Part shown: positions 1 through 64,000 of the stretch, piece by piece
How positions within the stretch are numbered: the stretch's first letter is position 1
Layout of the letters: every line of letters begins with the position of its first letter
NCBI RefSeq assembly: GCF_001951155.1
Contig: NZ_CP016359.1
Coordinates: 3,744,001 to 3,808,000, forward strand
From: Christiangramia flava JLT2011
GTDB lineage: Bacteria; Bacteroidota; Bacteroidia; Flavobacteriales; Flavobacteriaceae
Length of the DNA stretch: 64,000 nucleotides
Reading direction: 5' to 3'
The notes under the pieces: model-generated
Seen by the model: the letters and a program-made list of their open reading frames with translations, nothing else
The model's database searches: none
Told to the model about the DNA's origin: nothing
Translations under genes and position numbers: made by a program

Positions 1-1385
1 GATTTGAAAAAGAGGGAAAAATAGGTGGAATGGCCTGGATGGCAACGGCTATAAAATCAATTAGAAAAGAGAAAGGGAATGACCATATAATTCTGCTTGA
101 TGGCGGAGATACTTTTAGTGATGACCAGTTAGGGAATTTAACGAAAGGTGAAGCGATGATTCTGATGATGAATAAACTAAATTATGATTTGATGGTGCTG
201 GGAAATCATGATTTTGATTATAGCCTGGAGAGGACTCGTGAACTGGAGACAATGGCTAATTTTCCGATGCGTGCAGCCAACATAATAGATCAGGAAACCG
301 GAAGCCCAATCTTTCAAGATCCTTATATCATATTGGAAAGAGGTGATTTAAAAATTGGTTTGCTGCCAATTGGGTATAGGAATACTCCTCTAACAGGAAA
401 TTCTAAAAATATCAAAGGCTTAAAATTTATTAAGGGGATAGAAGCAGTTGACAAATATCTTCCTGAATTGAAAACCAAAGCCGATATTATTGTTTTGCTT
501 TCCCACGAAGGTATGGCGGTAGATAAAATAATAGCTGAAAAAATAAATGGGATTGATCTAATTATTGGCGCCCATAGCCATGATGTTATAGAACCACCAA
601 TTAAAATCAACCAGACCTACGTAGTGCAGGCTTTGTCTGATGCTGCAGTATTAGGTGAAACTGAAATGATAATTACAAATAAAAAATTGTCTGGCATCAA
701 AACGCGATATCACTATTTATGGCATGATACCTATACAGCAGATGAGGAACAGCAGAAATTAGTGAAAGAGCTTCGTAAGCCATTTGTGTCCCAACTAGAA
801 GAAAAAATTACACAAACCGATACAATTATTGGAAGACAATATAAATCTGAAAGCCCTTTTGATAAAGTAGTGACCACGTTGATGAAGGACAATTTCAAAA
901 CTGATGCCGCATTTCTTCCCGGTGTGGGATATGGGATTTCCTTAAAGGGAACTATTACCAGTGAGGATATATACAAGTTACTCCCTCATCCTGCAAAAAT
1001 TGTGACCCTGGAAATGACGGGAGATCAGATAAGAAAAACATTAGAGCAAACGGCTACAAATTTAAAGCCTGAAAATAAATTGGATATTGTGGGAGGTCTT
1101 ATTCAGTCATCGGGCATTCATTATCATGTAGATCTTTCCAGGCCTATTGGAAAACGGATATCAGATATAAAAATTAACAATGAGTCTTTAGTAGATAGCA
1201 AGCTATATAAAATTGCCACACATTCAGGTATGCTAAACGGGATTCATAATTATGCAGAATTTTCAAAAGGCACTAATATTGAAAAGACAGATATAATTCT
1301 AACTGAATTTATATTAGAGAAATTAAGAAAAGTAGCTGAGCTTGATTTTCCTGAAAATATGGGAGAGATTACCGTTACCAAATAA
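1..1385 (+). CDS. 5'-nucleotidase-family metallophosphoesterase (5' end outside window)
   Basis: The reading frame is open from base 3, so the gene begins left of the window and the ATG at 30 is internal. The N-terminal metal-binding DxH motif is missing for that reason. Visible family signatures are DGGDTF, GNHDFDY, LLSHEG and GAHSHD, the usual dinuclear-metal ligands. They are followed by a C-terminal 5'-nucleotidase substrate domain from about residue 230. The family hydrolyses nucleotides or related phosphoesters, usually in the periplasm; the signal peptide cannot be seen here. The DsrE-like gene follows 28 bp downstream, so the two are probably cotranscribed. The convergent SoxB-like gene is a distant paralogue. 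The substrate is unknown. Confidence 0.88.
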   Translation, partial: FEKEGKIGGMAWMATAIKSIRKEKGNDHIILLDGGDTFSDDQLGNLTKGEAMILMMNKLNYDLMVLGNHDFDYSLERTRELETMANFPMRAANIIDQETGSPIFQDPYIILERGDLKIGLLPIGYRNTPLTGNSKNIKGLKFIKGIEAVDKYLPELKTKADIIVLLSHEGMAVDKIIAEKINGIDLIIGAHSHDVIEPPIKINQTYVVQALSDAAVLGETEMIITNKKLSGIKTRYHYLWHDTYTADEEQQKLVKELRKPFVSQLEEKITQTDTIIGRQYKSESPFDKVVTTLMKDNFKTDAAFLPGVGYGISLKGTITSEDIYKLLPHPAKIVTLEMTGDQIRKTLEQTATNLKPENKLDIVGGLIQSSGIHYHVDLSRPIGKRISDIKINNESLVDSKLYKIATHSGMLNGIHNYAEFSKGTNIEKTDIILTEFILEKLRKVAELDFPENMGEITVTK

Positions 1386-1413
1386 TCTTTACTTTGATTA
1401 AAAAAAGATTTTT

Positions 1414-1941
1414 ATGAAAACAACATTAAAGATTTTAATAATTCTTACAATCAGTTTTCAAATGAAAGCACAGGAATGGCAGACTCCTGAAATAGAAGGT
1501 TATGGGAAGATCAAGTATTTTGAAGATGCAGCTGAATTACCTGACACTTCCCTAACCTATAAAATGATTTTTAATATTGATAGCGAAAAGGAAAAAGAAG
1601 GTGTTAACGTGGGGTTATGGAGAATTGCCCGGACCTTGAATATACTAAAAGCCGGAAATATATCTAATGAAAAGATTGATATTGTGGCTGTTTTACATGG
1701 AGAGGCCACTTATGCGATTTTAACTGACAAAGAATATAAAAAGCGTTTTCAAACCCAAAATCCCAATATGGGGTTATTAAGGCTTTTAAAAGAAAACGGA
1801 GTGACAGTTTTGGTTTGTGGGCAGGCTATGGCTTCAAGAAATATAGAAAAAGAACACCTCAATTTGTATGTTGAAATGGCTCTTTCAGCTTTAACTGTCT
1901 TACCGAACTATCAGTTAAAAGGCTATGCATTGATTCCTTAA
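1414..1941 (+). CDS. Exported DsrE/DsrF-like protein
   Basis: The 175-residue product starts with a hydrophobic signal peptide of about 19 residues ending near MKAQ, so it is probably periplasmic. The rest fits the DsrE/YchN-like fold: a beta strand (KMIFNID), a helix with GLWRIARTLNIL, then IDIVAVLHG and VTVLVCGQAMASR. The cysteine in VLVCG sits where DsrE-family proteins keep a persulfide-carrying cysteine. Family members bind or relay sulfane sulfur, but the role of the exported flavobacterial branch is not established. Placement next to a nucleotidase-family enzyme and a sulfur locus supports a sulfur role by inference only. Confidence 0.75.
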   Translation: MKTTLKILIILTISFQMKAQEWQTPEIEGYGKIKYFEDAAELPDTSLTYKMIFNIDSEKEKEGVNVGLWRIARTLNILKAGNISNEKIDIVAVLHGEATYAILTDKEYKKRFQTQNPNMGLLRLLKENGVTVLVCGQAMASRNIEKEHLNLYVEMALSALTVLPNYQLKGYALIP

Positions 1942-1992
1942 TTTCAGGAAACTTTGCGGAGTATTAATTTATTTTTTCTAAAATAAGCTCAT

Positions 1993-3420
1993 TCAAACCA
2001 GCCTAAAACTTCCAACTTTGCTGGGTGTAAAAACTGGATTTTTCTTCAAATACTCCTTCATAGCTGCTACGGCCGTTTGTTCGTGTCTTTTTCTATTTTT
2101 ACCATATTTACGAGCAACCCCTTGCGTGGTAACAAACCCCACTTTATATATTTTATCAAAATTGATATGGTCACTTTTAAAATATATTTCCTGGATGCGA
2201 TGACCTTTAGGATTCTCAATGCGAAAATTTACTTGTAATCCTAAACAACGTTTCACATAGCCTCCCATTTGACCAATGGGATCACAACAAAAGGTACGCT
2301 CCAGGTTTTCTTCCAACATCTCCTTAATTTCTGCACCTGTAAGTTCTACTGTGGAAACAGGAGGATTCATTGGGGCAATATTATATAAATCGTTCTCTGT
2401 AATATTTCCTTTGGGAATGGGTGCACCGTAACGCCATCCGTTCGAAAAGACAATCTCTGTTGCGGTACTATTGGCAATCGATCGAAGCAATAATTCGTCC
2501 AAAGTAGAATTTATGGTATTATAGCGATGTAATGTCTCGGTAGTACTACCAATAGCCAGTTCTCTTATCTCTTGATAGGGTTTTAGCAGATTTTGAACCA
2601 TGGTGTCTACTTTGGTATTTTTTGGTAAGGAAGCATCCACTTTAACAAGTTCGTAATCATAGGCTTTAATCTTTTTATCCTCTATTTCAAGAATAAAATT
2701 CCCTATGAAGGCGCCGTGGCATCCGCATTGTACTATACGTGTACCATTAATTTCAATAGGTTTATAAATTCTATTATGGGTATGGGCACTCAGACAAATA
2801 TCTATACCTTCCACTTTTTTCAGAAGTTCAACATCCTGCGGAAACCCATTATGGGAAAGCAAGATTATTATATCAGATCCCCTGGCTTTTAAATTTTTTA
2901 CATATTCTGATACTTCATCCAAACCGGAGGTAAACTTTAGACCTTTGCTCATCTTTTCGGGCATCACTTTATCCACGATCATAGCGCTAATACCTATTAC
3001 GCCAATTTTAAGACCTGCCTTTTCATACATGGCAGTGGGTTGTAAAAAATTTGACCCATCTTCTGAATATATGTTACACCCCAATACCGGAAATTCCAGT
3101 TGAGTATTTAACTCTTTCAATCGATCAGGTCCATAGGCAAAATCCCAATGCCCTACAAGTGCATCAAGCTTTAACGCATTTAAAATAGGTACAAGAGCTT
3201 TGCCCTCAGAATCTACAACAGGTTTTGTTCCGTGCAGGGTATCTCCCCCATCAAAGAATAATGTATTAGGGTTTCTTTTACGAATTTGTTCCGCGAATCC
3301 TGCAATATGAGCATAACCTCCGGCAGTTTCTACCACTTCCCCGGTTTCATTATAAAATAGCTCGGGATGTGGGGCGATATAACCATGTACATCGTTTATA
3401 AATAAAACATTTAATTTCAT
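1993..3420 (-). CDS. SoxB-like metallophosphoesterase
   Basis: The 475-residue protein has the 5'-nucleotidase layout: INDVHG at the start, DGGDT near residue 58, LLSHNG and SAHTHN near residues 190-215, then a C-terminal nucleotidase domain. Instead of the usual GNH(E/D) motif it has VGHWDFAYG. That resembles the GHWEF-type motif I associate with SoxB, the enzyme that hydrolyses sulfate from SoxYZ-bound thiosulfate. Unlike classical SoxB (about 560 residues, Tat-exported), this protein starts directly at MKLNVLFIND without a signal peptide, so it looks cytoplasmic. DsbD and a TlpA-like thioredoxin lie upstream on the same strand, as SoxV/SoxW-like proteins do in sox clusters. No soxXA, soxYZ or soxCD is visible. 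The sulfur role is inferred. Confidence 0.75.
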   Translation of the reverse strand: MKLNVLFINDVHGYIAPHPELFYNETGEVVETAGGYAHIAGFAEQIRKRNPNTLFFDGGDTLHGTKPVVDSEGKALVPILNALKLDALVGHWDFAYGPDRLKELNTQLEFPVLGCNIYSEDGSNFLQPTAMYEKAGLKIGVIGISAMIVDKVMPEKMSKGLKFTSGLDEVSEYVKNLKARGSDIIILLSHNGFPQDVELLKKVEGIDICLSAHTHNRIYKPIEINGTRIVQCGCHGAFIGNFILEIEDKKIKAYDYELVKVDASLPKNTKVDTMVQNLLKPYQEIRELAIGSTTETLHRYNTINSTLDELLLRSIANSTATEIVFSNGWRYGAPIPKGNITENDLYNIAPMNPPVSTVELTGAEIKEMLEENLERTFCCDPIGQMGGYVKRCLGLQVNFRIENPKGHRIQEIYFKSDHINFDKIYKVGFVTTQGVARKYGKNRKRHEQTAVAAMKEYLKKNPVFTPSKVGSFRLV

Positions 3421-3493
3421 AGTATCTGTTTTTTAAGAGAATAGCGTGTGTTCCAAAATTTTTAAGTAAATCAGTATACTCCCTACACTGTAT

Positions 3494-5572
3494 TTAATCC
3501 TCCTTATTCTGAATTATCCCTGTCGAAGCAATATTCTTTTCTTGTCTTGCATCGAATTCCTTTAAACCATTGTCTAAAAATTCAATGAAATTTTCAACAT
3601 TTAGATCATAGCCTTTTGGAGCACTCAATAAAGAGCCACTAGTATCAACCAGCGTATAATATGGTTGCGCATTGGCGTTTAGCTTTTGGATCATGAAATC
3701 CAGATTCTGTTTGCCAATGGTTTTTTTAACTTTTTGATCATGGGCTGAAACATACCATTCAGATTCTGGTAATTCTGTTTTTTCATCTACATATAGCGCT
3801 ACTACCACATAATCGTTTTTCAGCCGTTTCAAAACCCTTGGATCACTCCAGACTGTAGCTTCCATTTCACGGCAATTAACGCAGCCATGACCTGTAAAGT
3901 CAATAAAAATGGGTTTATTTTGCTTTTGCGCACATTCCAATGCCTGATCATAATCAAAATATCCCTGGATATTGTGAGGTAATTCCAGAAGGTCATTATA
4001 TTTCGGAGTTCCGCAATTTGTAATATTACTATCAACTTCGTTTTCACTTACCAGAGTTGAAGTATTCATGTTAAAATTTTGGCTGCTCATAGGTGGTAAA
4101 TATCCTGCTAATGGTTTTAATGGTGCACCAAATAATCCCGGAATCAAATAGACCACAAAGCTAAATATTAATATAGCCGATATGACTCTGTATACTGAAG
4201 CACTTTCCGTTTTCTTTTCATGTGGAAATTGAATTTTACCCAACAGGTAAAATCCAAGAAATGCAAAAATCACAATCCAAAGAGCTAAATAAATATCGCG
4301 GTCAAGAAATTCCCAGTGATAAACCTGGTCCACTATACTCAAAAATTTCAGGGCTAATGCCAATTCCACAAACCCCAGAACAACCTTAACCGTATTGAGC
4401 CAGCCTCCACTTTTGGGTAATGATTTTAACCAATGGGGAAATATTGCAAACAGCGTAAAAGGCAGTGCAAATGCCAGCGAAAACCCTAGCATCCCAATTA
4501 GGGGTTTTATAGTTTCCCCATTAGCCGCTTGCAATAAAATTGTTCCTGCAATTGGCCCGGTACAACTAAAACCAACCAGCACTAAAGTAAAAGCCATAAA
4601 AAAAATACCTAACAAACCACCTTTGTTAGATTGTGCATCTATTTTATTCACAAATGAATTTGGCAGACGGATCTCAAATAATCCAAAAAAGGATAGTGCA
4701 AATAGTAGAAAAACTGCAAAGAAAAAAAGATTGGGTAGCCAATGTGTACTAAGAAAATTAGCGAAATCGGCACCAAACAATAAAGAAAACACTGTTCCTA
4801 TTAACGTATAAATCAGAATAATCGAAAAACCATATAATAATGCCTGACTTATTCCATTTGCCCGACTGATGTTAGATTTTGTGAAATAGGTTACTGTCAT
4901 GGGAATCATAGGAAAAACACAAGGTGTTAACAAAGCTGCCAGACCGGCCCCAAAGGATAGTAGAAAAAAGGTAAGAAGGAAAGCTCCGCCTTCCTCCTTT
5001 TCTTCTATTTTAAACTCATTCTTAAAAGATTTCAATTCTTTTGAGGATATAAGATCATTTCCATCTTTTATGCTGGCACTCTGATTTTGTAAAAAATCCT
5101 CTTTCTTGCTGTTCCATACCAAATCCGTTTCAAAGGGGATACACTGTCCTGTAACATCAGAACATATTTGATAAATGGCTACAGCTTCTATTTTGGGTAC
5201 ACTGCTTCTAATCTTAATACGCTGTTGAAATTCAGCTATACCCGTAAAATAAGTGTACTTACCTCCCCATAATTCGTCATATTTTTCTTTTGGGTCAACA
5301 GGGATGAGATCACCAATAACTTCATAAGATTGATTTTCACCAAAATTAATCTCGGTAAGCATCGGTCCCAGTTCGGGATCAAAGTCGCTTGAATATAAAT
5401 ACCAGTCGGCAGGAACCTCTGCCTGAAAACTGATTACGATCGTATCTCCCGGTTCTAGTTTTTCTTTATCTACAGACACCTCCCAATTCGGTGGATCCAT
5501 CACCTGGCCATAACTTGATAAGGAGCTGATGAAAATACTCAGCAAGAACATTAAGAATTTAATATATCTCAT
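3494..5572 (-). CDS. dsbD: Thiol:disulfide interchange protein DsbD
   Basis: The 692-residue, three-part protein carries electrons from cytoplasmic thioredoxin to periplasmic thiol proteins. A signal peptide is followed by an N-terminal domain (about 25-155) with paired cysteines in ICSDVTGQC. A membrane core of about eight helices (about 190-480) contains the redox cysteines of LLTPCVFPMIP and FSCTGPIAG. The C-terminal thioredoxin domain (about 540-670) has CVNC followed by REME. Length and order match full-length DsbD. The gene lies 36 bp downstream of the TlpA-like thioredoxin and 73 bp upstream of the SoxB-like gene, so the three probably form a unit that supplies reductant to a periplasmic sulfur or cytochrome pathway. 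Confidence 0.93.
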   Translation of the reverse strand: MRYIKFLMFLLSIFISSLSSYGQVMDPPNWEVSVDKEKLEPGDTIVISFQAEVPADWYLYSSDFDPELGPMLTEINFGENQSYEVIGDLIPVDPKEKYDELWGGKYTYFTGIAEFQQRIKIRSSVPKIEAVAIYQICSDVTGQCIPFETDLVWNSKKEDFLQNQSASIKDGNDLISSKELKSFKNEFKIEEKEEGGAFLLTFFLLSFGAGLAALLTPCVFPMIPMTVTYFTKSNISRANGISQALLYGFSIILIYTLIGTVFSLLFGADFANFLSTHWLPNLFFFAVFLLFALSFFGLFEIRLPNSFVNKIDAQSNKGGLLGIFFMAFTLVLVGFSCTGPIAGTILLQAANGETIKPLIGMLGFSLAFALPFTLFAIFPHWLKSLPKSGGWLNTVKVVLGFVELALALKFLSIVDQVYHWEFLDRDIYLALWIVIFAFLGFYLLGKIQFPHEKKTESASVYRVISAILIFSFVVYLIPGLFGAPLKPLAGYLPPMSSQNFNMNTSTLVSENEVDSNITNCGTPKYNDLLELPHNIQGYFDYDQALECAQKQNKPIFIDFTGHGCVNCREMEATVWSDPRVLKRLKNDYVVVALYVDEKTELPESEWYVSAHDQKVKKTIGKQNLDFMIQKLNANAQPYYTLVDTSGSLLSAPKGYDLNVENFIEFLDNGLKEFDARQEKNIASTGIIQNKED

Positions 5573-5608
5573 AAAGACTTATTTTTTAGATTTAAATTGA
5601 CCTTAAGC

Positions 5609-6205
5609 CTATTTGAGACCGTCTAGAAATTCTTTGAATTCCTGAGTGTCGTAATCTCCCATACCCTGATGAGTTAAGGCCAGATTTCCATCTGCATCTA
5701 TAATATAAGTAGTGGGGATTGCCTGGGAAGCGTACATTTGAGGCAAGTTTCCGGCCAATTTATATACTTCAAAATCATAACCTTTCCTCTTATTAAAATC
5801 TATAGCTTTTTGAAATTCATTATCTAAAGAAAGCATTATAAAGGCAACTTCTTCACCTTTTACATCATTGTACATATTATTTATTCCCGGCATTTCTGCC
5901 ACACAGGGAGGACACCAGGTTGCCCACATATTAAAGAAAATGACTTTACCTCGAAATTCTTCCATTTCAACGCGTTCACCCTTAGAATTGATAAGGCTCA
6001 TGTTGAAATCGGCTTTAGGTTTTTTGGCTTGTTCTTTCGGATTTGATTTTGCTTCTACATCTGGATTCATTAATCCCGTCTTTAAAACTCCTCGTTGTAC
6101 AAAACCAAAAACTTCGGTATGTAATCCGGTTAAAAATAAGGTGAGTATAATCGTTCCTGTAATACCATATTCGAGAAGATTTTTCTTTACTTTTTTATTC
6201 ATCAC
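5609..6205 (-). CDS. TlpA/ResA-like membrane-anchored thioredoxin
   Basis: The 198-residue protein has one N-terminal membrane anchor (about 12-35, ending GLHTEVFGFVQRG) and a thioredoxin domain from about residue 65. The active site is WATWCPPC, the TlpA/ResA/SoxW type. The proline loop is AIPTTYIID. It should face the periplasm and reduce disulfides using electrons from the DsbD encoded 36 bp downstream. Two Met codons are adjacent at the start; the first is used here. The pair could serve cytochrome c maturation generally, but adjacency to the SoxB-like gene suggests a SoxVW-like job. Confidence 0.88.
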   Translation of the reverse strand: MMNKKVKKNLLEYGITGTIILTLFLTGLHTEVFGFVQRGVLKTGLMNPDVEAKSNPKEQAKKPKADFNMSLINSKGERVEMEEFRGKVIFFNMWATWCPPCVAEMPGINNMYNDVKGEEVAFIMLSLDNEFQKAIDFNKRKGYDFEVYKLAGNLPQMYASQAIPTTYIIDADGNLALTHQGMGDYDTQEFKEFLDGLK

Positions 6206-6291
6206 TAAATTTTTTAATGCAATAACCCGATATGCTTACAATATTTTAAAACATCCAAGAAGGTTTATTGCCTGATTATATAATTAGATTA

Positions 6292-6312
6292 GAAGCTGAT
6301 TATTCCAGCTTC
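6292..6312 (-). terminator. Stem-loop after the small exported-protein gene
   Basis: GAAGCTG and CAGCTTC form a perfect 7-bp stem around a 7-base loop, 45 bp past the stop of the gene at 6357. There is no clear U-run, so intrinsic termination is only a possibility. Confidence 0.35.
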
Positions 6313-6356
6313 ATAAATAAGAATTTGTAGTTCAGTTAAATGAACCTTTTAAAAAA

Positions 6357-6707
6357 TCAGGATAATTTAGGAGGAGGAACAAATTTGTAAGTAAATGCCC
6401 TTGTTTCGGCATAAATGTGTTTGAAATTCCTTTTGAAATTGAGCTGAATAACAACTTCATCTTCCAGTTGTTTTTCTATCTGAAATACGGAATTACAAAA
6501 CGAATGAAAAGTAATTTGAATTCCATCAGATGACTGGTTAAAGTTACCATCTAAAGACTTCTTACCAGCATTCAAATCACAATGTTTCTTTACATAACTA
6601 ATTTTGTCTGAATTTACGATCTCCCCCAGAATATTTGAATCCAGGGCAATTAACTTACCAAACATAATAAGGGCAAGAATTATTGCTATGTATGATCGTA
6701 GGTTCAT
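6357..6707 (-). CDS. Small exported protein of unknown function
   Basis: I place the start at 6707 (MNLRSYIAIILAL), because an upstream in-frame Met at 6749 lies inside an operator palindrome. The 116-residue product has a signal peptide and two cysteines (KKHCDLN and HSFCNSV). It ends in a proline-rich PPPKLS tail like that of several small flavobacterial copper or redox proteins. Its promoter has a perfect TACTTTTG -7 element at 6713-6720, and the GTAACATTTGTTAC palindrome is centred 33 bp upstream of it. The gene therefore looks like a member of the Crp/Fnr regulon, and its mRNA should have almost no leader. I do not recognise a function. Confidence 0.65.
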   Translation of the reverse strand: MNLRSYIAIILALIMFGKLIALDSNILGEIVNSDKISYVKKHCDLNAGKKSLDGNFNQSSDGIQITFHSFCNSVFQIEKQLEDEVVIQLNFKRNFKHIYAETRAFTYKFVPPPKLS

Positions 6708-6712
6708 AAAGT

Positions 6713-6756
6713 CAAAAGTAATGAACAGTATGAGTAGATCAAGTAACATTTGTTAC
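6713..6756 (-). promoter_or_regulatory. Promoter with Crp/Fnr-type operator (site 1)
   Basis: GTAACATTTGTTAC (6743-6756) is an inverted repeat, GTAAC-N4-GTTAC. A perfect Bacteroidota -7 element, TACTTTTG on the minus strand, lies at 6713-6720. Centre-to-centre distance is 33 bp, which puts the operator near -41, the class II activator position for Crp/Fnr proteins. The site lies between the stop of the Crp/Fnr gene and the start at 6707. Confidence 0.75.
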
Positions 6757-6770
6757 ATAACCAAGGGAAA

Positions 6771-7403
6771 TTATAAATCAATTATTACAATACTATTTCT
6801 GCGTAATGAAATTTTACCTTCCATCTCTAAGGTTTTTAGCAATCTGGAAATAACAACACGGGAAGTATGAAGATCGTAAGCGATGTCCTGATGTGTTATT
6901 TGCAGGATTTCATTTTGATTTACCTTTGCCTTATCCTGCAAATATTGAAACAATCTTTTATCCATCTTAAGAAATGCTACTGAATCTATTGCATCCAGCA
7001 TTTCCTTAAGTCGTAAGCTGTAACTTTGAAAAACAAAGGTTCGCCAGGATTTATATTTTACAATCCATTCCTCCATTTTTCCTACAGGAACCATAATTAA
7101 ACTGGTATCCTTCTCGGTAACTGCTTTTATATCACTTTTACTTCTATCTAAACAACAAGTGAGTGTAACTGCGCACGTATCTCCTCTTTCAAGGAAATAG
7201 AGTAATAACTCGTCACCATCATCATCTACCCGGGAAATTTTTATAGCTCCATCCAGTAATAAAGGTATAGAGGTAACGTACTCTTCTGCACTTAAAATTA
7301 CTTCTCCAGCAGGAATTTCCTTAAAGGTCCCAATTTCAGATATTTCATTTAGCAATTCCTCTTCGAACACAAAGGAATAGGCTTCATATAAATCAGTTTT
7401 CAT
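6771..7403 (-). CDS. Crp/Fnr-family transcriptional regulator
   Basis: I place the start at 7403 (MKTDLYEAY), which avoids overlap with the transporter gene ending at 7417. The protein is 210 residues. It has a cyclic-nucleotide-binding-like beta barrel (about 25-125) and a C-terminal winged helix with THQDIAYDLHTSRVVISRLLK (about 163-185). Three cysteines (C77, C83, C84) cluster in GDTCAVTLTCC, where Fnr-like proteins often have effector contacts, so thiol or persulfide sensing is possible but unproven. It is the last gene of the YeeE/YedE operon, whose promoter carries the same palindrome found at three other promoters nearby. It is therefore the obvious candidate to bind GTAAC-N4-GTTAC and to autoregulate. 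Confidence 0.9.
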   Translation of the reverse strand: MKTDLYEAYSFVFEEELLNEISEIGTFKEIPAGEVILSAEEYVTSIPLLLDGAIKISRVDDDGDELLLYFLERGDTCAVTLTCCLDRSKSDIKAVTEKDTSLIMVPVGKMEEWIVKYKSWRTFVFQSYSLRLKEMLDAIDSVAFLKMDKRLFQYLQDKAKVNQNEILQITHQDIAYDLHTSRVVISRLLKTLEMEGKISLRRNSIVIIDL

Positions 7404-7416
7404 AGCAGAAGCTTTT

Positions 7417-7833
7417 TTAATGAGGAAGTTTATTTCGCAACAGGCCATATACAAAGGTTCCGAATAAAGCAGCCGCGATCACCACCAGTATCGAAATATA
7501 ACCAGCTCCTGCAAGCACATACATAGGACCCGGGCAGGCACCGGCAAGGGCCCAACCCAATCCAAAAATGATCCCACCAATTAAGTAACGGGCAATGCTT
7601 TTATCTTTTGGCTTTAACTGCATCTCCTGCCCGCCCATCGCTTTTATATTATTTCTCTTTATATATTGAACACCCAGCACACCGATAATTAATGCCGAAC
7701 CAATTATTCCATACATATGGAACGCTCCAAATTCAAACATTTCATAAATTCTGAACCAGGAAGCTGCTTCAGATTTATACATTATAATACCAAAAAAGAA
7801 TCCGATTAAAACGTAGGTAATATATCTCATCAT
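7417..7833 (-). CDS. YeeE/YedE-family transporter, second half (DUF6691-type)
   Basis: The 138-residue membrane protein has about four helices and the signature LGWALAGACPGPMYVLAG, which contains the conserved cysteine of YeeE/YedE (TsuA-like) thiosulfate or sulfur transporters. It corresponds to the C-terminal half of the fused family members. The N-terminal half is encoded immediately upstream (7834-8391), with stop and start directly adjacent (TAAATG). The two products presumably assemble into one channel-like transporter in the inner membrane. Thiosulfate is the best-supported substrate in the family; persulfide or other sulfur anions cannot be excluded. Confidence 0.88.
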   Translation of the reverse strand: MMRYITYVLIGFFFGIIMYKSEAASWFRIYEMFEFGAFHMYGIIGSALIIGVLGVQYIKRNNIKAMGGQEMQLKPKDKSIARYLIGGIIFGLGWALAGACPGPMYVLAGAGYISILVVIAAALFGTFVYGLLRNKLPH

Positions 7834-8391
7834 TTAAAATATTAATGGGTAAAATAAATGTATCATTATAAGACCACCAATAAAAAAGCCAATTACGGCA
7901 ATTAAGGAAGGTAGTTGCAGGTTGCTTAATCCTGATATTGCATGCCCTGAAGTACAACCACCCGCGTACCTGGCCCCGAAGCCAACCAAAAAACCACCGG
8001 CGATCAATACAAATAAAACAAGCGGATCACCCAGATTCTGCATAGCAAAAATTTCGGTAGGCATATAAGCTTCTCCCGCACTATGGATACCATATTCATT
8101 GCTTAATTTATCTGCCAGTCTTTCATTTATTTCTACCGTATTATTGGATAGATATGTAGAAGCAAAAAAACCACCCAGTACAGCACCTAAAACCACCATA
8201 AGGTTCCATCTCTCTTTCTTCCAGTCAAACCTAAAGAAATCGGCCGCTTTACCGGCCCCTGTCGCAGAACACATGGTACGTAGGTTAGAAGACATTCCAA
8301 ATTGTTTTCCCGTATAGAGCAACACGAACATCGTTGCCGCAATTAAAGGCCCGGAAATATACCAGGGCCAGGGTTCGTAGATCAATTCCAT
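7834..8391 (-). CDS. YeeE/YedE-family transporter, first half
   Basis: The 185-residue inner-membrane protein contains the second conserved YeeE/YedE cysteine motif, ARYAGGCTSGHAISG (about 140-155), and about five helices. It is the partner half of the product encoded at 7417-7833. It is the first gene of a three-gene operon with that gene and the Crp/Fnr regulator. Its promoter has GTAACCTTTGTTAC centred 33 bp upstream of a TATATTCG -7-like element, leaving a leader of about 14 nt. The operon is therefore probably activated by its own regulator in response to sulfur compounds or redox state. Import of thiosulfate is inferred from the family. Confidence 0.9.
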   Translation of the reverse strand: MELIYEPWPWYISGPLIAATMFVLLYTGKQFGMSSNLRTMCSATGAGKAADFFRFDWKKERWNLMVVLGAVLGGFFASTYLSNNTVEINERLADKLSNEYGIHSAGEAYMPTEIFAMQNLGDPLVLFVLIAGGFLVGFGARYAGGCTSGHAISGLSNLQLPSLIAVIGFFIGGLIMIHLFYPLIF

Positions 8392-8408
8392 TATATATTA
8401 TTTTTAGG

Positions 8409-8452
8409 CGAATATATTGAATAGGCAGTGCATACTCGGTAACCTTTGTTAC
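8409..8452 (-). promoter_or_regulatory. Promoter with Crp/Fnr-type operator (site 2)
   Basis: GTAACCTTTGTTAC lies at 8439-8452, and a -7-like TATATTCG (minus strand; one mismatch to TAnnTTTG) at 8409-8416. The 33-bp centre spacing is the same as at sites 1 and 4. It drives the YeeE/YedE-Crp operon. Confidence 0.7.
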
Positions 8453-8524
8453 ATACTGCAATAGAACTCTAAAATCAAAAATTTAAAATTTTCACGTCGT
8501 ATCGATTTAGAATACATAGCCTGC

Positions 8525-9739
8525 CTACGGTTCTGAATTTATTTTTTCAGGCATTCTTAATTTAATTATTCCTGCCGAACATATGGTTATTATACCAATT
8601 GAAATAATTGCAAAAGGAACGCCAAGTAGGTCAGCAATAATTCCTGATAGGATCGCTCCAATGGCATAACCCGAATCACGCCAAAATCTAAAAGCACCAA
8701 TACTTTCAGCACGTTGGGTAGGATTGGTTGCCGTGGCGATTGCGGATAAGAAGGTTGGATACACCAATGCCGTACCTAATCCTAAAATAAAAGCGATAGC
8801 CACCATAAATATAAAATCTTCTGTAAATGGCAGAATGAGGATTGCGATCCCCTGTAATAACATTCCCCAGAAAAGTAATCCCTTTTTTGAGTAAATATCA
8901 GACATCCTACCGGTAAATAATTGACCTATCCCCCATACGGTAGGGTAAACTGCCGTAATGATACCAATGGATTTCGAATCATAATCTGCCTGCAAAAGAA
9001 TAATGGGTAACAATCCCCAAATCATTCCGTCGTTCAAATTATTAACCAGTCCTGCCTGGGTAACAGAGCTTAAAGTCCTGTTTCGGAAAGTAGTATCTAA
9101 AAAAACATTTTTTAAAGAAGAAGTACTATTACTATCCTTTTCTATTGCTACAAATGTCCTGGTATCTTTTATAAAAAGATAGCTCATTATTAAACCCACC
9201 ACAGAGATCCCTATTCCAATATAAAAAGGATAAGGTGTGATCCCATACTTATTTGCAACATAGCCAGATAAAAACGCAATTATTCCTACGGCAAGGTAAC
9301 CCGAGAACTCGTTTAGCCCCATCGCCAATCCACGGTTCTTCTCGCCTACCAGATCAATTTTCATGACTACCGTACTACTCCAGGTTAAACCCTGGTTAAT
9401 CCCTAAAAGAATATTGGCAAAAATCACCCAATTCCAGGATGTTGCATACATTAAAATAAAAGGGATAGGAATGGCAAACAGCCAGCCGAAAACCAACAAA
9501 GGTTTTCTGCCAAACCTGTTGGCAAATCTTCCGGTCATTAAATTAGTAACGGCCTTGGTAATACCAAAGGCCGTTATAAAAGATAGAATCGCAGTATTAG
9601 ATTCTATACCAAAAATCTCCTGGGCGTATTGGGGGAAGATACTTCTCTCCAGTCCCACCATTCCTCCAACAAAAGCATTTATTAAAACCAGTAAGGAAAA
9701 CTGTTTCCAGTTTTCCTTTAAGCCAAGTTTTTGGTTCAT
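8525..9739 (-). CDS. MFS transporter
   Basis: The 404-residue, 12-helix major facilitator protein has the loop 2-3 signature GRFANRFGRKPLL and the symmetric GRMSDIYSKKG in the second half. Its ATG overlaps the stop of the MBL/rhodanese gene by one base (TAATG), indicating translational coupling. It should move a small solute across the inner membrane. Given its tight coupling to a persulfide-processing enzyme, a sulfur-containing substrate or product is a reasonable guess, but nothing in the sequence fixes the substrate or direction. Confidence 0.88.
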   Translation of the reverse strand: MNQKLGLKENWKQFSLLVLINAFVGGMVGLERSIFPQYAQEIFGIESNTAILSFITAFGITKAVTNLMTGRFANRFGRKPLLVFGWLFAIPIPFILMYATSWNWVIFANILLGINQGLTWSSTVVMKIDLVGEKNRGLAMGLNEFSGYLAVGIIAFLSGYVANKYGITPYPFYIGIGISVVGLIMSYLFIKDTRTFVAIEKDSNSTSSLKNVFLDTTFRNRTLSSVTQAGLVNNLNDGMIWGLLPIILLQADYDSKSIGIITAVYPTVWGIGQLFTGRMSDIYSKKGLLFWGMLLQGIAILILPFTEDFIFMVAIAFILGLGTALVYPTFLSAIATATNPTQRAESIGAFRFWRDSGYAIGAILSGIIADLLGVPFAIISIGIITICSAGIIKLRMPEKINSEP

Positions 9740-11079
9740 TAGGATTTATATTTTTTTACATCCTCGCTTAAGTCATAAACCGCAACTTCCTCAATTTCAC
9801 TTTCTATAATACTGCTACCGGCAGCACTACGATATCCTCCGGCACAATGCACTACCAGGGGCTTATTTTTAGGTAAATCACCAATCTTATTACGTAGTTC
9901 ATTTAAAGGGATATGATAAGAATTTTCAAAGATTTTAGCCTCAGAAACTTCAGCATCATTACGAATATCTACAATCGTATAGTTTTCTTTATTTTCATCG
10001 AAAGTTGCCACATCAAATTTTTCCGAAGAATTTGTAATCTTATCAGATAAAGTAAAAATTCCTTTTAATTGTTTTTCGTAACCAATTTTTGCAAGCCTTT
10101 CAAGGATTTCATCCAGTTTATCAATTGTTTCCAGTACTAAATAGAATTGTTCTTCAGGTTCAATAATAGCTCCAAGCCAGGTTTCAAATTTATCGTTTTC
10201 ACTCCGCGCCATGATATTGATACTATAGGGAAGATGACTCTTTTTATAAATCTGCTCATCCCTGGTATCTACTACAAGAAATTCATCTTCAATATTTTCA
10301 ACATTTAAATGTATTGGTACTCTATATTTAGCAGCCTGGACATTTTCTGCACCATCCCGATTAAGATCTACGTTGAAACCAAAATAAGAGGGTATAAATG
10401 GTTGATCCTTTAAAATTTCAGAAACAAATTCTTCTTCGGTTTGCTTTTTAAAAGCCCAGTTACCCATACGTTCATTGCCTAAAGTACTGCTATTGGCATC
10501 ACTCATATTCTTACCACATAACGAACCTGCACCGTGAGCAGGATAAACTATAGCCTCATCTGGTAAATCATCGAATTTATTTTGAATAGACTGATACATC
10601 ATTTGAGCAAGCTCTTTACGCTTTGATTTCGTATTTCCGGCTTTTTCCCTTAAATCCGGACGCCCCACATCCCCAATAAATAAGGTGTCCCCGGTAAATA
10701 GAACATGCTCATCCTTATCAAATGCATGAAAGGTCAAACTATCCGGAGAATGCCCAGGTGTGAATATTGGCTTGATGGTAACATCTCCTATGGTAATACT
10801 ATCCCCTTCATCAAAGCTTTGATGGGGATAGTTTACCCCAACTTTTTCACTGATATAAATAGTGGCTCCCGTTTCTTTATGAATCTGAAGATGGCCGCTT
10901 ACAAAATCGGCATGCGGGTGTGTTTCCAGGACAGCTACAATCTTAGCATTTTCTTCTTCAGCATATTTATAATACTGGATTGGATTTCTGGCGGGATCAA
11001 TTAAAGCCATTTCTCCATTACTTACCAGAGCATAAGAAAAATGTGATAATGGATCATCTTTAAACTGTTTTATCTTCAT
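9739..11079 (-). CDS. Persulfide dioxygenase-like MBL fold protein with two rhodanese domains
   Basis: The 446-residue protein has three parts. The metallo-beta-lactamase domain (about 1-230) carries ETHPHADFVSGH, FTGDTLFIGDVGRPD and YPAHGAG, the mononuclear iron ligands of ETHE1-like persulfide dioxygenases. The first rhodanese-like domain (about 265-350) has no active-site cysteine. The second (about 360-446) has VVHCAGGYRS with the catalytic cysteine. ETHE1-rhodanese fusions oxidise glutathione persulfide and exchange sulfane sulfur between persulfide, sulfite and thiosulfate. The gene is first in an operon with the MFS transporter and has the GTAACAATTGTTAC operator upstream. A close paralogue begins at 63014. 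Confidence 0.92.
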   Translation of the reverse strand: MKIKQFKDDPLSHFSYALVSNGEMALIDPARNPIQYYKYAEEENAKIVAVLETHPHADFVSGHLQIHKETGATIYISEKVGVNYPHQSFDEGDSITIGDVTIKPIFTPGHSPDSLTFHAFDKDEHVLFTGDTLFIGDVGRPDLREKAGNTKSKRKELAQMMYQSIQNKFDDLPDEAIVYPAHGAGSLCGKNMSDANSSTLGNERMGNWAFKKQTEEEFVSEILKDQPFIPSYFGFNVDLNRDGAENVQAAKYRVPIHLNVENIEDEFLVVDTRDEQIYKKSHLPYSINIMARSENDKFETWLGAIIEPEEQFYLVLETIDKLDEILERLAKIGYEKQLKGIFTLSDKITNSSEKFDVATFDENKENYTIVDIRNDAEVSEAKIFENSYHIPLNELRNKIGDLPKNKPLVVHCAGGYRSAAGSSIIESEIEEVAVYDLSEDVKKYKS

Positions 11080-11103
11080 AACTTATATTTTAAATTTCTA
11101 CTG

Positions 11104-11147
11104 TAAAATTGCCAAATACAATTGAAACCTACAGTAACAATTGTTAC
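11104..11147 (-). promoter_or_regulatory. Crp/Fnr-type operator (site 3)
   Basis: GTAACAATTGTTAC at 11134-11147 is a perfect 14-bp palindrome, the best of the four. At the 33-bp position (11104-11111) the minus strand reads CAATTTTA, a poor -7 match; TGTATTTG at 11113-11120 is an alternative. The site lies 55-68 bp upstream of the MBL/rhodanese start. Confidence 0.7.
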
Positions 11148-11164
11148 GTGCCTGAATCGCTATG

Positions 11165-11770
11165 TCAGATTCTTTTTGCAACCATACGAATAACGCTGCT
11201 TTTGCCCTGATGATATTCTCCTTCCTTCTGGTTTATTCCTAGCTCTTCAAGATATTGGATTGTTAAACCTGAAAATTCACTTTTCATCTCTTCAATGGAA
11301 AATAGCATCTTTAAATCTTTAGGTCCGCCGGAATTGTAACTTAATTGTTTTTTTGAGAATGCTTCAAAAATCAAAACTCCACCGGGCTTTAAAAGATTAA
11401 TTAAGTGCTGGTGGCTTTTAATCCTTATATCGGCGTCAAAATGAGCATAAATAAGGGCTATCACATCAAATTTTCTATCACTTTGGAAATTTAATACAGA
11501 AGAAACCTTGAAATTTATATCCACTTCATTCTTTTGTGCAAGGCGTAAGGCTTTAATTTTTGCCATAGTACTGAGATCAAAGGCAGTCACATCCCAGCCC
11601 TGTTTGGAAGCAAAAACAGCATTTCGTCCTTCTCCCTCAGCAGGTAGAAAAATAGATGCTGGTTCTAACTTCTTTAGCTCGTTTTGAAGGAAAACATTTG
11701 GTTGTTCCCCATAGGCGTACTCCCGTTCACTATATCTATCTTCCCAGAATTCCTTAGTTTTATCGGTCAT
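11165..11770 (-). CDS. Class I SAM-dependent methyltransferase (TehB/thiopurine-type)
   Basis: The 201-residue cytoplasmic protein opens with FWEDRYSEREYAYG, typical of small thiol, tellurite or thiopurine methyltransferases. The SAM-binding motif I is LPAEGEGRNAVFA, and the acidic strand end is VTAFDLS. Motif IV is FDVIALIYAHFD, followed by LKPGGVLIFEAF. Members methylate soft nucleophiles such as sulfide, thiols, tellurite or selenite. It lies 15 bp downstream of the rhodanese gene and within the sulfur cluster, so methylation of a toxic thiol or sulfide is plausible. The substrate is inferred from context only. Confidence 0.85.
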   Translation of the reverse strand: MTDKTKEFWEDRYSEREYAYGEQPNVFLQNELKKLEPASIFLPAEGEGRNAVFASKQGWDVTAFDLSTMAKIKALRLAQKNEVDINFKVSSVLNFQSDRKFDVIALIYAHFDADIRIKSHQHLINLLKPGGVLIFEAFSKKQLSYNSGGPKDLKMLFSIEEMKSEFSGLTIQYLEELGINQKEGEYHQGKSSVIRMVAKRI

Positions 11771-11785
11771 CCTATTAAAATAAAT

Positions 11786-12103
11786 CTAGAATACCGGTTT
11801 AGAGAGCTCCTTATTCCATTGCATAATACCACCACTAAGATTATACGTTTTAAAACCTTTGGATTCCATAATTTTACAAGCCTGCCCACTTCTGTTTCCA
11901 CTACGACAGTATATATAATAATTTCTATCTTTATTCAAACCTGTTATCTCCCTTTGAAAAGTGACGGGCTCAAATAGATTAATTAATCTCGCATTAGGTA
12001 TTATACCATCTTTCCATTCTTTGGGGGTTCGCACATCTATGATCACAGCATTTTTATCCTGTTTGATTTTATGAGCAAAATCATCTGTATTTAAATTTTC
12101 CAT
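11786..12103 (-). CDS. Single-domain rhodanese
   Basis: The 105-residue protein is one rhodanese domain with the structural motif AVIIDVRTPKEW and active-site loop YCRSGNRSG, in which the cysteine carries the persulfide. There is no signal peptide, so it acts in the cytoplasm and probably passes sulfane sulfur between persulfide donors and acceptors such as sulfite or cyanide. It sits between the TauE/SafE exporter (23 bp) and the methyltransferase (15 bp), in an operon controlled by operator site 4. Confidence 0.92.
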   Translation of the reverse strand: MENLNTDDFAHKIKQDKNAVIIDVRTPKEWKDGIIPNARLINLFEPVTFQREITGLNKDRNYYIYCRSGNRSGQACKIMESKGFKTYNLSGGIMQWNKELSKPVF

Positions 12104-12126
12104 TTATTTTTAATTTGAATTGTTAT

Positions 12127-12942
12127 CTAATTTTTAACGAAGAATTCCATGTAGAAAATGAATCCGGCCATAAGGAATATAAAGTAACCGAAACCTTTTT
12201 TTAAACGGGCTCCATTAATATAATTGCTTAAATAGGAGCCTATAAAAATCCCCGTAAAAGAAAGGGCCGTAATTATACCTAGGAATACCCAGTCTATTTC
12301 CATGGTTATGGCATCTCCCAAAAAGAAGCCCAGTAGAGATTTAAAAGCAATTATAATGAGCGAAGTTCCCACCGCGGTCTTCATTTCAATGTTTGCCAAA
12401 ATGACTAAAGCGGGAATAATAAGAAAGCCTCCCCCGGCACCAATCATTCCTGTAATAGCTCCTACAATTAAACCTTCAACCAGAATTAGCGGATAATTAT
12501 ATTTTACCTCTTTATTTTTTTCCTGGTCTGTATCAGGAGACTTTTTTCGCAACATGGAAAAAGCAGCGGGTATCATAAGCACGGCAAATAACCCGAACAT
12601 GGCCATCCTTCTGGTAAATTCAAATTCCTGAATAAAAAACAATGTTTCAGGTAAAGCCGGAACCACATAATGCCTAACAATTGTGACACCTATAACAGCA
12701 GGAATACCGAAAATCACTGCCGTTTTCCAGTCTACATAACCTTTATAATGTTGTTGAATCCCACCTACCAGGGCACTGGCCCCAACTATAAATAAAGAAT
12801 AGGCGGTAGCCACCCTCTCCCCCATGGAGAAAAGATATGCCAGCACTGGTACTGCGAGAATAGAACCACCGCCACCTATTAAACCAAGTGAGATCCCTAT
12901 AATAAGAGAACTTACATAACCAAAAATTTCAAGTAATTCCAT
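12127..12942 (-). CDS. TauE/SafE-family sulfite/organosulfonate exporter
   Basis: The 271-residue membrane protein has two homologous halves, each with a glycine-rich motif (LIGGGGSILAVPVL near residue 22 and MIGAGGGFLIIPAL near residue 165) and about eight helices. The family exports sulfite, sulfoacetate or related anions. It is the first gene of a three-gene operon with a rhodanese and a methyltransferase. The promoter has a perfect TAATTTTG -7 element, with the Crp/Fnr-type operator centred 33 bp upstream. Export of sulfite made by the persulfide dioxygenase is a coherent but unproven role. Confidence 0.9.
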   Translation of the reverse strand: MELLEIFGYVSSLIIGISLGLIGGGGSILAVPVLAYLFSMGERVATAYSLFIVGASALVGGIQQHYKGYVDWKTAVIFGIPAVIGVTIVRHYVVPALPETLFFIQEFEFTRRMAMFGLFAVLMIPAAFSMLRKKSPDTDQEKNKEVKYNYPLILVEGLIVGAITGMIGAGGGFLIIPALVILANIEMKTAVGTSLIIIAFKSLLGFFLGDAITMEIDWVFLGIITALSFTGIFIGSYLSNYINGARLKKGFGYFIFLMAGFIFYMEFFVKN

Positions 12943-12964
12943 TTATCAATTTTTTAATTGACAA

Positions 12965-13008
12965 CAAAATTAACTTTATGCTTTAGTAGCTACAGTAACA
13001 TTTGTAAC
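12965..13008 (-). promoter_or_regulatory. Promoter with Crp/Fnr-type operator (site 4)
   Basis: The operator at 12995-13008 reads GTAACATTTGTAAC on the plus strand, with one half-site imperfect. The minus-strand -7 element TAATTTTG at 12965-12972 is a perfect TAnnTTTG. Centre spacing is again 33 bp, and the expected leader is about 19 nt to the TauE/SafE start at 12942. Confidence 0.68.
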
Positions 13009-13138
13009 AAAGGGTAATTTAGAGAACTACTCAGAAAGTAGAGCAAATAAAAAATAGCAGTAATTTGATGGATGCTTATAGTGAAAGGAAACTAGTTTTA
13101 TCATTTACAAAAATTAGTTTGTTACAATTCAATTGCTT

Positions 13139-13200
13139 AAAATTTAATTACTTTCTTTCTAACGCTGCCTTTCAATGGTAATGAACCGTTACCGGGTGTT
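13139..13200. repeat. Diverged intergenic repeat, copy A
   Basis: The gap 12943-13269 holds operator site 4 and then this element. Its plus strand runs AATTACTTTCTTTCTAACG.TGCC and continues to a GGTAA-N7-TTACC dyad at 13177-13193. It matches copy B (15999-16058) in order: TTCTTTCT, then ACGnTGCC, then an AACC-containing stretch. The two copies bracket the hydrolase and sigma-factor genes. Alignment by eye only. Confidence 0.4.
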
Positions 13201-13269
13201 GCATTTTTCAAATTTTTTGTTTGATATATAAAATGTATCTAATTTTCTAAAATTCTAATGTATGAATCA

Positions 13270-14673
13270 TTAAATCTCTTCTAGAATCCAATCACTGATT
13301 TTTTCAAGAACCTTCGGACTCATAGTTTCTTCGATCTCTGGATATTCAGAAATTTGTCCTGTTTTACTTTCCTGGAATAAATGATTTAATCCCTGCATCA
13401 AAACAACTTCGTAATTTCCAGATTTACTTTTTTGTAAAGCCTCTTTTACTGGCTTCATATTATATTTTGGAGGTACCTGAGTATCCTTACTTCCATATAA
13501 GGCCAAAGCAGGAATGCCAATTTTTGCAATTTCTTCCGCTGGATTATAGTTGTAAAAATATCGGATCCATGGATTTGTTCTGCTTTTTACCAGGTTCTCA
13601 ATAAATTCATCTTTATTTATGTTTTGAGGTAAAATAGAATTTAATACTTCAGAATCCTGATAAAAAGATTTCAATTCATTTTTTACTATTGTCACATCCT
13701 TATCAGAAGCCGCAATCGCAATCGCTTTTACTATATAATCTCTGTATTTTTCTTCATCCTGTACAGGAAAATTTCTGTAATCCAGTGCTTGTTGCAGAGA
13801 GACCTTCTTGCCTAAAATTCCTGTGCCCGCCAGCATAACAATGGATGACACATCTTGTGAGCTATTTGCAACTTTTGGTGCGATTATCGCTCCTTCGCTA
13901 TGGCCTATTAAACCAATGTTACGAGTATCAATATCGGTTCTGTCCTTCAAAAATTCAATGATTTTCAATACATCATTAGAAAAGTCGGCTGTAGTTGCTG
14001 TTTCAAAATTTCCAGTGGATTCTCCGACTCCTCTATCATCATACCTTAAAACCGCTATTCCTTTTCGTGTTAGATAATCGGCAAGAACCAGAAAGGGTTT
14101 ATGTCCCATATAAGATTCATCCCTATCTTGTGGACCACTACCAGAAATCAATATTACCACGGGCGTATATTGATTTGATGAGTTGGGTAAGGTAAGTGTT
14201 CCTGCAAGGCTAATATGATCTTCAGAATTATATATTTTCACCTCTTCAACCAGGTACGGATATGGTTTTGAAGGTTCCTGAGGCCTTTTTGGAGTTTCTA
14301 CCTGTTCTGCCTTTATTTTTTTGATTAGAATTAAAGGAACGATATTCAAGCCTTCCTGAAAGCTGCCTTTTATTTCGCCTGATTCTTCATTAAACATTCC
14401 ATCGAATTTAAAACCCAGGTTAGAGGCGTTAATGATTAAGTTATTATCGAGAAACGTGGTGGAAGCTGGTTGGAGATTCATTAAACCCTGGCTGGGAATA
14501 TCTAATTTGGTAAAATGACTTTTATTAGATTCAGAAATTTTGAATATAAATAGCATGGTTTTTCCAGGCTGAACTTCAAGGTTTCCCTGCCAGATTCCTT
14601 CAATGTTCTGTGCTAATAGATTATTTCCAAATATTGATAAAATAATGACTAGAGTGATCATAAGTGTTTTCAT
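13270..14673 (-). CDS. Exported alpha/beta hydrolase
   Basis: The 467-residue protein has a signal peptide (MKTLMITLVIILSIFGNNLLAQ) and a beta-rich N-terminal domain (about 25-125) of the type seen before many Bacteroidota hydrolases. The alpha/beta hydrolase domain begins near residue 145. Catalytic features are the oxyanion region ISGSGPQDRDES, the nucleophile elbow GHSEGA, the acid in LYGSKDTQVPP and the histidine in GLNHLFQ. It probably hydrolyses an ester or acyl bond in the periplasm. Serine aminopeptidase-like (YqkD/DUF1749-type) relatives are the nearest I recognise. It stands alone between the sulfur locus and the sigma-factor genes and is unlikely to be functionally linked to either. 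Confidence 0.87.
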   Translation of the reverse strand: MKTLMITLVIILSIFGNNLLAQNIEGIWQGNLEVQPGKTMLFIFKISESNKSHFTKLDIPSQGLMNLQPASTTFLDNNLIINASNLGFKFDGMFNEESGEIKGSFQEGLNIVPLILIKKIKAEQVETPKRPQEPSKPYPYLVEEVKIYNSEDHISLAGTLTLPNSSNQYTPVVILISGSGPQDRDESYMGHKPFLVLADYLTRKGIAVLRYDDRGVGESTGNFETATTADFSNDVLKIIEFLKDRTDIDTRNIGLIGHSEGAIIAPKVANSSQDVSSIVMLAGTGILGKKVSLQQALDYRNFPVQDEEKYRDYIVKAIAIAASDKDVTIVKNELKSFYQDSEVLNSILPQNINKDEFIENLVKSRTNPWIRYFYNYNPAEEIAKIGIPALALYGSKDTQVPPKYNMKPVKEALQKSKSGNYEVVLMQGLNHLFQESKTGQISEYPEIEETMSPKVLEKISDWILEEI

Positions 14674-14751
14674 AATAATGTTCAGTTTAAGGCATAGCTA
14701 TCCTTCTGCTGAAATTTCAGCTGATAGAAATACGTGTATTGATTTAGGTTT

Positions 14752-15345
14752 TTAGTTGTTAATTTCAGAGAGTAATTTCTCCGTGGCTTCTAAAGATTTA
14801 TTGTAGGATCTCAATACCCAAAATGCAAATCCTAAGAAAGCGATTATTGAAATTGGAAATGTAAGTGTCCAGAAATGTTCGGTTTCACTGAGATCAACAC
14901 CTTTTATTGCTGAAAGTACAGGAATGGCGACTAAAATTAAAAATAGTCCTAGTGAAACATTCAATTTTTGAAACTTTTGAAACCTGATCTTACGTCTCCC
15001 AAAATCATTTAAAGTGTCTAGATAGGTTTTTGAAGATATTTTTACTTTCTGCATTCCGTTCAAACTGCTTAAAGAGATTATCGGTAATGTTAGGAGTAAA
15101 CCAATGGCAATAACCGCAAAGATTTTTTCTGCTAATGGATCTATTTTCATAAAATTCATAATTAAATAGATAGCTCCCAGATAACAGATAATTGTTCCTA
15201 TAATTTCAGAGTATCTGATCTTATTCAGTTTCGAATAATATTTCTGTTCAGTCACTTTTTCAATAAGATTTTTAGTGAGCAGCTCTTGTTTTTCAACTTG
15301 TGCACTCATTCCTTTCCATAAATTTTTCATTTCTTCCAGTTCCAT
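14752..15345 (-). CDS. Membrane protein partner of the ECF sigma factor
   Basis: The 197-residue protein has a soluble N-terminus (MELEEMKNLWKGMSAQVEKQE) with coiled-coil character, then four probable helices arranged in two pairs (about 48-95 and 130-180). It starts 6 bp after the sigma-factor stop, the usual position for an anti-sigma factor. Many flavobacterial ECF operons have such a protein with no recognisable zinc anti-sigma motif. The anti-sigma role is inferred from position only. Confidence 0.72.
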   Translation of the reverse strand: MELEEMKNLWKGMSAQVEKQELLTKNLIEKVTEQKYYSKLNKIRYSEIIGTIICYLGAIYLIMNFMKIDPLAEKIFAVIAIGLLLTLPIISLSSLNGMQKVKISSKTYLDTLNDFGRRKIRFQKFQKLNVSLGLFLILVAIPVLSAIKGVDLSETEHFWTLTFPISIIAFLGFAFWVLRSYNKSLEATEKLLSEINN

Positions 15346-15351
15346 AATATT

Positions 15352-15840
15352 TTATTTACTGTTTAGCTGTGACTTTAATTTTTTCTTGATCCTTGAAATC
15401 TTAGTTCCAACGTTGCTCTTAGTTATTCCAATTATTACTGAAATTTCATCATGACTTTTTCCTTCCAGATATAGTAGAATAATACCTTTCTCCAAAAGGT
15501 TTAATTTTTGAATTTGATCATTAAGCAGTTTTAGTTTTTCTTCTTCTGAATTATCCCTGTGGTCGGCAATTCTTTCCACGATAGGATCGATTGTAGTTGT
15601 CCCTATTTTTCTATTATTTTTTTTCAAATTATAGATTGCCGTATTCATTGCCACACGGTACATCCAGGTACTTAATTTTGAAAATTCTTTAAAGCTGTCG
15701 TAAGATTTCCAAAGTTGAAAAACAATCTCTTGATATAGATCTTCTCTGTCCTGAAGATTTTCTGTATAAAGCAGGGTCACTTTATAAATTAGGCCTTCAT
15801 TTTCTTCAATTGCTCTTGTAAAATGCTCTTTTTTCTTCAT
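15352..15840 (-). CDS. ECF-type RNA polymerase sigma factor
   Basis: The 162-residue protein carries sigma region 2 (about 20-85, with DREDLYQEIVFQLWKSYDSF and LSTWMYRVAMNTA) and region 4 (about 105-160, with LYLEGKSHDEISVIIGITKSNVGTKISRIKK). It has no region 1 or 3, as expected for an ECF factor. It is the first gene of a two-gene operon with the membrane protein at 14752. A hydrolase gene follows, but with a 78-bp gap. Its target promoters are not visible here. Confidence 0.92.
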   Translation of the reverse strand: MKKKEHFTRAIEENEGLIYKVTLLYTENLQDREDLYQEIVFQLWKSYDSFKEFSKLSTWMYRVAMNTAIYNLKKNNRKIGTTTIDPIVERIADHRDNSEEEKLKLLNDQIQKLNLLEKGIILLYLEGKSHDEISVIIGITKSNVGTKISRIKKKLKSQLNSK

Positions 15841-15934
15841 TTAAAAATTAAACTTCTCCTTATTAGTGTATCAAGTTTTGAAAAAATCACACTTTAAAGG
15901 ATTTTTTTTAATCTAAAGACATTTTTGTAATTGC

Positions 15935-16058
15935 TGGCAATGGTTTCGGTTAGCGCCAGTTGGCGGAGTAAGGAACGTGGATTTGTCGGCTTAGTTAATT
16001 ATTTTCTTTCTTACGGTGCCGACTATAAGCGATTAACCCTTGTTGGCTACTGGCATGA
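15935..16058. repeat. Diverged intergenic repeat, copy B, with flanking dyad-rich sequence
   Basis: The segment contains GGTTTCGGTTAGCGCCAG and GTTGGCGGAGTAAGG, then AATTATTTTCTTTCTTACGGTGCC, which parallels copy A at 13139-13200. Sequences of this look (GTTAGCGCC, GTTGGCGG, GTTGGC) recur between genes in flavobacterial accessory DNA, in my recollection. It abuts the stop of the chimeric gene at 16059. Confidence 0.4.
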
Positions 16059-17249
16059 TTAGTTCTTATCTAAACTGTAAAGAATACTTCTAACCATTTC
16101 GGTCCATTCGTCTAAACTTTTGTCTAAAACTTTTCCAAGATCTTCGTATGTATAAGCGAAATATTTATAATTAAAATCTTCTTTCGTTTTATACAAATCC
16201 AAATCGTTCTTGATTTTTTTCGTTATCCACTCGGTTATTGTTTCTCTTTTTATTTTTTTTCGCGCGAACAATTCTTTTGAATAATGTTTTTGAGCGAAAC
16301 CTTCGTTTCTTACTGAGGAATAATAAAAGTCAATATATATCTTATGAATTTCTTTTTTTATAGCTAAAGGAAATTGTTGTTCATATTCCTCAATAATCAT
16401 TGTTATGTTATTCTCTTCTTCAAAATCGACGCTTCTCAAAAGAGAACCTATCCCATCAAAAAATACTTTTTTCGCTTCAGAGTTAATATTATCAAATTGA
16501 TCTAAGTAGGTTTCAATGAATCTATTCAAATAAATTTTTGGATCTTCAAATATATATTTTGAAAAATAATCGCTAGGAAGATTTTTTAAAATAGGATTAG
16601 AAAAATCTGGGTTGTATAAACGGAAAAATTTAGAACTATTAAAATATGATGGTCTCGATAGAAAGTTTAATTTCAATAGTTTTGAAGCAGTTTCGAATAA
16701 CTTTTTATATGCTGTAGCTTGTTCATTGATATTTAAATTCTCAAAATTACTTTCGATAATTTCCGCGTCTAAAGATTCATTTGTTACTATTGAATTTCTA
16801 AAAAATTTATTGATTTTTTCATTATTTATTTCTAAATCTTCGTCTTTAACTTCCTTTATACTCTCTTTGTAGTCTTTTACGGAAACATATGGTAGGTTAT
16901 CAAATGATAATTTTTCAATGACAAATTTTAGAAATTTTTGTAGTTCTATTTTTTCTCTAAGTAAAAGAATCACAGAGCAGCTAAGGCTCTTAAGAACAAC
17001 TGCAAACAGAATTCGCAGATCTACGAGGGTGCCGGTAATCCCACCGGTAGAAACTTCAAAAATACCCTTCACTCTATTGGCATTATTTAAGAGCATAACT
17101 TTAAAACATTCCTGCAGTCCTATTTGGTCTTTATTCCACGTGTCAAATAATAATTCTGCCGCACTTACGGAAGAAGTTATTTTAGGTGCCTGTGAGATCT
17201 TAAAATTTCCCTGATATTTTATCGATATTTCATTAACTTGTGCTTTCAT
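16059..17249 (-). CDS. Chimeric gene: RadC/JAB N-terminus fused to an unknown C-terminal region
   Basis: Residues 1 to about 95 are the N-terminal half of a short Bacteroidota RadC-like JAB protein. They include SLQECF-type sequence (GLQECFKVMLLN), VSTGGITGTLVDLR and the strand SCSVIL. In an intact protein the metal-binding HNHPSG motif follows at once. Here the sequence switches at about 16968 to a lysine-, glutamate- and asparagine-rich region of about 300 residues that I do not recognise. The JAMM histidines and serine are absent, so no JAB peptidase or nuclease activity is possible. The frame is open throughout, so a 396-residue hybrid could be made. It is probably a recombination product; ssb lies 77 bp upstream. 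Confidence 0.72.
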   Translation of the reverse strand: MKAQVNEISIKYQGNFKISQAPKITSSVSAAELLFDTWNKDQIGLQECFKVMLLNNANRVKGIFEVSTGGITGTLVDLRILFAVVLKSLSCSVILLLREKIELQKFLKFVIEKLSFDNLPYVSVKDYKESIKEVKDEDLEINNEKINKFFRNSIVTNESLDAEIIESNFENLNINEQATAYKKLFETASKLLKLNFLSRPSYFNSSKFFRLYNPDFSNPILKNLPSDYFSKYIFEDPKIYLNRFIETYLDQFDNINSEAKKVFFDGIGSLLRSVDFEEENNITMIIEEYEQQFPLAIKKEIHKIYIDFYYSSVRNEGFAQKHYSKELFARKKIKRETITEWITKKIKNDLDLYKTKEDFNYKYFAYTYEDLGKVLDKSLDEWTEMVRSILYSLDKN

Positions 17250-17326
17250 TTTAATTTGATTTGAAGGGTTGAAATGAAAAAGAGGGCGTTACCGTGAGCA
17301 AGTTCCAGCCCTCTTTTATTTAACTG

Positions 17327-17683
17327 CTAATGAGTATCATTATTAGCATTCCCACCTCCCAGCAAAAGAATTTCACTGGCTACTACTTCGGTTACGTATC
17401 TTTTTTCTCCCTCCTTATTTTCATAGGAGCGATTGGTTAGTTTACCTTCAATGGCAATTTCTTTGCCTTTGGCCACATAACTTTCTACGATTTCAGCGGT
17501 TTTACCCCAGGCTACGATGTTATGCCATTGAGTATCCTGTATTTTTTCGCCCTTTGAATTTTTATAAAATTCATTGGTAGCAATGGAGAAACTGGCTACT
17601 TTTTTACCACTTTCAAGATTCTTGATTTCCGGGGTCTGCCCCACATTTCCGATTAACTGAACTTTGTTTCTAAGCGTTTTCAT
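17327..17683 (-). CDS. ssb: Single-stranded DNA-binding protein
   Basis: The 118-residue protein is one OB-fold domain with the SSB features MKTLRNKVQLIGNVGQTPE, KVASFSIATNE, TQWHNIVAWGKTAE and GKEIAIEGKLTNRSY. It lacks the long glycine-rich linker and acidic tip of chromosomal housekeeping SSBs. That suits the short accessory SSBs carried by Bacteroidota islands next to radC-like genes. It binds single-stranded DNA during replication, repair or transfer. A structured inverted repeat lies 150-290 bp upstream, in the promoter-side gap. Confidence 0.93.
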   Translation of the reverse strand: MKTLRNKVQLIGNVGQTPEIKNLESGKKVASFSIATNEFYKNSKGEKIQDTQWHNIVAWGKTAEIVESYVAKGKEIAIEGKLTNRSYENKEGEKRYVTEVVASEILLLGGGNANNDTH

Positions 17684-17830
17684 AATTAAAAGATTTAAAG
17701 ATTAATAATTGATTTACTTATTATATCCGGAGCTTTTCTTTTTTGATTTTTTTGTTCTATTTCCGGATAATTTTGTTTTTATTGATTTCATCACGTTCTT
17801 ATTTTGATTTACTTCCTACAGAGCCGTATG

Positions 17831-17972
17831 CTGTTTCCTTTTTGATGCTGATACATTTTCAGCATATAGAATTAGAGAGGACTTATAAAAGGGCAGACGA
17901 AGTCAACCGGCTTATGCAGTCCGGCTAACTTCTATATGCTGGTATTTCGCATTTATAAAAAGGAAAAAACAG
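17831..17972 (-). other. Nested inverted repeat upstream of ssb (possible structured RNA)
   Basis: Outer arms at 17831-17870 and 17931-17972 pair imperfectly, with an exact 10-bp core (AGCATATAGA / TCTATATGCT). An inner stem pairs 17900-17910 with 17921-17931 around a 10-base loop. The two mismatches of the inner stem are C/A on the plus strand but become G-U wobbles on the minus strand, so a minus-strand transcript folds better. A competing local hairpin (ATGCTGA...TCAGCAT, about 17845-17866) uses the same bases as the outer core. The gap 17684-18257 holds no other clear gene. Confidence 0.5.
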
Positions 17973-17989
17973 TAACGGTTGAGAAGTAA

Positions 17990-18067
17990 ATGGAGAACGG
18001 GAAAATGAAAAACAAAACGGAAGAAGAAGAAATTGAAGATATCCTAACCCATAATTACATGTTGTAA
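17990..18067 (+). CDS. Possible 25-residue ORF
   Basis: An ATG directly after the inverted repeat opens a 25-residue, strongly charged frame (contains KTEEEEIEDI) ending at 18067. It may be the stub of a gene that was cut off, or chance. Nothing else supports it. Confidence 0.2.
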   Translation: MENGKMKNKTEEEEIEDILTHNYML

Positions 18068-18257
18068 ATCCGGAAATAGCAAATTTCTGGAATTTTTATC
18101 GAAACGAGAAGACATAGAGTCCTTAGGTGTTGATATAAAAACACTTATAGAGATTCATATTTTTGATATTATAATACAAGCAGTCTAATTCATCCAAACC
18201 GACTAAATTATCTATATATTTTCGCCCGTTAAAAAAATCTTCAAATAAGATCTAATT

Positions 18258-20234
18258 TTATTTCCAGTTCATATTCTGCAAACGGATTGCATTGAGGATA
18301 GCTAACATTGCAACTCCAACATCTGCAAATACCGCCTCCCACATTGTTGCCATTCCGAAAGCACCTAAGACCATAACGGCTATTTTAACACCAAATGCCA
18401 AAGCAATATTCTGCCACACAATTTTTCTAGTGGATCGGCCTATTTTAATGGCCTGTGCGATTTTAGAAGGCTGGTCTGTTTGAATGATGACATCTGCAGT
18501 TTCAATAGCTACATCGCTTCCCAAACCACCCATTGCTATGCTAACATCACTTGTTGCAAGGACGGGTGCATCGTTAATACCGTCACCTACAAAAGCAACT
18601 TTAACTCCTACCTGTTTTTTTAAAGATTCTACTTCATCGAGTTTATCTTCCGGTAACAATCCACCTATGGCCTGATCTAATCCTATTTCTCTACCAAGCT
18701 CTCTGGTAATACAATCCTTGTCGCCAGAGAGCATTATAATTTTCGATATTCCGGTTTTACGAATTTCTTTGATCGCTTGATGTGCATCTTCTTTCAGCTC
18801 ATCAGCTATAGTGACGTAACCAGCAAAATCACCATCAATAGCCACCAATATTACAGATTCTACAATTTTATTTATTTCAGTTGGAGATATGATATCGTGG
18901 GAATCCAATAGTTCTTTATTACCAATCAAAACAGATTTATCTGTAACTATTCCTTTTAATCCCTTTCCTGCAACCTCACTTACCTGGGATGCTTTATAAG
19001 CTGAATTATCTTTTTTATAATCCATGATAGCCTTAGCTATAGGATGAGTTGACTGTTCCTCTATCGCCCAGAGGTATTTCATTAATTCTTCTTCCGTAAC
19101 TTCAGGGCTACTTACAATTTCCTTTATTTTAAACACTCCTTTGGTAAGGGTCCCAGTTTTATCCAACACAACCGTATTTATCTTGGTCATGGTATCCAGA
19201 AAAGATGCGCCTTTAAAGAGGATTCCGTTACGAGACGCTGCACCCAAACCTCCGAAATAACCTAATGGGATAGAAATTACGAGAGCACACGGACATGAAA
19301 TTACCAGAAAAATTAATGCCTTATAAAACCAATCCTGGAATATATAATTATCAACAAAGAAGTAGGGTAGAAAGGTTAGGCCAATCGCAAGGAATACAAC
19401 TATTGGCGTATAAACCCTGGCGAATTTTCGGATGAATAATTCTGTTTTTGACTTACGGGCTGTGGCATTCTGAACCATATCCAGGATCTGGGCAATTGAA
19501 CTGTCCTTAAATTCCTTTGTGGTTTCAATTTGAATAACATCATTAAGATTAATGCTTCCGGCAAATACGGTTGAGCCTTTTGCGATAGTATCTGGTTTGC
19601 TTTCCCCTGTAAGGGCCGCCGTATTTAAGGAGGCTTTATGAGATAACAGTTTTCCATCCAATGGAACTTTCTCCCCTACCCGAACTTGAATTTTCGAACC
19701 AATTTTCACAGATTCAGGTGGCACCGAAACATAATTATTATTTTGATACAGTAAGGCTTCATTAGGTCTTACATCCAACAAGGCCTTGATATTTCCCTTA
19801 GCTTTTTTTACAGCAGAAGCCTGGAAAAGTTCCCCTACCGCATAGAATAACATTACTGCTACCCCTTCGGGGTATTGACCTATAATAAAAGCACCAATAG
19901 TGGCAATGGACATTAAAAGGAACTCTGTAAAGAAATCCCCATTTTTAATACTTTTCCAACCTTCCTTCATTACAGGTAAACCTACGGGTATATAGGCCAC
20001 AGCATACCAGAGGATTCTAATCCAGCTGGAAAAACGGGAAAATGTTCCCAGGTAATCTAATAGAATTCCTATAATTAAAAACAGGAAGCTAAAAATAGCT
20101 GGAATGTAAACATTAAAACTCGGTTTGTTTGCAACTAATTCTTCCTCATTACCAGCCATACTTCCGCAACAATCTTCTGATTCCTGAATGGAACAGGAAG
20201 TTTCTTCTGAAATAACTGAATTCTTTTCTTTCAT
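18258..20234 (-). CDS. Zn2+/Cd2+/Pb2+ P1B-2-type ATPase (CadA/ZntA-like)
   Basis: The 658-residue metal pump has a short cysteine-rich N-terminus (CSIQESEDCC) instead of an HMA domain. Eight transmembrane helices carry the metal-binding CPCALVISIPL motif and a C-terminal DVGVAMLAILNAIRL motif, both typical of the Zn/Cd/Pb subgroup. The actuator loop has TGES, the phosphorylation site is DKTGTLTKG and the hinge is GDGINDAP. It exports divalent soft metals from the cytoplasm. It is immediately preceded in its operon (5 bp) by a CDF transporter that has lost its 5' half, so the operon's original promoter is gone. Whether it is still transcribed is unclear. Confidence 0.93.
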   Translation of the reverse strand: MKEKNSVISEETSCSIQESEDCCGSMAGNEEELVANKPSFNVYIPAIFSFLFLIIGILLDYLGTFSRFSSWIRILWYAVAYIPVGLPVMKEGWKSIKNGDFFTEFLLMSIATIGAFIIGQYPEGVAVMLFYAVGELFQASAVKKAKGNIKALLDVRPNEALLYQNNNYVSVPPESVKIGSKIQVRVGEKVPLDGKLLSHKASLNTAALTGESKPDTIAKGSTVFAGSINLNDVIQIETTKEFKDSSIAQILDMVQNATARKSKTELFIRKFARVYTPIVVFLAIGLTFLPYFFVDNYIFQDWFYKALIFLVISCPCALVISIPLGYFGGLGAASRNGILFKGASFLDTMTKINTVVLDKTGTLTKGVFKIKEIVSSPEVTEEELMKYLWAIEEQSTHPIAKAIMDYKKDNSAYKASQVSEVAGKGLKGIVTDKSVLIGNKELLDSHDIISPTEINKIVESVILVAIDGDFAGYVTIADELKEDAHQAIKEIRKTGISKIIMLSGDKDCITRELGREIGLDQAIGGLLPEDKLDEVESLKKQVGVKVAFVGDGINDAPVLATSDVSIAMGGLGSDVAIETADVIIQTDQPSKIAQAIKIGRSTRKIVWQNIALAFGVKIAVMVLGAFGMATMWEAVFADVGVAMLAILNAIRLQNMNWK

Positions 20235-20239
20235 AACTT

Positions 20240-20674
20240 CTAATTAGTATCTAATTCCTGATAAGGGTGGTATTCTTTATCTCCAAATTCTTTTTCTATC
20301 TGAATGGTAGTATGGGTTATTTTAAATTTATTGCGTAGCTGATTACGGATATCATATAGAAATTGATCTTCATATCCGTTGGGAACTACTAAATGGGTAG
20401 AGAGGGCAGTTTCAGTTGTACTCATAGCCCATATATGTAAATCGTGAACGTCCTCTACCCCATCAATATCCATTAAAAATTCCTCAACTTCGTCGATATC
20501 AATATTTTTTGGAACCGCGTCTATGGCTATTTTAACCGAATCACGAAGTAGTCCCCAGGAACTATATAAAATAACCAGTACAATTATTAAACTTAGCGCA
20601 GGATCTATCCAGTTTAATCCGGTGTATTTGATGACGAGATCACCAAGCAGGCTGACAAAGACTGCGATGGCGAT
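20240..20674 (-). pseudogene. 5'-truncated CDF (CzcD-like) cation efflux gene
   Basis: The frame is open from 20674 down to the stop at 20240 and encodes the last 144 residues of a cation diffusion facilitator. Transmembrane helix 5 (AIAVFVSLLGDLVIKYTG) is followed by NWIDPALSL, helix 6, and the cytoplasmic domain with VEDVHDLHIWAMST and HTTIQIE. About 150-160 N-terminal residues, including four helices and the first HxxxD site, are missing. A stop codon lies directly upstream of the break at 20675. The break point is the junction with unrelated DNA. An internal ATG at 20473 could give only a soluble 77-residue domain. Confidence 0.85.
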
Positions 20675-20707
20675 TTATGTAATGTTCTTATTTATAAATT
20701 ATCATTT

Positions 20708-20935
20708 TTATTCTGTAACCCTTCTATTTACCCATTCCATTTCTGTGCCTTCCTTACACTGTGCATCTATACTGTCACTGCCAAATTTCTTGATTAACGG
20801 GTTTTAAAGATCCGCCATTTCACATTTTAGATGGCTGTAAAATGTAACCGTATCATTGCCTTCATCTGATCTATACTGTAAGCATTTAATTGGTTTAACT
20901 TTAAACCTTGCAAGAACCGGATGGGAAAATTGGTT
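20708..20935 (-). pseudogene. Decayed coding fragment with in-frame stop
   Basis: In one minus-strand frame, about 45 residues including KCLQYRSDEGNDTVTFYSHL end at a stop. The same frame then reads on as IKKFGSDSIDAQCKEG to a second stop at 20708. The composition is protein-like on both sides of the stop, and there is no start codon. I do not recognise the family. The rest of the gap 20675-21025 shows nothing. Confidence 0.35.
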
Positions 20936-21025
20936 TTATTTGTAGAAGCAGTTGAAAACGAAAACAGCCAATAACCTGTAACCTTTATTTAAAGGCAGCA
21001 TGCCTATATCAAATGCAGTCATTTG

Positions 21026-21589
21026 TTAATTTTCAATATTCTTGGTTTCCTCATCTAACTTGCCTTCAAATTTTGGCACAGGTCTATTTCGCCTTTCACT
21101 TTCGGTTTCAACAATTCCGTTCTTACGTATATCCTTAATCAACCACTGCATTTCCATAATTTCCCTACGCTGTGCCTTTATGATTTCATCGGCAAGTTTC
21201 CTAACCCTGACATCTTTTATTTGAGACCGTTCGCTAGTTAAAATGGCTATAGAGTGATGGGGTATCATTCCTTCCATGTAGTCAACACCTGTAACAGTTA
21301 CTTGGCTTCGGACTAGCCATATTCCACTTGCAATCAATAAAACACCCAAACCTAAAACCAAAACATTCTTTTTTCGGTCCTTGTACATTTGTAGCATGTA
21401 CAGCAGCATAATTATGACCATTGACCCGCCCATAATCAGTGTCATAAAAAACCTAGTCTCGCTGTACCAGAAATGATCTATAATCTGATATGAATGCGTG
21501 TACATTAAAAAAAACATTGCGACCATTGAGGTTGCAATCATTGCAAAAAATTTACCGTATTTTCCTTTGTTGTTCTGTTTGTTTTCCAT
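21026..21589 (-). CDS. DUF305 membrane protein
   Basis: The 187-residue protein has three N-terminal helices (about 14-33, 45-65 and 75-93) and a C-terminal DUF305 helix bundle with the hallmark MEGMIPHHSIAI (about residue 104). This is a ferritin-like or four-helix motif with paired histidines and methionines. DUF305 proteins are common in copper and silver resistance clusters and are suspected of metal binding; the mechanism is unknown. A 24-residue remnant resembling the N-terminus of a similar protein lies just upstream. Confidence 0.82.
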   Translation of the reverse strand: MENKQNNKGKYGKFFAMIATSMVAMFFLMYTHSYQIIDHFWYSETRFFMTLIMGGSMVIIMLLYMLQMYKDRKKNVLVLGLGVLLIASGIWLVRSQVTVTGVDYMEGMIPHHSIAILTSERSQIKDVRVRKLADEIIKAQRREIMEMQWLIKDIRKNGIVETESERRNRPVPKFEGKLDEETKNIEN

Positions 21590-21640
21590 TTTGTTTAAAT
21601 TTAAAATTAAAGATTTAGTTAATGAGTGGTATACACATCG

Positions 21641-21715
21641 TTAAAAAAAGTAAGCGAGCATCCCTACAAATTTTGTGTATTGATTTTTCTTTTTGTAGTC
21701 ATTTGAATTTTCCAT
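21641..21715 (-). pseudogene. 24-residue remnant resembling the start of a DUF305 protein
   Basis: ATG at 21715 opens MENSNDYKKKNQYTKF then VGMLAYFF and stops. This resembles the N-terminus of the neighbouring DUF305 gene (MENKQNNKGKYGKFFAM), suggesting a duplicated and broken copy. Too short for certainty. Confidence 0.35.
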
Positions 21716-21736
21716 AGTAGTTAAATTTATAGTTAA

Positions 21737-22446
21737 TTATTTCCGTTTTGTTTTAATTATTTTTCTAATAGTTGGTGAACTGGTGTACCAAAGTAGAAAT
21801 TCACTTAAAACTGTTATCAAGCCTAAAAGCGAGAAAGCTCTTAGCACTATTGTATTAAAATTATCTAGTCTTTGGTATTCCATCGTATGGGTCATCCAGA
21901 GAAAATCGAACCAACGCCAATCGCGATGACGTACTGCTTGAAAAGCTCCATTCTCATTCGCCACGTAGGCTTTTAAATTTTCATCGGTATTATATGAAAT
22001 CTCATAAGCTGGTAGAGGTCTTCCAAGGTACTCCTGGTGATCGCCTACAGATTCAATCCGTTGTATCTGGTCAAATTCTAAATCGGTCAACATATCGCGT
22101 TCTTCCACTTTAATTGCTTCTTGTTCTGTGAACTCTTTTTCCTTGCTTTTGTATGCACATTATAAAGTTCAGGCTCATTAATCCAGTAATCGGATCATCC
22201 GCTATTTCAAAAAATTCTAATGATTGAATGGGTTCCTTAATATTTGGTTGAGAACTTCCCAATAAATCTGAAAATGCATTTTGTTCAGGAATCTCTTTTT
22301 TTAAAATGATCACCGTGTATTTCATCGATCTCCGTCCAACTGAAATAGATACCGCTTATTGTCCACATCAAAAACTGTATGCGTAGGAAGATGCCCAAAT
22401 AGCGATGTGCCATTCTAATTTTTAGGACTGTTTTTCTTTTGACCAT
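21737..22446 (-). pseudogene. PepSY-domain membrane protein with multiple frameshifts
   Basis: The gene can be followed through all three frames. It starts at 22446 (MVKRKTVLKIRMAHRYLGIF) and runs through a transmembrane helix with MWTISGIYFSW. It shifts at a run of seven T (22296-22302), continues with EIPEQNAFSDLLGSSQPN, shifts again near 22185 (INEPELYNVHTK) and near 22150. It then ends with TEQEAIKVEERDMLTDLEFDQ, a PepSY region and a final helix. The C-terminal 123 residues remain open from 22108. PepSY-TM proteins occur beside copper ATPases. Its start overlaps the end of the CopA fragment, as in an intact operon. Confidence 0.75.
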
Positions 22447-22532
22447 TTAGCAATCAATTTTTTTGTTCGTAATTGTAGGGCATTCGCAGTTACCGATACC
22501 GAACTAAAACTCATTGCCAGTGCAGCTATCAT
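22422..22532 (-). pseudogene. C-terminal fragment of a copper P1B-type ATPase (CopA)
   Basis: The frame MIAALAMSFSSVSVTANAL followed by a basic tail is the unmistakable last helix of Cu+-ATPases, with the MxxSS metal-binding motif. Only 36 residues remain. The upstream boundary lies near 22535-22545, where the sequence passes into an unrelated truncated gene. Confidence 0.8.
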
Positions 22533-22770
22533 CGTGAGAGTAACAATCCCTTAACTCCTTTTTTGATGAAATGGTGTAAAGACTACTGCTATCATCAGTA
22601 TTGCTCATTCCTTCAAAACGATGAATCTCATCCACATCGAAATCCTCCGTATGCAACTTTAATTTTAATGCCCTACATTGAATGTGTCCCGTACATAAAT
22701 TAAAATCATAGGCATAACCATGCTCTTGCAAATAATTAATTATTTGAAAAAGGGTGTCGAATGTTTTCAC
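22504..22770 (-). pseudogene. Truncated small flavobacterial protein (PRPP-synthetase-annotated family)
   Basis: The first 75 residues (MKTFDTLFQIINYLQEHGYAYDF, then FDVDEIHRFEGMSNTDDSS) match a family of about 100-residue cytoplasmic flavobacterial proteins, often labelled phosphoribosylpyrophosphate synthetase although they lack that enzyme's fold. The conserved end (a glycine-rich KGVLVNAYG-like stretch) is lost. Near 22560 a run of six A suggests a one-base shift, and beyond about 22545 the DNA belongs to the CopA fragment. The printed 88-residue frame therefore ends in foreign sequence. Confidence 0.6.
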
Positions 22771-22808
22771 AGCTACGATTTTTTAAGAAACGTATTCATA
22801 AATTCATT

Positions 22809-23288
22809 TTATTTTACGTTTCTGGAAGACGAATGCATTTTGGTAATCTTCCATTGGCTGTCAATTTTTTTAAGGATTGAGGTTGCCACACCTTTTTTCT
22901 TTATTGTTCGACTATTTCCCTTGTCGTCAGGTTTAATGACGATTGTATAAACATATGTTTCGGTAGTGAAGGCGTAGGGTACATCTAACTTGGCATCGAT
23001 TTCATAATCTGAAAACTCAAATTTTTCGAAATGCCCCAATTCTGGCCCCAAATGATGCTCAATATAATGAGCATAGGTTCCTTCAACACCACCAGATTCA
23101 AATACTTCCGATTCTTCTGTAAACAGGTCAAAAGTACCTTCGGTGCTTAAGTTTTGTAGCGCATCCTTGTAGGTTTTCATCACATTTATGACTGCCTCTT
23201 TTTCGATATTCGTTTCATTTTGACCATATCCCAATGCTGTTACAATTAGAAATAGTGCTAAGATTGTTTTAAGATTTGATGTTTTCAT
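22809..23288 (-). CDS. Exported NTF2-like (SnoaL/DUF4440) protein
   Basis: The 159-residue protein has a signal peptide ending near GYG and an NTF2-like fold: an N-terminal helix with AVINVMKTYKDALQN, then FTEESEVFESGG, then strands to WKITKMHSSSRNVK. Such proteins often bind small hydrophobic ligands or act as isomerase-like folds. No catalytic residues can be assigned with confidence. It lies 16 bp downstream of a K+ channel gene and belongs to an apparent operon with the GltB-like and DUF2231 genes. Confidence 0.75.
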   Translation of the reverse strand: MKTSNLKTILALFLIVTALGYGQNETNIEKEAVINVMKTYKDALQNLSTEGTFDLFTEESEVFESGGVEGTYAHYIEHHLGPELGHFEKFEFSDYEIDAKLDVPYAFTTETYVYTIVIKPDDKGNSRTIKKKGVATSILKKIDSQWKITKMHSSSRNVK

Positions 23289-23304
23289 AAAATTTGATTT
23301 TTGG

Positions 23305-23847
23305 TTATTTATTTACTTTAATCCTATTTACATTGGCAATACCAAACACCAATACAAAAAATCGTACAGTGACCTCTAATATGACCAATGTTTTTGCGAT
23401 TATGCTTATAGGTACTATGTCACCATAGCCTACCGAGGAAAATGTAATTAAGCTGAAATAAAACATATCAAAAAATGATAGGGTATTAGCTGGATTGCCA
23501 CCGTATTTAAAATGGGAAGGCTCTATTAGATATAGTGCACCATAGTCAACTGAAAAAGAAATTACGATAAGCGCAATCAAGTATCCAAAAAGGGTCAATA
23601 CGTGGATTAAGATATGGCTTTGCCCAATGATTTTCATCAGTTGATTGAAAGCTAAAGCAATGATAAACCCGATTTTGGTTATTGTTAGGCATATCAATAT
23701 TATTTCTGCAATTGCTACTTCAAGTTTGGGCACCAAATAGACTTGCATCGCGCTGGCAATAAGTACAACAGCTATCACATATTTTGAACTGTTGAATAAC
23801 TGCCCGTAAAAAGCGGTTGTTGTTTCTATGTCTTTTTCCTTGCTCAT
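23305..23847 (-). CDS. Potassium channel family protein
   Basis: The 180-residue membrane protein has about four helices. The pore loop ITFSSVGYGDIVP (about residue 145) holds a K+ channel selectivity filter in its GYG form. There is no attached RCK or cyclic-nucleotide domain. It starts directly after the stop of the GltB-like gene (23848). It probably conducts K+ across the inner membrane; a link to metal stress is only suggested by location. Confidence 0.85.
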   Translation of the reverse strand: MSKEKDIETTTAFYGQLFNSSKYVIAVVLIASAMQVYLVPKLEVAIAEIILICLTITKIGFIIALAFNQLMKIIGQSHILIHVLTLFGYLIALIVISFSVDYGALYLIEPSHFKYGGNPANTLSFFDMFYFSLITFSSVGYGDIVPISIIAKTLVILEVTVRFFVLVFGIANVNRIKVNK

Positions 23848-25347
23848 TTATTGGTTATCTACATATATTTCGTCATAGGTTAATGTTTGGTTCTCCCTTA
23901 CTTTTTTCAGTATATATTTTTTGTCTATATCCGTTCTGTCTTTTAATCCCATTGACCTTAACAATTCAGCGAATGCTTTTATCGTATTCTTGTGATAATT
24001 CGCCACTTTTGTCTTTTTATCATCTACAACGAGAGATGCTACCCGTGTTGGGTTCATTGTGGTAATACCGGTTGGACAGGTATCAAGGTTGCATTTTAGT
24101 GATTGAACACAGCCCAATGCGAACATCATACCCCTGGCACTATAACAGGCATCGGCCCCGAGCGCCAGCATTCGATAGATCTCAAAGGCTGATATAACTT
24201 TTCCCGCCGCCATTATCTTTATCTCTTCTCGAAGTTTGTGTTTTCTTAATACTTTATCGGCAAAATGTACCGCTTCGACAATTGGGGTTCCTGCCCAGTG
24301 CAATGATTCCATATGGGCAGCACCAGAGCCACCTTCGGCACCATCAATAGCGATAAAATCGGGATAATTGCCTATCCTCGAAAATGAGCTAATCATATTC
24401 TCAAACTCATCTTTCTGACCGATACATAATTTGATTCCTATAGGCTTTCCAACACTCAATTCCCTTAATTCTTGAATGAACGATAGCATTTCTTCATCGT
24501 TGCCAAATGCAGCGTGGTGCGGTGGTGATAGTATTTCGGTACCCTGCTCAACATCTCTATACTTTGCTATATCCGCAGTGTTCTTCTTTGCGGGTAGTAT
24601 AGCCCCAAAACCGGGTTTGGCACCTTGGGAAATTTTTATCTCAATCATTTTAACCACCTCTTCGGTCGCAATTTCCTTAAATTTTTTGGTATCGAAATTT
24701 CCATCTTCGGTACGACACCCGAAATAGCCCGTTCCAAATTGAAAAATAATATCCGCACCATATTTCTTGTGATAGGGGGTAAAACCGCCTTCGCCAGTAT
24801 TTTGGGCAAAGCCTGCGATTTTTGCACCGCCATTAAAGGCAAGGGTCGCATTTTTGCTTATGGAACCATAGCTCATTCCAGCCAGATTTAGGATGCTTGC
24901 AGAATAGGGTCTGGAACATTTTGAACTGCCTATGGTAACCCTGAAATCATCTTTGATTTCCTTTGCAGGATACGTGGAATGGGTAAACCATTCGCGACCA
25001 ACTTCGTCATACGGAATCTGCGTTCCAAAGGGTTGGTTTTTGGCCGCGTCCTCGGCACGTTTATAAACAATTTCTTTCTGTATCCAATTGAAAGGTTTTC
25101 CCTCTGTTCTATTCAATAAAACCGTTTCTTGAACGACGTGACGTTGTTTTTCCAATATATTGGTAATTCTTCCCAGCAGAGGATAGGTGCGTCTTATATT
25201 ATTGGATTTTTGAAAATAATCTATTAGACCCAAAAATAGAATTGGAAGTAGTATCAAAGCCAACCACCACAAAAATGGGTATAGAATGATTATGGCGGCT
25301 AACGCCAAAACCAATATGATGCTCGTAATAACAAATCCATTTCTCAT
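23848..25347 (-). CDS. Membrane-anchored FMN-binding glutamate synthase-like protein
   Basis: I place the start at 25347 (MRNGFVITSI), because a longer frame to 25437 would overlap the DUF2231 gene. The 499-residue protein has two N-terminal helices, then a GltB-type FMN/Fe-S barrel. Visible features are LAGMSYGSISKNA, GAEGGSGAAHMESL, the flavin-site MAAGKVISA and the three-cysteine cluster CVQSLKCNLDTCPTG for a 3Fe-4S centre. The glutaminase domain is missing, so it is not a normal glutamate synthase. The reaction of this branch is unknown. A redox role at the membrane is likely. Confidence 0.85.
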   Translation of the reverse strand: MRNGFVITSIILVLALAAIIILYPFLWWLALILLPILFLGLIDYFQKSNNIRRTYPLLGRITNILEKQRHVVQETVLLNRTEGKPFNWIQKEIVYKRAEDAAKNQPFGTQIPYDEVGREWFTHSTYPAKEIKDDFRVTIGSSKCSRPYSASILNLAGMSYGSISKNATLAFNGGAKIAGFAQNTGEGGFTPYHKKYGADIIFQFGTGYFGCRTEDGNFDTKKFKEIATEEVVKMIEIKISQGAKPGFGAILPAKKNTADIAKYRDVEQGTEILSPPHHAAFGNDEEMLSFIQELRELSVGKPIGIKLCIGQKDEFENMISSFSRIGNYPDFIAIDGAEGGSGAAHMESLHWAGTPIVEAVHFADKVLRKHKLREEIKIMAAGKVISAFEIYRMLALGADACYSARGMMFALGCVQSLKCNLDTCPTGITTMNPTRVASLVVDDKKTKVANYHKNTIKAFAELLRSMGLKDRTDIDKKYILKKVRENQTLTYDEIYVDNQ

Positions 25348-25354
25348 TTTATTT

Positions 25355-26068
25355 TTAATGTGAGTGGCCACCACTTTCATTATGCCCTTCTTCGGCTTCA
25401 TTACCCAAATATTTCCCTTGTGGGCCAACCCCTTCAATATACACTAGTTGTGCACCATAATGACCGGCCTGAGAGACGGAAAAGGCCGAAAAAGCCATCA
25501 CCAACAACACAGCAATCTCAAAGCCCCGTTTTAGTTTTAACCAGAACAGGCTAATAACTTTCAAAACTGCTGCCAATGCACTCGACCAGATCGTCCAGTT
25601 GGCGTATTTATCGTGCTGTTCCAATACTTTTTTGGCCATTTCGGTAAGTCCCTCGGTATGTGGATGGACCAACGTACCCGCCGCATAAGCGCCAATGAAG
25701 CCTGAACCTATAACCAATAATATGACCCAGTCCAGCGAACGTTTCAACACAAATAGTTGAATCAGTTGCAATATGACAGCGAACAGCAACAGCACAATAG
25801 GGAAATGCACGACCATTGGGTGCAGGTTTGGAAATTCATCGAAATTAGCTTTAGTATTGGCTTGTAAGGTGGGAACAGAGTTACTTGCATCCACAGTTAC
25901 ATCGGCTTCCTCATTTTTTATTTCTGTCCTTGTATTAGAACTTCTAGAATTATTTGCGGCAAACACAATCGATAAAATGCCAGCGTACGCAAAAATTATT
26001 AAAGTGAAAAATAGTTGTTTGGTTTCATTCCTATAGTTTTTAATTAGTTTCCTGTTAATTGCAGCCAT
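25355..26068 (-). CDS. DUF2231 membrane protein
   Basis: The 237-residue protein has an N-terminal anchor or signal (about 18-38), a linker, then the DUF2231 core: NLHPMVVHFPIVLLLF, three further helices and AGTLVHPHTEG. The conserved histidines (HPMVVHFP) resemble haem or quinone sites in related cytochrome-like domains, but no cofactor is proven. The tail is histidine-rich (GHNESGGHSH). It ends 7 bp before the GltB-like start and overlaps the small upstream gene by 25 bp, so they form one operon. Confidence 0.8.
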   Translation of the reverse strand: MAAINRKLIKNYRNETKQLFFTLIIFAYAGILSIVFAANNSRSSNTRTEIKNEEADVTVDASNSVPTLQANTKANFDEFPNLHPMVVHFPIVLLLFAVILQLIQLFVLKRSLDWVILLVIGSGFIGAYAAGTLVHPHTEGLTEMAKKVLEQHDKYANWTIWSSALAAVLKVISLFWLKLKRGFEIAVLLVMAFSAFSVSQAGHYGAQLVYIEGVGPQGKYLGNEAEEGHNESGGHSH

Positions 26069-26181
26069 AAAGCCGCCATAATTATAAGGGCTATAATGCC
26101 ATAAATGATATAGTTGAACGATTTTTTAAAGCCACTTATCTTTTGTTCTTTTTCATTTCTTATTTTGCAACAATCTTTCAT
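26044..26181 (-). CDS. Small single-helix membrane protein
   Basis: The likely start is 26181 (MKDCCKIRNEKEQ), giving 45 residues. It has an N-terminal CC pair, a basic stretch and one helix (YIIYGIIALIIMAALWLQL). The 25-bp overlap with the DUF2231 gene suggests translational coupling. The family is unknown; a small subunit or metal-binding peptide of the same membrane complex is possible. Confidence 0.5.
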   Translation of the reverse strand: MKDCCKIRNEKEQKISGFKKSFNYIIYGIIALIIMAALWLQLTGN

Positions 26182-26361
26182 AGGCTTACTTTTTTTTGTG
26201 CCTGCCAAGGGAAGGGGTTTTTTCAACTAACTTAATTAAGAAGACCCTTCCCTTACAGGACTTTTATACTACCTTCAATTGGAAAAGATTAACCAACTAA
26301 CCAATCAATGAAAAAAATTCCTTTCCTATTTTCAGGTAGGCATCTATATGGTAAAAGTTTC

Positions 26362-26814
26362 TTATAAACTTTTTTTAAGTTGGGTCATATATTCTATGAT
26401 CTCTTTTTTTTCCGATTTTGAAAATTTTGCGTCCCTATGAATAAACGTATAGGAGGCCAGTGGCATTTGATCATCTTCTATCTGACTGATAATCGACCGC
26501 AGTTTGCTGGTTTTTCTTCGGTCGGAAAAATCTCCCCATTCATTGAAATTTAATTCCTTTTTTCCTTCTACAATATGGTCTTCTAGAAACCAGGCCACTG
26601 GCTGTATTTTGTTGTACCAGGGATAATTGGTATTGTTACTATGACAATCATAGCAGGAAACCCGCAACGATTTTTCGACCGTTGCGGGTACATTGTTCAC
26701 AAACATAAAATCGGTCGGCGGCACCGTTTCGCCCTGGTTGTAATCCACAGGGAAAAACTGGATAGTCAATAAAGCCACCAAGGCTATCCACGCTATTGTC
26801 TTAAAGATTTTCAA
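26362..26814 (-). CDS. Haem-binding domain protein (c-type motif)
   Basis: The 150-residue protein has one N-terminal signal or anchor helix and the motif SCYDCHSNNTNYPWYN, a CxxCH haem c attachment site typical of the haem_bd family. A downstream methionine in DDQMPLASY could be the distal ligand. It should be periplasmic. Its start is contiguous with the stop of the DUF3347 lipoprotein gene. In flavobacteria such proteins accompany copper and DUF3347 genes. An electron-transfer or metal-binding function is inferred. Confidence 0.83.
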   Translation of the reverse strand: MKIFKTIAWIALVALLTIQFFPVDYNQGETVPPTDFMFVNNVPATVEKSLRVSCYDCHSNNTNYPWYNKIQPVAWFLEDHIVEGKKELNFNEWGDFSDRRKTSKLRSIISQIEDDQMPLASYTFIHRDAKFSKSEKKEIIEYMTQLKKSL

Positions 26815-27432
26815 TTAGTTAATCTCTTTTTGCATTTTTCCACATCCCGGCATTCTGCTGCCCATATATGGGTTTTTGATTTCTTCGGTACTACTTAACC
26901 ATTGTGCACCTTTATTATCGTTGTACATCGGACAATAATCCTGATATAATTTTATATTGGTACCAGTTATAGCAATCATATCTATCATATCTTTGCTTAA
27001 AATATCGAAATGCTCCCTTTGATGAGCTATAGGGCTTTCTGCTATATGTTCTGCGTGTTCCTTTGCATCCTCAATAATATCAGTTAATTCCTGTTGTTCT
27101 TCCGAGGAATAACCATTCTTATCGAAATTTTCAAAGTCGGTCACCAACATTCCTCCTGCTTCTGCAGCATCTTCTTGGTTGTCTGCTACAAGTGCATTTT
27201 TGATTTTAAGGTAGTTATTTATAATTGCGGATGACGCGTCCTTACCAGAATTCTCACCTCTCATTCTTTCTGATCCATTGTGATCCTGTTCATTTTCCTG
27301 ATGCATTTCATTGCTCATTGGCTTTGACTTTTCGGGGTCGTTCTTGTTTGCATCCTTACAGGAAACTGTTATCATTATTACGGCAGCGAGTGCCATTGTG
27401 TACATTGTGCTTTTAATCATTTCTGTTTTCAT
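26815..27432 (-). CDS. DUF3347 lipoprotein
   Basis: The 205-residue lipoprotein has the lipobox ITVSC near residue 25. A charged, Met/His-containing linker is followed by a DUF3347 helical domain (about 70-205). The end carries YCPMYNDNKGAQWLS and NPYMGSRMPGCG, a Cys-Pro-Met ... Cys-Gly signature shared with the CusB tail (59870) and the lipoprotein at 62409. This is probably a periplasmic copper-binding unit. It is upstream of the haem-binding gene and downstream of a broken relative. Confidence 0.85.
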   Translation of the reverse strand: MKTEMIKSTMYTMALAAVIMITVSCKDANKNDPEKSKPMSNEMHQENEQDHNGSERMRGENSGKDASSAIINNYLKIKNALVADNQEDAAEAGGMLVTDFENFDKNGYSSEEQQELTDIIEDAKEHAEHIAESPIAHQREHFDILSKDMIDMIAITGTNIKLYQDYCPMYNDNKGAQWLSSTEEIKNPYMGSRMPGCGKMQKEIN

Positions 27433-27942
27433 TTTATGGTGTTTTTATTTTTTGGGTTATTTATTAATTTTTTCTTTACCAATCCACATTTTAGCATTTT
27501 TTCGCCAAAATAATGGTTAAATTTCTTTGACATTGGCATACCAATAGGCAGTTCATTGCTAAAGGCCAACGGGCAGAATTTTTTGTAAATGGCACCTCCA
27601 GAAAGGGCGTCTTCAAACATAGGCCCCTACTTTTCCGTAAACTGAAAAACTTTCTGACTTCTTCTATATTTTCAGCTTCGGCCATTTGTTGTACGAGCTT
27701 TTTCATTTCCATTCGTTCCTCCCCAAACGATCCTGCCATATCCTTGCTAATAGATTTTGCTTGGCTCTTATCGCTTTCTGTCAATGCCATTTTTTCCAGA
27801 TAGTTATGCCATGTTCTACCGGTCATCCCATCTATGATAAAATCTTGGTCTGCAAAGTCGGTAGTCATTTTTTTTCTTTCCTCACCTGTTACGGTGTATC
27901 GATTTTTACAGTCTGCTTTTCCTTACACCCTCCAAATGCAAT
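27429..27942 (-). pseudogene. Frameshifted lipoprotein gene with DUF3347-like end
   Basis: Reading from 27942, a lipobox-like IAFGGCKEK appears, then an in-frame stop. A one-base shift restores MTTDFADQDFIIDGMTG, followed by a helical segment to EVRKFFS. Another shift near 27625 gives FEDALSGGAIYKKFCPLAFSN and HYFGEKMLKCG, which resembles the DUF3347 Cys-Pro ... Cys-Gly end. At least two frameshifts and a lost start make it non-functional. It overlaps the start of the intact DUF3347 lipoprotein by 4 bp. Confidence 0.6.
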
Positions 27943-28037
27943 TAGCACATGTCATCTTCATCCAGACAGGCATCTGCGCAATAATTGCAATGTATTACGC
28001 AGTTGTTCAATGCTTCAATCAATTTTGAACTTTTCAT
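27942..28037 (-). pseudogene. N-terminal fragment of a four-helix-bundle copper-storage protein (Csp/DUF326)
   Basis: ATG at 28037 opens a 31-residue frame containing EALNNCVIHCNYCADACLDED, with the CxxxCxxCxxxC spacing of Csp/DUF326 copper-binding bundles. The frame stops at 27942 after the first helix and a half. About 75 residues and most cysteines are missing, replaced by the broken lipoprotein sequence. Confidence 0.7.
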
Positions 28038-28123
28038 AGGTTCTATATTTAAATTAATAATAAATTACTTTGTTGAAATTAGAAAATGGTTTTAGTTATA
28101 GACAAGCTTTGATACTTGCGCTC

Positions 28124-28315
28124 TTAGTGTTTTCCATCATATATCATTGTTTTACTTTTCTCATATTCTTCCTCTTTTATTTCTCCTTTGGCATATCTTT
28201 CATCTAAAATTTTAATAGCCTCCTTACGTTTTTTCTTCTTTCTGCCCGCGTAAATAAAAATAGAAAGAACTATAACCCCAAGTAAAATCAGCCAATCCCA
28301 TTTGTTGTAAACCAT
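28124..28315 (-). CDS. SHOCT-domain small membrane protein
   Basis: The 63-residue protein has one N-terminal helix (DWLILLGVIVLSIFIYAG), a basic KKKKRK stretch, and a C-terminal SHOCT motif (ILDERYAKGEIKEEEYEKSK). SHOCT units are short oligomerisation or regulatory helices. It starts 11 bp after the multicopper oxidase stop. A second SHOCT protein is at 44973. Confidence 0.8.
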   Translation of the reverse strand: MVYNKWDWLILLGVIVLSIFIYAGRKKKKRKEAIKILDERYAKGEIKEEEYEKSKTMIYDGKH

Positions 28316-28326
28316 TCCCTTTACTT

Positions 28327-30756
28327 TTAAAATCTTAGAGAAAGCCCACCACCCGGACCAAAGCGGTTATCATAACTTCCCATTAGCGAAAAATTCTTGG
28401 ATAAGAAATATTCTATACCGGTACTCCAGGTAATTTCTTTTTTAAAATTATCCCCTTGTGGTAACTCATCAACCCATCCAAAATCGGCTTGGTACTCGTA
28501 GGTTCCAAACAGGATGGTCCTTGGGAAGATCGATATGGCACGACTTAAACTTATCTGTGGCCGCAACTTACTGTCCATACGAACATCAAGGGTAAAAAGG
28601 TAAGGGGTAAGGTAGCGTATACCTGCAATGGCGGTCGTATTTATCTCCTCCAGGCTGTCCTCCATTCCATTTTCAATATTCACACCACCAAAAACGGTCA
28701 AATAATCATATAGATACCTGTCATAAGCCGCTTCTACTTCCAAATTTTTGTTCCATCCGTATTCAGCTCTCAGGGAAAACTGGTTGCGTATGTTTGAACT
28801 TACCAAGTTCAATGCGGTCATATGGGAGGCGGCATCCACCATCCCCCAAGAGTAGTACTGATCGGTCTCATCAATAAGTTTGGACACAGGATATTCTTCC
28901 ATCCTAGGGTCACGTGGGGTACCATAGCTTACTATGCGGGACATTCCGCCAACCAAATGGTATAGAATATGGCAATGGAAAAACCAGTCGCCGTATTCAT
29001 TGCCATAGAATTCAATGGTTATCTTTTGCATAGGCGGTACATTCACCGTGTGTTTCAGGGGGGAATATTCACCGTTCTCGTTGATGACCCTAAAGAAATG
29101 CCCATGCAGGTGCATAGGGTGGTGCATCATGGTCAGGTTATTGAAAGTAATCCGGGTTACCTCGTCCCCCTTTATCTTGATTTTATCCGCTTCGGAAAGG
29201 GGCACACCGTTCATACTCCAGACATACCGTTGCATATTTCCTGTAAGATTCAACAGGATTTCGGTTACCGGCACATCGGGGTCATAATTAGTCTTTTCAG
29301 GTGATTTTAGGTAATCATAGTTGTATTCTGAAAACATACCCATGCCCTGCATACCGTTCTTTTTATCCATTTTCATACCATCCATTCCAGTCTGTTTCTT
29401 CATTTCGGAATCCTTTTCCATATCCATTTTTGCCATTTTGGAATGGTCCATCTGCATGGAATCCATTTCCATACCCATCATATTTGACTTCTCCCTGTTC
29501 ATGCCCATACCTTCCGATCCGGCATTGGGAGCCATATCGTTCATACCTTCCATCTGCATGGTACCATCCATTTGCATTCCCCAATCCTCGGCCATTTTAT
29601 AGGGGTCTACCTTACCGGGCCTAAATTTTAATGCCGGGGCGCCCATTCTCATCTTCATCTTTGCCATTTGCTGCATCATCCCTATTTTATCCGGCCTGGG
29701 AACGTCCGGGGCAGCCACGATCGGGCCCTGACCCAGATAGGCGGTTGCGGTACCGGAACCATCCTGGGCCATAATCTTGAATTCCAACTTGCCAGTTTCC
29801 GGTATGGTCACGATATAATCGTAGGTTTCTGCAACCGCAATAAAAGTTTTGTTCTTTCTTAAGGGAACAACATCCTTGCCATCGGCTGAAACCAATTGTG
29901 GGTCTTCCCCACCAAAGGTCATCCAAAACGAGGTGGATGCAGAACCATCGATAATGCGCAGACGGACTTTCTCCCCGGGCTTGTACTCGGGATATTCGAT
30001 CTTTTCCTTTCCATTGATCAGAAACGCGGGATAGTAAATATCCGCTATATCCGCACTTTCCATGCGTTGCCTCCAGAAATTAAATTGGGCGCCCAGAGCA
30101 CCTCTTTTGATGACCTGGTTCAACGGTGTGGCCGTTCCCTTCCTGATGTTATACCATTCCGTGCCCCGTTTTAAAAATCGCATTACATCCCTGGGTTTCT
30201 CATTGGTCCAATCTGAAAGAAGTAATACCAGTTCCTTGTCATACTCCAAATCTGTTTCTTCCTTTGGCTGGATAACAATAGGGCCATAAACACCACTTTG
30301 TTCCTGAAGCATGGTATGGGAATGGTACCAATAAGTACCATTTTGCTTAATTGCAAATTCATATTTCAGGGTTTCTCCGGCTTCAATGGGAGGTGTGGAC
30401 AGATAAGGCACCCCATCGTAGAAATTGGGCAAAAGAAGTCCGTGCCAGTGTATCGATGATTCTACGCTCATCTCGTTCTTGACATAGATTACTGCGTATT
30501 CACCTTCATTAAATTCAAGTGTCGGCCCTGGTATCTGACCATTTATGGTCATTCCCATAACCACTTTGCCCGCCTTGTTTACGGCTTCTTCCCGCAGTGT
30601 AAGGGTATATTCCCTTATGGGTAGGTTATCTACATTCCCTTCTACGGAAGGTTCAGTATCTACATTTCCTTCTAACGAAGGTTCAGTTTGGGCTATTCCT
30701 AAACTTGTAGTCAGAAACACAACAAGCAAAGTGATTTGTCTAATCATAAAGTGCAT
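28327..30756 (-). CDS. Multicopper oxidase (CopA/PcoA-type) fused to a CopB-like outer-membrane barrel
   Basis: The 809-residue protein has a signal peptide ending near GIAQ. Three cupredoxin domains follow with all four copper-ligand motifs: IHWHGLLLP, YWYHSHT, HPMHLHGHF and FHCHILYHLVGGM. A Met-rich insert (about 385-475) has repeated MxMD and MxxM motifs, as in PcoA and CueO. From about residue 650 to the end, the sequence becomes an amphipathic beta-strand domain ending in GLSLRF. That resembles CopB/PcoB, normally a separate gene. The enzyme should oxidise Cu(I), and the barrel would place it at or in the outer membrane. Two possible starts (30756 and 30747) differ by three residues. Confidence 0.9.
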   Translation of the reverse strand: MHFMIRQITLLVVFLTTSLGIAQTEPSLEGNVDTEPSVEGNVDNLPIREYTLTLREEAVNKAGKVVMGMTINGQIPGPTLEFNEGEYAVIYVKNEMSVESSIHWHGLLLPNFYDGVPYLSTPPIEAGETLKYEFAIKQNGTYWYHSHTMLQEQSGVYGPIVIQPKEETDLEYDKELVLLLSDWTNEKPRDVMRFLKRGTEWYNIRKGTATPLNQVIKRGALGAQFNFWRQRMESADIADIYYPAFLINGKEKIEYPEYKPGEKVRLRIIDGSASTSFWMTFGGEDPQLVSADGKDVVPLRKNKTFIAVAETYDYIVTIPETGKLEFKIMAQDGSGTATAYLGQGPIVAAPDVPRPDKIGMMQQMAKMKMRMGAPALKFRPGKVDPYKMAEDWGMQMDGTMQMEGMNDMAPNAGSEGMGMNREKSNMMGMEMDSMQMDHSKMAKMDMEKDSEMKKQTGMDGMKMDKKNGMQGMGMFSEYNYDYLKSPEKTNYDPDVPVTEILLNLTGNMQRYVWSMNGVPLSEADKIKIKGDEVTRITFNNLTMMHHPMHLHGHFFRVINENGEYSPLKHTVNVPPMQKITIEFYGNEYGDWFFHCHILYHLVGGMSRIVSYGTPRDPRMEEYPVSKLIDETDQYYSWGMVDAASHMTALNLVSSNIRNQFSLRAEYGWNKNLEVEAAYDRYLYDYLTVFGGVNIENGMEDSLEEINTTAIAGIRYLTPYLFTLDVRMDSKLRPQISLSRAISIFPRTILFGTYEYQADFGWVDELPQGDNFKKEITWSTGIEYFLSKNFSLMGSYDNRFGPGGGLSLRF
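30631..30690 (-). repeat. Two tandem 30-bp copies inside the multicopper oxidase gene
   Basis: 30631-30660 and 30661-30690 match at 25 of 30 positions and encode adjacent TEPSxEGNVD-type decapeptides just after the signal peptide. The duplication keeps the frame and lengthens a disordered linker. Confidence 0.75.
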
Positions 30757-31048
30757 TTTTATTGATTTAGTAGTTCATTGTGATTAATCCTCATACATTT
30801 AACTGTTTTACATACTTTTTTTATACTGGTATATTGTGTTTTCATTTATTTGAATTTATCACAGAATATTAATTAGAAAATCTTGGACAGCTTTTAAAAT
30901 AATCCAAACCAAAAAAGGTGTGAATTGATTAGAAGCGAGATTATCTTCTCTATGATATAATTAGATTGTTAAATAAAGAGATTGGTTTAGTGGATTCTAT
31001 TACGAGAATACAGTAATATAAGCACCTCCCGGAAATCCAGAAGTGCTT

Positions 31049-31071
31049 AAAAACCCGGATAGTTTTCGGGC
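31049..31071 (-). terminator. Intrinsic terminator of the gene at 31084
   Basis: On the minus strand CCCG and CGGG form a stem around a 9-base loop, followed directly by TTTTT. It lies 13 bp past the stop. A second 6-bp dyad (AAGCAC/GTGCTT) spans 31020-31048. The rest of the gap 30757-31048 is the promoter side of the oxidase gene, with no clear gene. Confidence 0.65.
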
Positions 31072-31083
31072 TATTTTCTAAAA

Positions 31084-31515
31084 TCAAATTAAATAAGTCT
31101 CGTAGAGTATCTGAACGTCCCGTTCAATAAAGGGGGGCGAGTAATCCTTGAAGGGAACGATGTTTTCATCAAGTCCCTCGAAAAGATTTACATAAGTATA
31201 GAAGAATGTGGCAACAAAGGTCTGTTGCTCAAAAATAAGGTTGTTGACTGCTAATTTAAGGTCATCGCCTCCTTCCTTCACGATTTTTTGGTCAGAGCAA
31301 CATGATTTTTTATCAATAGAAGGGTTCTGACAAGGCTTACTAAGCTGGTTACGATAGCTATCGGCCTCCATTCCACAGCTTTCTGCCTTGGAAAAGAAAC
31401 TAAAATCAATCAAAGAGTTTCCGCAATAATGTATATCCAGCGTAAAGGACATTATAGTTGATACGACTACAAATGCCATCAAAACAGATATTATTTTGTA
31501 AAAAACTTTTTTCAC
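31084..31515 (-). CDS. HYC_CC_PP-type small exported protein
   Basis: The 143-residue protein starts at a GTG at 31515 (MKKVFYKIISVLMAF), with a signal peptide to about residue 28. The family hallmarks are in order: HYCG, a CGME cysteine, KSCCSD, and YSPPFIERD near the end. It is a paralogue of the protein at 54359. The family recurs beside flavobacterial copper-efflux operons, and its Cys/His pattern suggests periplasmic copper binding, which is inferred. A TACATTTG -7-like element overlaps the GTG, so the real leader is short or absent. Confidence 0.8.
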   Translation of the reverse strand: MKKVFYKIISVLMAFVVVSTIMSFTLDIHYCGNSLIDFSFFSKAESCGMEADSYRNQLSKPCQNPSIDKKSCCSDQKIVKEGGDDLKLAVNNLIFEQQTFVATFFYTYVNLFEGLDENIVPFKDYSPPFIERDVQILYETYLI

Positions 31516-32268
31516 AAATGTAAAATTACGAAATTTTAACGGTAACTACTCGGTTTAACAAAATTTTAATGGGACCTCACATCCTTCAGGAAACGAACAT
31601 TTAGAAAACTCGAATAATACCCGGGTATTGTAAGCTATTTCTTTACTAAGTATGGCTAACTCATTAGAAACAACCTAAAACTAAAAATCATCTTTGATCG
31701 AGGTTTACCTAACCATTTTCCCGGGTTATCAAAACTTTAAGAAATTACTCCCCATGTTGTTTGAATCCGATTGCCAGGGTTGAACAAGATCCTGCTACAA
31801 CAGAAATCTCAAAATCCTACATCTATCTACGAGAAAATTTTTTGCAAAGCATCCATTATCCCTGGCGTAAATTTATAATAAATAGCGCTGACTTATAGGT
31901 AGAAAATTTTGCAAGTATCCCAATATCCCGGTTGTCTGTGACAATTTTAGTTTAGGTCTTAAAATTACTAAGATCGCGTTCTACACCATATCCAGAAGAT
32001 AATTAAACTATATTTAAATTTCTTTGTGGTTTCAATTCTATCATCTCGAAAAGGTTTGTAGTCCCTGCAAACACCTATGAAATTTATGCTTATAGTGTTC
32101 CTCTTCAAACTCTTCTGTACTTTGCCTGCAGGACTATTTACATTACAATGCTTAACTATCGAATCTCTTTCAGGCTCAGGCTTTAGTCATTACTTTTTCA
32201 TTCAAATAGAGCAACAATTTAGCCTCTAAAAACACTTGTACTTACAGGTGTTTTAAAACGGTGCAATC
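31516..32268. other. 753-bp intergenic gap with one possible decayed fragment
   Basis: No complete gene is visible. A 73-codon minus-strand frame without start (32186 down to 31968) reads SIVKHCNVNSPAGKVQ and later ISINFIGVCRDYKPFRDDRI, which faintly resembles a WYL-type domain strand-turn. It may be the ruin of a regulator gene. The remainder shows nothing recognisable. Confidence 0.35.
32228..32254 (-). terminator. Stem-loop after the universal stress protein gene
   Basis: AAAACACTTGT and ACAGGTGTTTT form an 11-bp stem with one mismatch and a short loop, 15 bp past the stop at 32269. T-rich flanks suit termination in either direction. Confidence 0.55.
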
Positions 32269-33114
32269 TTACTTCAAAATTAACAGAGGAAGGTTTGAAT
32301 GAAAAACCAACTCTTTCCTGAATCCTTTATTAAGCAACTTTTCAAAAAATCCGTGGTCGCGATAAATCAGCGTCAAAACATCGATTGAATTTTGCCAATA
32401 AAATTTGGAAATCTTTTCTTGAGGATCAGCATCGTTAAAACAATGGAATGCAACGATCTCCGTATTGAGGATTTTCGAGTAATATTCATTAACTTCCTTT
32501 TCATTAATTTCCTTTTCATCGTTTTCTGAAAAATGAATCAGGGAAATACTGGCATCCAAAGTTTTTAAAAGTTTGGCAAAGAAATCCGGTTTAAAAGAAA
32601 TTTCAAAAAAATTGTCCTTATCCAGGGCCAAGCCAATATTCTTAATATTATATGACTCTATCGTTTCAGGAATAACCAATACCGGACAAGGGGCATTACG
32701 ACTAACTTTTTCACTAAGGGTGCCCATAAAAAATTCTTCAATGGAAGAATCAATACCTTCAGTGCCCATAAGTATCATATCGACATTTTCATCTTTTGCC
32801 GTTTGACAGATAAAGTTTTCAATGGCACCTACTCCCATAATCAATTTATAATTTTCAGTTTGGAATTCCGGATAATTTTCAAGGAATTCTTTTATTTTAT
32901 TACGATAATATTCTTCATACGAGGGAAAATTATCTGGTACCGAATAAGTCATGGTTCCCACCCCCACAAACCCGTTGGAAGGTATGGGAGCAGTGTAGGC
33001 ATGAGCGATAATCATTTCTACATTAAGCTTGCGTGCTAACATCAACGCATAACTAATAGCTGTTGCAGCAGCCTGCGAAAAATCTATTGGAATTAAAATT
33101 TTGGTAAGTTTCAT
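32269..33114 (-). CDS. Universal stress protein, two UspA domains
   Basis: The 281-residue cytoplasmic protein opens with MKLTKILIPIDFSQAAATAISYAL. The first UspA domain ends in MGTEG then FFMGTLSEKVSRNAPCPVLVIP, a near-complete ATP-binding G2xG9-type loop. The second half (about 155-281) is a degenerate UspA domain ending KELVFHSNLPLLILK. Tandem Usp proteins often respond to redox or energy stress. It stands alone, 158 bp downstream of the small-gene pair at 33273-33643. Confidence 0.88.
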   Translation of the reverse strand: MKLTKILIPIDFSQAAATAISYALMLARKLNVEMIIAHAYTAPIPSNGFVGVGTMTYSVPDNFPSYEEYYRNKIKEFLENYPEFQTENYKLIMGVGAIENFICQTAKDENVDMILMGTEGIDSSIEEFFMGTLSEKVSRNAPCPVLVIPETIESYNIKNIGLALDKDNFFEISFKPDFFAKLLKTLDASISLIHFSENDEKEINEKEVNEYYSKILNTEIVAFHCFNDADPQEKISKFYWQNSIDVLTLIYRDHGFFEKLLNKGFRKELVFHSNLPLLILK

Positions 33115-33272
33115 ATTTCAAAAGTTTTTGTATGTTAATAATTATAATGAATTTCGCATTCGATTTTTATTGGTTAAAAGGATTGAATTTGTTTTTCATA
33201 CTTATAAACTGCGCAATTTTCTTATTGTTCAATGATGACATCGATTTATGTGATTTCTATGAGACCTTTTAT

Positions 33273-33476
33273 TTATCCTCCAAGGTCATAGAACCATTCT
33301 TCGGCTTTCATAATTCCTTTTTTTATGGCGTCCTCCCTGGTGTAATCCTTTTCCATCACCAGATTTTTAGCAATTTCGAGAGCTTTCTTTTTTACTAAAG
33401 GATGGAGACCGTCCAAACGAGCATTAAATTCTTCAAACGTCCATTGCATACATTTTATCCGTTTGGGCTGAATCAT
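33273..33476 (-). CDS. Small protein related to its upstream neighbour (67 residues)
   Basis: The 67-residue protein (MIQPKRIKCMQWTFEEFNARLDGLH cut at several helices) ends with DYTREDAIKKGIMKAEEWF. The motif EDA-x-x-KGIxKAE is shared with the 56-residue product just upstream. The start at 33476 overlaps the upstream stop (ATGA), supporting coupling; an internal Met ten codons on is the alternative. All-helical, cytoplasmic, function unknown. Confidence 0.65.
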   Translation of the reverse strand: MIQPKRIKCMQWTFEEFNARLDGLHPLVKKKALEIAKNLVMEKDYTREDAIKKGIMKAEEWFYDLGG

Positions 33477-33643
33477 ATTTTTCTGTTGTGCATTTCAGCC
33501 TTCGTTATACCTCGTTCAAGAGCTTCTTCTTTGGAGCAATTTTTATTTGAATAAAAACCTACTGCATATTTTACTGCTGCTACCCTTATATTCTCATCCA
33601 ATTGATTGAGCCTTTCCTGATAGTCTTTGAACAAATCTTCCAT
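33473..33643 (-). CDS. Small protein, paralogue of the next gene (56 residues)
   Basis: ATG at 33643 opens MEDLFKDYQERLNQLDENIR and ends with CSKEEALERGITKAEMHNRKI at a TGA that overlaps the next start by 4 bp. Its C-terminal EEALxxGIxKAE motif matches the downstream protein, so the two are likely a tandem duplication that may form a heteromer. It starts 5 bp after the exchanger stop, so it belongs to that operon. Function unknown. Confidence 0.65.
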   Translation of the reverse strand: MEDLFKDYQERLNQLDENIRVAAVKYAVGFYSNKNCSKEEALERGITKAEMHNRKI

Positions 33644-33648
33644 AATTT

Positions 33649-34647
33649 TTAAAACAATTTTAATACGAAAAAAACCATTACCATTAAATATACAATATAT
33701 GCTGCATCAAAGGCGAAAATTTGCCAGTGGGTAAATCCGTGCTGTTCTTTGCTCTGATGAATAAATAATGAATATAACAAGGGCATTAAACCCACAAAAG
33801 CCAGGTTTACCCAATAAAGTTGAAAATCCTCAATCGGGGTGGTTACTAAAGCAAGCGGAAAAAAGGCCAGTGTCATCGTTACGGCATTATCTGCAATCAC
33901 ACTGGTGGTGCCCGCTGTCACCTCGCCCCCTTTTACCACGCTCCAGGTCTTAAAAATTTCCGGTGCCGTGGTCATTATGCCCGTGATAAAAAGGCCACCC
34001 ACGATTTCAGAAATACCCAAGACAGAAACGATATTTTCAGTTGCCTTAACAATAAACAAGGCACCGGTCGCAATGGCAATGGCCCCGGCAATCGATAACC
34101 AGACCTGCCTTTTGTTCCATTCTACATTTTTGCCCTTTTGCTTGCCTTTTACTATGGCGTGGGCCAGGAATGCAATATATGCACCCAGCATAATCCACCC
34201 GTCTATTGGTTGTAGCCCGCGCCAGGGCTTTGGCAAGGTCAAAATGGCAACAAGGGCGATAATGCCCAGATAGGGAAGGGACAATACTGCAACCGAACGT
34301 TTGTTTAATGCCAGAATGTTTTTATCACGATGTTCTTGATGTTCCTTGTTGTTCTTGAACTGTTTCCTTGAAGCAAAATAAGCTATGGTCACCATCAAGG
34401 GAATGGAAATAATATTGGAACCCAACAAATTGCCCAGGCCAATACCGGAAACGTCCCGTGCCGCACTTGCAATGTTTATGGCCACTTCAGGGCTTGCCGT
34501 GACAATGGCAAGGAATGCGGCACCTGCAGAAGCGGTAAGGCCCCATTGCTTGCGGAGCAACTTTAAAGGGGTCAACAATCGGTCCGCACCCCAGTGGGCG
34601 GCCCAGGCCGCTAATCCCAATATTACTACCCAAAGCCAGACATTCAT
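33649..34647 (-). CDS. CaCA-type sodium/calcium (cation) exchanger
   Basis: The start is placed at 34647 (MNVWLWVVILG); the frame is open further upstream but would run into the lspA end. The 332-residue protein has about ten helices in two inverted repeats. The alpha motifs are TASPEVAINIASAARDVSG with GNLLGSNI, and TAPEIFKTWSVVKGGE with GTTSVIADNA. Acidic residues in these motifs bind the cation. It probably exchanges Ca2+ or another divalent metal for Na+ or H+ at the inner membrane. It is last in the P1B-4/NhaA/LspA series, before the two small genes. Confidence 0.85.
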   Translation of the reverse strand: MNVWLWVVILGLAAWAAHWGADRLLTPLKLLRKQWGLTASAGAAFLAIVTASPEVAINIASAARDVSGIGLGNLLGSNIISIPLMVTIAYFASRKQFKNNKEHQEHRDKNILALNKRSVAVLSLPYLGIIALVAILTLPKPWRGLQPIDGWIMLGAYIAFLAHAIVKGKQKGKNVEWNKRQVWLSIAGAIAIATGALFIVKATENIVSVLGISEIVGGLFITGIMTTAPEIFKTWSVVKGGEVTAGTTSVIADNAVTMTLAFFPLALVTTPIEDFQLYWVNLAFVGLMPLLYSLFIHQSKEQHGFTHWQIFAFDAAYIVYLMVMVFFVLKLF

Positions 34648-34699
34648 CGTATATAGTTGTTTAAAATTTTCTGTTAGAATTCGTATATTCAAATGTTTA

Positions 34700-35326
34700 T
34701 TATTTGAGTTTTTTTGTCTTGTGATGTTTTTTATGAAAAACCAGGAGTAAAAGAACTCCCGTACTGATCCAAACATCCGCTGTATTGAATACAGGGTCGA
34801 AAAACGTAAAATGTTCCCCGCCCCAAAATGGCAACCATTCCGGAAGCCTGGTGTCTATAATCGGAAAGAGCCACATATCGACCACATTACCGTTTAAAAA
34901 ACCTGAATAACCACCGCCCGGTGGGAATATTTCCGCAATATTTTGAAGTGCCGGGTCACTTTTTTCAAAAATCATCCCGTAGAAAGCTCCATCAATCAAA
35001 TTGCCCAGCGCACCAGCGTATATAAATGCTGCACTGATTAAAAAAAACTTGGCATATCCCTTCTTAATCATCTTATTGATATAAAAGGTTCCCCATATGA
35101 TTGCTGCCAACCGGAATAAAATTAAAACAACTTTGGCCAGATAACCATCGCCAAACTTGAATCCCCAGGCCATCCCGGAGTTTTCCAAAAAATGTAACCG
35201 AAACCAATCCTGGCCAAACACATAATATTCCTCTCCATAATAAAAATTAGTCTTCACATATATTTTTATTGTCTGGTCTATGGCCAACAATAGTAAAATC
35301 AGCAGGATTATAGTTCTTTTCTTCAT
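34700..35326 (-). CDS. lspA: Signal peptidase II (prolipoprotein signal peptidase)
   Basis: Start taken at 35326 (MKKRTIILLILLLLAIDQTIK). The 208-residue protein has four helices and the conserved LspA boxes: DQTIKIYVK, ENSGMAWGF, GNLIDGAFYG and FNTADVWIS, including the two catalytic aspartates. It cleaves lipoprotein signal peptides at the lipobox cysteine. A second lspA beside metal-efflux genes is a common feature of metal islands and may serve the many lipoproteins in this cluster. Confidence 0.93.
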   Translation of the reverse strand: MKKRTIILLILLLLAIDQTIKIYVKTNFYYGEEYYVFGQDWFRLHFLENSGMAWGFKFGDGYLAKVVLILFRLAAIIWGTFYINKMIKKGYAKFFLISAAFIYAGALGNLIDGAFYGMIFEKSDPALQNIAEIFPPGGGYSGFLNGNVVDMWLFPIIDTRLPEWLPFWGGEHFTFFDPVFNTADVWISTGVLLLLVFHKKHHKTKKLK

Positions 35327-35372
35327 CATTGGTTTGTTGCCATTCGATACTTTTTGATGTTGTACATTCAAA

Positions 35373-36163
35373 TTATTTAGACAATTTTAAAATTCTAATG
35401 GCCCCCCGCATCACAAAGGCAAACACAATACCGCCAATGACCAAATCGGGCCATTTACTGTCTAAAAAATAAACCAGCACTCCTGCCAGTATTACCCGCC
35501 GTTCACAATAATGTCGTTTGAGGTAAAGATGGCACTTGCCTGCATATGCGCCTCCTTACTCTTGGCTTTGTTTATGAGCCATAGGGAAACGAGGTTGCCG
35601 ATAAGGGCAAAAATGGAAACGATAATCATCCATTGGAACAAAGGGGTTTCACTACTGCTCAAAAACCTTCTCACGACTTCCGAAAATCCCAGCAGGGCCA
35701 ACGCCATCTGAAAATAGCCGCTGAATTTCGCCACTTTCTTTTTTCTAGAAATAGCGCCGCCTACGGCAAAAAGGCTCAATGCATATACAATGGAATCGGC
35801 CAACATATCTAACGAATCGGCAATAAGACCCATCGAGGAAGAAATCCAACCCGTGGTCATTTCGATAACAAAAAAACCAAAATTGATGTACAATACCCAC
35901 CAGAGTATCTTCTTTTGTTTTGTCTCGTCTTCGGCAATAGGTGTTTCCGCCTTTTCTGTTCCTAAGAGTTTTTCCCCCAGCTTTAATGCACCCAATTCCA
36001 CGTTTATTTCTTGGGCATTCCCCTGATGATACACATCTAATTTCCTATTCGGAATGTCAAAGTCCAGATATTTGATTTGAGGGTTTGACTCCAGTTTCAT
36101 CCGTATCATCTGTTCTTCGGAAGGGCAATCCATTTGACTTACCTTAAAAGTGCTTTTGTTCAT
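35373..36163 (-). pseudogene. CDF cation transporter with N-terminal HMA-like domain, frameshifted near the end
   Basis: Residues 1-65 form a heavy-metal-associated-like domain with MDCPSEEQ. A CDF membrane domain with INFGFFVIEM, IADSLDMLADS and ASAIFTSND (HxxxD-like sites altered) follows. The frame ends prematurely after IIVNGG at 35492. One base later the next frame continues VILAGVLVYFLDSKWPD and IVFAFVMRGAIRILK to a stop at 35373. A single lost G in a GGGG run explains it. This could be a real mutation or a sequencing error. Without it the protein would be about 262 residues. It is in operon position between NhaA and LspA. Confidence 0.8.
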
Positions 36164-36169
36164 ATTTCC

Positions 36170-37570
36170 TTATTTACCGTTCCTATGCAGAGTTTTAATA
36201 TTTTTATTTTTTTGTTGTACCGGCGAGCTTAAAAATAAAATAAGTACGCCTATTAAGGCCGCGATAGAGGAAGCGATCAAAATGCTTATTTTTGAAACCT
36301 TTACCAGCTCTGGATTGGTAAAAGCCAGGTTGGTTATAAACAGGGACATGGTAAAACCAATCCCGGCAATCATTCCAACCCCCAGGATATGTTTCCATTT
36401 TAAAGAACTATGAATGGAAGAAACACCTATTTTCTGTCCAAGCCAGGTGAAGAGGCTAATACCAGTTACTTTCCCAACGGCAAGCCCGGCGATTACCCCT
36501 AAACCCAAGGAGCTGGAAACAACTTCTAAAAAACTTACATCTAACTTTACCCCAGCGTTGGCAATCGCAAATATTGGGATAATAAAAAAAGCATTAAAGT
36601 CGATAAGGGAGTTCTCTAATTTCAGTAACGGAGGCCTTGAATTCTCAGTATCTTTTTTGATTGCTTTTAGAATTAGGCGTTGCTTTATATCCTGAAGGGG
36701 ATTTTTAGTTTCAATATCTGCTTCTTCCAACTGACCCAGATTCCGGGTGGTTCTTTCCTTAAGGTGTTTACTGTCCAGTTTAGGCCTTACGGGAATGGTA
36801 ATGGCAAATAACACTCCCGCAATGGTGGGGTGGACACCTGAATTCAGAAAAAAGTACCATAGTACAATTCCACCTGTAATATACCATGACAGGTTCTTAA
36901 CCCTAATTTTATTTAGTACCAAAAGGCCAACAAATATTCCGAGGCCACCAACCAGATAAAACCAGCTTATTTGACTGCTGTAAAAAAGGGCTATAACCAG
37001 AATGGCACCCACATCATCTGCTATTGCCAATGCCACCAAAAATATTTTCAACTGAGAAGGTATTTTTTTTCCCAAAAGACCAATAATGCCAAGGGAATAA
37101 GCTATATCCGTAGCCATTGGTATTCCCCATCCCCTTATATAAGCTGTTTCTGAATTAAAACTCGCGAATATCAGGGCAGGAACTATCATACCTCCTAATG
37201 CTGCCAGAAGTGGAGAAGATGCTTTTTTAAAGGATGATAATTCCCCTACCAGGACTTCCCTTTTCAATTCCAAACCAGCAACCAGAAAGAAAATTGCCAT
37301 CAGGCCATCATTGATCCATTCTTCAATAGTTAGCCCAAAATTAAAATGTTCTGAGAATTCAATTACAAACTCATCTTTAAGATAATGGTGGTACATCTCC
37401 GAAAATTGGGAATTACCCAAAAAAAGGGCTACGATAGTAGCAATAATCAAAAGGATGCCGCCCGCCGTTTCCCTATCGAGAAACTTCTGTGCGGTTTCCC
37501 TCACATAAGCCAACGCAGACTGTGCTTTTTGGGGTTCATTCATAGTAACATCTTTTTCCTTATTCTCCAT
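36170..37570 (-). CDS. nhaA: Na+/H+ antiporter NhaA
   Basis: The 466-residue, 12-helix protein has the NhaA signatures DGLMAIFFLVAGLELKRE and the paired aspartates in ALAIADDVGAILVIALFY that bind Na+ and H+. Also present are GIPMATDIAYSLGI and a C-terminal KHILGVGMIAGIGFTMSLF. It is somewhat longer than E. coli NhaA because of an N-terminal extension and a loop of about 45 residues near position 270-320. It exports Na+ in exchange for protons. It lies 8 bp downstream of lpd and 6 bp upstream of the CDF gene. Confidence 0.94.
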   Translation of the reverse strand: MENKEKDVTMNEPQKAQSALAYVRETAQKFLDRETAGGILLIIATIVALFLGNSQFSEMYHHYLKDEFVIEFSEHFNFGLTIEEWINDGLMAIFFLVAGLELKREVLVGELSSFKKASSPLLAALGGMIVPALIFASFNSETAYIRGWGIPMATDIAYSLGIIGLLGKKIPSQLKIFLVALAIADDVGAILVIALFYSSQISWFYLVGGLGIFVGLLVLNKIRVKNLSWYITGGIVLWYFFLNSGVHPTIAGVLFAITIPVRPKLDSKHLKERTTRNLGQLEEADIETKNPLQDIKQRLILKAIKKDTENSRPPLLKLENSLIDFNAFFIIPIFAIANAGVKLDVSFLEVVSSSLGLGVIAGLAVGKVTGISLFTWLGQKIGVSSIHSSLKWKHILGVGMIAGIGFTMSLFITNLAFTNPELVKVSKISILIASSIAALIGVLILFLSSPVQQKNKNIKTLHRNGK

Positions 37571-37578
37571 TCCAAAAT

Positions 37579-38982
37579 TTATATATGCAACGCCCGGTCT
37601 TCGGTAGCGGCCAAGCAGGCTTCCTTAAAGGTTTCTGAAAATGTGGGGTGTCCGTGGGACATCCGTGCAATATCTTCTGCCGCTGCCCTGAATTCCATCG
37701 CTACGACAGCTTCCGTATAACTATCGGCTATGCGCGGACCTATCATATGAACGCCCAAAATCTCATCGGTTTCCTTGTCCGCAATCACTTTTATAAAGCC
37801 GTCCGTGTCCATACTTATCTTGGCCCTTGCATTGGCCTTGAAAGGAAATGAGCCCGTTTTTATTGCTCTACCTGCTTCCTTAAGTTCCTCCTCGGTAAGG
37901 CCCACGCCGGCCACTTCCGGCTGTGTATAGACAATGTTTGGTATGAGGGAATAATTGATATGCGGCTTTTGTCCCGCAATGCGTTCGGCCACAAAAACAC
38001 CTTCTTCACTGGCCTTATGGGCGAGCATCGCCCCACGGACTACATCTCCTATGGCATAGACCCCTTTTATTTTGGTTTCCAGGTTGTCATCTACCTTTAT
38101 TTGTCCTTTGTCGTTGGTTGCCACTTCCAGGTTTTCGAGGCCCAGATTGTCGGTATATGGTTTTCTGCCTATGGCCATCAGGCAATAGTCTCCTTCCAAC
38201 TGCATTTCCTTGTCGTCTTTCCTGTTCTGTGCCGTAAGGGTTACCTTATCTTCTGCTGCCACAGCCTTTGTGACCTTGTGTTCCAGATAGAACTCGATAT
38301 CCTGTTTTCTTAGGGACCTGTACAATTGATGCCCTACAGATTTGTCCATTGTATAAATAAGCCCATCAAAATACTCTACGATGGATACTTTTGAACCTAA
38401 CCTGGCGAAGACAGAACCTATCTCGACCCCAATGACACCACCTCCAACGACCATTAAGTGTTTGGGGATTTCTTTGAGGGCAAGGGCTTCCGTAGAGGAA
38501 ATAATCCTTTTTTTATCTATTTCAATATTGGGCAGGGATGCGGGTTTCGACCCGGTAGCAATGACCATCTTATCGGTTTCTATGGTTTGTGTTTTGCCTT
38601 CGCCCTTAATTTCAATGGTGTTCTTATCCTTGATAGTTCCGTGGCCTTCATAAACGGTAACCTTGTTCTTTTTCATCAGGAAGGCTACCCCGTTGATGAT
38701 TTCCCCCACGACGTCCTGAACCCTTTGGTTCATTTTTGCAATATCTACATTCGCCTCTTTGACATTGATGCCGAAATCCTCGAATTGGTGTTTGAGCTTG
38801 TGGTAATGTTCCGATGCTTCCAGCCAGGCTTTTGAAGGGATACAACCCACGTTAAGGCAAGTGCCGCCAAGGGTACTGTACCTTTCGATTATGGCCACTT
38901 TAAAGCCCAGTTGTGCCGCACGTATGGCACATACGTAGCCACCCGGACCGGAACCAATAATTGTTATATCATATTTTTCCAT
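37579..38982 (-). CDS. lpdA: Dihydrolipoyl dehydrogenase
   Basis: The 467-residue flavoprotein has the FAD fold (IIGSGPGGYVCAIRAAQ), the redox disulfide GGTCLNVGCIPSK, the NAD fold (VVGGGVIGVEIGSVFARLG) and the C-terminal catalytic HGHPTFSETFKEA. Length and motifs are those of a complete E3 enzyme and not mercuric reductase: there is no HMA domain and no C-terminal CC pair. It transfers electrons from dihydrolipoyl groups to NAD+. No E1/E2 genes are near, so it may act as a stand-alone disulfide or metal-linked reductase in this cluster. Confidence 0.93.
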   Translation of the reverse strand: MEKYDITIIGSGPGGYVCAIRAAQLGFKVAIIERYSTLGGTCLNVGCIPSKAWLEASEHYHKLKHQFEDFGINVKEANVDIAKMNQRVQDVVGEIINGVAFLMKKNKVTVYEGHGTIKDKNTIEIKGEGKTQTIETDKMVIATGSKPASLPNIEIDKKRIISSTEALALKEIPKHLMVVGGGVIGVEIGSVFARLGSKVSIVEYFDGLIYTMDKSVGHQLYRSLRKQDIEFYLEHKVTKAVAAEDKVTLTAQNRKDDKEMQLEGDYCLMAIGRKPYTDNLGLENLEVATNDKGQIKVDDNLETKIKGVYAIGDVVRGAMLAHKASEEGVFVAERIAGQKPHINYSLIPNIVYTQPEVAGVGLTEEELKEAGRAIKTGSFPFKANARAKISMDTDGFIKVIADKETDEILGVHMIGPRIADSYTEAVVAMEFRAAAEDIARMSHGHPTFSETFKEACLAATEDRALHI

Positions 38983-39005
38983 AATTGTATTTTTTTGGTT
39001 AAATA

Positions 39006-39068
39006 AGGTGGAAGAACCTTGAACTTGACTCTTGGGCGCAAGGGTTCAAAGTTCTGGGACTCCCACCT
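39006..39068 (-). other. Intergenic stem-loop between fur and lpd genes
   Basis: Outer arms AGGTGG (39006-39011) and CCACCT (39063-39068) pair, as do AGAACCTTGAAC (39013-39024) and GTTCAAAGTTCT (39044-39055) with one mismatch. There is no U-run. It may protect or divide the mRNA between the Fur and lipoamide dehydrogenase genes. Confidence 0.55.
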
Positions 39069-39069
39069 G

Positions 39070-39504
39070 TTATTTTTCCTTACATTTTACACATATCCCT
39101 TTTAATACCAGGTTGACATCGTTTATTTTATAATCATCTGGCAAACTTTCTTCCGGTATTTTATTTGGCAAACAGATTGTTTTCTTACATTCGGTACAAT
39201 GAAAGTGCAGATGTAAATCTGAACCATACTTACCTTTAACGTTTTCATCAGAAATTGCAAATTTTGCCACTCCGGTTCCATCATTTATCTGATGAATAAG
39301 TCCTTTATCCTCGAAAATCTTTAGGTTGCGATAAAAGGTAGTTCTGTTTGCGGTTTTATTCGTTTCGCTCTTTTTAGCAAAGACCTTTTTTAAATCGGAA
39401 AAGGACACGGCACTTTGCTTCCTTCTCAGATACCTGTATATCTTGGACCTCATTTGAGTAGGGCGAATACCGTGACTGGATAATATTTTTTCCGTTTTGT
39501 TCAT
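39070..39504 (-). CDS. Fur-family metalloregulator 1
   Basis: The 144-residue protein has a winged helix (about 1-80, with RPTQMRSKIYRYLRR and NRTTFYRNLKIFEDKGLI) and a dimerisation domain with HLHFHCTECKKTICLP and a C-terminal GICVKCKEK. Together these give two CxxC pairs for structural zinc. It is 38 bp downstream of the P1B-4 ATPase gene. It resembles the second Fur protein at 45612 but is clearly a separate paralogue. Whether it senses Zn, Fe, Co or peroxide cannot be decided. The TGCA(C/A)A-GGG-TGTGCA operator upstream of its operon is a candidate target. Confidence 0.9.
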   Translation of the reverse strand: MNKTEKILSSHGIRPTQMRSKIYRYLRRKQSAVSFSDLKKVFAKKSETNKTANRTTFYRNLKIFEDKGLIHQINDGTGVAKFAISDENVKGKYGSDLHLHFHCTECKKTICLPNKIPEESLPDDYKINDVNLVLKGICVKCKEK

Positions 39505-39542
39505 TTTTAACGTTGATTCAAAGGTAGCCTCCTTTACTAAGT

Positions 39543-41531
39543 TTATCTCTTGTATGCTAAAAGCCGAAGCGCATTACCTACCACTACCAATGTAGAACCT
39601 TCGTGGATGGCCACCGCGATACCAATACTGGCCCAGCTCATTATCGTGGCCGGTATGAGCAACGCTACCACGCCAAGGCTTACCCACAGGTTCTGCCTAA
39701 TAACGGACTTGGCTTTTCTGCTGAGCCCTATGGCAAAGGGTAGTGTTTCCAGTTTGTCCGCCATCAGCGCTATATCTGCGGTCTCCAAGGCTACGTCGCT
39801 GCCTGCAGCGCCCATGGCGATACCTACCGTACTGTTTGCCATAGCCGGGGCATCGTTTACCCCATCCCCCACCATAGCCAGTTTGTTCTCCTGTTCAGAT
39901 AATTTTTTGATGGCCTCCACTTTTTCTTCGGGCAGCAGGCTACCACGGGCTTCTGTCAGCCCGATTTCCTCCGCTACTGCATCGGCCACTTTCTGGTTGT
40001 CGCCCGTAAGCATGATCATCTTCTTGATACCTATTTCCTTTAGTTGCGAAAGGGTTTCTCTGGCCTTTTCCCGTGGGGTGTCCATAAGGCCCAACATTCC
40101 TATAAATTCATCGCCCCTTTTTATTAGCATCGTGGTCTTTCCTTCGCCTTCAAGGTTTCTTACCTTTTCTGAGACTTTATCGGGGACACCATCATCTATA
40201 TCCTCAAAGAGTTCCAGATTGCCAATAAAGACAGGGCTTCCCTGATAGCTCGCCTTTATACCTTTGCCTTGTACGGCTTCCAGGTCATTGGCATCGGGTA
40301 TCTTGTTGTCCTTTCCCAGCCGTTCCATACCGTCCCGTACCACGGCTTTGGCCAAGGGATGGTCACTGAGTTCTTCCACCGCGACAGCAATTTCCAAAAA
40401 CTCCTTTTCCTCAATGTTGCCTATAGTTTTCACATCCGTTAGTTTTGGTTTTCCCTCGGTTAGGGTGCCCGTCTTGTCAAAAGCCAGTGCGGTAAGTACG
40501 CCTAAGTCTTCCAAGGGGCGACCGCCTTTTATCAAAACCCCGCCCCTTGCTGCTCTTGCCACACCACTCAATACAGCAGATGGCGTAGAAATGGCCAGCG
40601 CGCACGGACTTGCAGCTACCAGTACCGCCAGAGAACGGTAGAGGCTCTCGCTCCAGGTTTCATCAATGACCAAAAAGGCAAAGTTCAAGAGAATGACCAA
40701 TATGATGACCGCCGGCACATAGTACCGCTCAAATTTATCGGTCAACAACTGGGTAGGCGATTTTTGCTCCTGAGCCTCCTGCACCATCGTGACCAGGCGG
40801 TTGAGGGTTGAGTCCTTGGCCTCTTTGATTACCTTTATTTCGAGGGTATTGTTGCCGTTGATGGTCCCTGAGAACACACGGCTTTTATCAGGTATATCGC
40901 TCTTTGCGGTATATTCTTTACCGGTATTCTCTATCGGTGTTTTGTCCACAGGAACACTCTCCCCGGTAATGGGCGACTGGTCCACACTACTGTTGCCCTT
41001 TATGATGACTCCATCGGCGGAAATCTTGCTGTTGGGCCGTACCACGATAATGTCCCCCACCTGCAGTTCTTCTATGCCCACCTCCACGGTATCGTCATCT
41101 TTTTTAAGCAGGGCCGTTTTGGGGGCGAGGTCTGTTAATGCGGCAATAGATTTTTGGGCTTTAGCCATCGCGTAGTGTTCCAGTGCGTGACCCAAGCTAA
41201 ACAGAAACAGCAGTAAGGCACCTTCTGCCCATTCGCCTAGATAGGCTGCACCCGCAGCTGCTACCAGCATTAGGAAATCGATTTCAAACTCGCCCTTGGC
41301 CACTTTGGTAACAGCCTCCTTCAAGGTGAAAAAGCCACCAAAAAAGTAGGCGGCCAGATACAGGCCAAAGGGAATATTGTCCGAAATTCCGGTGAATTTT
41401 TCCAACAGGAAACCTGTAATTAGCGTGGCCCCACTCAAAATGGCAAAATAGAGTTCTGTGTTTTTGCCGAGGATACCACCGTGGCTATGCCCGTGGCCGT
41501 CCTTTTTGCCTTGTTCGTTGTTTTCTTCCAT
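39543..41531 (-). CDS. P1B-4-type metal-transporting ATPase
   Basis: The 662-residue pump has a His-rich N-terminus (HGHSHGG) and no HMA domain. The membrane metal site reads SPCALAISTP rather than CPC, and the last helix has AIHEGSTLVVVGNALRL. SPC plus HEG(S/G)T defines the P1B-4 subgroup (CoaT/CtpD/CzcP-like), reported to move Co2+, Fe2+ or Zn2+/Cd2+. Actuator TGESVPVDK, DKTGTLTEG and GDGVNDAPAM are intact. It follows the STAS gene with 2 bp between them and precedes Fur 1. Iron or cobalt export under Fur control is a reasonable inference. Confidence 0.92.
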   Translation of the reverse strand: MEENNEQGKKDGHGHSHGGILGKNTELYFAILSGATLITGFLLEKFTGISDNIPFGLYLAAYFFGGFFTLKEAVTKVAKGEFEIDFLMLVAAAGAAYLGEWAEGALLLFLFSLGHALEHYAMAKAQKSIAALTDLAPKTALLKKDDDTVEVGIEELQVGDIIVVRPNSKISADGVIIKGNSSVDQSPITGESVPVDKTPIENTGKEYTAKSDIPDKSRVFSGTINGNNTLEIKVIKEAKDSTLNRLVTMVQEAQEQKSPTQLLTDKFERYYVPAVIILVILLNFAFLVIDETWSESLYRSLAVLVAASPCALAISTPSAVLSGVARAARGGVLIKGGRPLEDLGVLTALAFDKTGTLTEGKPKLTDVKTIGNIEEKEFLEIAVAVEELSDHPLAKAVVRDGMERLGKDNKIPDANDLEAVQGKGIKASYQGSPVFIGNLELFEDIDDGVPDKVSEKVRNLEGEGKTTMLIKRGDEFIGMLGLMDTPREKARETLSQLKEIGIKKMIMLTGDNQKVADAVAEEIGLTEARGSLLPEEKVEAIKKLSEQENKLAMVGDGVNDAPAMANSTVGIAMGAAGSDVALETADIALMADKLETLPFAIGLSRKAKSVIRQNLWVSLGVVALLIPATIMSWASIGIAVAIHEGSTLVVVGNALRLLAYKR

Positions 41532-41533
41532 AA

Positions 41534-41908
41534 TTAAATACTTTTTTGATGAGGGCGTTTAATCCATTCAAGTGCATTTTCTTTATTGGTCTTTTCAAAA
41601 AATTTTACTTCCGAACCGGTAAAAAAATCAGTTGCCTTCGCGGCCCATTCCTGCCATTTTTTATTGCCCACAAAGGCCATCTTACCGTAATCTCCCAAGT
41701 GTGCCGAATCAATCTTTAGGTCTTCCCAGAACCCTTTAAGGGTATAACCTACAAAATCTTCCATTTCAAAATAAAAATCCACTTTATGGCCTTTTTCTAT
41801 GATATTATGAATAAGCGGGTGCAGCTTGCGCATATCCTGTTCCGTAAGTTTTCCGCTGATTTTAGCGGCAATAAGATTTTCCTCTTCTAAGTTTATTATC
41901 TGTAGCAT
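41534..41908 (-). CDS. STAS/SpoIIAA-like protein 1
   Basis: The 124-residue protein is one SpoIIAA-like (DUF3478-type) domain: MLQIINLEEENLIAAKISG, then HKVDFYFEMEDFVGYTLKGFWEDLK and GDYGKMAFVGNKKWQEW. The family is a small STAS/SEC14-like fold of unknown role. It heads the P1B-4/Fur operon, and the operator palindrome lies 37-51 bp upstream. Two further copies are at 44456 and 45219; all three share FxxExxDFxG and a KKWQxW-type motif. Confidence 0.82.
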   Translation of the reverse strand: MLQIINLEEENLIAAKISGKLTEQDMRKLHPLIHNIIEKGHKVDFYFEMEDFVGYTLKGFWEDLKIDSAHLGDYGKMAFVGNKKWQEWAAKATDFFTGSEVKFFEKTNKENALEWIKRPHQKSI

Positions 41909-41944
41909 TTTTATAAATTTTAGTCAATCTAAATAAAATAACCG

Positions 41945-41959
41945 TGCAAAGGGTGTGCA
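41945..41959 (-). promoter_or_regulatory. Palindromic operator, copy 2 (upstream of the STAS/P1B-4/Fur operon)
   Basis: TGCAAAGGGTGTGCA is the 52685 palindrome with one mismatch. A TTAGATTG sequence about 24 bp downstream on the minus strand could be the -7 region, so the site would overlap the promoter as a repressor operator does. The rest of the gap 41909-42065 holds no gene. Confidence 0.6.
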
Positions 41960-42065
41960 ATTATCCCGGTGCGAACGCCCCCACACACTGGACCACGTTT
42001 AATTGTATTGTGTCCCATTACAAGGTTGGCATAAAATACACCCCGTATGGTTTTTACTATTCATT

Positions 42066-42488
42066 TCATCGTTTTTTCTTTTTAAAAAATGGAAAATGAT
42101 GGGAAACCAGCAGGAGTATAATCAGAAAGGCACCAGTTATGCCGATTAGGTACATTCCGTATCCTATTGCAATACCTATTCCGGCAGTGGCCCAGATGGT
42201 AGCTGCGGTTGTTAACCCCGATATGGAATGCTTGACGCTGTCCCTAAAAATGATACCTGCTCCCAAAAACCCAATCCCCGAAACAATATTTGCGACAATC
42301 CTGGTTTGGTCTGCCACTTCAATATGCGTATTGATGATGGTTAATAGTGCCGCTCCCAAACAAACGGAAGCATAGGTTCTTATGCCAGCGTCGTGACCAT
42401 GAATTTCACGGTCAAGCCCAATCAAGAAACCTAGTAACAAGGCAACCAATAATCTGGGAATCAGCGTTATTTCAGTTTGCAAATCCAT
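42066..42488 (-). CDS. MgtC/SapB-family membrane protein
   Basis: The 140-residue protein has four helices and the family motif GLDREIHGHDAGIRTYASVCLGAAL, then GFLGAGIIF and TTAATIWATAGIGIAIG. It corresponds to the membrane half of MgtC without the C-terminal ACT-like domain. MgtC proteins modulate Mg2+/ATP homeostasis, and short forms are common near metal-efflux genes. It begins 1 bp after the bestrophin stop. Confidence 0.88.
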   Translation of the reverse strand: MDLQTEITLIPRLLVALLLGFLIGLDREIHGHDAGIRTYASVCLGAALLTIINTHIEVADQTRIVANIVSGIGFLGAGIIFRDSVKHSISGLTTAATIWATAGIGIAIGYGMYLIGITGAFLIILLLVSHHFPFFKKKKR

Positions 42489-42489
42489 A

Positions 42490-43380
42490 TCATAAAACGT
42501 AATATGTTTCAGGTTTCTTTTTCTCGGGTATATCCTTATCGCCCGTCATTTCCTTCAAATTAATTTCTATTGTTTGTGCCAGATCGGTCATAGGCGTATC
42601 CATTGGATTATTTTCGAAGGGGTCCTGCATTAAAATTGATGTTTTTTCAATAGCTATAAAGATCAAAGGGATAGCGATGGTAAGGCCAATTTCCACAGAG
42701 AGGTAGTTGTCTGACAGGCCGAAAGGCAACATTGTTGCAAATACATAAATGATCAGGTGTATCAAAAGGCTATGCGCCTTAGGAAAAACTGTGTTTTTGA
42801 TCCTTTCACATTTGCCCATTGAATCGCAGAGGCGCGCTATCGTGCTATCAATTTGCACCTGTTGGAATTTATTGATCACCTTATCGTTAAGGGCTCCTGA
42901 TAAGGCTACAGAATGTTTTAGCAGAATGGCATTCGGCACATTTTGATCATTAATGTCCTGAACTTTTAGATAGCCAGCTACCTTAGGGGAAAAGTCCACT
43001 TTCCTTAAGGACTCACCCAGTGCATAGCACCACACAATTTGTCGTAAAACTATTTCTTTGATCCTAAATTCATACTGGTCATCCTTCTTATCATAAAAGG
43101 TAATGCTCTGTCGTACCAAAGTACGAGAGTCGTTAACAATGGCTCCCCAGATAATCCTGGCTTCCCACCAGCGTTCATAGGCCTGATTTGTCCGAAACCC
43201 TAGTAACAAGGCTACGGCTGTCCCAAAAACCGCAGTTATACCTATAGGAATGGATATCCTGGATAAAAACCCATACTGGTCCAAAATGCCTACTGCAACG
43301 GCATAGATCACAATTAAGACAATGTCGAATTTTATATATTTTAAAAAGGAAAATATCGATATTCGTTTATTTAGGAGCAT
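42490..43380 (-). CDS. Bestrophin-like (UPF0187) channel protein
   Basis: The 296-residue protein has four main helices and bestrophin-family signatures: FRTNQAYERWWEARIIWGAIVNDSR near residue 65 and DPFENNPMDTPM near residue 260. The latter matches the calcium-clasp-like segment of the family. Bacterial members are cation channels. It is directly upstream of the MgtC-family gene and likely cotranscribed. The 199 bp before it (43381-43579) carry a 65-codon open frame with no recognisable features. Confidence 0.88.
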   Translation of the reverse strand: MLLNKRISIFSFLKYIKFDIVLIVIYAVAVGILDQYGFLSRISIPIGITAVFGTAVALLLGFRTNQAYERWWEARIIWGAIVNDSRTLVRQSITFYDKKDDQYEFRIKEIVLRQIVWCYALGESLRKVDFSPKVAGYLKVQDINDQNVPNAILLKHSVALSGALNDKVINKFQQVQIDSTIARLCDSMGKCERIKNTVFPKAHSLLIHLIIYVFATMLPFGLSDNYLSVEIGLTIAIPLIFIAIEKTSILMQDPFENNPMDTPMTDLAQTIEINLKEMTGDKDIPEKKKPETYYVL

Positions 43381-43579
43381 AACTGTTGGTTGAGGCTTGA
43401 ATGCCAGTTCGATTGAAAATATTTTGATCGTATGTCGGCTTTTAAACCATATTCTATTCCCAGGAAAACTGAAAAATGGAAATACCTATAATCAATGAAG
43501 GTCCTTGTTCCCGTATTAGTTGAAATTTTATGGGAAAATAGTTTTTGTAGCATTTCCATGATTGGCATTTTTTTAAAAA

Positions 43580-44119
43580 TTAATTATCCAGTTTGAGGAC
43601 CATCTGTGCAAATTCAATTTGAAGCCCTCCCTCGATTCCTTTCAGCAAAACGTCCAGGCCGGTGCCCGCTGCGTCAATTTCACCCCTGGCGCTTATCAAA
43701 CAAGACATTGCCATAGACTGGTCAATATGTGTTATAGTCCCCTTTAAATTGGATTTAAACGACCTATCCCTGTAATTAACCCTGATTGGCCAGTTAAATG
43801 AAATGGGATCGTGCCGCCTGGACAAAAAGTCTTCGGAAGGAACAGATCCTGTAAACTCTATCAATAAGGGTTCTTCCTGTCTTTCCAGCGTAGCTTTGAT
43901 TATGGGGTTGTTGGTAACTAGCGTTTTTAGGTCAAGTACTCCATTCACCACTTTTGAACCATAGTCCAGGTTTAAAGCCAATTTATGGCTTTCGGCCTTA
44001 TAGGTTTTGCCAGTTACCAGTGCCATCATCTCAATGTGGCCTTCTTTGGTCCTGTAAACGTTTTGGGCGTTCGCTTTTGGCATACCAAACAGCAGAATGA
44101 GTAAAACAAAAAATTTCAT
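43580..44119 (-). CDS. YceI-family exported protein
   Basis: The 179-residue protein has a signal peptide ending near ANAQ and a YceI-type beta-barrel: GHIEMMALVTGKTYKAESHKLAL, VVNGVLDLKTLV, FTGSVPSEDFLSRRHD, and a C-terminal strand QIEFAQMVLKLDN. YceI lipocalin-like proteins bind polyisoprenoids or other lipids in the periplasm. The role in this cluster is unknown. It lies 13 bp downstream of the zinc-ribbon gene. Confidence 0.75.
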   Translation of the reverse strand: MKFFVLLILLFGMPKANAQNVYRTKEGHIEMMALVTGKTYKAESHKLALNLDYGSKVVNGVLDLKTLVTNNPIIKATLERQEEPLLIEFTGSVPSEDFLSRRHDPISFNWPIRVNYRDRSFKSNLKGTITHIDQSMAMSCLISARGEIDAAGTGLDVLLKGIEGGLQIEFAQMVLKLDN

Positions 44120-44132
44120 TTGTAGCTATTCA

Positions 44133-44405
44133 TTAGTTTAATCCTGTCCCGCAGTTTGGGCAAAATTTTGCCCCGATCGGCACGCTCTCCTTACAGTTAC
44201 TACACGTGGACTTGCCTAAAGGTGAACCGCATTTTTGACAAAAGGCTGCATTTTCATCGTTTTTTTTACCACAGGCAGTGCAACATATCATTACTTTTGA
44301 ACCTGAATTATCTTCCCTGTTTCCATAACCACGTTTATTGTGATGCCCAAGGGAATGATGGCCTCTATATCCGGAGCCTCGAAACAAATATTTTAATAAT
44401 CCCAT
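44133..44405 (-). CDS. Double zinc-ribbon protein
   Basis: The 90-residue protein has a His/Gly-rich N-terminus (HHSLGHHNKRGYGNR), then two zinc ribbons in four CxxC pairs: CCTACGKK with FCQKCGSP, and CSNCKES with FCPNCGTG. It is probably cytoplasmic, without a catalytic domain. Zinc or other soft-metal binding is likely, either as buffer or as adaptor. Confidence 0.82.
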   Translation of the reverse strand: MGLLKYLFRGSGYRGHHSLGHHNKRGYGNREDNSGSKVMICCTACGKKNDENAAFCQKCGSPLGKSTCSNCKESVPIGAKFCPNCGTGLN

Positions 44406-44455
44406 ATCAATATATTTTTAGTTTAATCTTTGATTACTCATTCAATGACCTGTCA

Positions 44456-44815
44456 TCAGTCACTTTCAATCCATTTTTCAGCTTCTTTCTTTTGGTTTAA
44501 AGTGAAGTATTTAATGTGGGCATTGCTAAAAGGACTCATAAACCAGACAGCCCAACTCTGCCACTTTTTTTCACCAACCAATGCTATTTTTTCATACTCC
44601 TTTTCGTGGTCAACATCTTTAGTAAAATCTTCCCATAGGCCTTCTATATGCCAGCCTTGAAAATCGTTCATCTCTAAATACCACCGAATCTTTAATCCTT
44701 TTTCAAGAATACTATGGATAAGGGGATGTATTTTTTCAAGATCGTGTTGATTTAATTTACCACTGGCGATCGTGACAACCACATTCTCTCTTTTTATATC
44801 TGTAATCTGCAACAT
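44456..44815 (-). CDS. STAS/SpoIIAA-like protein 2
   Basis: The 119-residue paralogue of the 41534 product has MLQITDIKRENVVVTIASG, IRWYLEMNDFQGWHIEGLWEDF, then EKIALVGEKKWQSWAVWFMSPF. A possible degenerate copy of the TGCA...GTGC operator (44841-44855) and a TACATTTA -7-like element precede it, at spacing similar to the other two sites. Function unknown. Confidence 0.8.
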   Translation of the reverse strand: MLQITDIKRENVVVTIASGKLNQHDLEKIHPLIHSILEKGLKIRWYLEMNDFQGWHIEGLWEDFTKDVDHEKEYEKIALVGEKKWQSWAVWFMSPFSNAHIKYFTLNQKKEAEKWIESD

Positions 44816-44840
44816 ATATTAAATGTAATTTGAACAAACG

Positions 44841-44855
44841 TGCAACGTAAGTGCC
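44841..44855 (-). promoter_or_regulatory. Degenerate copy of the metal-operon operator (copy 3)
   Basis: TGCAACGTAAGTGCC shares the half-sites only partly, but the flanks align with copy 2: CGTGCAA before it, and TTAT then CCCG after it. It is centred about 24 bp from a TACATTTA -7-like element (44820-44827). Confidence 0.35.
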
Positions 44856-44972
44856 ACAGTTATTCCCGAAAGCCCCCTATGAAGTTACTTTAAATTATAC
44901 TGAGCCTTTATACTATGTATAAATCCCAGAGCTGCTAGCAGAGCGAGTTCTCCTAGGGCAAATAGATAAATT

Positions 44973-45191
44973 TTATTTTTTATCCTTTAGCAGGAACGCC
45001 CTGCGTTTTTCGAACTCCTTTTCGTCGATTTCGCCGCGGGCGTACCGCTCCCTCAGGGCTTCAATTGCCCTGTCCTTTCTGTTTTTCTGTCCCGGTGTGG
45101 GGTAGGGAATTAAAAATATCCAGAAGATGAGGATTATCCATAAACCCCACCATATCCAGTGCATTCCCCCAAAATACCAATCGTCCATCAT
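44973..45191 (-). CDS. SHOCT-domain small membrane protein 2
   Basis: The 72-residue protein has an aromatic N-terminus (DWYFGGMHWIWWGLW), one helix and a C-terminal SHOCT motif (IEALRERYARGEIDEKEFEKRR). It is a counterpart of the 28124 protein beside the multicopper oxidase. It lies 27 bp downstream of STAS protein 3. The membrane position and SHOCT motif suggest a small oligomerising partner; the target is unknown. Confidence 0.8.
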   Translation of the reverse strand: MMDDWYFGGMHWIWWGLWIILIFWIFLIPYPTPGQKNRKDRAIEALRERYARGEIDEKEFEKRRAFLLKDKK

Positions 45192-45218
45192 AATTTTCTA
45201 GATTTAAAGATTCATGTT

Positions 45219-45593
45219 TCAGTTACGATTACTATTGCTATTGCTTGCTTGTTCGAGCCAGTTGCTGGCCATGTTTCCATCTTCAGGGCCGAAATATTTT
45301 ATATGGGCTTCGCTAAACGGTAATAATAATTCGGTAAACCGTTCCTGCCATATTTTATCGCCCACCAGGGCAATTTTTTTTAGCCGGTTGCTTTCGGGGA
45401 ATAAAAAATCAGGACTTCCATCCGTGTTTTTCACCTCTTTTTTGAAATCCCCCATTTCCATATACCATTTGGCCTGCTTGTTCTTTTTCGTATGGTCCCG
45501 CAGGGAGTTGACCAGAGTGGCTGCATCTTCTGCATTGAGCCCTGAGTCTGCAATGGTATATATGATTTGGTCTTTTTTATATATTGCTATCAT
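45219..45593 (-). CDS. STAS/SpoIIAA-like protein 3
   Basis: The 124-residue protein is more diverged than the other two (MIAIYKKDQIIYTIADSGL, then AKWYMEMGDFKKE and KKIALVGDKIWQERFTELLLPFSEAHIKYFG). It shares the WYxEMxDF and ALVGxKxWQ signatures. It sits 18 bp after the Fur 2 gene, again pairing STAS with Fur. The C-terminus is Asn/Ser-rich (EQASNSNSNRN). Confidence 0.78.
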   Translation of the reverse strand: MIAIYKKDQIIYTIADSGLNAEDAATLVNSLRDHTKKNKQAKWYMEMGDFKKEVKNTDGSPDFLFPESNRLKKIALVGDKIWQERFTELLLPFSEAHIKYFGPEDGNMASNWLEQASNSNSNRN

Positions 45594-45611
45594 TGACCAT
45601 ATTTTAAAAAG

Positions 45612-46055
45612 TTATTTATTTCCAGGACTATTTTTAAAACCATTACATTTATGGCACACTCCTTTTACCACCAGATTGATATCTTCCGCCAGGTACCCTT
45701 GGGGCAGATTAATTGACGGTATTTTATGATCAGTCAAACAAACAGTTTCATTACAGTGGTTACAATGAAAGTGGATGTGTAAATCCTGCTCTACCTCACA
45801 GTGACAATCACTTTCACAAAGCGCATATTTAGGTATCCCTGTCCCGTCATCTATCTGGTGGACAATCTCACCAGCTTCAAAGGTGCGCATGGTTCGGGAA
45901 ATAGTAGTACGGTTTGCTTTGCCAAAATTGTTTTCAATTTCGGTAAGGGTTATTGCCCGGTTCATCCTCGCCATAAATTTATAGATTAGGATACGCATGG
46001 CTGTAGGCCGGATATTTTGAGCTTCTAAAATTATTTCTACATCATTCATTTTCAT
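45612..46055 (-). CDS. Fur-family metalloregulator 2
   Basis: The 147-residue protein has a winged helix (RPTAMRILIYKFMARM, NRTTISRTMRTFEAGEIV) and a metal domain with an unusual CESDCHCEVEQDLHIHFHCNHCNETVCL and a C-terminal CHKCNG. The extra cysteines in CESDCHC are absent from Fur 1 and could form a further metal site. Its start overlaps the PII gene stop by 14 bp. It is encoded in the RND efflux operon that begins with the operator at 52685, which it may bind. Confidence 0.9.
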   Translation of the reverse strand: MKMNDVEIILEAQNIRPTAMRILIYKFMARMNRAITLTEIENNFGKANRTTISRTMRTFEAGEIVHQIDDGTGIPKYALCESDCHCEVEQDLHIHFHCNHCNETVCLTDHKIPSINLPQGYLAEDINLVVKGVCHKCNGFKNSPGNK

Positions 46056-46398
46056 TATGACTTGGCCCGAAACGCTTCAGGGATTCTCCGTTTTTTATTC
46101 GAAAAGCATCTTCAACATCGGAAAGATAAATGATCCCGTCCCCTGGGTCAGGGGTCTTGCCGTTTTCCGTGATGATATCGATTGCGGATTGCGCCTCTTC
46201 GTTCTGGCAGACGAGTTCCAGTTTTACCACCGGGCTGTCAGTCACGTGAAAATCAAGAGAGGGTTTGGCCCCCTTGGCCTTGAACGCCCCGGTGCCTTCT
46301 GCCTGTGAAATGGTCATACTTTTAAATCCCATTTCACTTAAGGCTTCAATTACCTTCTGAACCCTTTTTGGTTTTATAAATGCTTTGATTTCTTTCAT
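46042..46398 (-). CDS. PII-family regulatory protein
   Basis: Start chosen at 46398 (MKEIKAFIKPKRVQKVIEALSE), the canonical PII N-terminus; the open frame extends 21 codons upstream without family similarity. The 118-residue protein has the PII ending GKTPDPGDGIIYLSDVEDAFRIKNGE, but the T-loop (about 37-55) lacks the tyrosine that is uridylylated in GlnB. PII-like proteins of this kind are found next to CusA/CzcA-type pumps. They may sense nucleotides or metal rather than nitrogen. It overlaps Fur 2 by 14 bp. Confidence 0.87.
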   Translation of the reverse strand: MKEIKAFIKPKRVQKVIEALSEMGFKSMTISQAEGTGAFKAKGAKPSLDFHVTDSPVVKLELVCQNEEAQSAIDIITENGKTPDPGDGIIYLSDVEDAFRIKNGESLKRFGPSHNENE

Positions 46399-46494
46399 TT
46401 TTATATTATTTAGGTTCCGTATTAAGGATGAACCCTTTGTAATTTTAATCAAGACAAACATTTTACAAAGAGTCCATCCATCATATTTTATTTA

Positions 46495-47751
46495 TTAATG
46501 TCCATGGGAAGTTTGGCTCTTTTGCATTTCAGAAATCAGGTAATAGGCATTGTTATAAGCAACCAAAGCCCCTTCTGGTAAGGGTTCCAGCAATTTAATT
46601 TCAACCCAGCCATCTTCGTTTATCCCAGTTCTTACCTGCACTGGTTTTAGTTCCCACTCGGTTTTACCGTCTTCCTGATGTTTTTCAGCTATAAAGATGT
46701 AAGGATTTCCCTCTTCTTCTATTAATGCGTCTTCAGGTAAGGCGGGTACTGCTGCTTCCCCGGTACGGATTTTCCCATTTATATACATTCCCGGAATAAG
46801 GTAATCTTCCTTATTATCGATTTCAGCATGTACATGAACGGCTTTTGGATTCTGTTCAAATTGTTTGCCTACTGAATAGATTTTACCGGTAAGGTCGCTA
46901 TCGGGAACGGATTCCAGGCTAAAAGAAATCTTTTGCCCTTCTTTCACCTTGTAAATATCTTTTTCAAAAACCATTAGATCGGCATGTACGTGCTCATTAT
47001 CTACTATCATAAACATTCCGGTTTGGGGTTCTACATATTGACCCACCTGAACTTTCACTTTTTCTACATACCCGGCAATAGGGCTGGTTACCGGGACCTT
47101 TTCATAAAGGTCCCCATTCCTTACCTGTGTCGGACTTAAGTTTAATTGCCGAATTTGGGACTCATAGCCGGTTACTTCCCCTTTAACCGATTGGTAATCT
47201 GACCGGGTTTGCTGAAAAGTCTTACCTGAACCCACTTCAGCTTCATATAACCGTTTTTGCCTGTTAAACTCATCTTCTAAAAATTGCATTCGGTTAAATG
47301 CATTAATATAATCTGTTTGAATCCTGGTTAGATCGGGATGGGAGAGGTAAGCCAGTACCTGCCCTTTATTTACCTTATCCCCTTCAATAACTTTTATAGA
47401 GGTAACATTACCGCCCAGAATAGCGGTAACGGTAGCTTCGTACTGCGGGGGAACTTCCAGCTGACCATTAGCCTCCACAATTCCCGAAAGCGCTTTTTTG
47501 GGTAAGGTATCCACCTTTATCCCTAAACTATTGAATTTCAATTCTGAAAGGTGAACCGAACGCATCCCTCCCTCTTCTTCCGAGTGGCCTTCTTCTCCTT
47601 CCTCTTCCTCGTTGTGATCTTCCCCTGTCTCAGTATTTGAAGATGCTGTATCCTGAGAAGTGACTTCGCCTGTATCTGGGTTTTCTTTACATGCATACAC
47701 CATGCTTAGTATTAGGGCAAGCATTATAAATTTTACTGATCTTGTTTTCAT
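46495..47751 (-). CDS. RND efflux periplasmic adaptor (CzcB/CusB family)
   Basis: The 418-residue lipoprotein has lipobox MVYACK and an acidic His-containing linker (EDHNEEEEGEEGHSEEEGG). The usual hairpin, lipoyl and beta-barrel order follows: ATVTAILGGNVTSIKVIEGD, a coiled coil (about 140-200), VPVTSPIAGYVEKVKVQVGQ, then the barrel and membrane-proximal domain. It connects the inner-membrane pump to the outer-membrane channel. It is 21 bp downstream of the CzcA-TolC fusion gene. The acidic/His linker may bind metal. Zn/Co/Cd versus Cu specificity is not certain. Confidence 0.92.
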   Translation of the reverse strand: MKTRSVKFIMLALILSMVYACKENPDTGEVTSQDTASSNTETGEDHNEEEEGEEGHSEEEGGMRSVHLSELKFNSLGIKVDTLPKKALSGIVEANGQLEVPPQYEATVTAILGGNVTSIKVIEGDKVNKGQVLAYLSHPDLTRIQTDYINAFNRMQFLEDEFNRQKRLYEAEVGSGKTFQQTRSDYQSVKGEVTGYESQIRQLNLSPTQVRNGDLYEKVPVTSPIAGYVEKVKVQVGQYVEPQTGMFMIVDNEHVHADLMVFEKDIYKVKEGQKISFSLESVPDSDLTGKIYSVGKQFEQNPKAVHVHAEIDNKEDYLIPGMYINGKIRTGEAAVPALPEDALIEEEGNPYIFIAEKHQEDGKTEWELKPVQVRTGINEDGWVEIKLLEPLPEGALVAYNNAYYLISEMQKSQTSHGH

Positions 47752-47772
47752 ATCGTTTTTCTTAGGTATTTT

Positions 47773-50700
47773 TTAGTTTGAATTTTTCAGGTAATATTCG
47801 AGTTGATAACGGCTATCGAGATAATCGTTAAAAGCACTCCAGGAGTTTACTTCAATACGGATTGCATCCCTTATGTTCTGCAGGAAGGTCACATAATCTA
47901 TAGCCCCTTCCTTAAAGGCCAGCACAGCTCCATCCTGTTGTTCTTTAGCTAGGGGAAGTGCTTCCTCCTTATAGTAGTTCCACGAGTTTCGCCATTTAAT
48001 ATATTCTTCACGCATATTTTTATATGCCGTTTCCAATTCGAGTTTGTCCTGATAAAAATTTTGTTCTGCAATCCTGCGATTCACTTTTGCTTCCTGAGTG
48101 CGGCCCAATTCAGGACCAAAGAAGACGGGAATCTGTATTCCAAACTGATATTGGTAAAAACCAGGCTGCCCATTCACTTCCTGCCTGGAATATTGTCCCT
48201 GAAGTTTGGGCAGGAATTCTGATTTTCTTTCCCTGGTAACGGCTTTCGCCACTTCTACCCTTTGTTCCGATACTCTTAGCAAGGGATGGTTTTCCAGGGA
48301 TTCCAGTAGGAAATTTAAGGGTGTATCCAATGCTTCGGCAGGTAAATTGGGTACATCGTACAAGGTGTCGGACACAAACCATAGATTTAAGCGTTGCAGA
48401 GCGGTCACGTAATCCCGAAAAGCCTGTTCCAGCTGGATCTTCACCTCATTTGCCTGGTTTGAGGTGGCCAGATATTCCAATTTAGAAGTGGCTTCTGTCT
48501 CATACCTGATCCGGGCAGCCCTTTCAATATCTTCAAAAATAGAATCCATCTTTTTATAGACCTGAAAGGTTCTCTTCTGAGCATAAACAGCAGCCCAGGC
48601 ACGGCTTACTTCCCTTTCTATCCCAATACTGGTAAGGTCTAACGCATTTTCTGCCAGAGCTACCCGTTCCTCTTGTAATTTCAATCTGGGAACGATTCCG
48701 AAGATATCAATCCCCTGTTGTTGGACCCCTACTTTTGTATAAACACCATCAGATCCATTTCCAACTTCTTCCTTTCCGGTAAAAATCTGGGTATTTCCCA
48801 ATTCATAGGCTGTTTTACGCAACACCTCTTCACTTTTTATTTCCAGTTGGGCTGCTTTCAATTGCGGATAGTTTTTAATAGCTAACTCTTTAGCTTCCTC
48901 CAAACTGATAGTTTGCAGGGTATCCTGTAGAGGGTATTCATAGGAAGTTGTATCAGTTTGTGCGTTAGCGGTAAAGGTTGCGCTTAGTACTAACCCTACC
49001 ACTAAAATTGTAACAAATGATCGCGAATTGGAAGAACCGCTTTTGTTTTGTTCTTTCTTCTCCCTTCTTTTCTCTACAAAGGTATACAGTACAGGCAGTA
49101 CAACGAGAGTGAGTAAAGTCGCTGTAAGCATTCCCCCAATTACCACTGTAGCCAAAGGTCGTTGAACCTCAGCCCCCGCAGATGATGAAAAGGCCATGGG
49201 CAAAAAGCCAAAAATATCTGTTGTCGCTGTTAACATAATAGGTCTAATTCGTTCTTTGGTTCCTGTAAAAATCCTCTCTCTTATACTGGTCACTCCTTCT
49301 TCTTTTAAGGAATTAAACCGGTTAATGAGTACCAAACCGTTTAAAACTGCTACACCAAATAAAACAATAAAGCCTACCCCTGCTGAAATACTAAAGGGCA
49401 TATCCCTTAACCAAAGGGCAAATATTCCCCCAATTGCCGCTAATGGAATTGCTATATAAATCATGATGGACTGGGAAAAAGACTGAAGCGCAAAGTATAG
49501 CAGTACAAAAATTAGGAACAAGGCGATGGGTACTACGATTTGCAAACGACCTTTTGCCCTTTGAAGGTTCTCGAATTCTCCTCCATAGGTTATATAGTAG
49601 CCCGGAGGTAAATCTAATTCTTCATCCAGTTTTTGCTGAATGTCATTCACTACAGATTCCACATCCCTTCCCCGGGCATTTACCCCTACATAGGTCCTGC
49701 GGAAAGTATTGTCCCGGGAGATTTGCATAGGGCCGGGAATATAACTAATGTCTGCTACTTCCTTGATTGGCACCTGTGTACCATCAGGGAGGTCTATATA
49801 AAGTGTTCTTAAATCATCAATGTTTTGACGGTGGGCCTCATCAAAACGAATAACCATATCAAAACGTTTTTCCCCCTCAAAAATGACCCCTGCAGTACCT
49901 CCGGCAAAGGCAGCGCTTATGTAATCATTAATCTTTTCAATATCCAATCCGTATTGGGCAATTTTATCACGATTAAATCGGACCGTCATTTGCGGTAAGC
50001 CAGAAGTCCTTTCAGGGTTTACATCTCCCACACCGGGCACTGTTTGAATAATTTCGCCCATCTGATTGGCTTTTTCGGCAAGGACATCAAGGTCTTCGCC
50101 GTATAATTTTACCGCTACATCTTCCCGGACACCGGTGAGCAATTCATTGAATCGCAGTTCTACCGGCTGACTAAAAACAAGGTTTACCCCGGTAAGGTCA
50201 TCATTGAGTTTTTCTTTTATCTTTTCAATCAATGCTTCCTTTGAATCAGCTGAAGTCCACTTATCCATATCCTTTTCCAAGACTATAAACATATCGGCAA
50301 TATCCATAGGCATGGGGTCGGTAGGAATATCCGCAACTCCAATTCTGGCTACGGCAGTTTTAATTTCTGGAAAATTTTGCAGTAAGATATCTTCTATTTT
50401 TGTGGAAACATCGATTGTTTCACTCAACCCACTTCCAGGCCTGATTAACGCCTGCATGGCTATATCACCTTCATCGAGTTGTGGAACAAATTCCCCGCCC
50501 ATTCTGGAAAAGATTAAACCAGCAACAATAAGTAAGACTACCGCAGCCCCTAATACTATGAACTTTAATCTTAAAGCTCCTTTTAACAAAGGCATATATC
50601 CTTTTTGAATACCTCCAATAATTTTATCACTAACTTTCTCCAACCACCGTTCGAACTTACCAAACCAATTCTTTTTATTTTGAATAGGTTTCATGAATAG

Positions 50701-52206
50701 GGCAGACATCATTGGCACATAGGTAAGGCATAAGAAAATTGCCCCAATCATCGCAAAACCAAAGGTAAAAGCCATTGGCCGGAACATTTTCCCTTCCACT
50801 CCTGTAAGAAAAAGAATTGGGGCAAAAACTATAAGGATAATAATTTGGCCGAAGAAGGCAGAACCCATCATTGTACTTCCGGCATCATAGGCCACCTCAT
50901 CCATTACCCCCTGATTAAATTTTACTTTGCCGGATCGAATCCGTTTTTGTATTTCATACACCGTCCCTTCAATTATAATAACGGCTCCATCAATGATGAT
51001 TCCAAAATCAATGGCACCCAGGCTCATCAGGTTGGCCCAGACATTGAATTGCTTCATTAATATAAATGCGAAAAGCAGTGACAAAGGAATAGTTGTAGCG
51101 GTTATAAGCCCACCTCGTAAACTTCCCAATAATATGACTAGGGCAAAAATCACGATTAATGCGCCTTCTAACAGGTTTTGAGTTACCGTACTGGTTGTCC
51201 TCTCAATTAAAACACTTCTATCCAAAAAAGGTTCTATAGATAATCCTTCCGGTAGGGATTGTTCTACCGTTTCCATGCGCTCCTGAACATTGGCAATTAC
51301 TTTATTGGGATTGGCTCCTTTTAACATCAAAACCATTCCTCCAACAGCCTCGCGGCCATCCTGGGTAAAAGCCCCATAACGTACCTGACTACCAAACTGA
51401 ACTTCTTCTGCTGCATCACCAATTGTTACTGGTACACCATTTTCAGTCTTGATTACAATTGTTCGTATATCATTAAGCGATCTAACCAAACCTTCACCGC
51501 GGATAAAATTAGCCATCTTATTTTTTTCAATATAAGCTCCGCCGGTATTGACATTATTTCTTTGAAGGGCATCAAAAACCTGAGAAATAGAGACGTTCAG
51601 AGCATTTAACTTTTCCGGATTAATGGCTATTTCATATTGTTTAATATTACCCCCGAAAGAATTAACCTCTACTACACCATCCACGAGGGTCATTTGACGC
51701 TTTACAATCCAATCCTGAATGGTACGTAATTCTGTGGGTGAGTAAACTGTATCATACCCCATTTGAGGTTTAATGGTGTACTGATAAATCTCACCTAGTC
51801 CGGTAGTAATTGGGCCCATGGATGGACTTCCAAATTTTTCTGGGATCTGCCCTCTGACTTCGTTAAGTTTTTCCTGTACTAGTTGACGGGGTTTATATAT
51901 CCCCATATCATCTTCAAAGACGATAGTAACTACCGAAAGTCCGAACCGGGAAACCGATCGTATTTCTGTAACTCCGGGTAAGTTCCCCATGGAAAGTTCT
52001 ACAGGATAGGTTACAAACTGTTCAATATCTTCGGTAGCCAGATTAGGGGATTGGGTAATCACCTGCACCTGATTGTTAGTAATATCTGGTACCGATCCCA
52101 GGTTTACAGTAGACATGGACCAGATACCCACGCCTATAAGTGCCAAAGTAAGTAGGCCAATAATAAATTTATTGTTAATGGAAAATGAAATGATTTTATT
52201 AATCAT
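47773..52206 (-). CDS. Heavy-metal RND pump fused to its TolC-like outer-membrane factor (CzcA-CzcC fusion)
   Basis: The 1477-residue protein is two usually separate proteins in one chain. Residues 1 to about 1045 are a complete HME-RND pump with 12 helices, two periplasmic porter regions and helix 4 motif AIDFGIIIDGAVIIIEG (charged residues of the proton path). From about residue 1055 a basic linker leads to a signal-like hydrophobic segment (FVTILVVGLVLSATFTANAQ). A TolC-type outer-membrane efflux protein (about 1080-1477) follows, with two repeated coiled-coil regions. An export cut after ANAQ would release the channel. The arrangement is widespread in Bacteroidota in my recollection. Confidence 0.93.
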   Translation of the reverse strand: MINKIISFSINNKFIIGLLTLALIGVGIWSMSTVNLGSVPDITNNQVQVITQSPNLATEDIEQFVTYPVELSMGNLPGVTEIRSVSRFGLSVVTIVFEDDMGIYKPRQLVQEKLNEVRGQIPEKFGSPSMGPITTGLGEIYQYTIKPQMGYDTVYSPTELRTIQDWIVKRQMTLVDGVVEVNSFGGNIKQYEIAINPEKLNALNVSISQVFDALQRNNVNTGGAYIEKNKMANFIRGEGLVRSLNDIRTIVIKTENGVPVTIGDAAEEVQFGSQVRYGAFTQDGREAVGGMVLMLKGANPNKVIANVQERMETVEQSLPEGLSIEPFLDRSVLIERTTSTVTQNLLEGALIVIFALVILLGSLRGGLITATTIPLSLLFAFILMKQFNVWANLMSLGAIDFGIIIDGAVIIIEGTVYEIQKRIRSGKVKFNQGVMDEVAYDAGSTMMGSAFFGQIIILIVFAPILFLTGVEGKMFRPMAFTFGFAMIGAIFLCLTYVPMMSALFMKPIQNKKNWFGKFERWLEKVSDKIIGGIQKGYMPLLKGALRLKFIVLGAAVVLLIVAGLIFSRMGGEFVPQLDEGDIAMQALIRPGSGLSETIDVSTKIEDILLQNFPEIKTAVARIGVADIPTDPMPMDIADMFIVLEKDMDKWTSADSKEALIEKIKEKLNDDLTGVNLVFSQPVELRFNELLTGVREDVAVKLYGEDLDVLAEKANQMGEIIQTVPGVGDVNPERTSGLPQMTVRFNRDKIAQYGLDIEKINDYISAAFAGGTAGVIFEGEKRFDMVIRFDEAHRQNIDDLRTLYIDLPDGTQVPIKEVADISYIPGPMQISRDNTFRRTYVGVNARGRDVESVVNDIQQKLDEELDLPPGYYITYGGEFENLQRAKGRLQIVVPIALFLIFVLLYFALQSFSQSIMIYIAIPLAAIGGIFALWLRDMPFSISAGVGFIVLFGVAVLNGLVLINRFNSLKEEGVTSIRERIFTGTKERIRPIMLTATTDIFGFLPMAFSSSAGAEVQRPLATVVIGGMLTATLLTLVVLPVLYTFVEKRREKKEQNKSGSSNSRSFVTILVVGLVLSATFTANAQTDTTSYEYPLQDTLQTISLEEAKELAIKNYPQLKAAQLEIKSEEVLRKTAYELGNTQIFTGKEEVGNGSDGVYTKVGVQQQGIDIFGIVPRLKLQEERVALAENALDLTSIGIEREVSRAWAAVYAQKRTFQVYKKMDSIFEDIERAARIRYETEATSKLEYLATSNQANEVKIQLEQAFRDYVTALQRLNLWFVSDTLYDVPNLPAEALDTPLNFLLESLENHPLLRVSEQRVEVAKAVTRERKSEFLPKLQGQYSRQEVNGQPGFYQYQFGIQIPVFFGPELGRTQEAKVNRRIAEQNFYQDKLELETAYKNMREEYIKWRNSWNYYKEEALPLAKEQQDGAVLAFKEGAIDYVTFLQNIRDAIRIEVNSWSAFNDYLDSRYQLEYYLKNSN

Positions 52207-52333
52207 ATAAGAAAAATTAATTCAGTTAAACATCTCGATAGTTCCTAGGAAGGAAAATCGATATTGCCCTGATCTCCAGAAAAACCGGAATTAAGGACAT
52301 AAGTGGATATAATTATCCTATTAAAAAACTGAA

Positions 52334-52660
52334 TTAAACCCTTGGGGGATCTAAAAAGGAAAGAACAGGTTCATCTCCTAAATTATCGAAATGAACAAAT
52401 GCTTTGGAAGGAATGTCTGTAATCAAAGGTTCAAAATTTGAAGAACCAAAGTCTACAATATGTACATGGCAGCAATGACAACTACAAAATGGTGGACATA
52501 AATCTGCTATCTGATTGTGGGAGTGGTCAACATCAATCTCCTGAAAACTAACCGCGGTTATTTCAGAATCTGAAGAGATTACTGAAGAGTCGTTATCGTT
52601 ACAGGCTAGTAAATTGAGCCCGAACACATATAATGATAATATGAATGCGATTATTTTCAC
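52334..52660 (-). CDS. DUF6660-type small lipoprotein
   Basis: The start is a GTG at 52660. The 108-residue protein has a lipobox LNLLACND, an acidic Ser-rich stretch, then VDHSHNQIADLCPPFCSCHCCHVHIVDF, a dense Cys/His cluster (C-x3-C-x-C-x-CC-x-H) well suited to soft-metal binding. It is first in the RND operon. A TATCTTTG -7 element at 52665-52672 places transcription start almost at the GTG. It probably acts as a periplasmic metal chaperone or sensor; the function is not established. Confidence 0.78.
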   Translation of the reverse strand: MKIIAFILSLYVFGLNLLACNDNDSSVISSDSEITAVSFQEIDVDHSHNQIADLCPPFCSCHCCHVHIVDFGSSNFEPLITDIPSKAFVHFDNLGDEPVLSFLDPPRV

Positions 52661-52664
52661 ACAA

Positions 52665-52699
52665 CAAAGATAAGAAAATAGGGATGCACAGGGTGTGCA
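52665..52699 (-). promoter_or_regulatory. Promoter and palindromic operator, copy 1 (RND operon)
   Basis: TGCACAGGGTGTGCA (52685-52699) is a perfect 6-3-6 palindrome. The -7 element TATCTTTG lies at 52665-52672, so the palindrome covers the spacer and -33 region, as a repressor site would. The gap 52700-52959 holds no gene. Confidence 0.7.
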
Positions 52700-52959
52700 A
52701 AAGACTTGTGTGGTAATTCAATAAAAAAATTATGGGAATAAATTCAAATGAAATGGTAACATTATCGGTTTAAAACTTAAGTTAGGCTGCCATTGATGCA
52801 ATACCAGTTTCAGGTTATTCAACAATTTGCAGAGATTAAGAAAAGTTGGAAAAATTTAATTTATAATAATAAATCGACTAAAATAGTGTAGAATCCAACC
52901 TTTAGTATGATAATACAAAGTGGTAAACCTAGTTTATAGTTATCACTCAGGAATTCCAG

Positions 52960-54225
52960 TTAAGATTCCAATAACATCACCGTTCCCAGTCCACCATCTG
53001 CACAGACACTGACGACTGCTTTCTTGCCGGGTCCCATTAATGTCAATTCCTTAATAGCCTGATTTATAATCCTTGCACCAGTCGCGCCGAAAGGATGGCC
53101 AATTGCAATACTCCCACCATTTGGATTGAGATGGTCCCAAGGGAACGCTCCAAAATCGAATGAAACCCCCACCTTCTTTAGGTGGTTTTTATCCTTAAGC
53201 AATTTAATGTTAGCCACCACCTGGGCCCCAAAGGCTTCGTGAATTTCCCATAGGTCGATATCATCATAACGAAGTTTATGTCTTTCTAACAATCTGGGAA
53301 TGGCAAAAGTAGTAGCCATCAAGAGTCCTTCTTTTTCAATATTTACCGCGGCAATTTCCCAGTCTATTAATTGAGCAGCATAGGAGTTGGCAGAAAATTT
53401 ATCTTTTACCTTAGAACCACATACCCATAAGCCTGCGGCACCATCCGTCAACAAGGAAGAATTACCCGCAGTTATAGACCCTTTCCCTGATTCCTTATCA
53501 AATACGGGATTTAGTTTGGTTAACTGTTCTAAACTGGTATTTTCTCTGGGAATTTTATCCTCTTCAATACCATTGAGGGGTAAAACCAAGTCATTAAAAA
53601 AACCTTTATTCCTTCCTTTTATATAATTTTGATGGCTTTTTAGGGCTATTTCGTCTTGTCGCTCTCTATCGATTTGAAGGCGTTTTGTAGTAATTTCGGA
53701 ATGTTCACCCATACTCAAACCAGTTGTCCTGTTGGTAACACTAGGAATAAACAATTTAATATCCCCAAAACTCAAATCTTTTAATTTTGAAAATTTATCT
53801 GCAAGGGTCCTGCTTTGGAAGAACCTCCGCAGCCAATCGGAAAAATTCTGGTTCAGTCCTAATTGGACCCGGCTCATACTTTCTACCCCTCCCACCAAGG
53901 CAACTTCCTCTTCGGTTATCAATCCGGCGGCTTCTATGGCTGCCATCATACTGGTACTACAGGCCATAATCGTGGTAAATGCCGGAATACTTTGATCTAA
54001 ACCAGCATCCATAAGAATCTCGCGGGCAAGATTGCTATAACCAAGATTCGGTGCTACCGAACCCCACACAAAAAAATCAGGAGATATAAGATCTCTCTTG
54101 ACCATTTCCTGGACCAAAGGAATTGACAACTGAAGGGCGTCTTTATCTTTGAACTCTTTATCGACCTTAGCGAAAGGTGTTCTCAAACCGGCGATCAACC
54201 ATATAGTATCATTTGTTTTTTTCAT
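52960..54225 (-). CDS. Thiolase (acetyl-CoA C-acyltransferase)
   Basis: The 421-residue protein has the thiolase motifs: nucleophile ACSTSMMAAIEAA (about residue 88), WEIHEAFGAQV, NPNGGSIAIGHPFGATGAR, and the second catalytic cysteine in VCADGGLGTVML. It is a degradative-type thiolase of FadI/FadA length, cytoplasmic, cleaving 3-ketoacyl-CoA with CoA. No beta-oxidation partner is nearby. It stands alone between two divergent metal operons, so it is either a passenger or the end of an older chromosomal context. Confidence 0.9.
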   Translation of the reverse strand: MKKTNDTIWLIAGLRTPFAKVDKEFKDKDALQLSIPLVQEMVKRDLISPDFFVWGSVAPNLGYSNLAREILMDAGLDQSIPAFTTIMACSTSMMAAIEAAGLITEEEVALVGGVESMSRVQLGLNQNFSDWLRRFFQSRTLADKFSKLKDLSFGDIKLFIPSVTNRTTGLSMGEHSEITTKRLQIDRERQDEIALKSHQNYIKGRNKGFFNDLVLPLNGIEEDKIPRENTSLEQLTKLNPVFDKESGKGSITAGNSSLLTDGAAGLWVCGSKVKDKFSANSYAAQLIDWEIAAVNIEKEGLLMATTFAIPRLLERHKLRYDDIDLWEIHEAFGAQVVANIKLLKDKNHLKKVGVSFDFGAFPWDHLNPNGGSIAIGHPFGATGARIINQAIKELTLMGPGKKAVVSVCADGGLGTVMLLES

Positions 54226-54318
54226 ACAAGCCAGATTAAATATTGTATGTATATTACATCCTTTTCTGAAATTTGAAAATGTTTTTTGAAAGGTTTAACA
54301 ACCCTGTTCGTCTGAATT

Positions 54319-54349
54319 TTTGTTTATATACCTACTTTAAGTATATTTG
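54319..54349 (+). promoter_or_regulatory. Consensus Bacteroidota promoter of the copper operon
   Basis: TTTG (54319-54322), a 19-bp spacer and TATATTTG (54342-54349) match TTTG-N19-TAnnTTTG exactly. The ATG at 54359 is only 10 bp beyond, so the transcript should be leaderless or nearly so. Confidence 0.75.
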
Positions 54350-54358
54350 CATTTCATA

Positions 54359-54775
54359 ATGAAAAAATTTTTTCAAAAAATATTATCCATTAGTCTGGCA
54401 TTAATTGTATTTCTTTCCACAATGTCTTTTACTGTGGTAAGCAATTACTGTGCGGATGTTTTGGTGGATTATTCGTTTTTTGATAATGCATCCTGGTGTA
54501 ATGAGATGCCGGATGATTCCTTCTCTAAGGTTTGTGAGATTTCAGAAGTGCCATGTTGCAGCAGTGATCAATTTGTTGTTGAAGGTATGGATGATCTACA
54601 AATGAATTCTGTTGAATCTTTGACTTTTGATCAACAACTTTTTGTTGCAACTTTTACTTATTCTTTTGTAAACCTATTTGAAGTTGGGGATAAGGAGACT
54701 ATTCCTTTTGCTAATTATACTCCACCACTGCTGGTCAAGGATATTCTTTTACTTGATCAGACTTTCCTAATTTGA
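54359..54775 (+). CDS. HYC_CC_PP-type small exported protein
   Basis: The ATG at 54359 (MKKFFQKILSISLAL) is preferred to a TTG at 54347, which lies inside the -7 element. The 138-residue paralogue of the 31084 product has a signal peptide, NYCADVLVDYSFF, a single WCNEM cysteine, VPCCSSD and NYTPPLLVKD. The HYC histidine is replaced by asparagine. It is the first gene before the CusA-type pump. Periplasmic copper handling is inferred. Confidence 0.8.
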   Translation: MKKFFQKILSISLALIVFLSTMSFTVVSNYCADVLVDYSFFDNASWCNEMPDDSFSKVCEISEVPCCSSDQFVVEGMDDLQMNSVESLTFDQQLFVATFTYSFVNLFEVGDKETIPFANYTPPLLVKDILLLDQTFLI

Positions 54776-54797
54776 TTATTAAGTAATACTACATCAT

Positions 54798-54835
54798 GCC
54801 CTTCAGAATTTTCTGCATTGGGCTAATCTTTTTTT
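54798..54835 (+). terminator. Intrinsic terminator or attenuator before cusA
   Basis: GCCC...GGGC encloses a second stem (CAGAA/TTCTG), and a run of seven T follows at 54829-54835. It would separate the small gene from the pump gene or lower its expression. Confidence 0.65.
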
Positions 54836-54883
54836 GCTTATAATTTTAAGCGCGATTACCGTAATTACTTAACAATCAATAAT

Positions 54884-57800
54884 ATGCTCAATAAAAGTAT
54901 TAAGTTTTTAATTGAGAATAAGCTTGTTGCTGTTTTGCTGCTAGCCTTATTCGTAGGTTGGGGAATTGTAAATTCTCCTTTTAATTGGGACACCGGAGTA
55001 TTGCCCAGTGATTCTGTAGCTGTCGATGCTATTCCAGATATTGGTGAAAATCAACAAATTGTTTATACAAAATGGGATGGGAGATCACCCCAGGATATTG
55101 AAGATCAAATAACTTACCCTCTAACTACCTCCCTACTGGGAATACCGGGCGTGAAAACCATTCGAAGTTCTTCCATGTTTGGCTTTTCAGCTATTTATAT
55201 CATTTTTGAGGAAGATATAGAATTCTATTGGAGTCGTAGTCGAATTCTGGAAAAGCTAAATTCCCTACCCAGTGGTTTATTGCCAGATGGCGTCAATCCT
55301 TCTCTAGGACCTGATGCTACCGGGTTAGGTCAAATATTCTGGTATACTCTGGAAGGTCGTGACCAGGATGGTAACGTAACCGGAGGTTGGGATTTAAATG
55401 AACTAAGAAATATACAGGATTTCTATGTTAAATATGCTCTTTCCGGTGCCAGCGGCGTATCAGAAGTTTCTTCAGTTGGGGGATTTGTACAGGAATACCA
55501 GATAGATGTAGATCCTGAACTAATGCGTCAATACAATATCAGCCTGGAGCAGGTTGTAAAAGCCACCAGACAGAGTAACGAAGATATTGGTGCCCAGACA
55601 CTGGAAATAAATAAGGCTGAATATTTGGTTCGGGGATTGGGCTATATAAAATCCATTCAGGACATAGAGAATACTGTTATAACGTCTGAAGATTATGTCT
55701 CTGTTAGAATAAAGGACATCGCTAAGGTAAATTTAGGTCCTAAGACGCGTCGTGGGATTCTGGATAAAGAAGGAGCAGAAGTTGTCGGGGGGGTTGTTGT
55801 AGCCCGGTATGGAGCAAATCCCTTAGAGGTGATCAATAATGTTAAAGACCAAATTAATGAAATTAGCTCCGGATTGCCGACGAAGGAATTAGCTGACGGA
55901 AGGACATCCCAGGTGACTATAGTTCCTTTTTATGATCGCACTGAGCTAATTCAGGAGACCATTGGAACCTTAAATGAAGCTCTTACCATGGAGATCCTTA
56001 TCACAGTGTTGGTGATCATTATCATGGTCTTTAATCTTCGTGCTTCTATACTAATATCGGGGCTTTTACCGGTAGCTGTGTTAATGGTTTTTATCTCAAT
56101 GAAGCTTTTTGGCGTTCCGGCCAACATCGTCGCTTTATCGGGGATTGCAATTGCCATTGGCACTATGGTGGATGTCGGGGTTATTTTGTCGGAGAATATC
56201 ATTCGGCATCTTGAGGAAGACAGGGAGAAACTGTCAATAAATGAAATTGTTTACAATGCCACCGCTGAAGTTTCAGGTGCTATACTCACAGCTGTTTTAA
56301 CTACTATTATTAGTTTCATACCTGTTTTTACAATGATTGGTGCCGAAGGAAAATTATTTAGACCTCTGGCTTTTACCAAAACCATGGCGTTAACGGCTTC
56401 ACTTGTGGTTGCATTATTTTTAATTCCCCCTTTCGCCGCAGTATTTTTTAAAAAGAGGAATGTTAAGAATATGGCAGGCTTAACCGTAAATAGCGTAATA
56501 ATAGCCTTGGGAATAATAGCGCTTTTCTTTGGATATATATTAGGAATAGTACTTATTGCGTTTGGTGTTACAGGCGTTCTACTATTAAAAAAGAAAATAT
56601 CACCGAAACGTTCTAATCTGATAAATATAGTAATTTCTGCAACCGCTATTGTTTATTTACTGGCGGCATATTGGCGACCATTAGGTGTAGAAAAAAGTAT
56701 CTTTTGGAATCTCATTTTCGTAAGTGTTATTGCATTTGGATTACTGGGTACTTTCGCCCTCTTTAGAAGATTTTATACCCGTATTTTACGATGGGCACTG
56801 CGTAATAAAATTTTATTTCTTTCGGTACCAACGGTCATAGTTATTCTCGGAGTATTGATCATGCAGAATACAGGTAAGGAATTCATGCCTTCCCTCAATG
56901 AAGGATCTTTTCTGTTAATGCCCACATCAATGCCCCACGCCGGAGTGGAAGAAAACAAACGTATTCTGCAACAACTGGATATGGCTGTAGCCAACATCCC
57001 CGAGGTGAAAACAGCAGTTGGTAAGGCAGGAAGGACTGAATCTGCGCTGGATCCTGCACCACTTTCCATGTATGAAAATATTATTCAATACAAATCTGAA
57101 TTTATGCTGAATACGGAAAGGGAGCGCCAACGTTACAGGGTGGATGAAAATGGTGCTTTTATTTTAAAAAATAATCAGTTTGCAATTAATCCTAACTCTG
57201 AAGCCGAAATTGAAAATGAAAAATATTCTGAGGAGGACCTGGTTGATCCTTATAGTCTTTCTGCCGATGATTTAATTGAAGATGAAGATGGCGAATATTA
57301 CAGAAACTGGAGACCGGAAATAGAATCTCCCGATGATATTTGGAATGAAATAGTCCGGGTTACAAAAATACCAGGAATTACTTCGGCCCCTAAACTACAA
57401 CCCATTGAAACTAGGCTTGTGATGTTACAAACAGGAATGAGGGCGCCAATGGGAATTAAGGTGAAAGGACAGGATTTAAGGGAGATTGAAGCATTCGGCC
57501 TCAAACTGGAGGAAATAATTAAAGAGGCTGATGGAGTCAAGGATGAAGCTGTATTTGCCGACCGGATTGTAGGGAAACCATATCTTCTTATTGATATAAA
57601 ACGGGAGCGTTTAGATCGATACGGTATTTCCATAGAAGATGTTCAGCGAACTTTAAAAGTTGCCATTGGAGGAATGCAGATCACTGAAACTGTTGAGGGT
57701 CGGGAACGATATGGAGTAAGAGTAAGATATCCTCGTGAACTCAGAGAAGATCCAGAGGATCTGGAAAATATTTATGTACCTGTGGAAGGGGGAAATCCGG

Positions 57801-58624
57801 TTCCGCTTAACGAAGTGGTTGATATTCGATACGAACAGGGGCCACAAATAATTAAAAGTGAGGATACTTTTTTAATTGGTTACGTTTTATTTGATAAACT
57901 GGACGGTTTTGCCGAGGTAGATGTGGTAGAAAACGCCCAGGAAGTCATACAGGAAAAAATCGATTCGGGAGAACTTCAAGTTCCTAAAGGTATAACCTAT
58001 CGTTTTACGGGTACTTATGAAAATCAGTTACGTGCTGAAAAGACACTTTCTATTGTAGTGCCTTTAGCTTTGATTATCATTTTTTTGATCCTGTATTTTC
58101 AGTTTAAATCTGTTTCCACCTCATTAATGGTTTTTACGGGTATTGCGGTGGCATTTGCCGGTGGTTTTCTAATGATCTGGTTCTATGGGCAGGATTGGTT
58201 CCTAAATTTCAGTTTATTTGGAGAAAATCTTCGAGATTTATTTCAGATCCATACCATTAATTTAAGTGTGGCGGTCTGGGTAGGGTTTATAGCTTTATTT
58301 GGTATCGCCACAGATGACGGGGTTGTTATGGCTACCTATTTAACTCAAACTTTTGATCGGAATGAACCTGAGAACAAAGAAGAAATTAGGGACTCTATAG
58401 TCGAAGCCGGGGAAAAAAGGATACGTCCCTGTTTAATGACCACGGCTACTACAATTTTAGCCTTACTGCCTATCCTTACCTCGACAGGTCGCGGTAGCGA
58501 TATTATGATCCCAATGGCCATACCTAGTTTTGGAGGGATGGTTATCGCTCTAATGACGCTCTTTGTGGTGCCGGTATTGTTCAGTTGGAAAAAAGAATTT
58601 GCACTTAAAAGAAGAAACAAATGA
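54884..58624 (+). CDS. cusA: Copper/silver-type RND efflux pump (CusA family)
   Basis: The 1246-residue pump has 12 helices, with two large periplasmic regions (about 40-370 and 640-1010). The helix 4 motif is AIAIGTMVDVGVILSENIIRHLEE, and FIALFGIATDDGVVMATYL follows in the second half. It is longer than CusA (about 1045) because of an additional transmembrane or hydrophobic region (about 530-600) and an acidic insert (about 760-810, NSEAEIENEKYSEEDL). It exports metal from periplasm or cytoplasm through a CusBC conduit. The stop overlaps the next start (ATGA). Cu(I)/Ag(I) specificity is inferred from the DUF3347-containing partner. Confidence 0.92.
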   Translation: MLNKSIKFLIENKLVAVLLLALFVGWGIVNSPFNWDTGVLPSDSVAVDAIPDIGENQQIVYTKWDGRSPQDIEDQITYPLTTSLLGIPGVKTIRSSSMFGFSAIYIIFEEDIEFYWSRSRILEKLNSLPSGLLPDGVNPSLGPDATGLGQIFWYTLEGRDQDGNVTGGWDLNELRNIQDFYVKYALSGASGVSEVSSVGGFVQEYQIDVDPELMRQYNISLEQVVKATRQSNEDIGAQTLEINKAEYLVRGLGYIKSIQDIENTVITSEDYVSVRIKDIAKVNLGPKTRRGILDKEGAEVVGGVVVARYGANPLEVINNVKDQINEISSGLPTKELADGRTSQVTIVPFYDRTELIQETIGTLNEALTMEILITVLVIIIMVFNLRASILISGLLPVAVLMVFISMKLFGVPANIVALSGIAIAIGTMVDVGVILSENIIRHLEEDREKLSINEIVYNATAEVSGAILTAVLTTIISFIPVFTMIGAEGKLFRPLAFTKTMALTASLVVALFLIPPFAAVFFKKRNVKNMAGLTVNSVIIALGIIALFFGYILGIVLIAFGVTGVLLLKKKISPKRSNLINIVISATAIVYLLAAYWRPLGVEKSIFWNLIFVSVIAFGLLGTFALFRRFYTRILRWALRNKILFLSVPTVIVILGVLIMQNTGKEFMPSLNEGSFLLMPTSMPHAGVEENKRILQQLDMAVANIPEVKTAVGKAGRTESALDPAPLSMYENIIQYKSEFMLNTERERQRYRVDENGAFILKNNQFAINPNSEAEIENEKYSEEDLVDPYSLSADDLIEDEDGEYYRNWRPEIESPDDIWNEIVRVTKIPGITSAPKLQPIETRLVMLQTGMRAPMGIKVKGQDLREIEAFGLKLEEIIKEADGVKDEAVFADRIVGKPYLLIDIKRERLDRYGISIEDVQRTLKVAIGGMQITETVEGRERYGVRVRYPRELREDPEDLENIYVPVEGGNPVPLNEVVDIRYEQGPQIIKSEDTFLIGYVLFDKLDGFAEVDVVENAQEVIQEKIDSGELQVPKGITYRFTGTYENQLRAEKTLSIVVPLALIIIFLILYFQFKSVSTSLMVFTGIAVAFAGGFLMIWFYGQDWFLNFSLFGENLRDLFQIHTINLSVAVWVGFIALFGIATDDGVVMATYLTQTFDRNEPENKEEIRDSIVEAGEKRIRPCLMTTATTILALLPILTSTGRGSDIMIPMAIPSFGGMVIALMTLFVVPVLFSWKKEFALKRRNK

Positions 58625-59841
58625 GAAATATAATTTTAATAATCGCCCTACTATTCGTGGTCCAGACGCAGGCTCAGGATTTACAGTCCTACATTCAGGT
58701 AGCAGTAAAAAACAATCCGGAGATAGAGGCTTTTGAACTTCGTTATAATATTGCCGAAGAAAAGGTGAACGAGGTCAATACTTTGCCCAATACTGAGGTT
58801 AGCGCGGGATATTTTGTTAGTGAACCTGAAACCCGAACGGGTGCCCAGACAGCCAGGTTCTCGGTTAAGCAGATGATCCCCTGGTTTGGGACCATTACGG
58901 CAAGGGAAAACTATGCTGCCTCTTTGGCTGAAGCCGAATATGTAGACATTACCATTGCCAAAAGGAAATTGGCACTCTCCGTGTCCCAGTCCTATTATCG
59001 TTTGTACTCCATCAGGGCAAGGCAACGGGTACTGGAAGAAAACATAGAACTTTTGGACACTTATGAGAGGTTGGCCCTGACCTCCTTGGAAGTTGGTAAT
59101 GCTTCTGCGGTTGATGTACTACGTCTGCAAATACGGCAAAATGAACTGGTTGAGCGCAAGGAGGTCTTAGGGCAGGATTTTTTGGCCGAGCAAAGTATCT
59201 TCAATAACCTTTTAAACCGTGACGAAAGTATGGAAGTCGAGGTATATGATTCGTTGGGCCTTCCTTCAGTAGATCCTATAATTTCTTTAGAGGATCTAAA
59301 CGTCCACCCTGAATTGTTAAAGTATGATGAACTATACGAATCTGTGGAACAGGCTGAGTTTCTGAACCAAAAAGAATCCCTGCCCGACCTTGGTTTTGGT
59401 GTGGACTATGTTGCGGTAACCGAACGTCCAAATATGGATTTCAACGATAATGGCAAAGATATTTTGATGCCTATGGTATCCCTATCCATACCCATATTCA
59501 ATAACAGGTATAAGTCCATTACAAAGATAAATGAACTGAGGCAACAGGAAATTACGGCCCAAAAGGATGATCGCAGGAACGAGCTGGAAACATTGCTGGA
59601 AACCGCTATAAGTGACAGGGAGTCCGCAAGGATAGCTTACAGGATACAGTTGGACAATTTAAAACAGGCGAACGATGCAGAGGAGATTTTGATCAAAAGC
59701 TATGAAAGTGCCACTATTGATTTCAACGATGTGCTGGATGTTCAGGAATTACAATTAAAATTCCAGATCAATGGAATCGAATCGGTCAGGAACTATTATG
59801 TACAAATGGCCTTGATCAATTATCTAAGTAACAATAACTAA
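58621..59841 (+). CDS. cusC: TolC-family outer-membrane efflux protein (CusC-like)
   Basis: The 406-residue protein has a signal peptide ending near TQAQ and two TolC repeats with long coiled coils. Conserved pieces are NPEIEAFELRYNIAEEKVNEV, SVSQSYYRLYS, LLDTYERLALTSLEVGNAS and IDFNDVLDVQELQLKF. It trimerises into the outer-membrane exit duct of the pump. It overlaps cusA by 4 bp and precedes the adaptor gene by 28 bp. Confidence 0.9.
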   Translation: MRNIILIIALLFVVQTQAQDLQSYIQVAVKNNPEIEAFELRYNIAEEKVNEVNTLPNTEVSAGYFVSEPETRTGAQTARFSVKQMIPWFGTITARENYAASLAEAEYVDITIAKRKLALSVSQSYYRLYSIRARQRVLEENIELLDTYERLALTSLEVGNASAVDVLRLQIRQNELVERKEVLGQDFLAEQSIFNNLLNRDESMEVEVYDSLGLPSVDPIISLEDLNVHPELLKYDELYESVEQAEFLNQKESLPDLGFGVDYVAVTERPNMDFNDNGKDILMPMVSLSIPIFNNRYKSITKINELRQQEITAQKDDRRNELETLLETAISDRESARIAYRIQLDNLKQANDAEEILIKSYESATIDFNDVLDVQELQLKFQINGIESVRNYYVQMALINYLSNNN

Positions 59842-59869
59842 TCTGAAAGGATAAAAAATATAAAACAAA

Positions 59870-61729
59870 ATGAAAAAATATAGTATATATATCGGAATAA
59901 TGATCGGTGGATTGGTGCTGGGGTATTTCCTTTTCGGCGGAGGTTCATCAGAGAAAACAGTGAACAGTGACGAAACGGCCGAAGTTTCGGGCGAACACGA
60001 TCACGGAAGTGAAAATGGGGAAACTCAAATGTGGACCTGCTCCATGCACCCACAAATAATGTTGCCCGAACCTGGGGACTGCCCTATTTGCGGAATGGAT
60101 TTAATTCCTGCTGAAGAAGGCTCGGGTGGATTGACAACTGATCAGTTTAAAATGACGAAAAACGCTATGGCCCTTGCCAATGTTCAAACAACCACTATTG
60201 GAGGGGGAACGATAGAAAATAATACCCTTGTCCTTTCAGGTAAGATAGCGGAAAATGAAGAATTAAACGCTGTACAGGTTTCTCATTTTGGCGGGAGAAT
60301 AGAAAAGCTTTATATAAATTTCACCGGAGAACAGGTGAACCGCGGAGAATTACTGGCGACTATTTATTCTCCGGAGCTGGTTTCCGCACAACAAGAATTA
60401 CTAACAGCTGCGTCTTTAAAGGAGTCCCAGCCAGCACTGTACAAGGCTGTAAGAAATAAATTAAAGTACTGGAAACTTTCTGAAGCACAAATAAATAGCA
60501 TAGAGAACTCAGGTAAGATTAAGGAAAACTTTCCCGTTTATGCAACAGTATCAGGCACCGTAACCATGAAAATGGCTGAGGAGGGCGATTACGTCAAACA
60601 GGGACAGCCTATCTATGAGATAGCCAATCTAAGTTCGGTGTGGGCAATGTTCGATGCATATGAAAACCAGATCGCCGACCTTGAAGAAGGACAGGAGATT
60701 TCAATCACTACAAATGCTTACCCTGGTAAGGAATTTAATGCTAAAATAACCTTTATCGATCCCGTATTGAATACTGCATCAAGAACGGTATTGATTCGTG
60801 CAGTGTTACCGAACAAAAAAGGCCTGTTTAAGCCTGGGATGTTTGTTCAAGGAAAGGTAATGGGAGTAAGCGACGATGGAAACGAAACCATAACGGTACC
60901 AAAAAGTGCGGTACTTTGGACCGGGGAACGCTCTGTTGTCTATATCAGGGTTCAGGGTGAGGAACCTGTATTTGAATTACGGGAAGTGCAGCTGGGCAGG
61001 TCCCGAGGCGATCAATATGAAATATTGGGAGGTTTACAATACGGAGATGAAATAGTAACCCAGGGAACTTTTACAGTGGATGCTGCCGCTCAACTGAAAG
61101 GTAAAAAATCCATGATGAGCCCTGAAGGTGGTACGCCCGGGGGATCAATGCCCGGGATGAATATGGGCGGTAATGCCAAAGGCCAATTGGATGACAAAGA
61201 AATGATCAAGAAGGGTCAGGTAAGCACGGAGAAGTTCCTAGAAGGTAAGGCTTATGATTTTCGTAATGAAACACCCAAAGCCTTTAGGCAGCAATTAGAT
61301 GATGTTATTGAAGCCTATCTTGCCTTAAAGGAAGGTTTGGTTCTGGCAGATGCTAATGCAACCAAAAAGTACAGTTCAGAACTGATGGAATCCCTGAACA
61401 AGTTGGACGGAAATCTACTTAAAGGAGATGCCAAAACATTTTGGGATGAAAAAAAGGATTTCCTCATGCAACATGCGAAACTTTGCCAGGAGGCCCCTTC
61501 CATAGATGGAAAACGGGAAAATTTCATCTACCTGTCACAGCCTTTAATTAAAATAGTTGAATCCTTTGGACCTGGCGATGAGACCCTGTATGTGGATTAT
61601 TGCCCAATGGCCAATAATAATAAGGGTGCCTTCTGGTTAAGTCAATCCGAGGAAATAAGAAACCCTTTTATGAAAGAGGCAATGCGATCCTGTGGAGAAG
61701 TGAAACAGGTAATAGATTCAAATAATTAA
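59870..61729 (+). CDS. cusB: CusB-like adaptor with N-terminal metal-binding motif and C-terminal DUF3347
   Basis: The 619-residue protein has a membrane anchor (about 5-24) and a His-containing linker. A heavy-metal-binding motif follows at about 54-80 (WTCSMHPQIM, CPICGMDLIP). The adaptor core (about 95-410) has ATVSGTVTMKMAEEGDYVKQG as its lipoyl half and a barrel ending FTVDAAAQLKG. A Gly/Met-rich linker (GGSMPGMNMGG) leads to a DUF3347 domain (about 445-619) ending YCPMANNNKGAFWLS and NPFMKEAMRSCG. The three potential copper sites in series suggest capture and hand-over of copper to the pump. Confidence 0.92.
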   Translation: MKKYSIYIGIMIGGLVLGYFLFGGGSSEKTVNSDETAEVSGEHDHGSENGETQMWTCSMHPQIMLPEPGDCPICGMDLIPAEEGSGGLTTDQFKMTKNAMALANVQTTTIGGGTIENNTLVLSGKIAENEELNAVQVSHFGGRIEKLYINFTGEQVNRGELLATIYSPELVSAQQELLTAASLKESQPALYKAVRNKLKYWKLSEAQINSIENSGKIKENFPVYATVSGTVTMKMAEEGDYVKQGQPIYEIANLSSVWAMFDAYENQIADLEEGQEISITTNAYPGKEFNAKITFIDPVLNTASRTVLIRAVLPNKKGLFKPGMFVQGKVMGVSDDGNETITVPKSAVLWTGERSVVYIRVQGEEPVFELREVQLGRSRGDQYEILGGLQYGDEIVTQGTFTVDAAAQLKGKKSMMSPEGGTPGGSMPGMNMGGNAKGQLDDKEMIKKGQVSTEKFLEGKAYDFRNETPKAFRQQLDDVIEAYLALKEGLVLADANATKKYSSELMESLNKLDGNLLKGDAKTFWDEKKDFLMQHAKLCQEAPSIDGKRENFIYLSQPLIKIVESFGPGDETLYVDYCPMANNNKGAFWLSQSEEIRNPFMKEAMRSCGEVKQVIDSNN

Positions 61730-61754
61730 ACTCCTTACTAACACTCAAAAAATC

Positions 61755-62327
61755 ATGGAAAAAGAATTCTATATAAAAAAGATGGTATGTAGGAGTTGTA
61801 TAAAACTGATAAGGAAAAAACTGAATGATGAGGGTTTTAATATCGTATCACTGGAACTGGGAATTTTGGTAATTGAAACCGAAAACCCTGATGTGGTAAA
61901 ACATCAACTAAGGGAAATATTGAAAAAGAATGATTTTGATTTAATAGAAAACCCTGAGGAAAAACTGGTGGAACAAATTAAAATTTTACTTATTCAATTA
62001 GTAGGGAATGTGCCTGAAAATCCTATTGAGATAAAAATGTCTAAATATTTATCGGATAAGCTGGCTCAGGATTACGCGAGTATGAGCAAAATTTTCTCTT
62101 ATATCCAGGAAATTACCATCGAAAAATACTTTATAAAATTAAAGATCGAAAAAGTGAAAGAATTAATCCATAGCCAAAATTATAATTTTACAGAAATATC
62201 CCATATGCTTGGGTATAGCAACCTTGGCCATTTAAGTATGCAATTTAAAAATGAAACCGGTGTAAGCCTTTCGCACTATAAATCCATGGGTTTGAATTTT
62301 AGGAATTCCTTAGACAGAATTTTATAA
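61755..62327 (+). CDS. HMA-like/AraC hybrid regulator
   Basis: The 190-residue cytoplasmic protein begins with a ferredoxin-like HMA domain (about 1-70) containing KKMVCRSCIKLIRK, a CxxC metal motif. After a linker, an AraC-type double helix-turn-helix (about 90-185) follows with IEKVKELIHSQNYNFTEISHMLGYSNLGHLSMQFKNETG. It is joined to the copper-efflux operon 25 bp after cusB. A copper-sensing activator or repressor of this operon is the natural reading. It would differ from CueR/CsoR/CusR-type sensors, but direct evidence is lacking. Confidence 0.85.
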   Translation: MEKEFYIKKMVCRSCIKLIRKKLNDEGFNIVSLELGILVIETENPDVVKHQLREILKKNDFDLIENPEEKLVEQIKILLIQLVGNVPENPIEIKMSKYLSDKLAQDYASMSKIFSYIQEITIEKYFIKLKIEKVKELIHSQNYNFTEISHMLGYSNLGHLSMQFKNETGVSLSHYKSMGLNFRNSLDRIL

Positions 62328-62333
62328 GAAAAA

Positions 62334-62347
62334 TCCAAAATTTTGGA
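62334..62347. promoter_or_regulatory. Perfect 14-bp palindrome
   Basis: TCCAAAATTTTGGA lies 7 bp after the regulator stop and about 60 bp before the DUF3347 gene. It could be an operator for that gene or a weak terminator; no second copy was noticed. Confidence 0.35.
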
Positions 62348-62408
62348 AATTAAAAATTCTGATTATCAGTATTTTGCAGTATAATTTTTAACATTAAACA
62401 TTAACAAA

Positions 62409-62933
62409 ATGAAATTTATAAAATTAAGTTTAGCGGCTGTTGCAGCATTTGGCCTTTTCAGTTTTACTACTGCCTGTGACGAAAACACCATGAATCAGAT
62501 GGAGAATAATAGAATGAATAATATGATGAATGAACATAATATGGAGAATCAATCCCAACAAAAGGACGTTCCTGCCCGAATAGCATATTATATGGAAATT
62601 AAGAATGCTTTGGTAGCAGATGATTTTCAAGCAACCCGGGATGCCGCCAAAATCATGGTGGAAAATGATAAGGAATTCACCACCATGGCTAATGCCATAG
62701 CGAATTCAGCTGATTTAATGGAACAGCGAAAAAATTTCAAAAAATTGTCGGCTGCAATTTATAAAGATGTCAATGATAATGAAATCAATACCACACTTTA
62801 TTGGAATCGGTGCCCCATGGCAATGGGAGGCGAAGGTGCCAATTGGTTAAGTATGCAGGAAAAGATCCAAAACCCATATATGGGGCAGAAAATGCCCGGA
62901 TGTGGTTCTGTAAAGGAAACTCTTAAAAAGTAA
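62409..62933 (+). CDS. DUF3347 lipoprotein 2
   Basis: The 174-residue lipoprotein has lipobox FTTACD, an Asn/Met-rich linker (MNNMMNEHNMENQ), and a DUF3347 helical domain ending NRCPMAMGGEGANWLS and NPYMGQKMPGCG. It closely parallels the tail of the cusB-type gene upstream and the lipoprotein at 26815. The Met-rich linker and the Cys-Pro-Met/Cys-Gly pair suggest Cu(I) binding in the periplasm. It is the last gene of the plus-strand copper operon. Confidence 0.87.
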   Translation: MKFIKLSLAAVAAFGLFSFTTACDENTMNQMENNRMNNMMNEHNMENQSQQKDVPARIAYYMEIKNALVADDFQATRDAAKIMVENDKEFTTMANAIANSADLMEQRKNFKKLSAAIYKDVNDNEINTTLYWNRCPMAMGGEGANWLSMQEKIQNPYMGQKMPGCGSVKETLKK

Positions 62934-63013
62934 TAGGAAGTCCTGTTGAAGGGTAAGAGGTTCATTAGGATTTCTTGCCCTTTCTTCAGGCACTATCCCC
63001 CAGTAGAATAATT

Positions 63014-64000
63014 ATGAATGCTAAAATAGAAAGATTTTACGATGAAGATTTAGCCCACGCATCCTATACTATTTTAAGCAGCGATGAAATAGTATTGATC
63101 GACCCTGCAAGAAACCCCCAACCCTATTACGATTTTGCCAAAAAGCACAATGCCAATATTATTGCAGTAATTGAGACCCATTTGCATGCCGATTTTGTTA
63201 GTAGCCATTTGCAGATTCAGAAGGAAAAAGGAGCAGTTATTTATGCCAGTAAGTTTGCTGATGCCAAATATTCTCATATTAGCTTCGATCAGGATGATGT
63301 CCTGGCACTTGGCAAAATTGAATTGAAAGCCCTAAACACTCCGGGACATTCCCCCGACAGTATTTGCATTTTGCTTTTAGATGAACAGGACACCCAACAG
63401 GCCGTTTTTACAGGAGATACGTTATTCGTTGGGGACGTAGGCCGGCCTGACCTTCGCGAAGAAGATGGGGATTTGGCCACACAGGAAAAAGAAATGGCCC
63501 GTCAAATGTATTTCTCAACTCGTAACGTATTGATGAAATTGGGTAAAGACGTGGAAGTGTATCCTGCTCATGGTGCAGGATCCCTTTGTGGCAAAAACAT
63601 AAGTAGTGACCTATCCAGTACGATTGGACGCGAATTGAAAAGGAACCCCGCATTACAGCCTATGGATGAAGATACTTTTATTGATTTTCTACTGGAGGAT
63701 CAGCCTTTCATCCCAAAATATTTCAAACATGATGTTTCCTTAAATAGAAATGGTGCTGATTCATTTGAAGAAAGCATAAATTCCATACCCTTAGCTGAAA
63801 ATGAAACATTTCAGGGTGGTATCGCGATCATCGATGCCCGTTCCCAGCAAGAGTTCAAATCAGGTCATCACCAGGGCGCAATAAATATAGCCGCCGGTGG
63901 TAAGTTTGAAACCTGGTTGGGCACTATTTTATCGCCTAAAGAACCATTCTATCTCGTAGCGGAAAACAAAGAAATCCTGAAAAAACTATTGGAGAAGACC
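63014..64000 (+). CDS. Persulfide dioxygenase-like MBL/rhodanese protein 2 (3' end outside window)
   Basis: ATG at 63014 opens a frame that runs to the window edge (329 codons). It shows the same metal-binding series as the 9739 product: ETHLHADFVSSH, GHSPDSI, FTGDTLFVGDVGRPDLR and YPAHGAGSLCGKN. It then enters the first rhodanese-like domain (IAIIDARSQQEFKSGHHQG), whose active-site position again appears to lack cysteine. It is a diverged paralogue. No GTAAC-N4-GTTAC operator lies in the 80 bp upstream, so its control differs. The second rhodanese domain, if present, is outside the window. Confidence 0.9.
   Translation, partial: MNAKIERFYDEDLAHASYTILSSDEIVLIDPARNPQPYYDFAKKHNANIIAVIETHLHADFVSSHLQIQKEKGAVIYASKFADAKYSHISFDQDDVLALGKIELKALNTPGHSPDSICILLLDEQDTQQAVFTGDTLFVGDVGRPDLREEDGDLATQEKEMARQMYFSTRNVLMKLGKDVEVYPAHGAGSLCGKNISSDLSSTIGRELKRNPALQPMDEDTFIDFLLEDQPFIPKYFKHDVSLNRNGADSFEESINSIPLAENETFQGGIAIIDARSQQEFKSGHHQGAINIAAGGKFETWLGTILSPKEPFYLVAENKEILKKLLEKT

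Follow-up and report, generated by a model that had tools for sequence, protein, structure and literature searches.

The persulfide sensors CstR, SqrR/BigR, SoxR and FisR use reactive cysteines to regulate genes for persulfide dioxygenase, rhodanese or SQR, or thiosulfate genes. These proteins are mostly repressors and belong to families other than Crp/Fnr. Among the matches listed in open-access full text, we found no described regulator of sulfide or thiosulfate genes in Bacteroidota. Within the Crp/Fnr fold, the excerpts of the HcpR2 report give GTAACnnnnGTTAC as the operator consensus ahead of hcp, in Bacteroides too, tie recognition-helix position 181 to the operator, and predict hcp as the only regulon member in most Bacteroides (PMC1274295). 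The excerpted text on cyanobacterial NtcA describes a regulator of nitrogen control that responds to 2-oxoglutarate, with a GTA-N8-TAC operator centred near -41.5 at class II promoters and 22 nt to the -10 box at one promoter (PMC3898017). The operator described below is identical to that of HcpR2, and its geometry, with a gap of 22 bp, is similar to that of NtcA; both are already in print for those systems. Unlike in NtcA, the downstream core element is not a -10 box of that kind, and the genes concerned handle sulfur.

In this study, we analyzed a window of 64,000 nucleotides of the Christiangramia flava JLT2011 chromosome. As the initial annotation had claimed, GTAAC-N4-GTTAC-type sites precede four predicted sulfur operons on the minus strand, three being perfect palindromes and one carrying a single mismatch. 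The mismatched site, GTTACAAATGTTAC (12995..13008), lies at the promoter of a TauE/SafE-family permease (12127..12942; PF01925), a single-domain rhodanese (11786..12103; PF00581) and a TehB/TPMT-like SAM methyltransferase (11165..11770). The perfect site GTAACAATTGTTAC (11134..11147) precedes a gene for a protein with metallo-beta-lactamase and rhodanese domains (9739..11079; PF00753 and PF00581), followed by an MFS transporter (8525..9739; PF07690). The former would function as a persulfide dioxygenase, and its match to Blh (NF040641) reaches 54.8 bits against a cut-off of 625. A second perfect site, GTAACAAAGGTTAC (8439..8452), precedes two YeeE/YedE-type transporter halves, one of the Sulf_transp family (7834..8391; PF04143; 41.6 bits to TsuA NF052577, under the cut-off of 400) and one DUF6691/Sulf_transp (7417..7833), together with a Crp/Fnr regulator of 210 aa (6771..7403). 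The third, GTAACAAATGTTAC (6743..6756), lies before a 116-aa ORF with a hydrophobic N-terminus that matched no family (6357..6707), a TlpA/ResA-like thioredoxin (5609..6205) and a DsbD-like thiol:disulfide interchange protein (3494..5572). At the left edge, the plus strand (1..1941) carries the 3' part of a SoxB-like gene (ending at 1385; 277 bits to TIGR04486, under the cut-off of 550) and a DsrE-family gene (1414-1941), both probably transcribed from a divergent operator that lies some 290 bp outside the left end of the window (G000:3743703).

The distance between these operators and the core promoter is fixed. Reading 8-mers on the minus strand centred 33.0 bp downstream of the operator centres, we found TAnnTTTG-like -7 elements at three of the four sites, namely TACTTTTG (6713..6720), TATATTCG (8409..8416) and TAATTTTG (12965..12972), the first of them followed after 5 nt by the start codon of the 116-aa ORF. 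The remaining site, 11134-11147, is the one described earlier as combining a perfect palindrome with a weak -7; its -7-like element CAATTTTA (11104..11111) stands at the same 33.0 bp. Loss at orthologous promoters was not seen, as Christiangramia oceanisediminis (L195) and Gramella sp. AN32 (L196) both have all four sites. In both species TATATTCG is retained, the weak 8-mer CAATTTTA is identical and the element downstream of the mismatched operator reads TAATTTCG. The operator at 6743..6756 is further retained in L200 and occurs in a variant form in L197.

Chance palindromes in AT-rich intergenic DNA would be an almost negligible explanation for this arrangement. Among 200 sequences as long as the window, drawn from a first-order Markov model, perfect palindromes averaged 0.035 (maximum 1) against 3 in the window. 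Composites, defined as a palindrome with at most one mismatch, a -7 element scoring at least 5/6 and a gap of 22, averaged 0.025 (maximum 1), again against 3; site 11134 falls below the -7 threshold. Matches with up to two mismatches number 32 in the window versus 18.8 expected, a count reached by none of 100 shuffles. Genome-wide, 15 of the 17 perfect palindromes fall within three sulfur clusters. Taking these 17 with the fourth window site, the -7 score at gap 22 is at least 5 in 15 of 18 cases and averages 5.28/6, compared with 2.43 (sd 0.29) at the 69 other gaps. In favor of chance, the class with at most one mismatch is not enriched genome-wide (97 versus 216 for the pattern read backwards), and one perfect site (1103136) is intragenic and lacks a -7 element. 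Markov controls, the distribution of gaps and the retention of the sites in orthologous promoters all argue against chance. At another perfect site (3190782) no plausible gene was found. The observation is confirmed and larger than first stated: the proposed regulon is supported, but with about 16 promoters in this genome instead of four.

The fixed register extends well beyond this genome. The gap was 22 in 109 of 122 composites from 59 relatives, in a search allowing 12-32 bp from palindrome to -7 element, and in 61 of 90 from 296 phylum genomes, nine in each set being from the own genome. Moreover, the predicted co-occurrence of sites with this Crp/Fnr clade was borne out: a gap-22 site occurs in 20 of 25 phylum genomes with the clade (at least 190 bits) versus 6 of 271 without, and at least two composites (any gap of 12-32) in 44 of 61 genomes with it (at least 200 bits) versus 5 of 88 others within one genus, statistics that are not independent of descent. 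A single distance of 33 bp to the -7 centre, as at class II promoters, places the operator centre near -41 by prediction. The sites might instead be repressor operators overlapping promoters, in line with the repressors CstR, SqrR/BigR and SoxR among persulfide regulators. We consider this improbable, because a repressor would need no fixed distance, and here the operators take the place of a -33 element and keep a single exact spacing to the -7 element, as at class II NtcA promoters. In addition, several pairs of divergent promoters use one common palindrome at that same distance on both sides.

The genes behind these promoters point to sulfur. Beyond the genus of the window, we surveyed the first gene after 61 gap-22 sites (52/52 of the phylum sample and 9/16 further ones in the relatives set), and it is of a sulfur type at 35 of the 60 sites with an ORF. 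These comprise persulfide dioxygenase-like, rhodanese, TauE, SulP, SQR-like, TlpA and YeeE genes and, weakly, one DsrE-like gene; the persulfide dioxygenase-like fusion is the commonest target (14/60), followed by a TolC-type RND efflux operon. Alternatively, the sites might be those of a nitrosative-stress regulator of the HcpR2 type, with the sulfur genes as an extension. This reading has some footing, as the excerpted report places an identical operator upstream of hcp (PMC1274295) and a composite precedes hcp/prismane in a genome (G293) without a clade member at E 1e-30. Nevertheless, this reading is unlikely: hcp is the first gene at only 1 of the 60 sites, and no prismane/hcp gene was found in this genome by PF03063, which gave matches in 5 of 14 control genomes. 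Besides, position 181 is Pro in HcpR2 according to the same excerpts (PMC1274295) and Val in the regulator studied here, so that identity with HcpR2 was rejected on both counts.

The regulator itself (6771-7403, minus strand) belongs to the Crp/Fnr superfamily, with PF00027 (cNMP-binding) and PF13545 (HTH_Crp) above cut-off, and it carries Cys77, Cys83 and Cys84. An AlphaFold model confirmed the fold in Foldseek (mean pLDDT 87.9, lowest in blocks 71-90 around the cysteines), a search that yielded no specific relative. Fold and domain order are those of E. coli CRP and the Arg180 and Arg185 positions are kept, but Val183, in the recognition helix TSRVVISR, replaces Glu181. In E. coli CRP, Glu72 and Arg82 are cAMP contacts; they are not kept in the phosphate-binding cassette in the profile alignment to 4bh9/1hw5. 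Identity with cAMP-CRP was rejected on these grounds and on score (49.3 bits versus a curated cut-off of 266), as was identity with NtcA (48.5 versus 244.95). NtcA shares the R-V of the helix, but its pocket segment lacks cysteine in the alignment. Of the solved chains, 3dv8 is nearest in sequence (125 bits). This uncharacterised Crp/Fnr protein comes from Eubacterium rectale, a member of another phylum; it has Cys at the positions of Cys77 and Cys83, and we know of no regulon for it.

On the other hand, the regulator is not alone. A paralogue at G000:3171894-3172523 is 66% identical and has nearly the same recognition helix, and although PF13545 detects five Crp/Fnr proteins above cut-off and one below it in this genome, only these two carry a TSRVVISR-type helix. 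Hence, the locus gene need not be the sole regulator, and the paralogue may share the work. The earlier proposal of a dedicated regulon accordingly holds for clade co-occurrence but not for a sole regulator, nor for a private operator, since HcpR2 has the same one.

Judging from the homologues, Val or Glu in the recognition helix tracks A or G in the operator half-site, with exceptions. Half-sites lack G at 51 of 54 loci with a Val helix and contain at least one G at all 19 loci with a Glu helix. When the 296 genomes were searched directly for GTGAC, 17 composites emerged, of which we count 10 at gap 22: seven in genomes with a Glu-type homologue (one of them, G145, has both types), two in Val-type genomes and one in an untyped genome. 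The exceptions are G218, with a Glu homologue yet two GTAAC gap-22 sites, and G024 and G098, with Val homologues yet one GTGAC gap-22 composite each. Only three Val/Glu contrasts are independent; they are concordant, not significant. Exclusivity of the site to the Val clade was rejected: genomes of genus g33 without the clade have perfect sites before rhodanese genes, and 12 of 14 sites examined there precede rhodanese-like ORFs. In the four such genomes whose homologue was examined, it is Glu-type, and its neighbours are TauE, genes resembling PDO or SQR, and sites of the GTGAC type.

Cys77, near the CRP phosphate-binding region, is kept in 103/103 aligned homologues; in alignment A1, with 39 sequences, it forms one of the 12 columns without variation. 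Cys83 and Cys84 are both present in 67 of 103 homologues and at least one in 83. The CC pair was not supported as a mark of sulfur regulators (sulfur neighbours at 27/41 CC versus 10/20 single-Cys loci, p = 0.27, with window-genus loci L017-L043 left out). The most likely signal would be a persulfide or other sulfane-sulfur species reacting with Cys77 near the CRP cyclic-nucleotide phosphate site. With the same regulon and geometry, the signal might instead be another one: the protein might respond to oxygen or redox state, carry a metal or Fe-S cluster at its cysteines, or bind a small ligand. We give this serious weight, if somewhat short of an even chance. Cytochrome bd and thiol-redox genes are among the regulon members, the RND efflux operon is prominent outside the genus, and a single conserved Cys fits redox or cofactor chemistry equally well. 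Against it, the persulfide dioxygenase-like fusion leads the targets, and the C-x5-CC spacing differs from the FNR cluster motif.

Altogether, the reading of the initial annotation, a sulfur Crp/Fnr regulon with its sites, exact spacing, targets and clade co-occurrence, is supported by the sequence comparisons, and we consider it probable, with good confidence, that a Crp/Fnr protein acts as class II activator of a regulon serving sulfur oxidation and detoxification. The regulator, and very likely its paralogue, would bind GTAAC-N4-GTTAC centred some 41 bp before the transcription starts, activating sulfur operons in the class II manner, the operator replacing a -33 element at a fixed 22 bp from the TAnnTTTG -7 element. 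Its members would include transporters of sulfur compounds (YeeE pairs, TauE) and, for the oxidation of sulfide and persulfide, persulfide dioxygenase-like fusions, rhodaneses and an SQR-like enzyme encoded elsewhere in this genome. SoxA/TsdA-type cytochromes, DoxX and thiol-redox proteins of the periplasm would belong to the regulon as well. As crp lies within one of the controlled operons, positive autoregulation is to be expected.

Genes that deal with sulfide and thiosulfate are present in many Bacteroidota. Operator, 22-bp gap and -7 element form a predictive rule that finds sulfur operons in unannotated genomes, and it indicates unexpected regulon members, including the TolC-HlyD-RND efflux operon, DUF983 and small ORFs. 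The regulon also provides a Crp-type protein as a candidate sulfur sensor. In this sense, we tentatively propose, at less than even confidence, that a Bacteroidota Crp/Fnr subfamily may have converted the region that binds the phosphate of cyclic nucleotides into a thiol switch, in which Cys77, often with Cys83/84, would read persulfide or polysulfide directly. This would make the protein a class II activator of sulfur oxidation throughout the family and a sulfane-sulfur sensor class outside those known to us, in which a natural exchange of Val and Glu would switch the operator between GTAAC and GTGAC.

Every palindrome position read from the sequence in the initial annotation was correct: the window (G000:C1:3744001-3808000 of the 4.0-Mb genome) holds three perfect GTAAC-N4-GTTAC palindromes and a fourth with a single mismatch, and Markov sequences of the same length contain a mean of 0.035 perfect ones by chance. 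Promoters of Bacteroidota have -33/-7 elements, with TAnnTTTG at -7. Exactly 33 bp from each of the four palindrome centres, toward the gene, lie the 8-mers TACTTTTG, TATATTCG, CAATTTTA and TAATTTTG. Downstream are the gene sets TauE-rhodanese-methyltransferase, persulfide dioxygenase (PDO)-like fusion-MFS, YeeE-YeeE-Crp/Fnr and small ORF-TlpA-DsbD, each of which, judging from spacing and strand, would form one operon. In the stretch 6357-6720, just 5-6 nt separate the -7 element from the small ORF's start codon, which would leave the mRNA with hardly any leader; this short distance recurs in the relatives' loci L195, L196, L197 and L200.

The earlier view of a four-promoter regulon holds as regards the sulfur sites, which are real, but not as regards their number, as 17 perfect palindromes occur genome-wide. 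Examination of every one placed 15 of the 17 in three clusters. The cluster at 1.899-1.905 Mb comprises a YeeE-type pair, a methyltransferase, an SQR-like protein, rhodanese, a PDO-like fusion and TauE. The cluster at 3.173-3.191 Mb comprises a second Crp/Fnr paralogue, a TauE-like protein, cytochrome bd, DoxX, a fatty-acid-hydroxylase family member and a PDO-like fusion. The cluster at 3.741-3.755 Mb, which includes three window sites, comprises DsrE, DoxX, DUF302, a SoxA/TsdA-type cytochrome and a SoxB-like protein. These labels rest on a type III SQR score of 232 bits (cut-off 525), 277 bits for SoxB (cut-off 550), 41 bits for SoxA (cut-off 110) together with a Pfam SoxA-TsdA domain, domain architecture for PDO, and resemblance to window proteins for YeeE, the methyltransferase and the second-cluster TauE (L012). 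Two palindromes are singletons, one (767536) upstream of a second SoxA/TsdA-type cytochrome and the other (1103136) within a coding region, without a -7. At 3190782 (L013:10783) both operator and -7 are perfect and a plausible downstream protein gene is absent; its transcript is possibly a small RNA or antisense to the opposite-strand ORF L013:10853-11491. When the higher-scoring side is used at every gap, the 17 perfect palindromes and the fourth window site average a -7 score of 5.28 of 6 at a gap of 22 bp, the runner-up among 70 gaps reaching 3.22; 15 of these 18 sites score 5 or 6 at gap 22.

The proposed conservation at orthologous genes was borne out, all four sites being kept in L195 and in Gramella sp. 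AN32 (L196), where the small-ORF unit lies ~8.5 kb beyond crp and still retains its site. The exact spacing is likewise conserved. When 59 relatives were scanned with GTAACN4GTTAC-N{12,32}-TAnnTTTG, 109 of 122 matches had gap 22 (9 from the own genome), and by our count the pattern read backwards matched 8 times across all gaps. A phylum sample of 296 genomes gave gap 22 in 61 of 90 matches (9 again from the own genome); since the backwards control yields about 62 matches across all 21 gaps (own count), the phylum excess lies in the gap-22 class and not in the palindrome at any gap. The palindrome at G000:3743703, ~290 bp left of the window, has a -7 at 22 bp on either side, which would allow a single dimer to act at a divergent pair of class II promoters. 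This arrangement also occurs at G017:C35:2300 and L079:3531 and, by coordinates, in G398, G408 and G411 of genus g33.

The expected co-occurrence of site and regulator clade was also found: a gap-22 site is present in 20 of 25 genomes with a homologue scoring at least 190 bits to the window Crp/Fnr (6771-7403, minus strand) vs 6 of 271 others. Five clade genomes lack such a site; two of them, G245 and G094, carry a helix with Glu at the position of CRP Glu181, and in G094 two GTGAC gap-22 composites of operator and -7 are present. Among the matches listed for 149 genomes of one genus, at least two composites of any gap were found in 44 of 61 clade genomes (at least 200 bits) vs 5 of 88. The own genome has nine PF13545 matches (five over the cut-off, one seemingly Crp-like and three apparently of other families), and the TSRVV-SR helix is found in the two paralogues only. 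The closest named match of the window protein is from Christiangramia oceanisediminis (100% across 210 aa). A window-type protein (at least 84% identity) occurs in 5 of 24 genus genomes and a 63-69% type in 24 of 24, which makes the window locus an accessory second set. Look-alikes, by appearance, of ArsR, mercury-type, CzcA-like RND and P-type metal ATPase genes flank the sulfur genes (L014:1828-9599 and window 18258-20234) and suggest an accessory metal/sulfur island.

Outside the genus, 61 gap-22 sites were surveyed (52 of 52 from the 296 phylum genomes, plus 9 of the 16 additional sites in the set of relatives), and an ORF follows 60 of them. The first gene is a PDO-like fusion in 14, TolC-like in 13, rhodanese in 7, TauE in 6, SulP in 3, DUF983 in 3, SQR-like in 2, Tll0287-like in 2, without assignment in 4, and TlpA, YeeE, DsrE-like, CydA, ORF116-like and Hcp in one each. 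Most labels come from BLAST against proteins of the own genome; three groups (TolC, SulP and DUF983) were named by likeness to one Pfam-scanned member each, and the DsrE-like label is weak, its reference (L012:15397-15819) having no Pfam match. TolC-like outer-membrane factors are thus the second commonest target (L094, L096, L097, L099, L103, L109, L110, L111, L114, L120, L125, L131 and L132); in L120, HlyD and ACR_tran (RND) genes come next, and two other loci appear alike. DUF983-type small proteins are another recurrent target of the composite promoter, in L113 (by Pfam) and in L124, L136 and L201 (by resemblance).

The operator is that of HcpR2 (PMC1274295), and the class II layout at -41.5 is that of NtcA (PMC3898017). 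Both identities were rejected, as the window protein lacks characters tested for each family. In the portions of the open-access literature consulted, no description was found of persulfide dioxygenase in Bacteroidota being under the control of a Crp/Fnr protein.

The only cysteines of the window protein are Cys77, Cys83 and Cys84. All 103 homologues that could be aligned have Cys77, and its column is among the 12 that are invariant in an alignment of 39 sequences. Profile alignment to CRP places it immediately ahead of the phosphate-binding cassette, of which Glu72 and Arg82 are not retained. Alignment to NtcA puts Cys77 in the same segment, and the cysteine region has the lowest confidence of the structure model. 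It is plausible that the protein senses sulfane sulfur via its thiol(s). Cys83 and Cys84 occur together in 67 of 103 homologues, and a simple two-thiol relay is disfavoured because this pair is not clearly linked to sulfur neighbours. Single-cysteine homologues of ESCIMSFLGGLH type (L167, L181, L184, L186, L188 and L194; also L169, with Ala) have a mostly Val-type helix; several have GTAAC-like sites, and TauE lies close by in L167, L169, L186, L188 and L194. They are possibly a sister regulator.

At the CRP Glu181 position, the 103 of 104 loci with an alignable homologue (L019, 22% identical, was left out) have 69 Val, 33 Glu and 1 Ala. Nearby composites were scored blind to half-site position 3, 29 of the 103 loci having no scored site. 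Overlapping hits included, position 3 is A 187, T 14, G 9 and C 2 in Val loci and G 53 and A 29 in Glu loci. When each locus is represented by its two best gap-22 sites, G is absent in 51 of 54 Val loci and at least one G is present in 19 of 19 Glu loci. If the majority letter is taken instead, Val loci give A in 53 (16 undecided or siteless) and Glu loci G in 8 (25 undecided or siteless), many of the latter undecided because GTGAC/GTTAC sites are mixed. A quick tree without the helix columns yields three independent contrasts, all as expected and too few for significance. G145 carries both types; beside its Glu copy lies a GTGAC-N4-GTCAC composite, with a GTAAC composite 0.4 kb further. Exceptions to the code are G218, G024 and G098. 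That position 181 determines the operator base is a general rule already published (PMC1274295); to this we add that sister sulfur regulators make use of it. At the level of sequence, our results confirm the initial finding and extend it to a widespread putative class II Crp/Fnr sulfur regulon.
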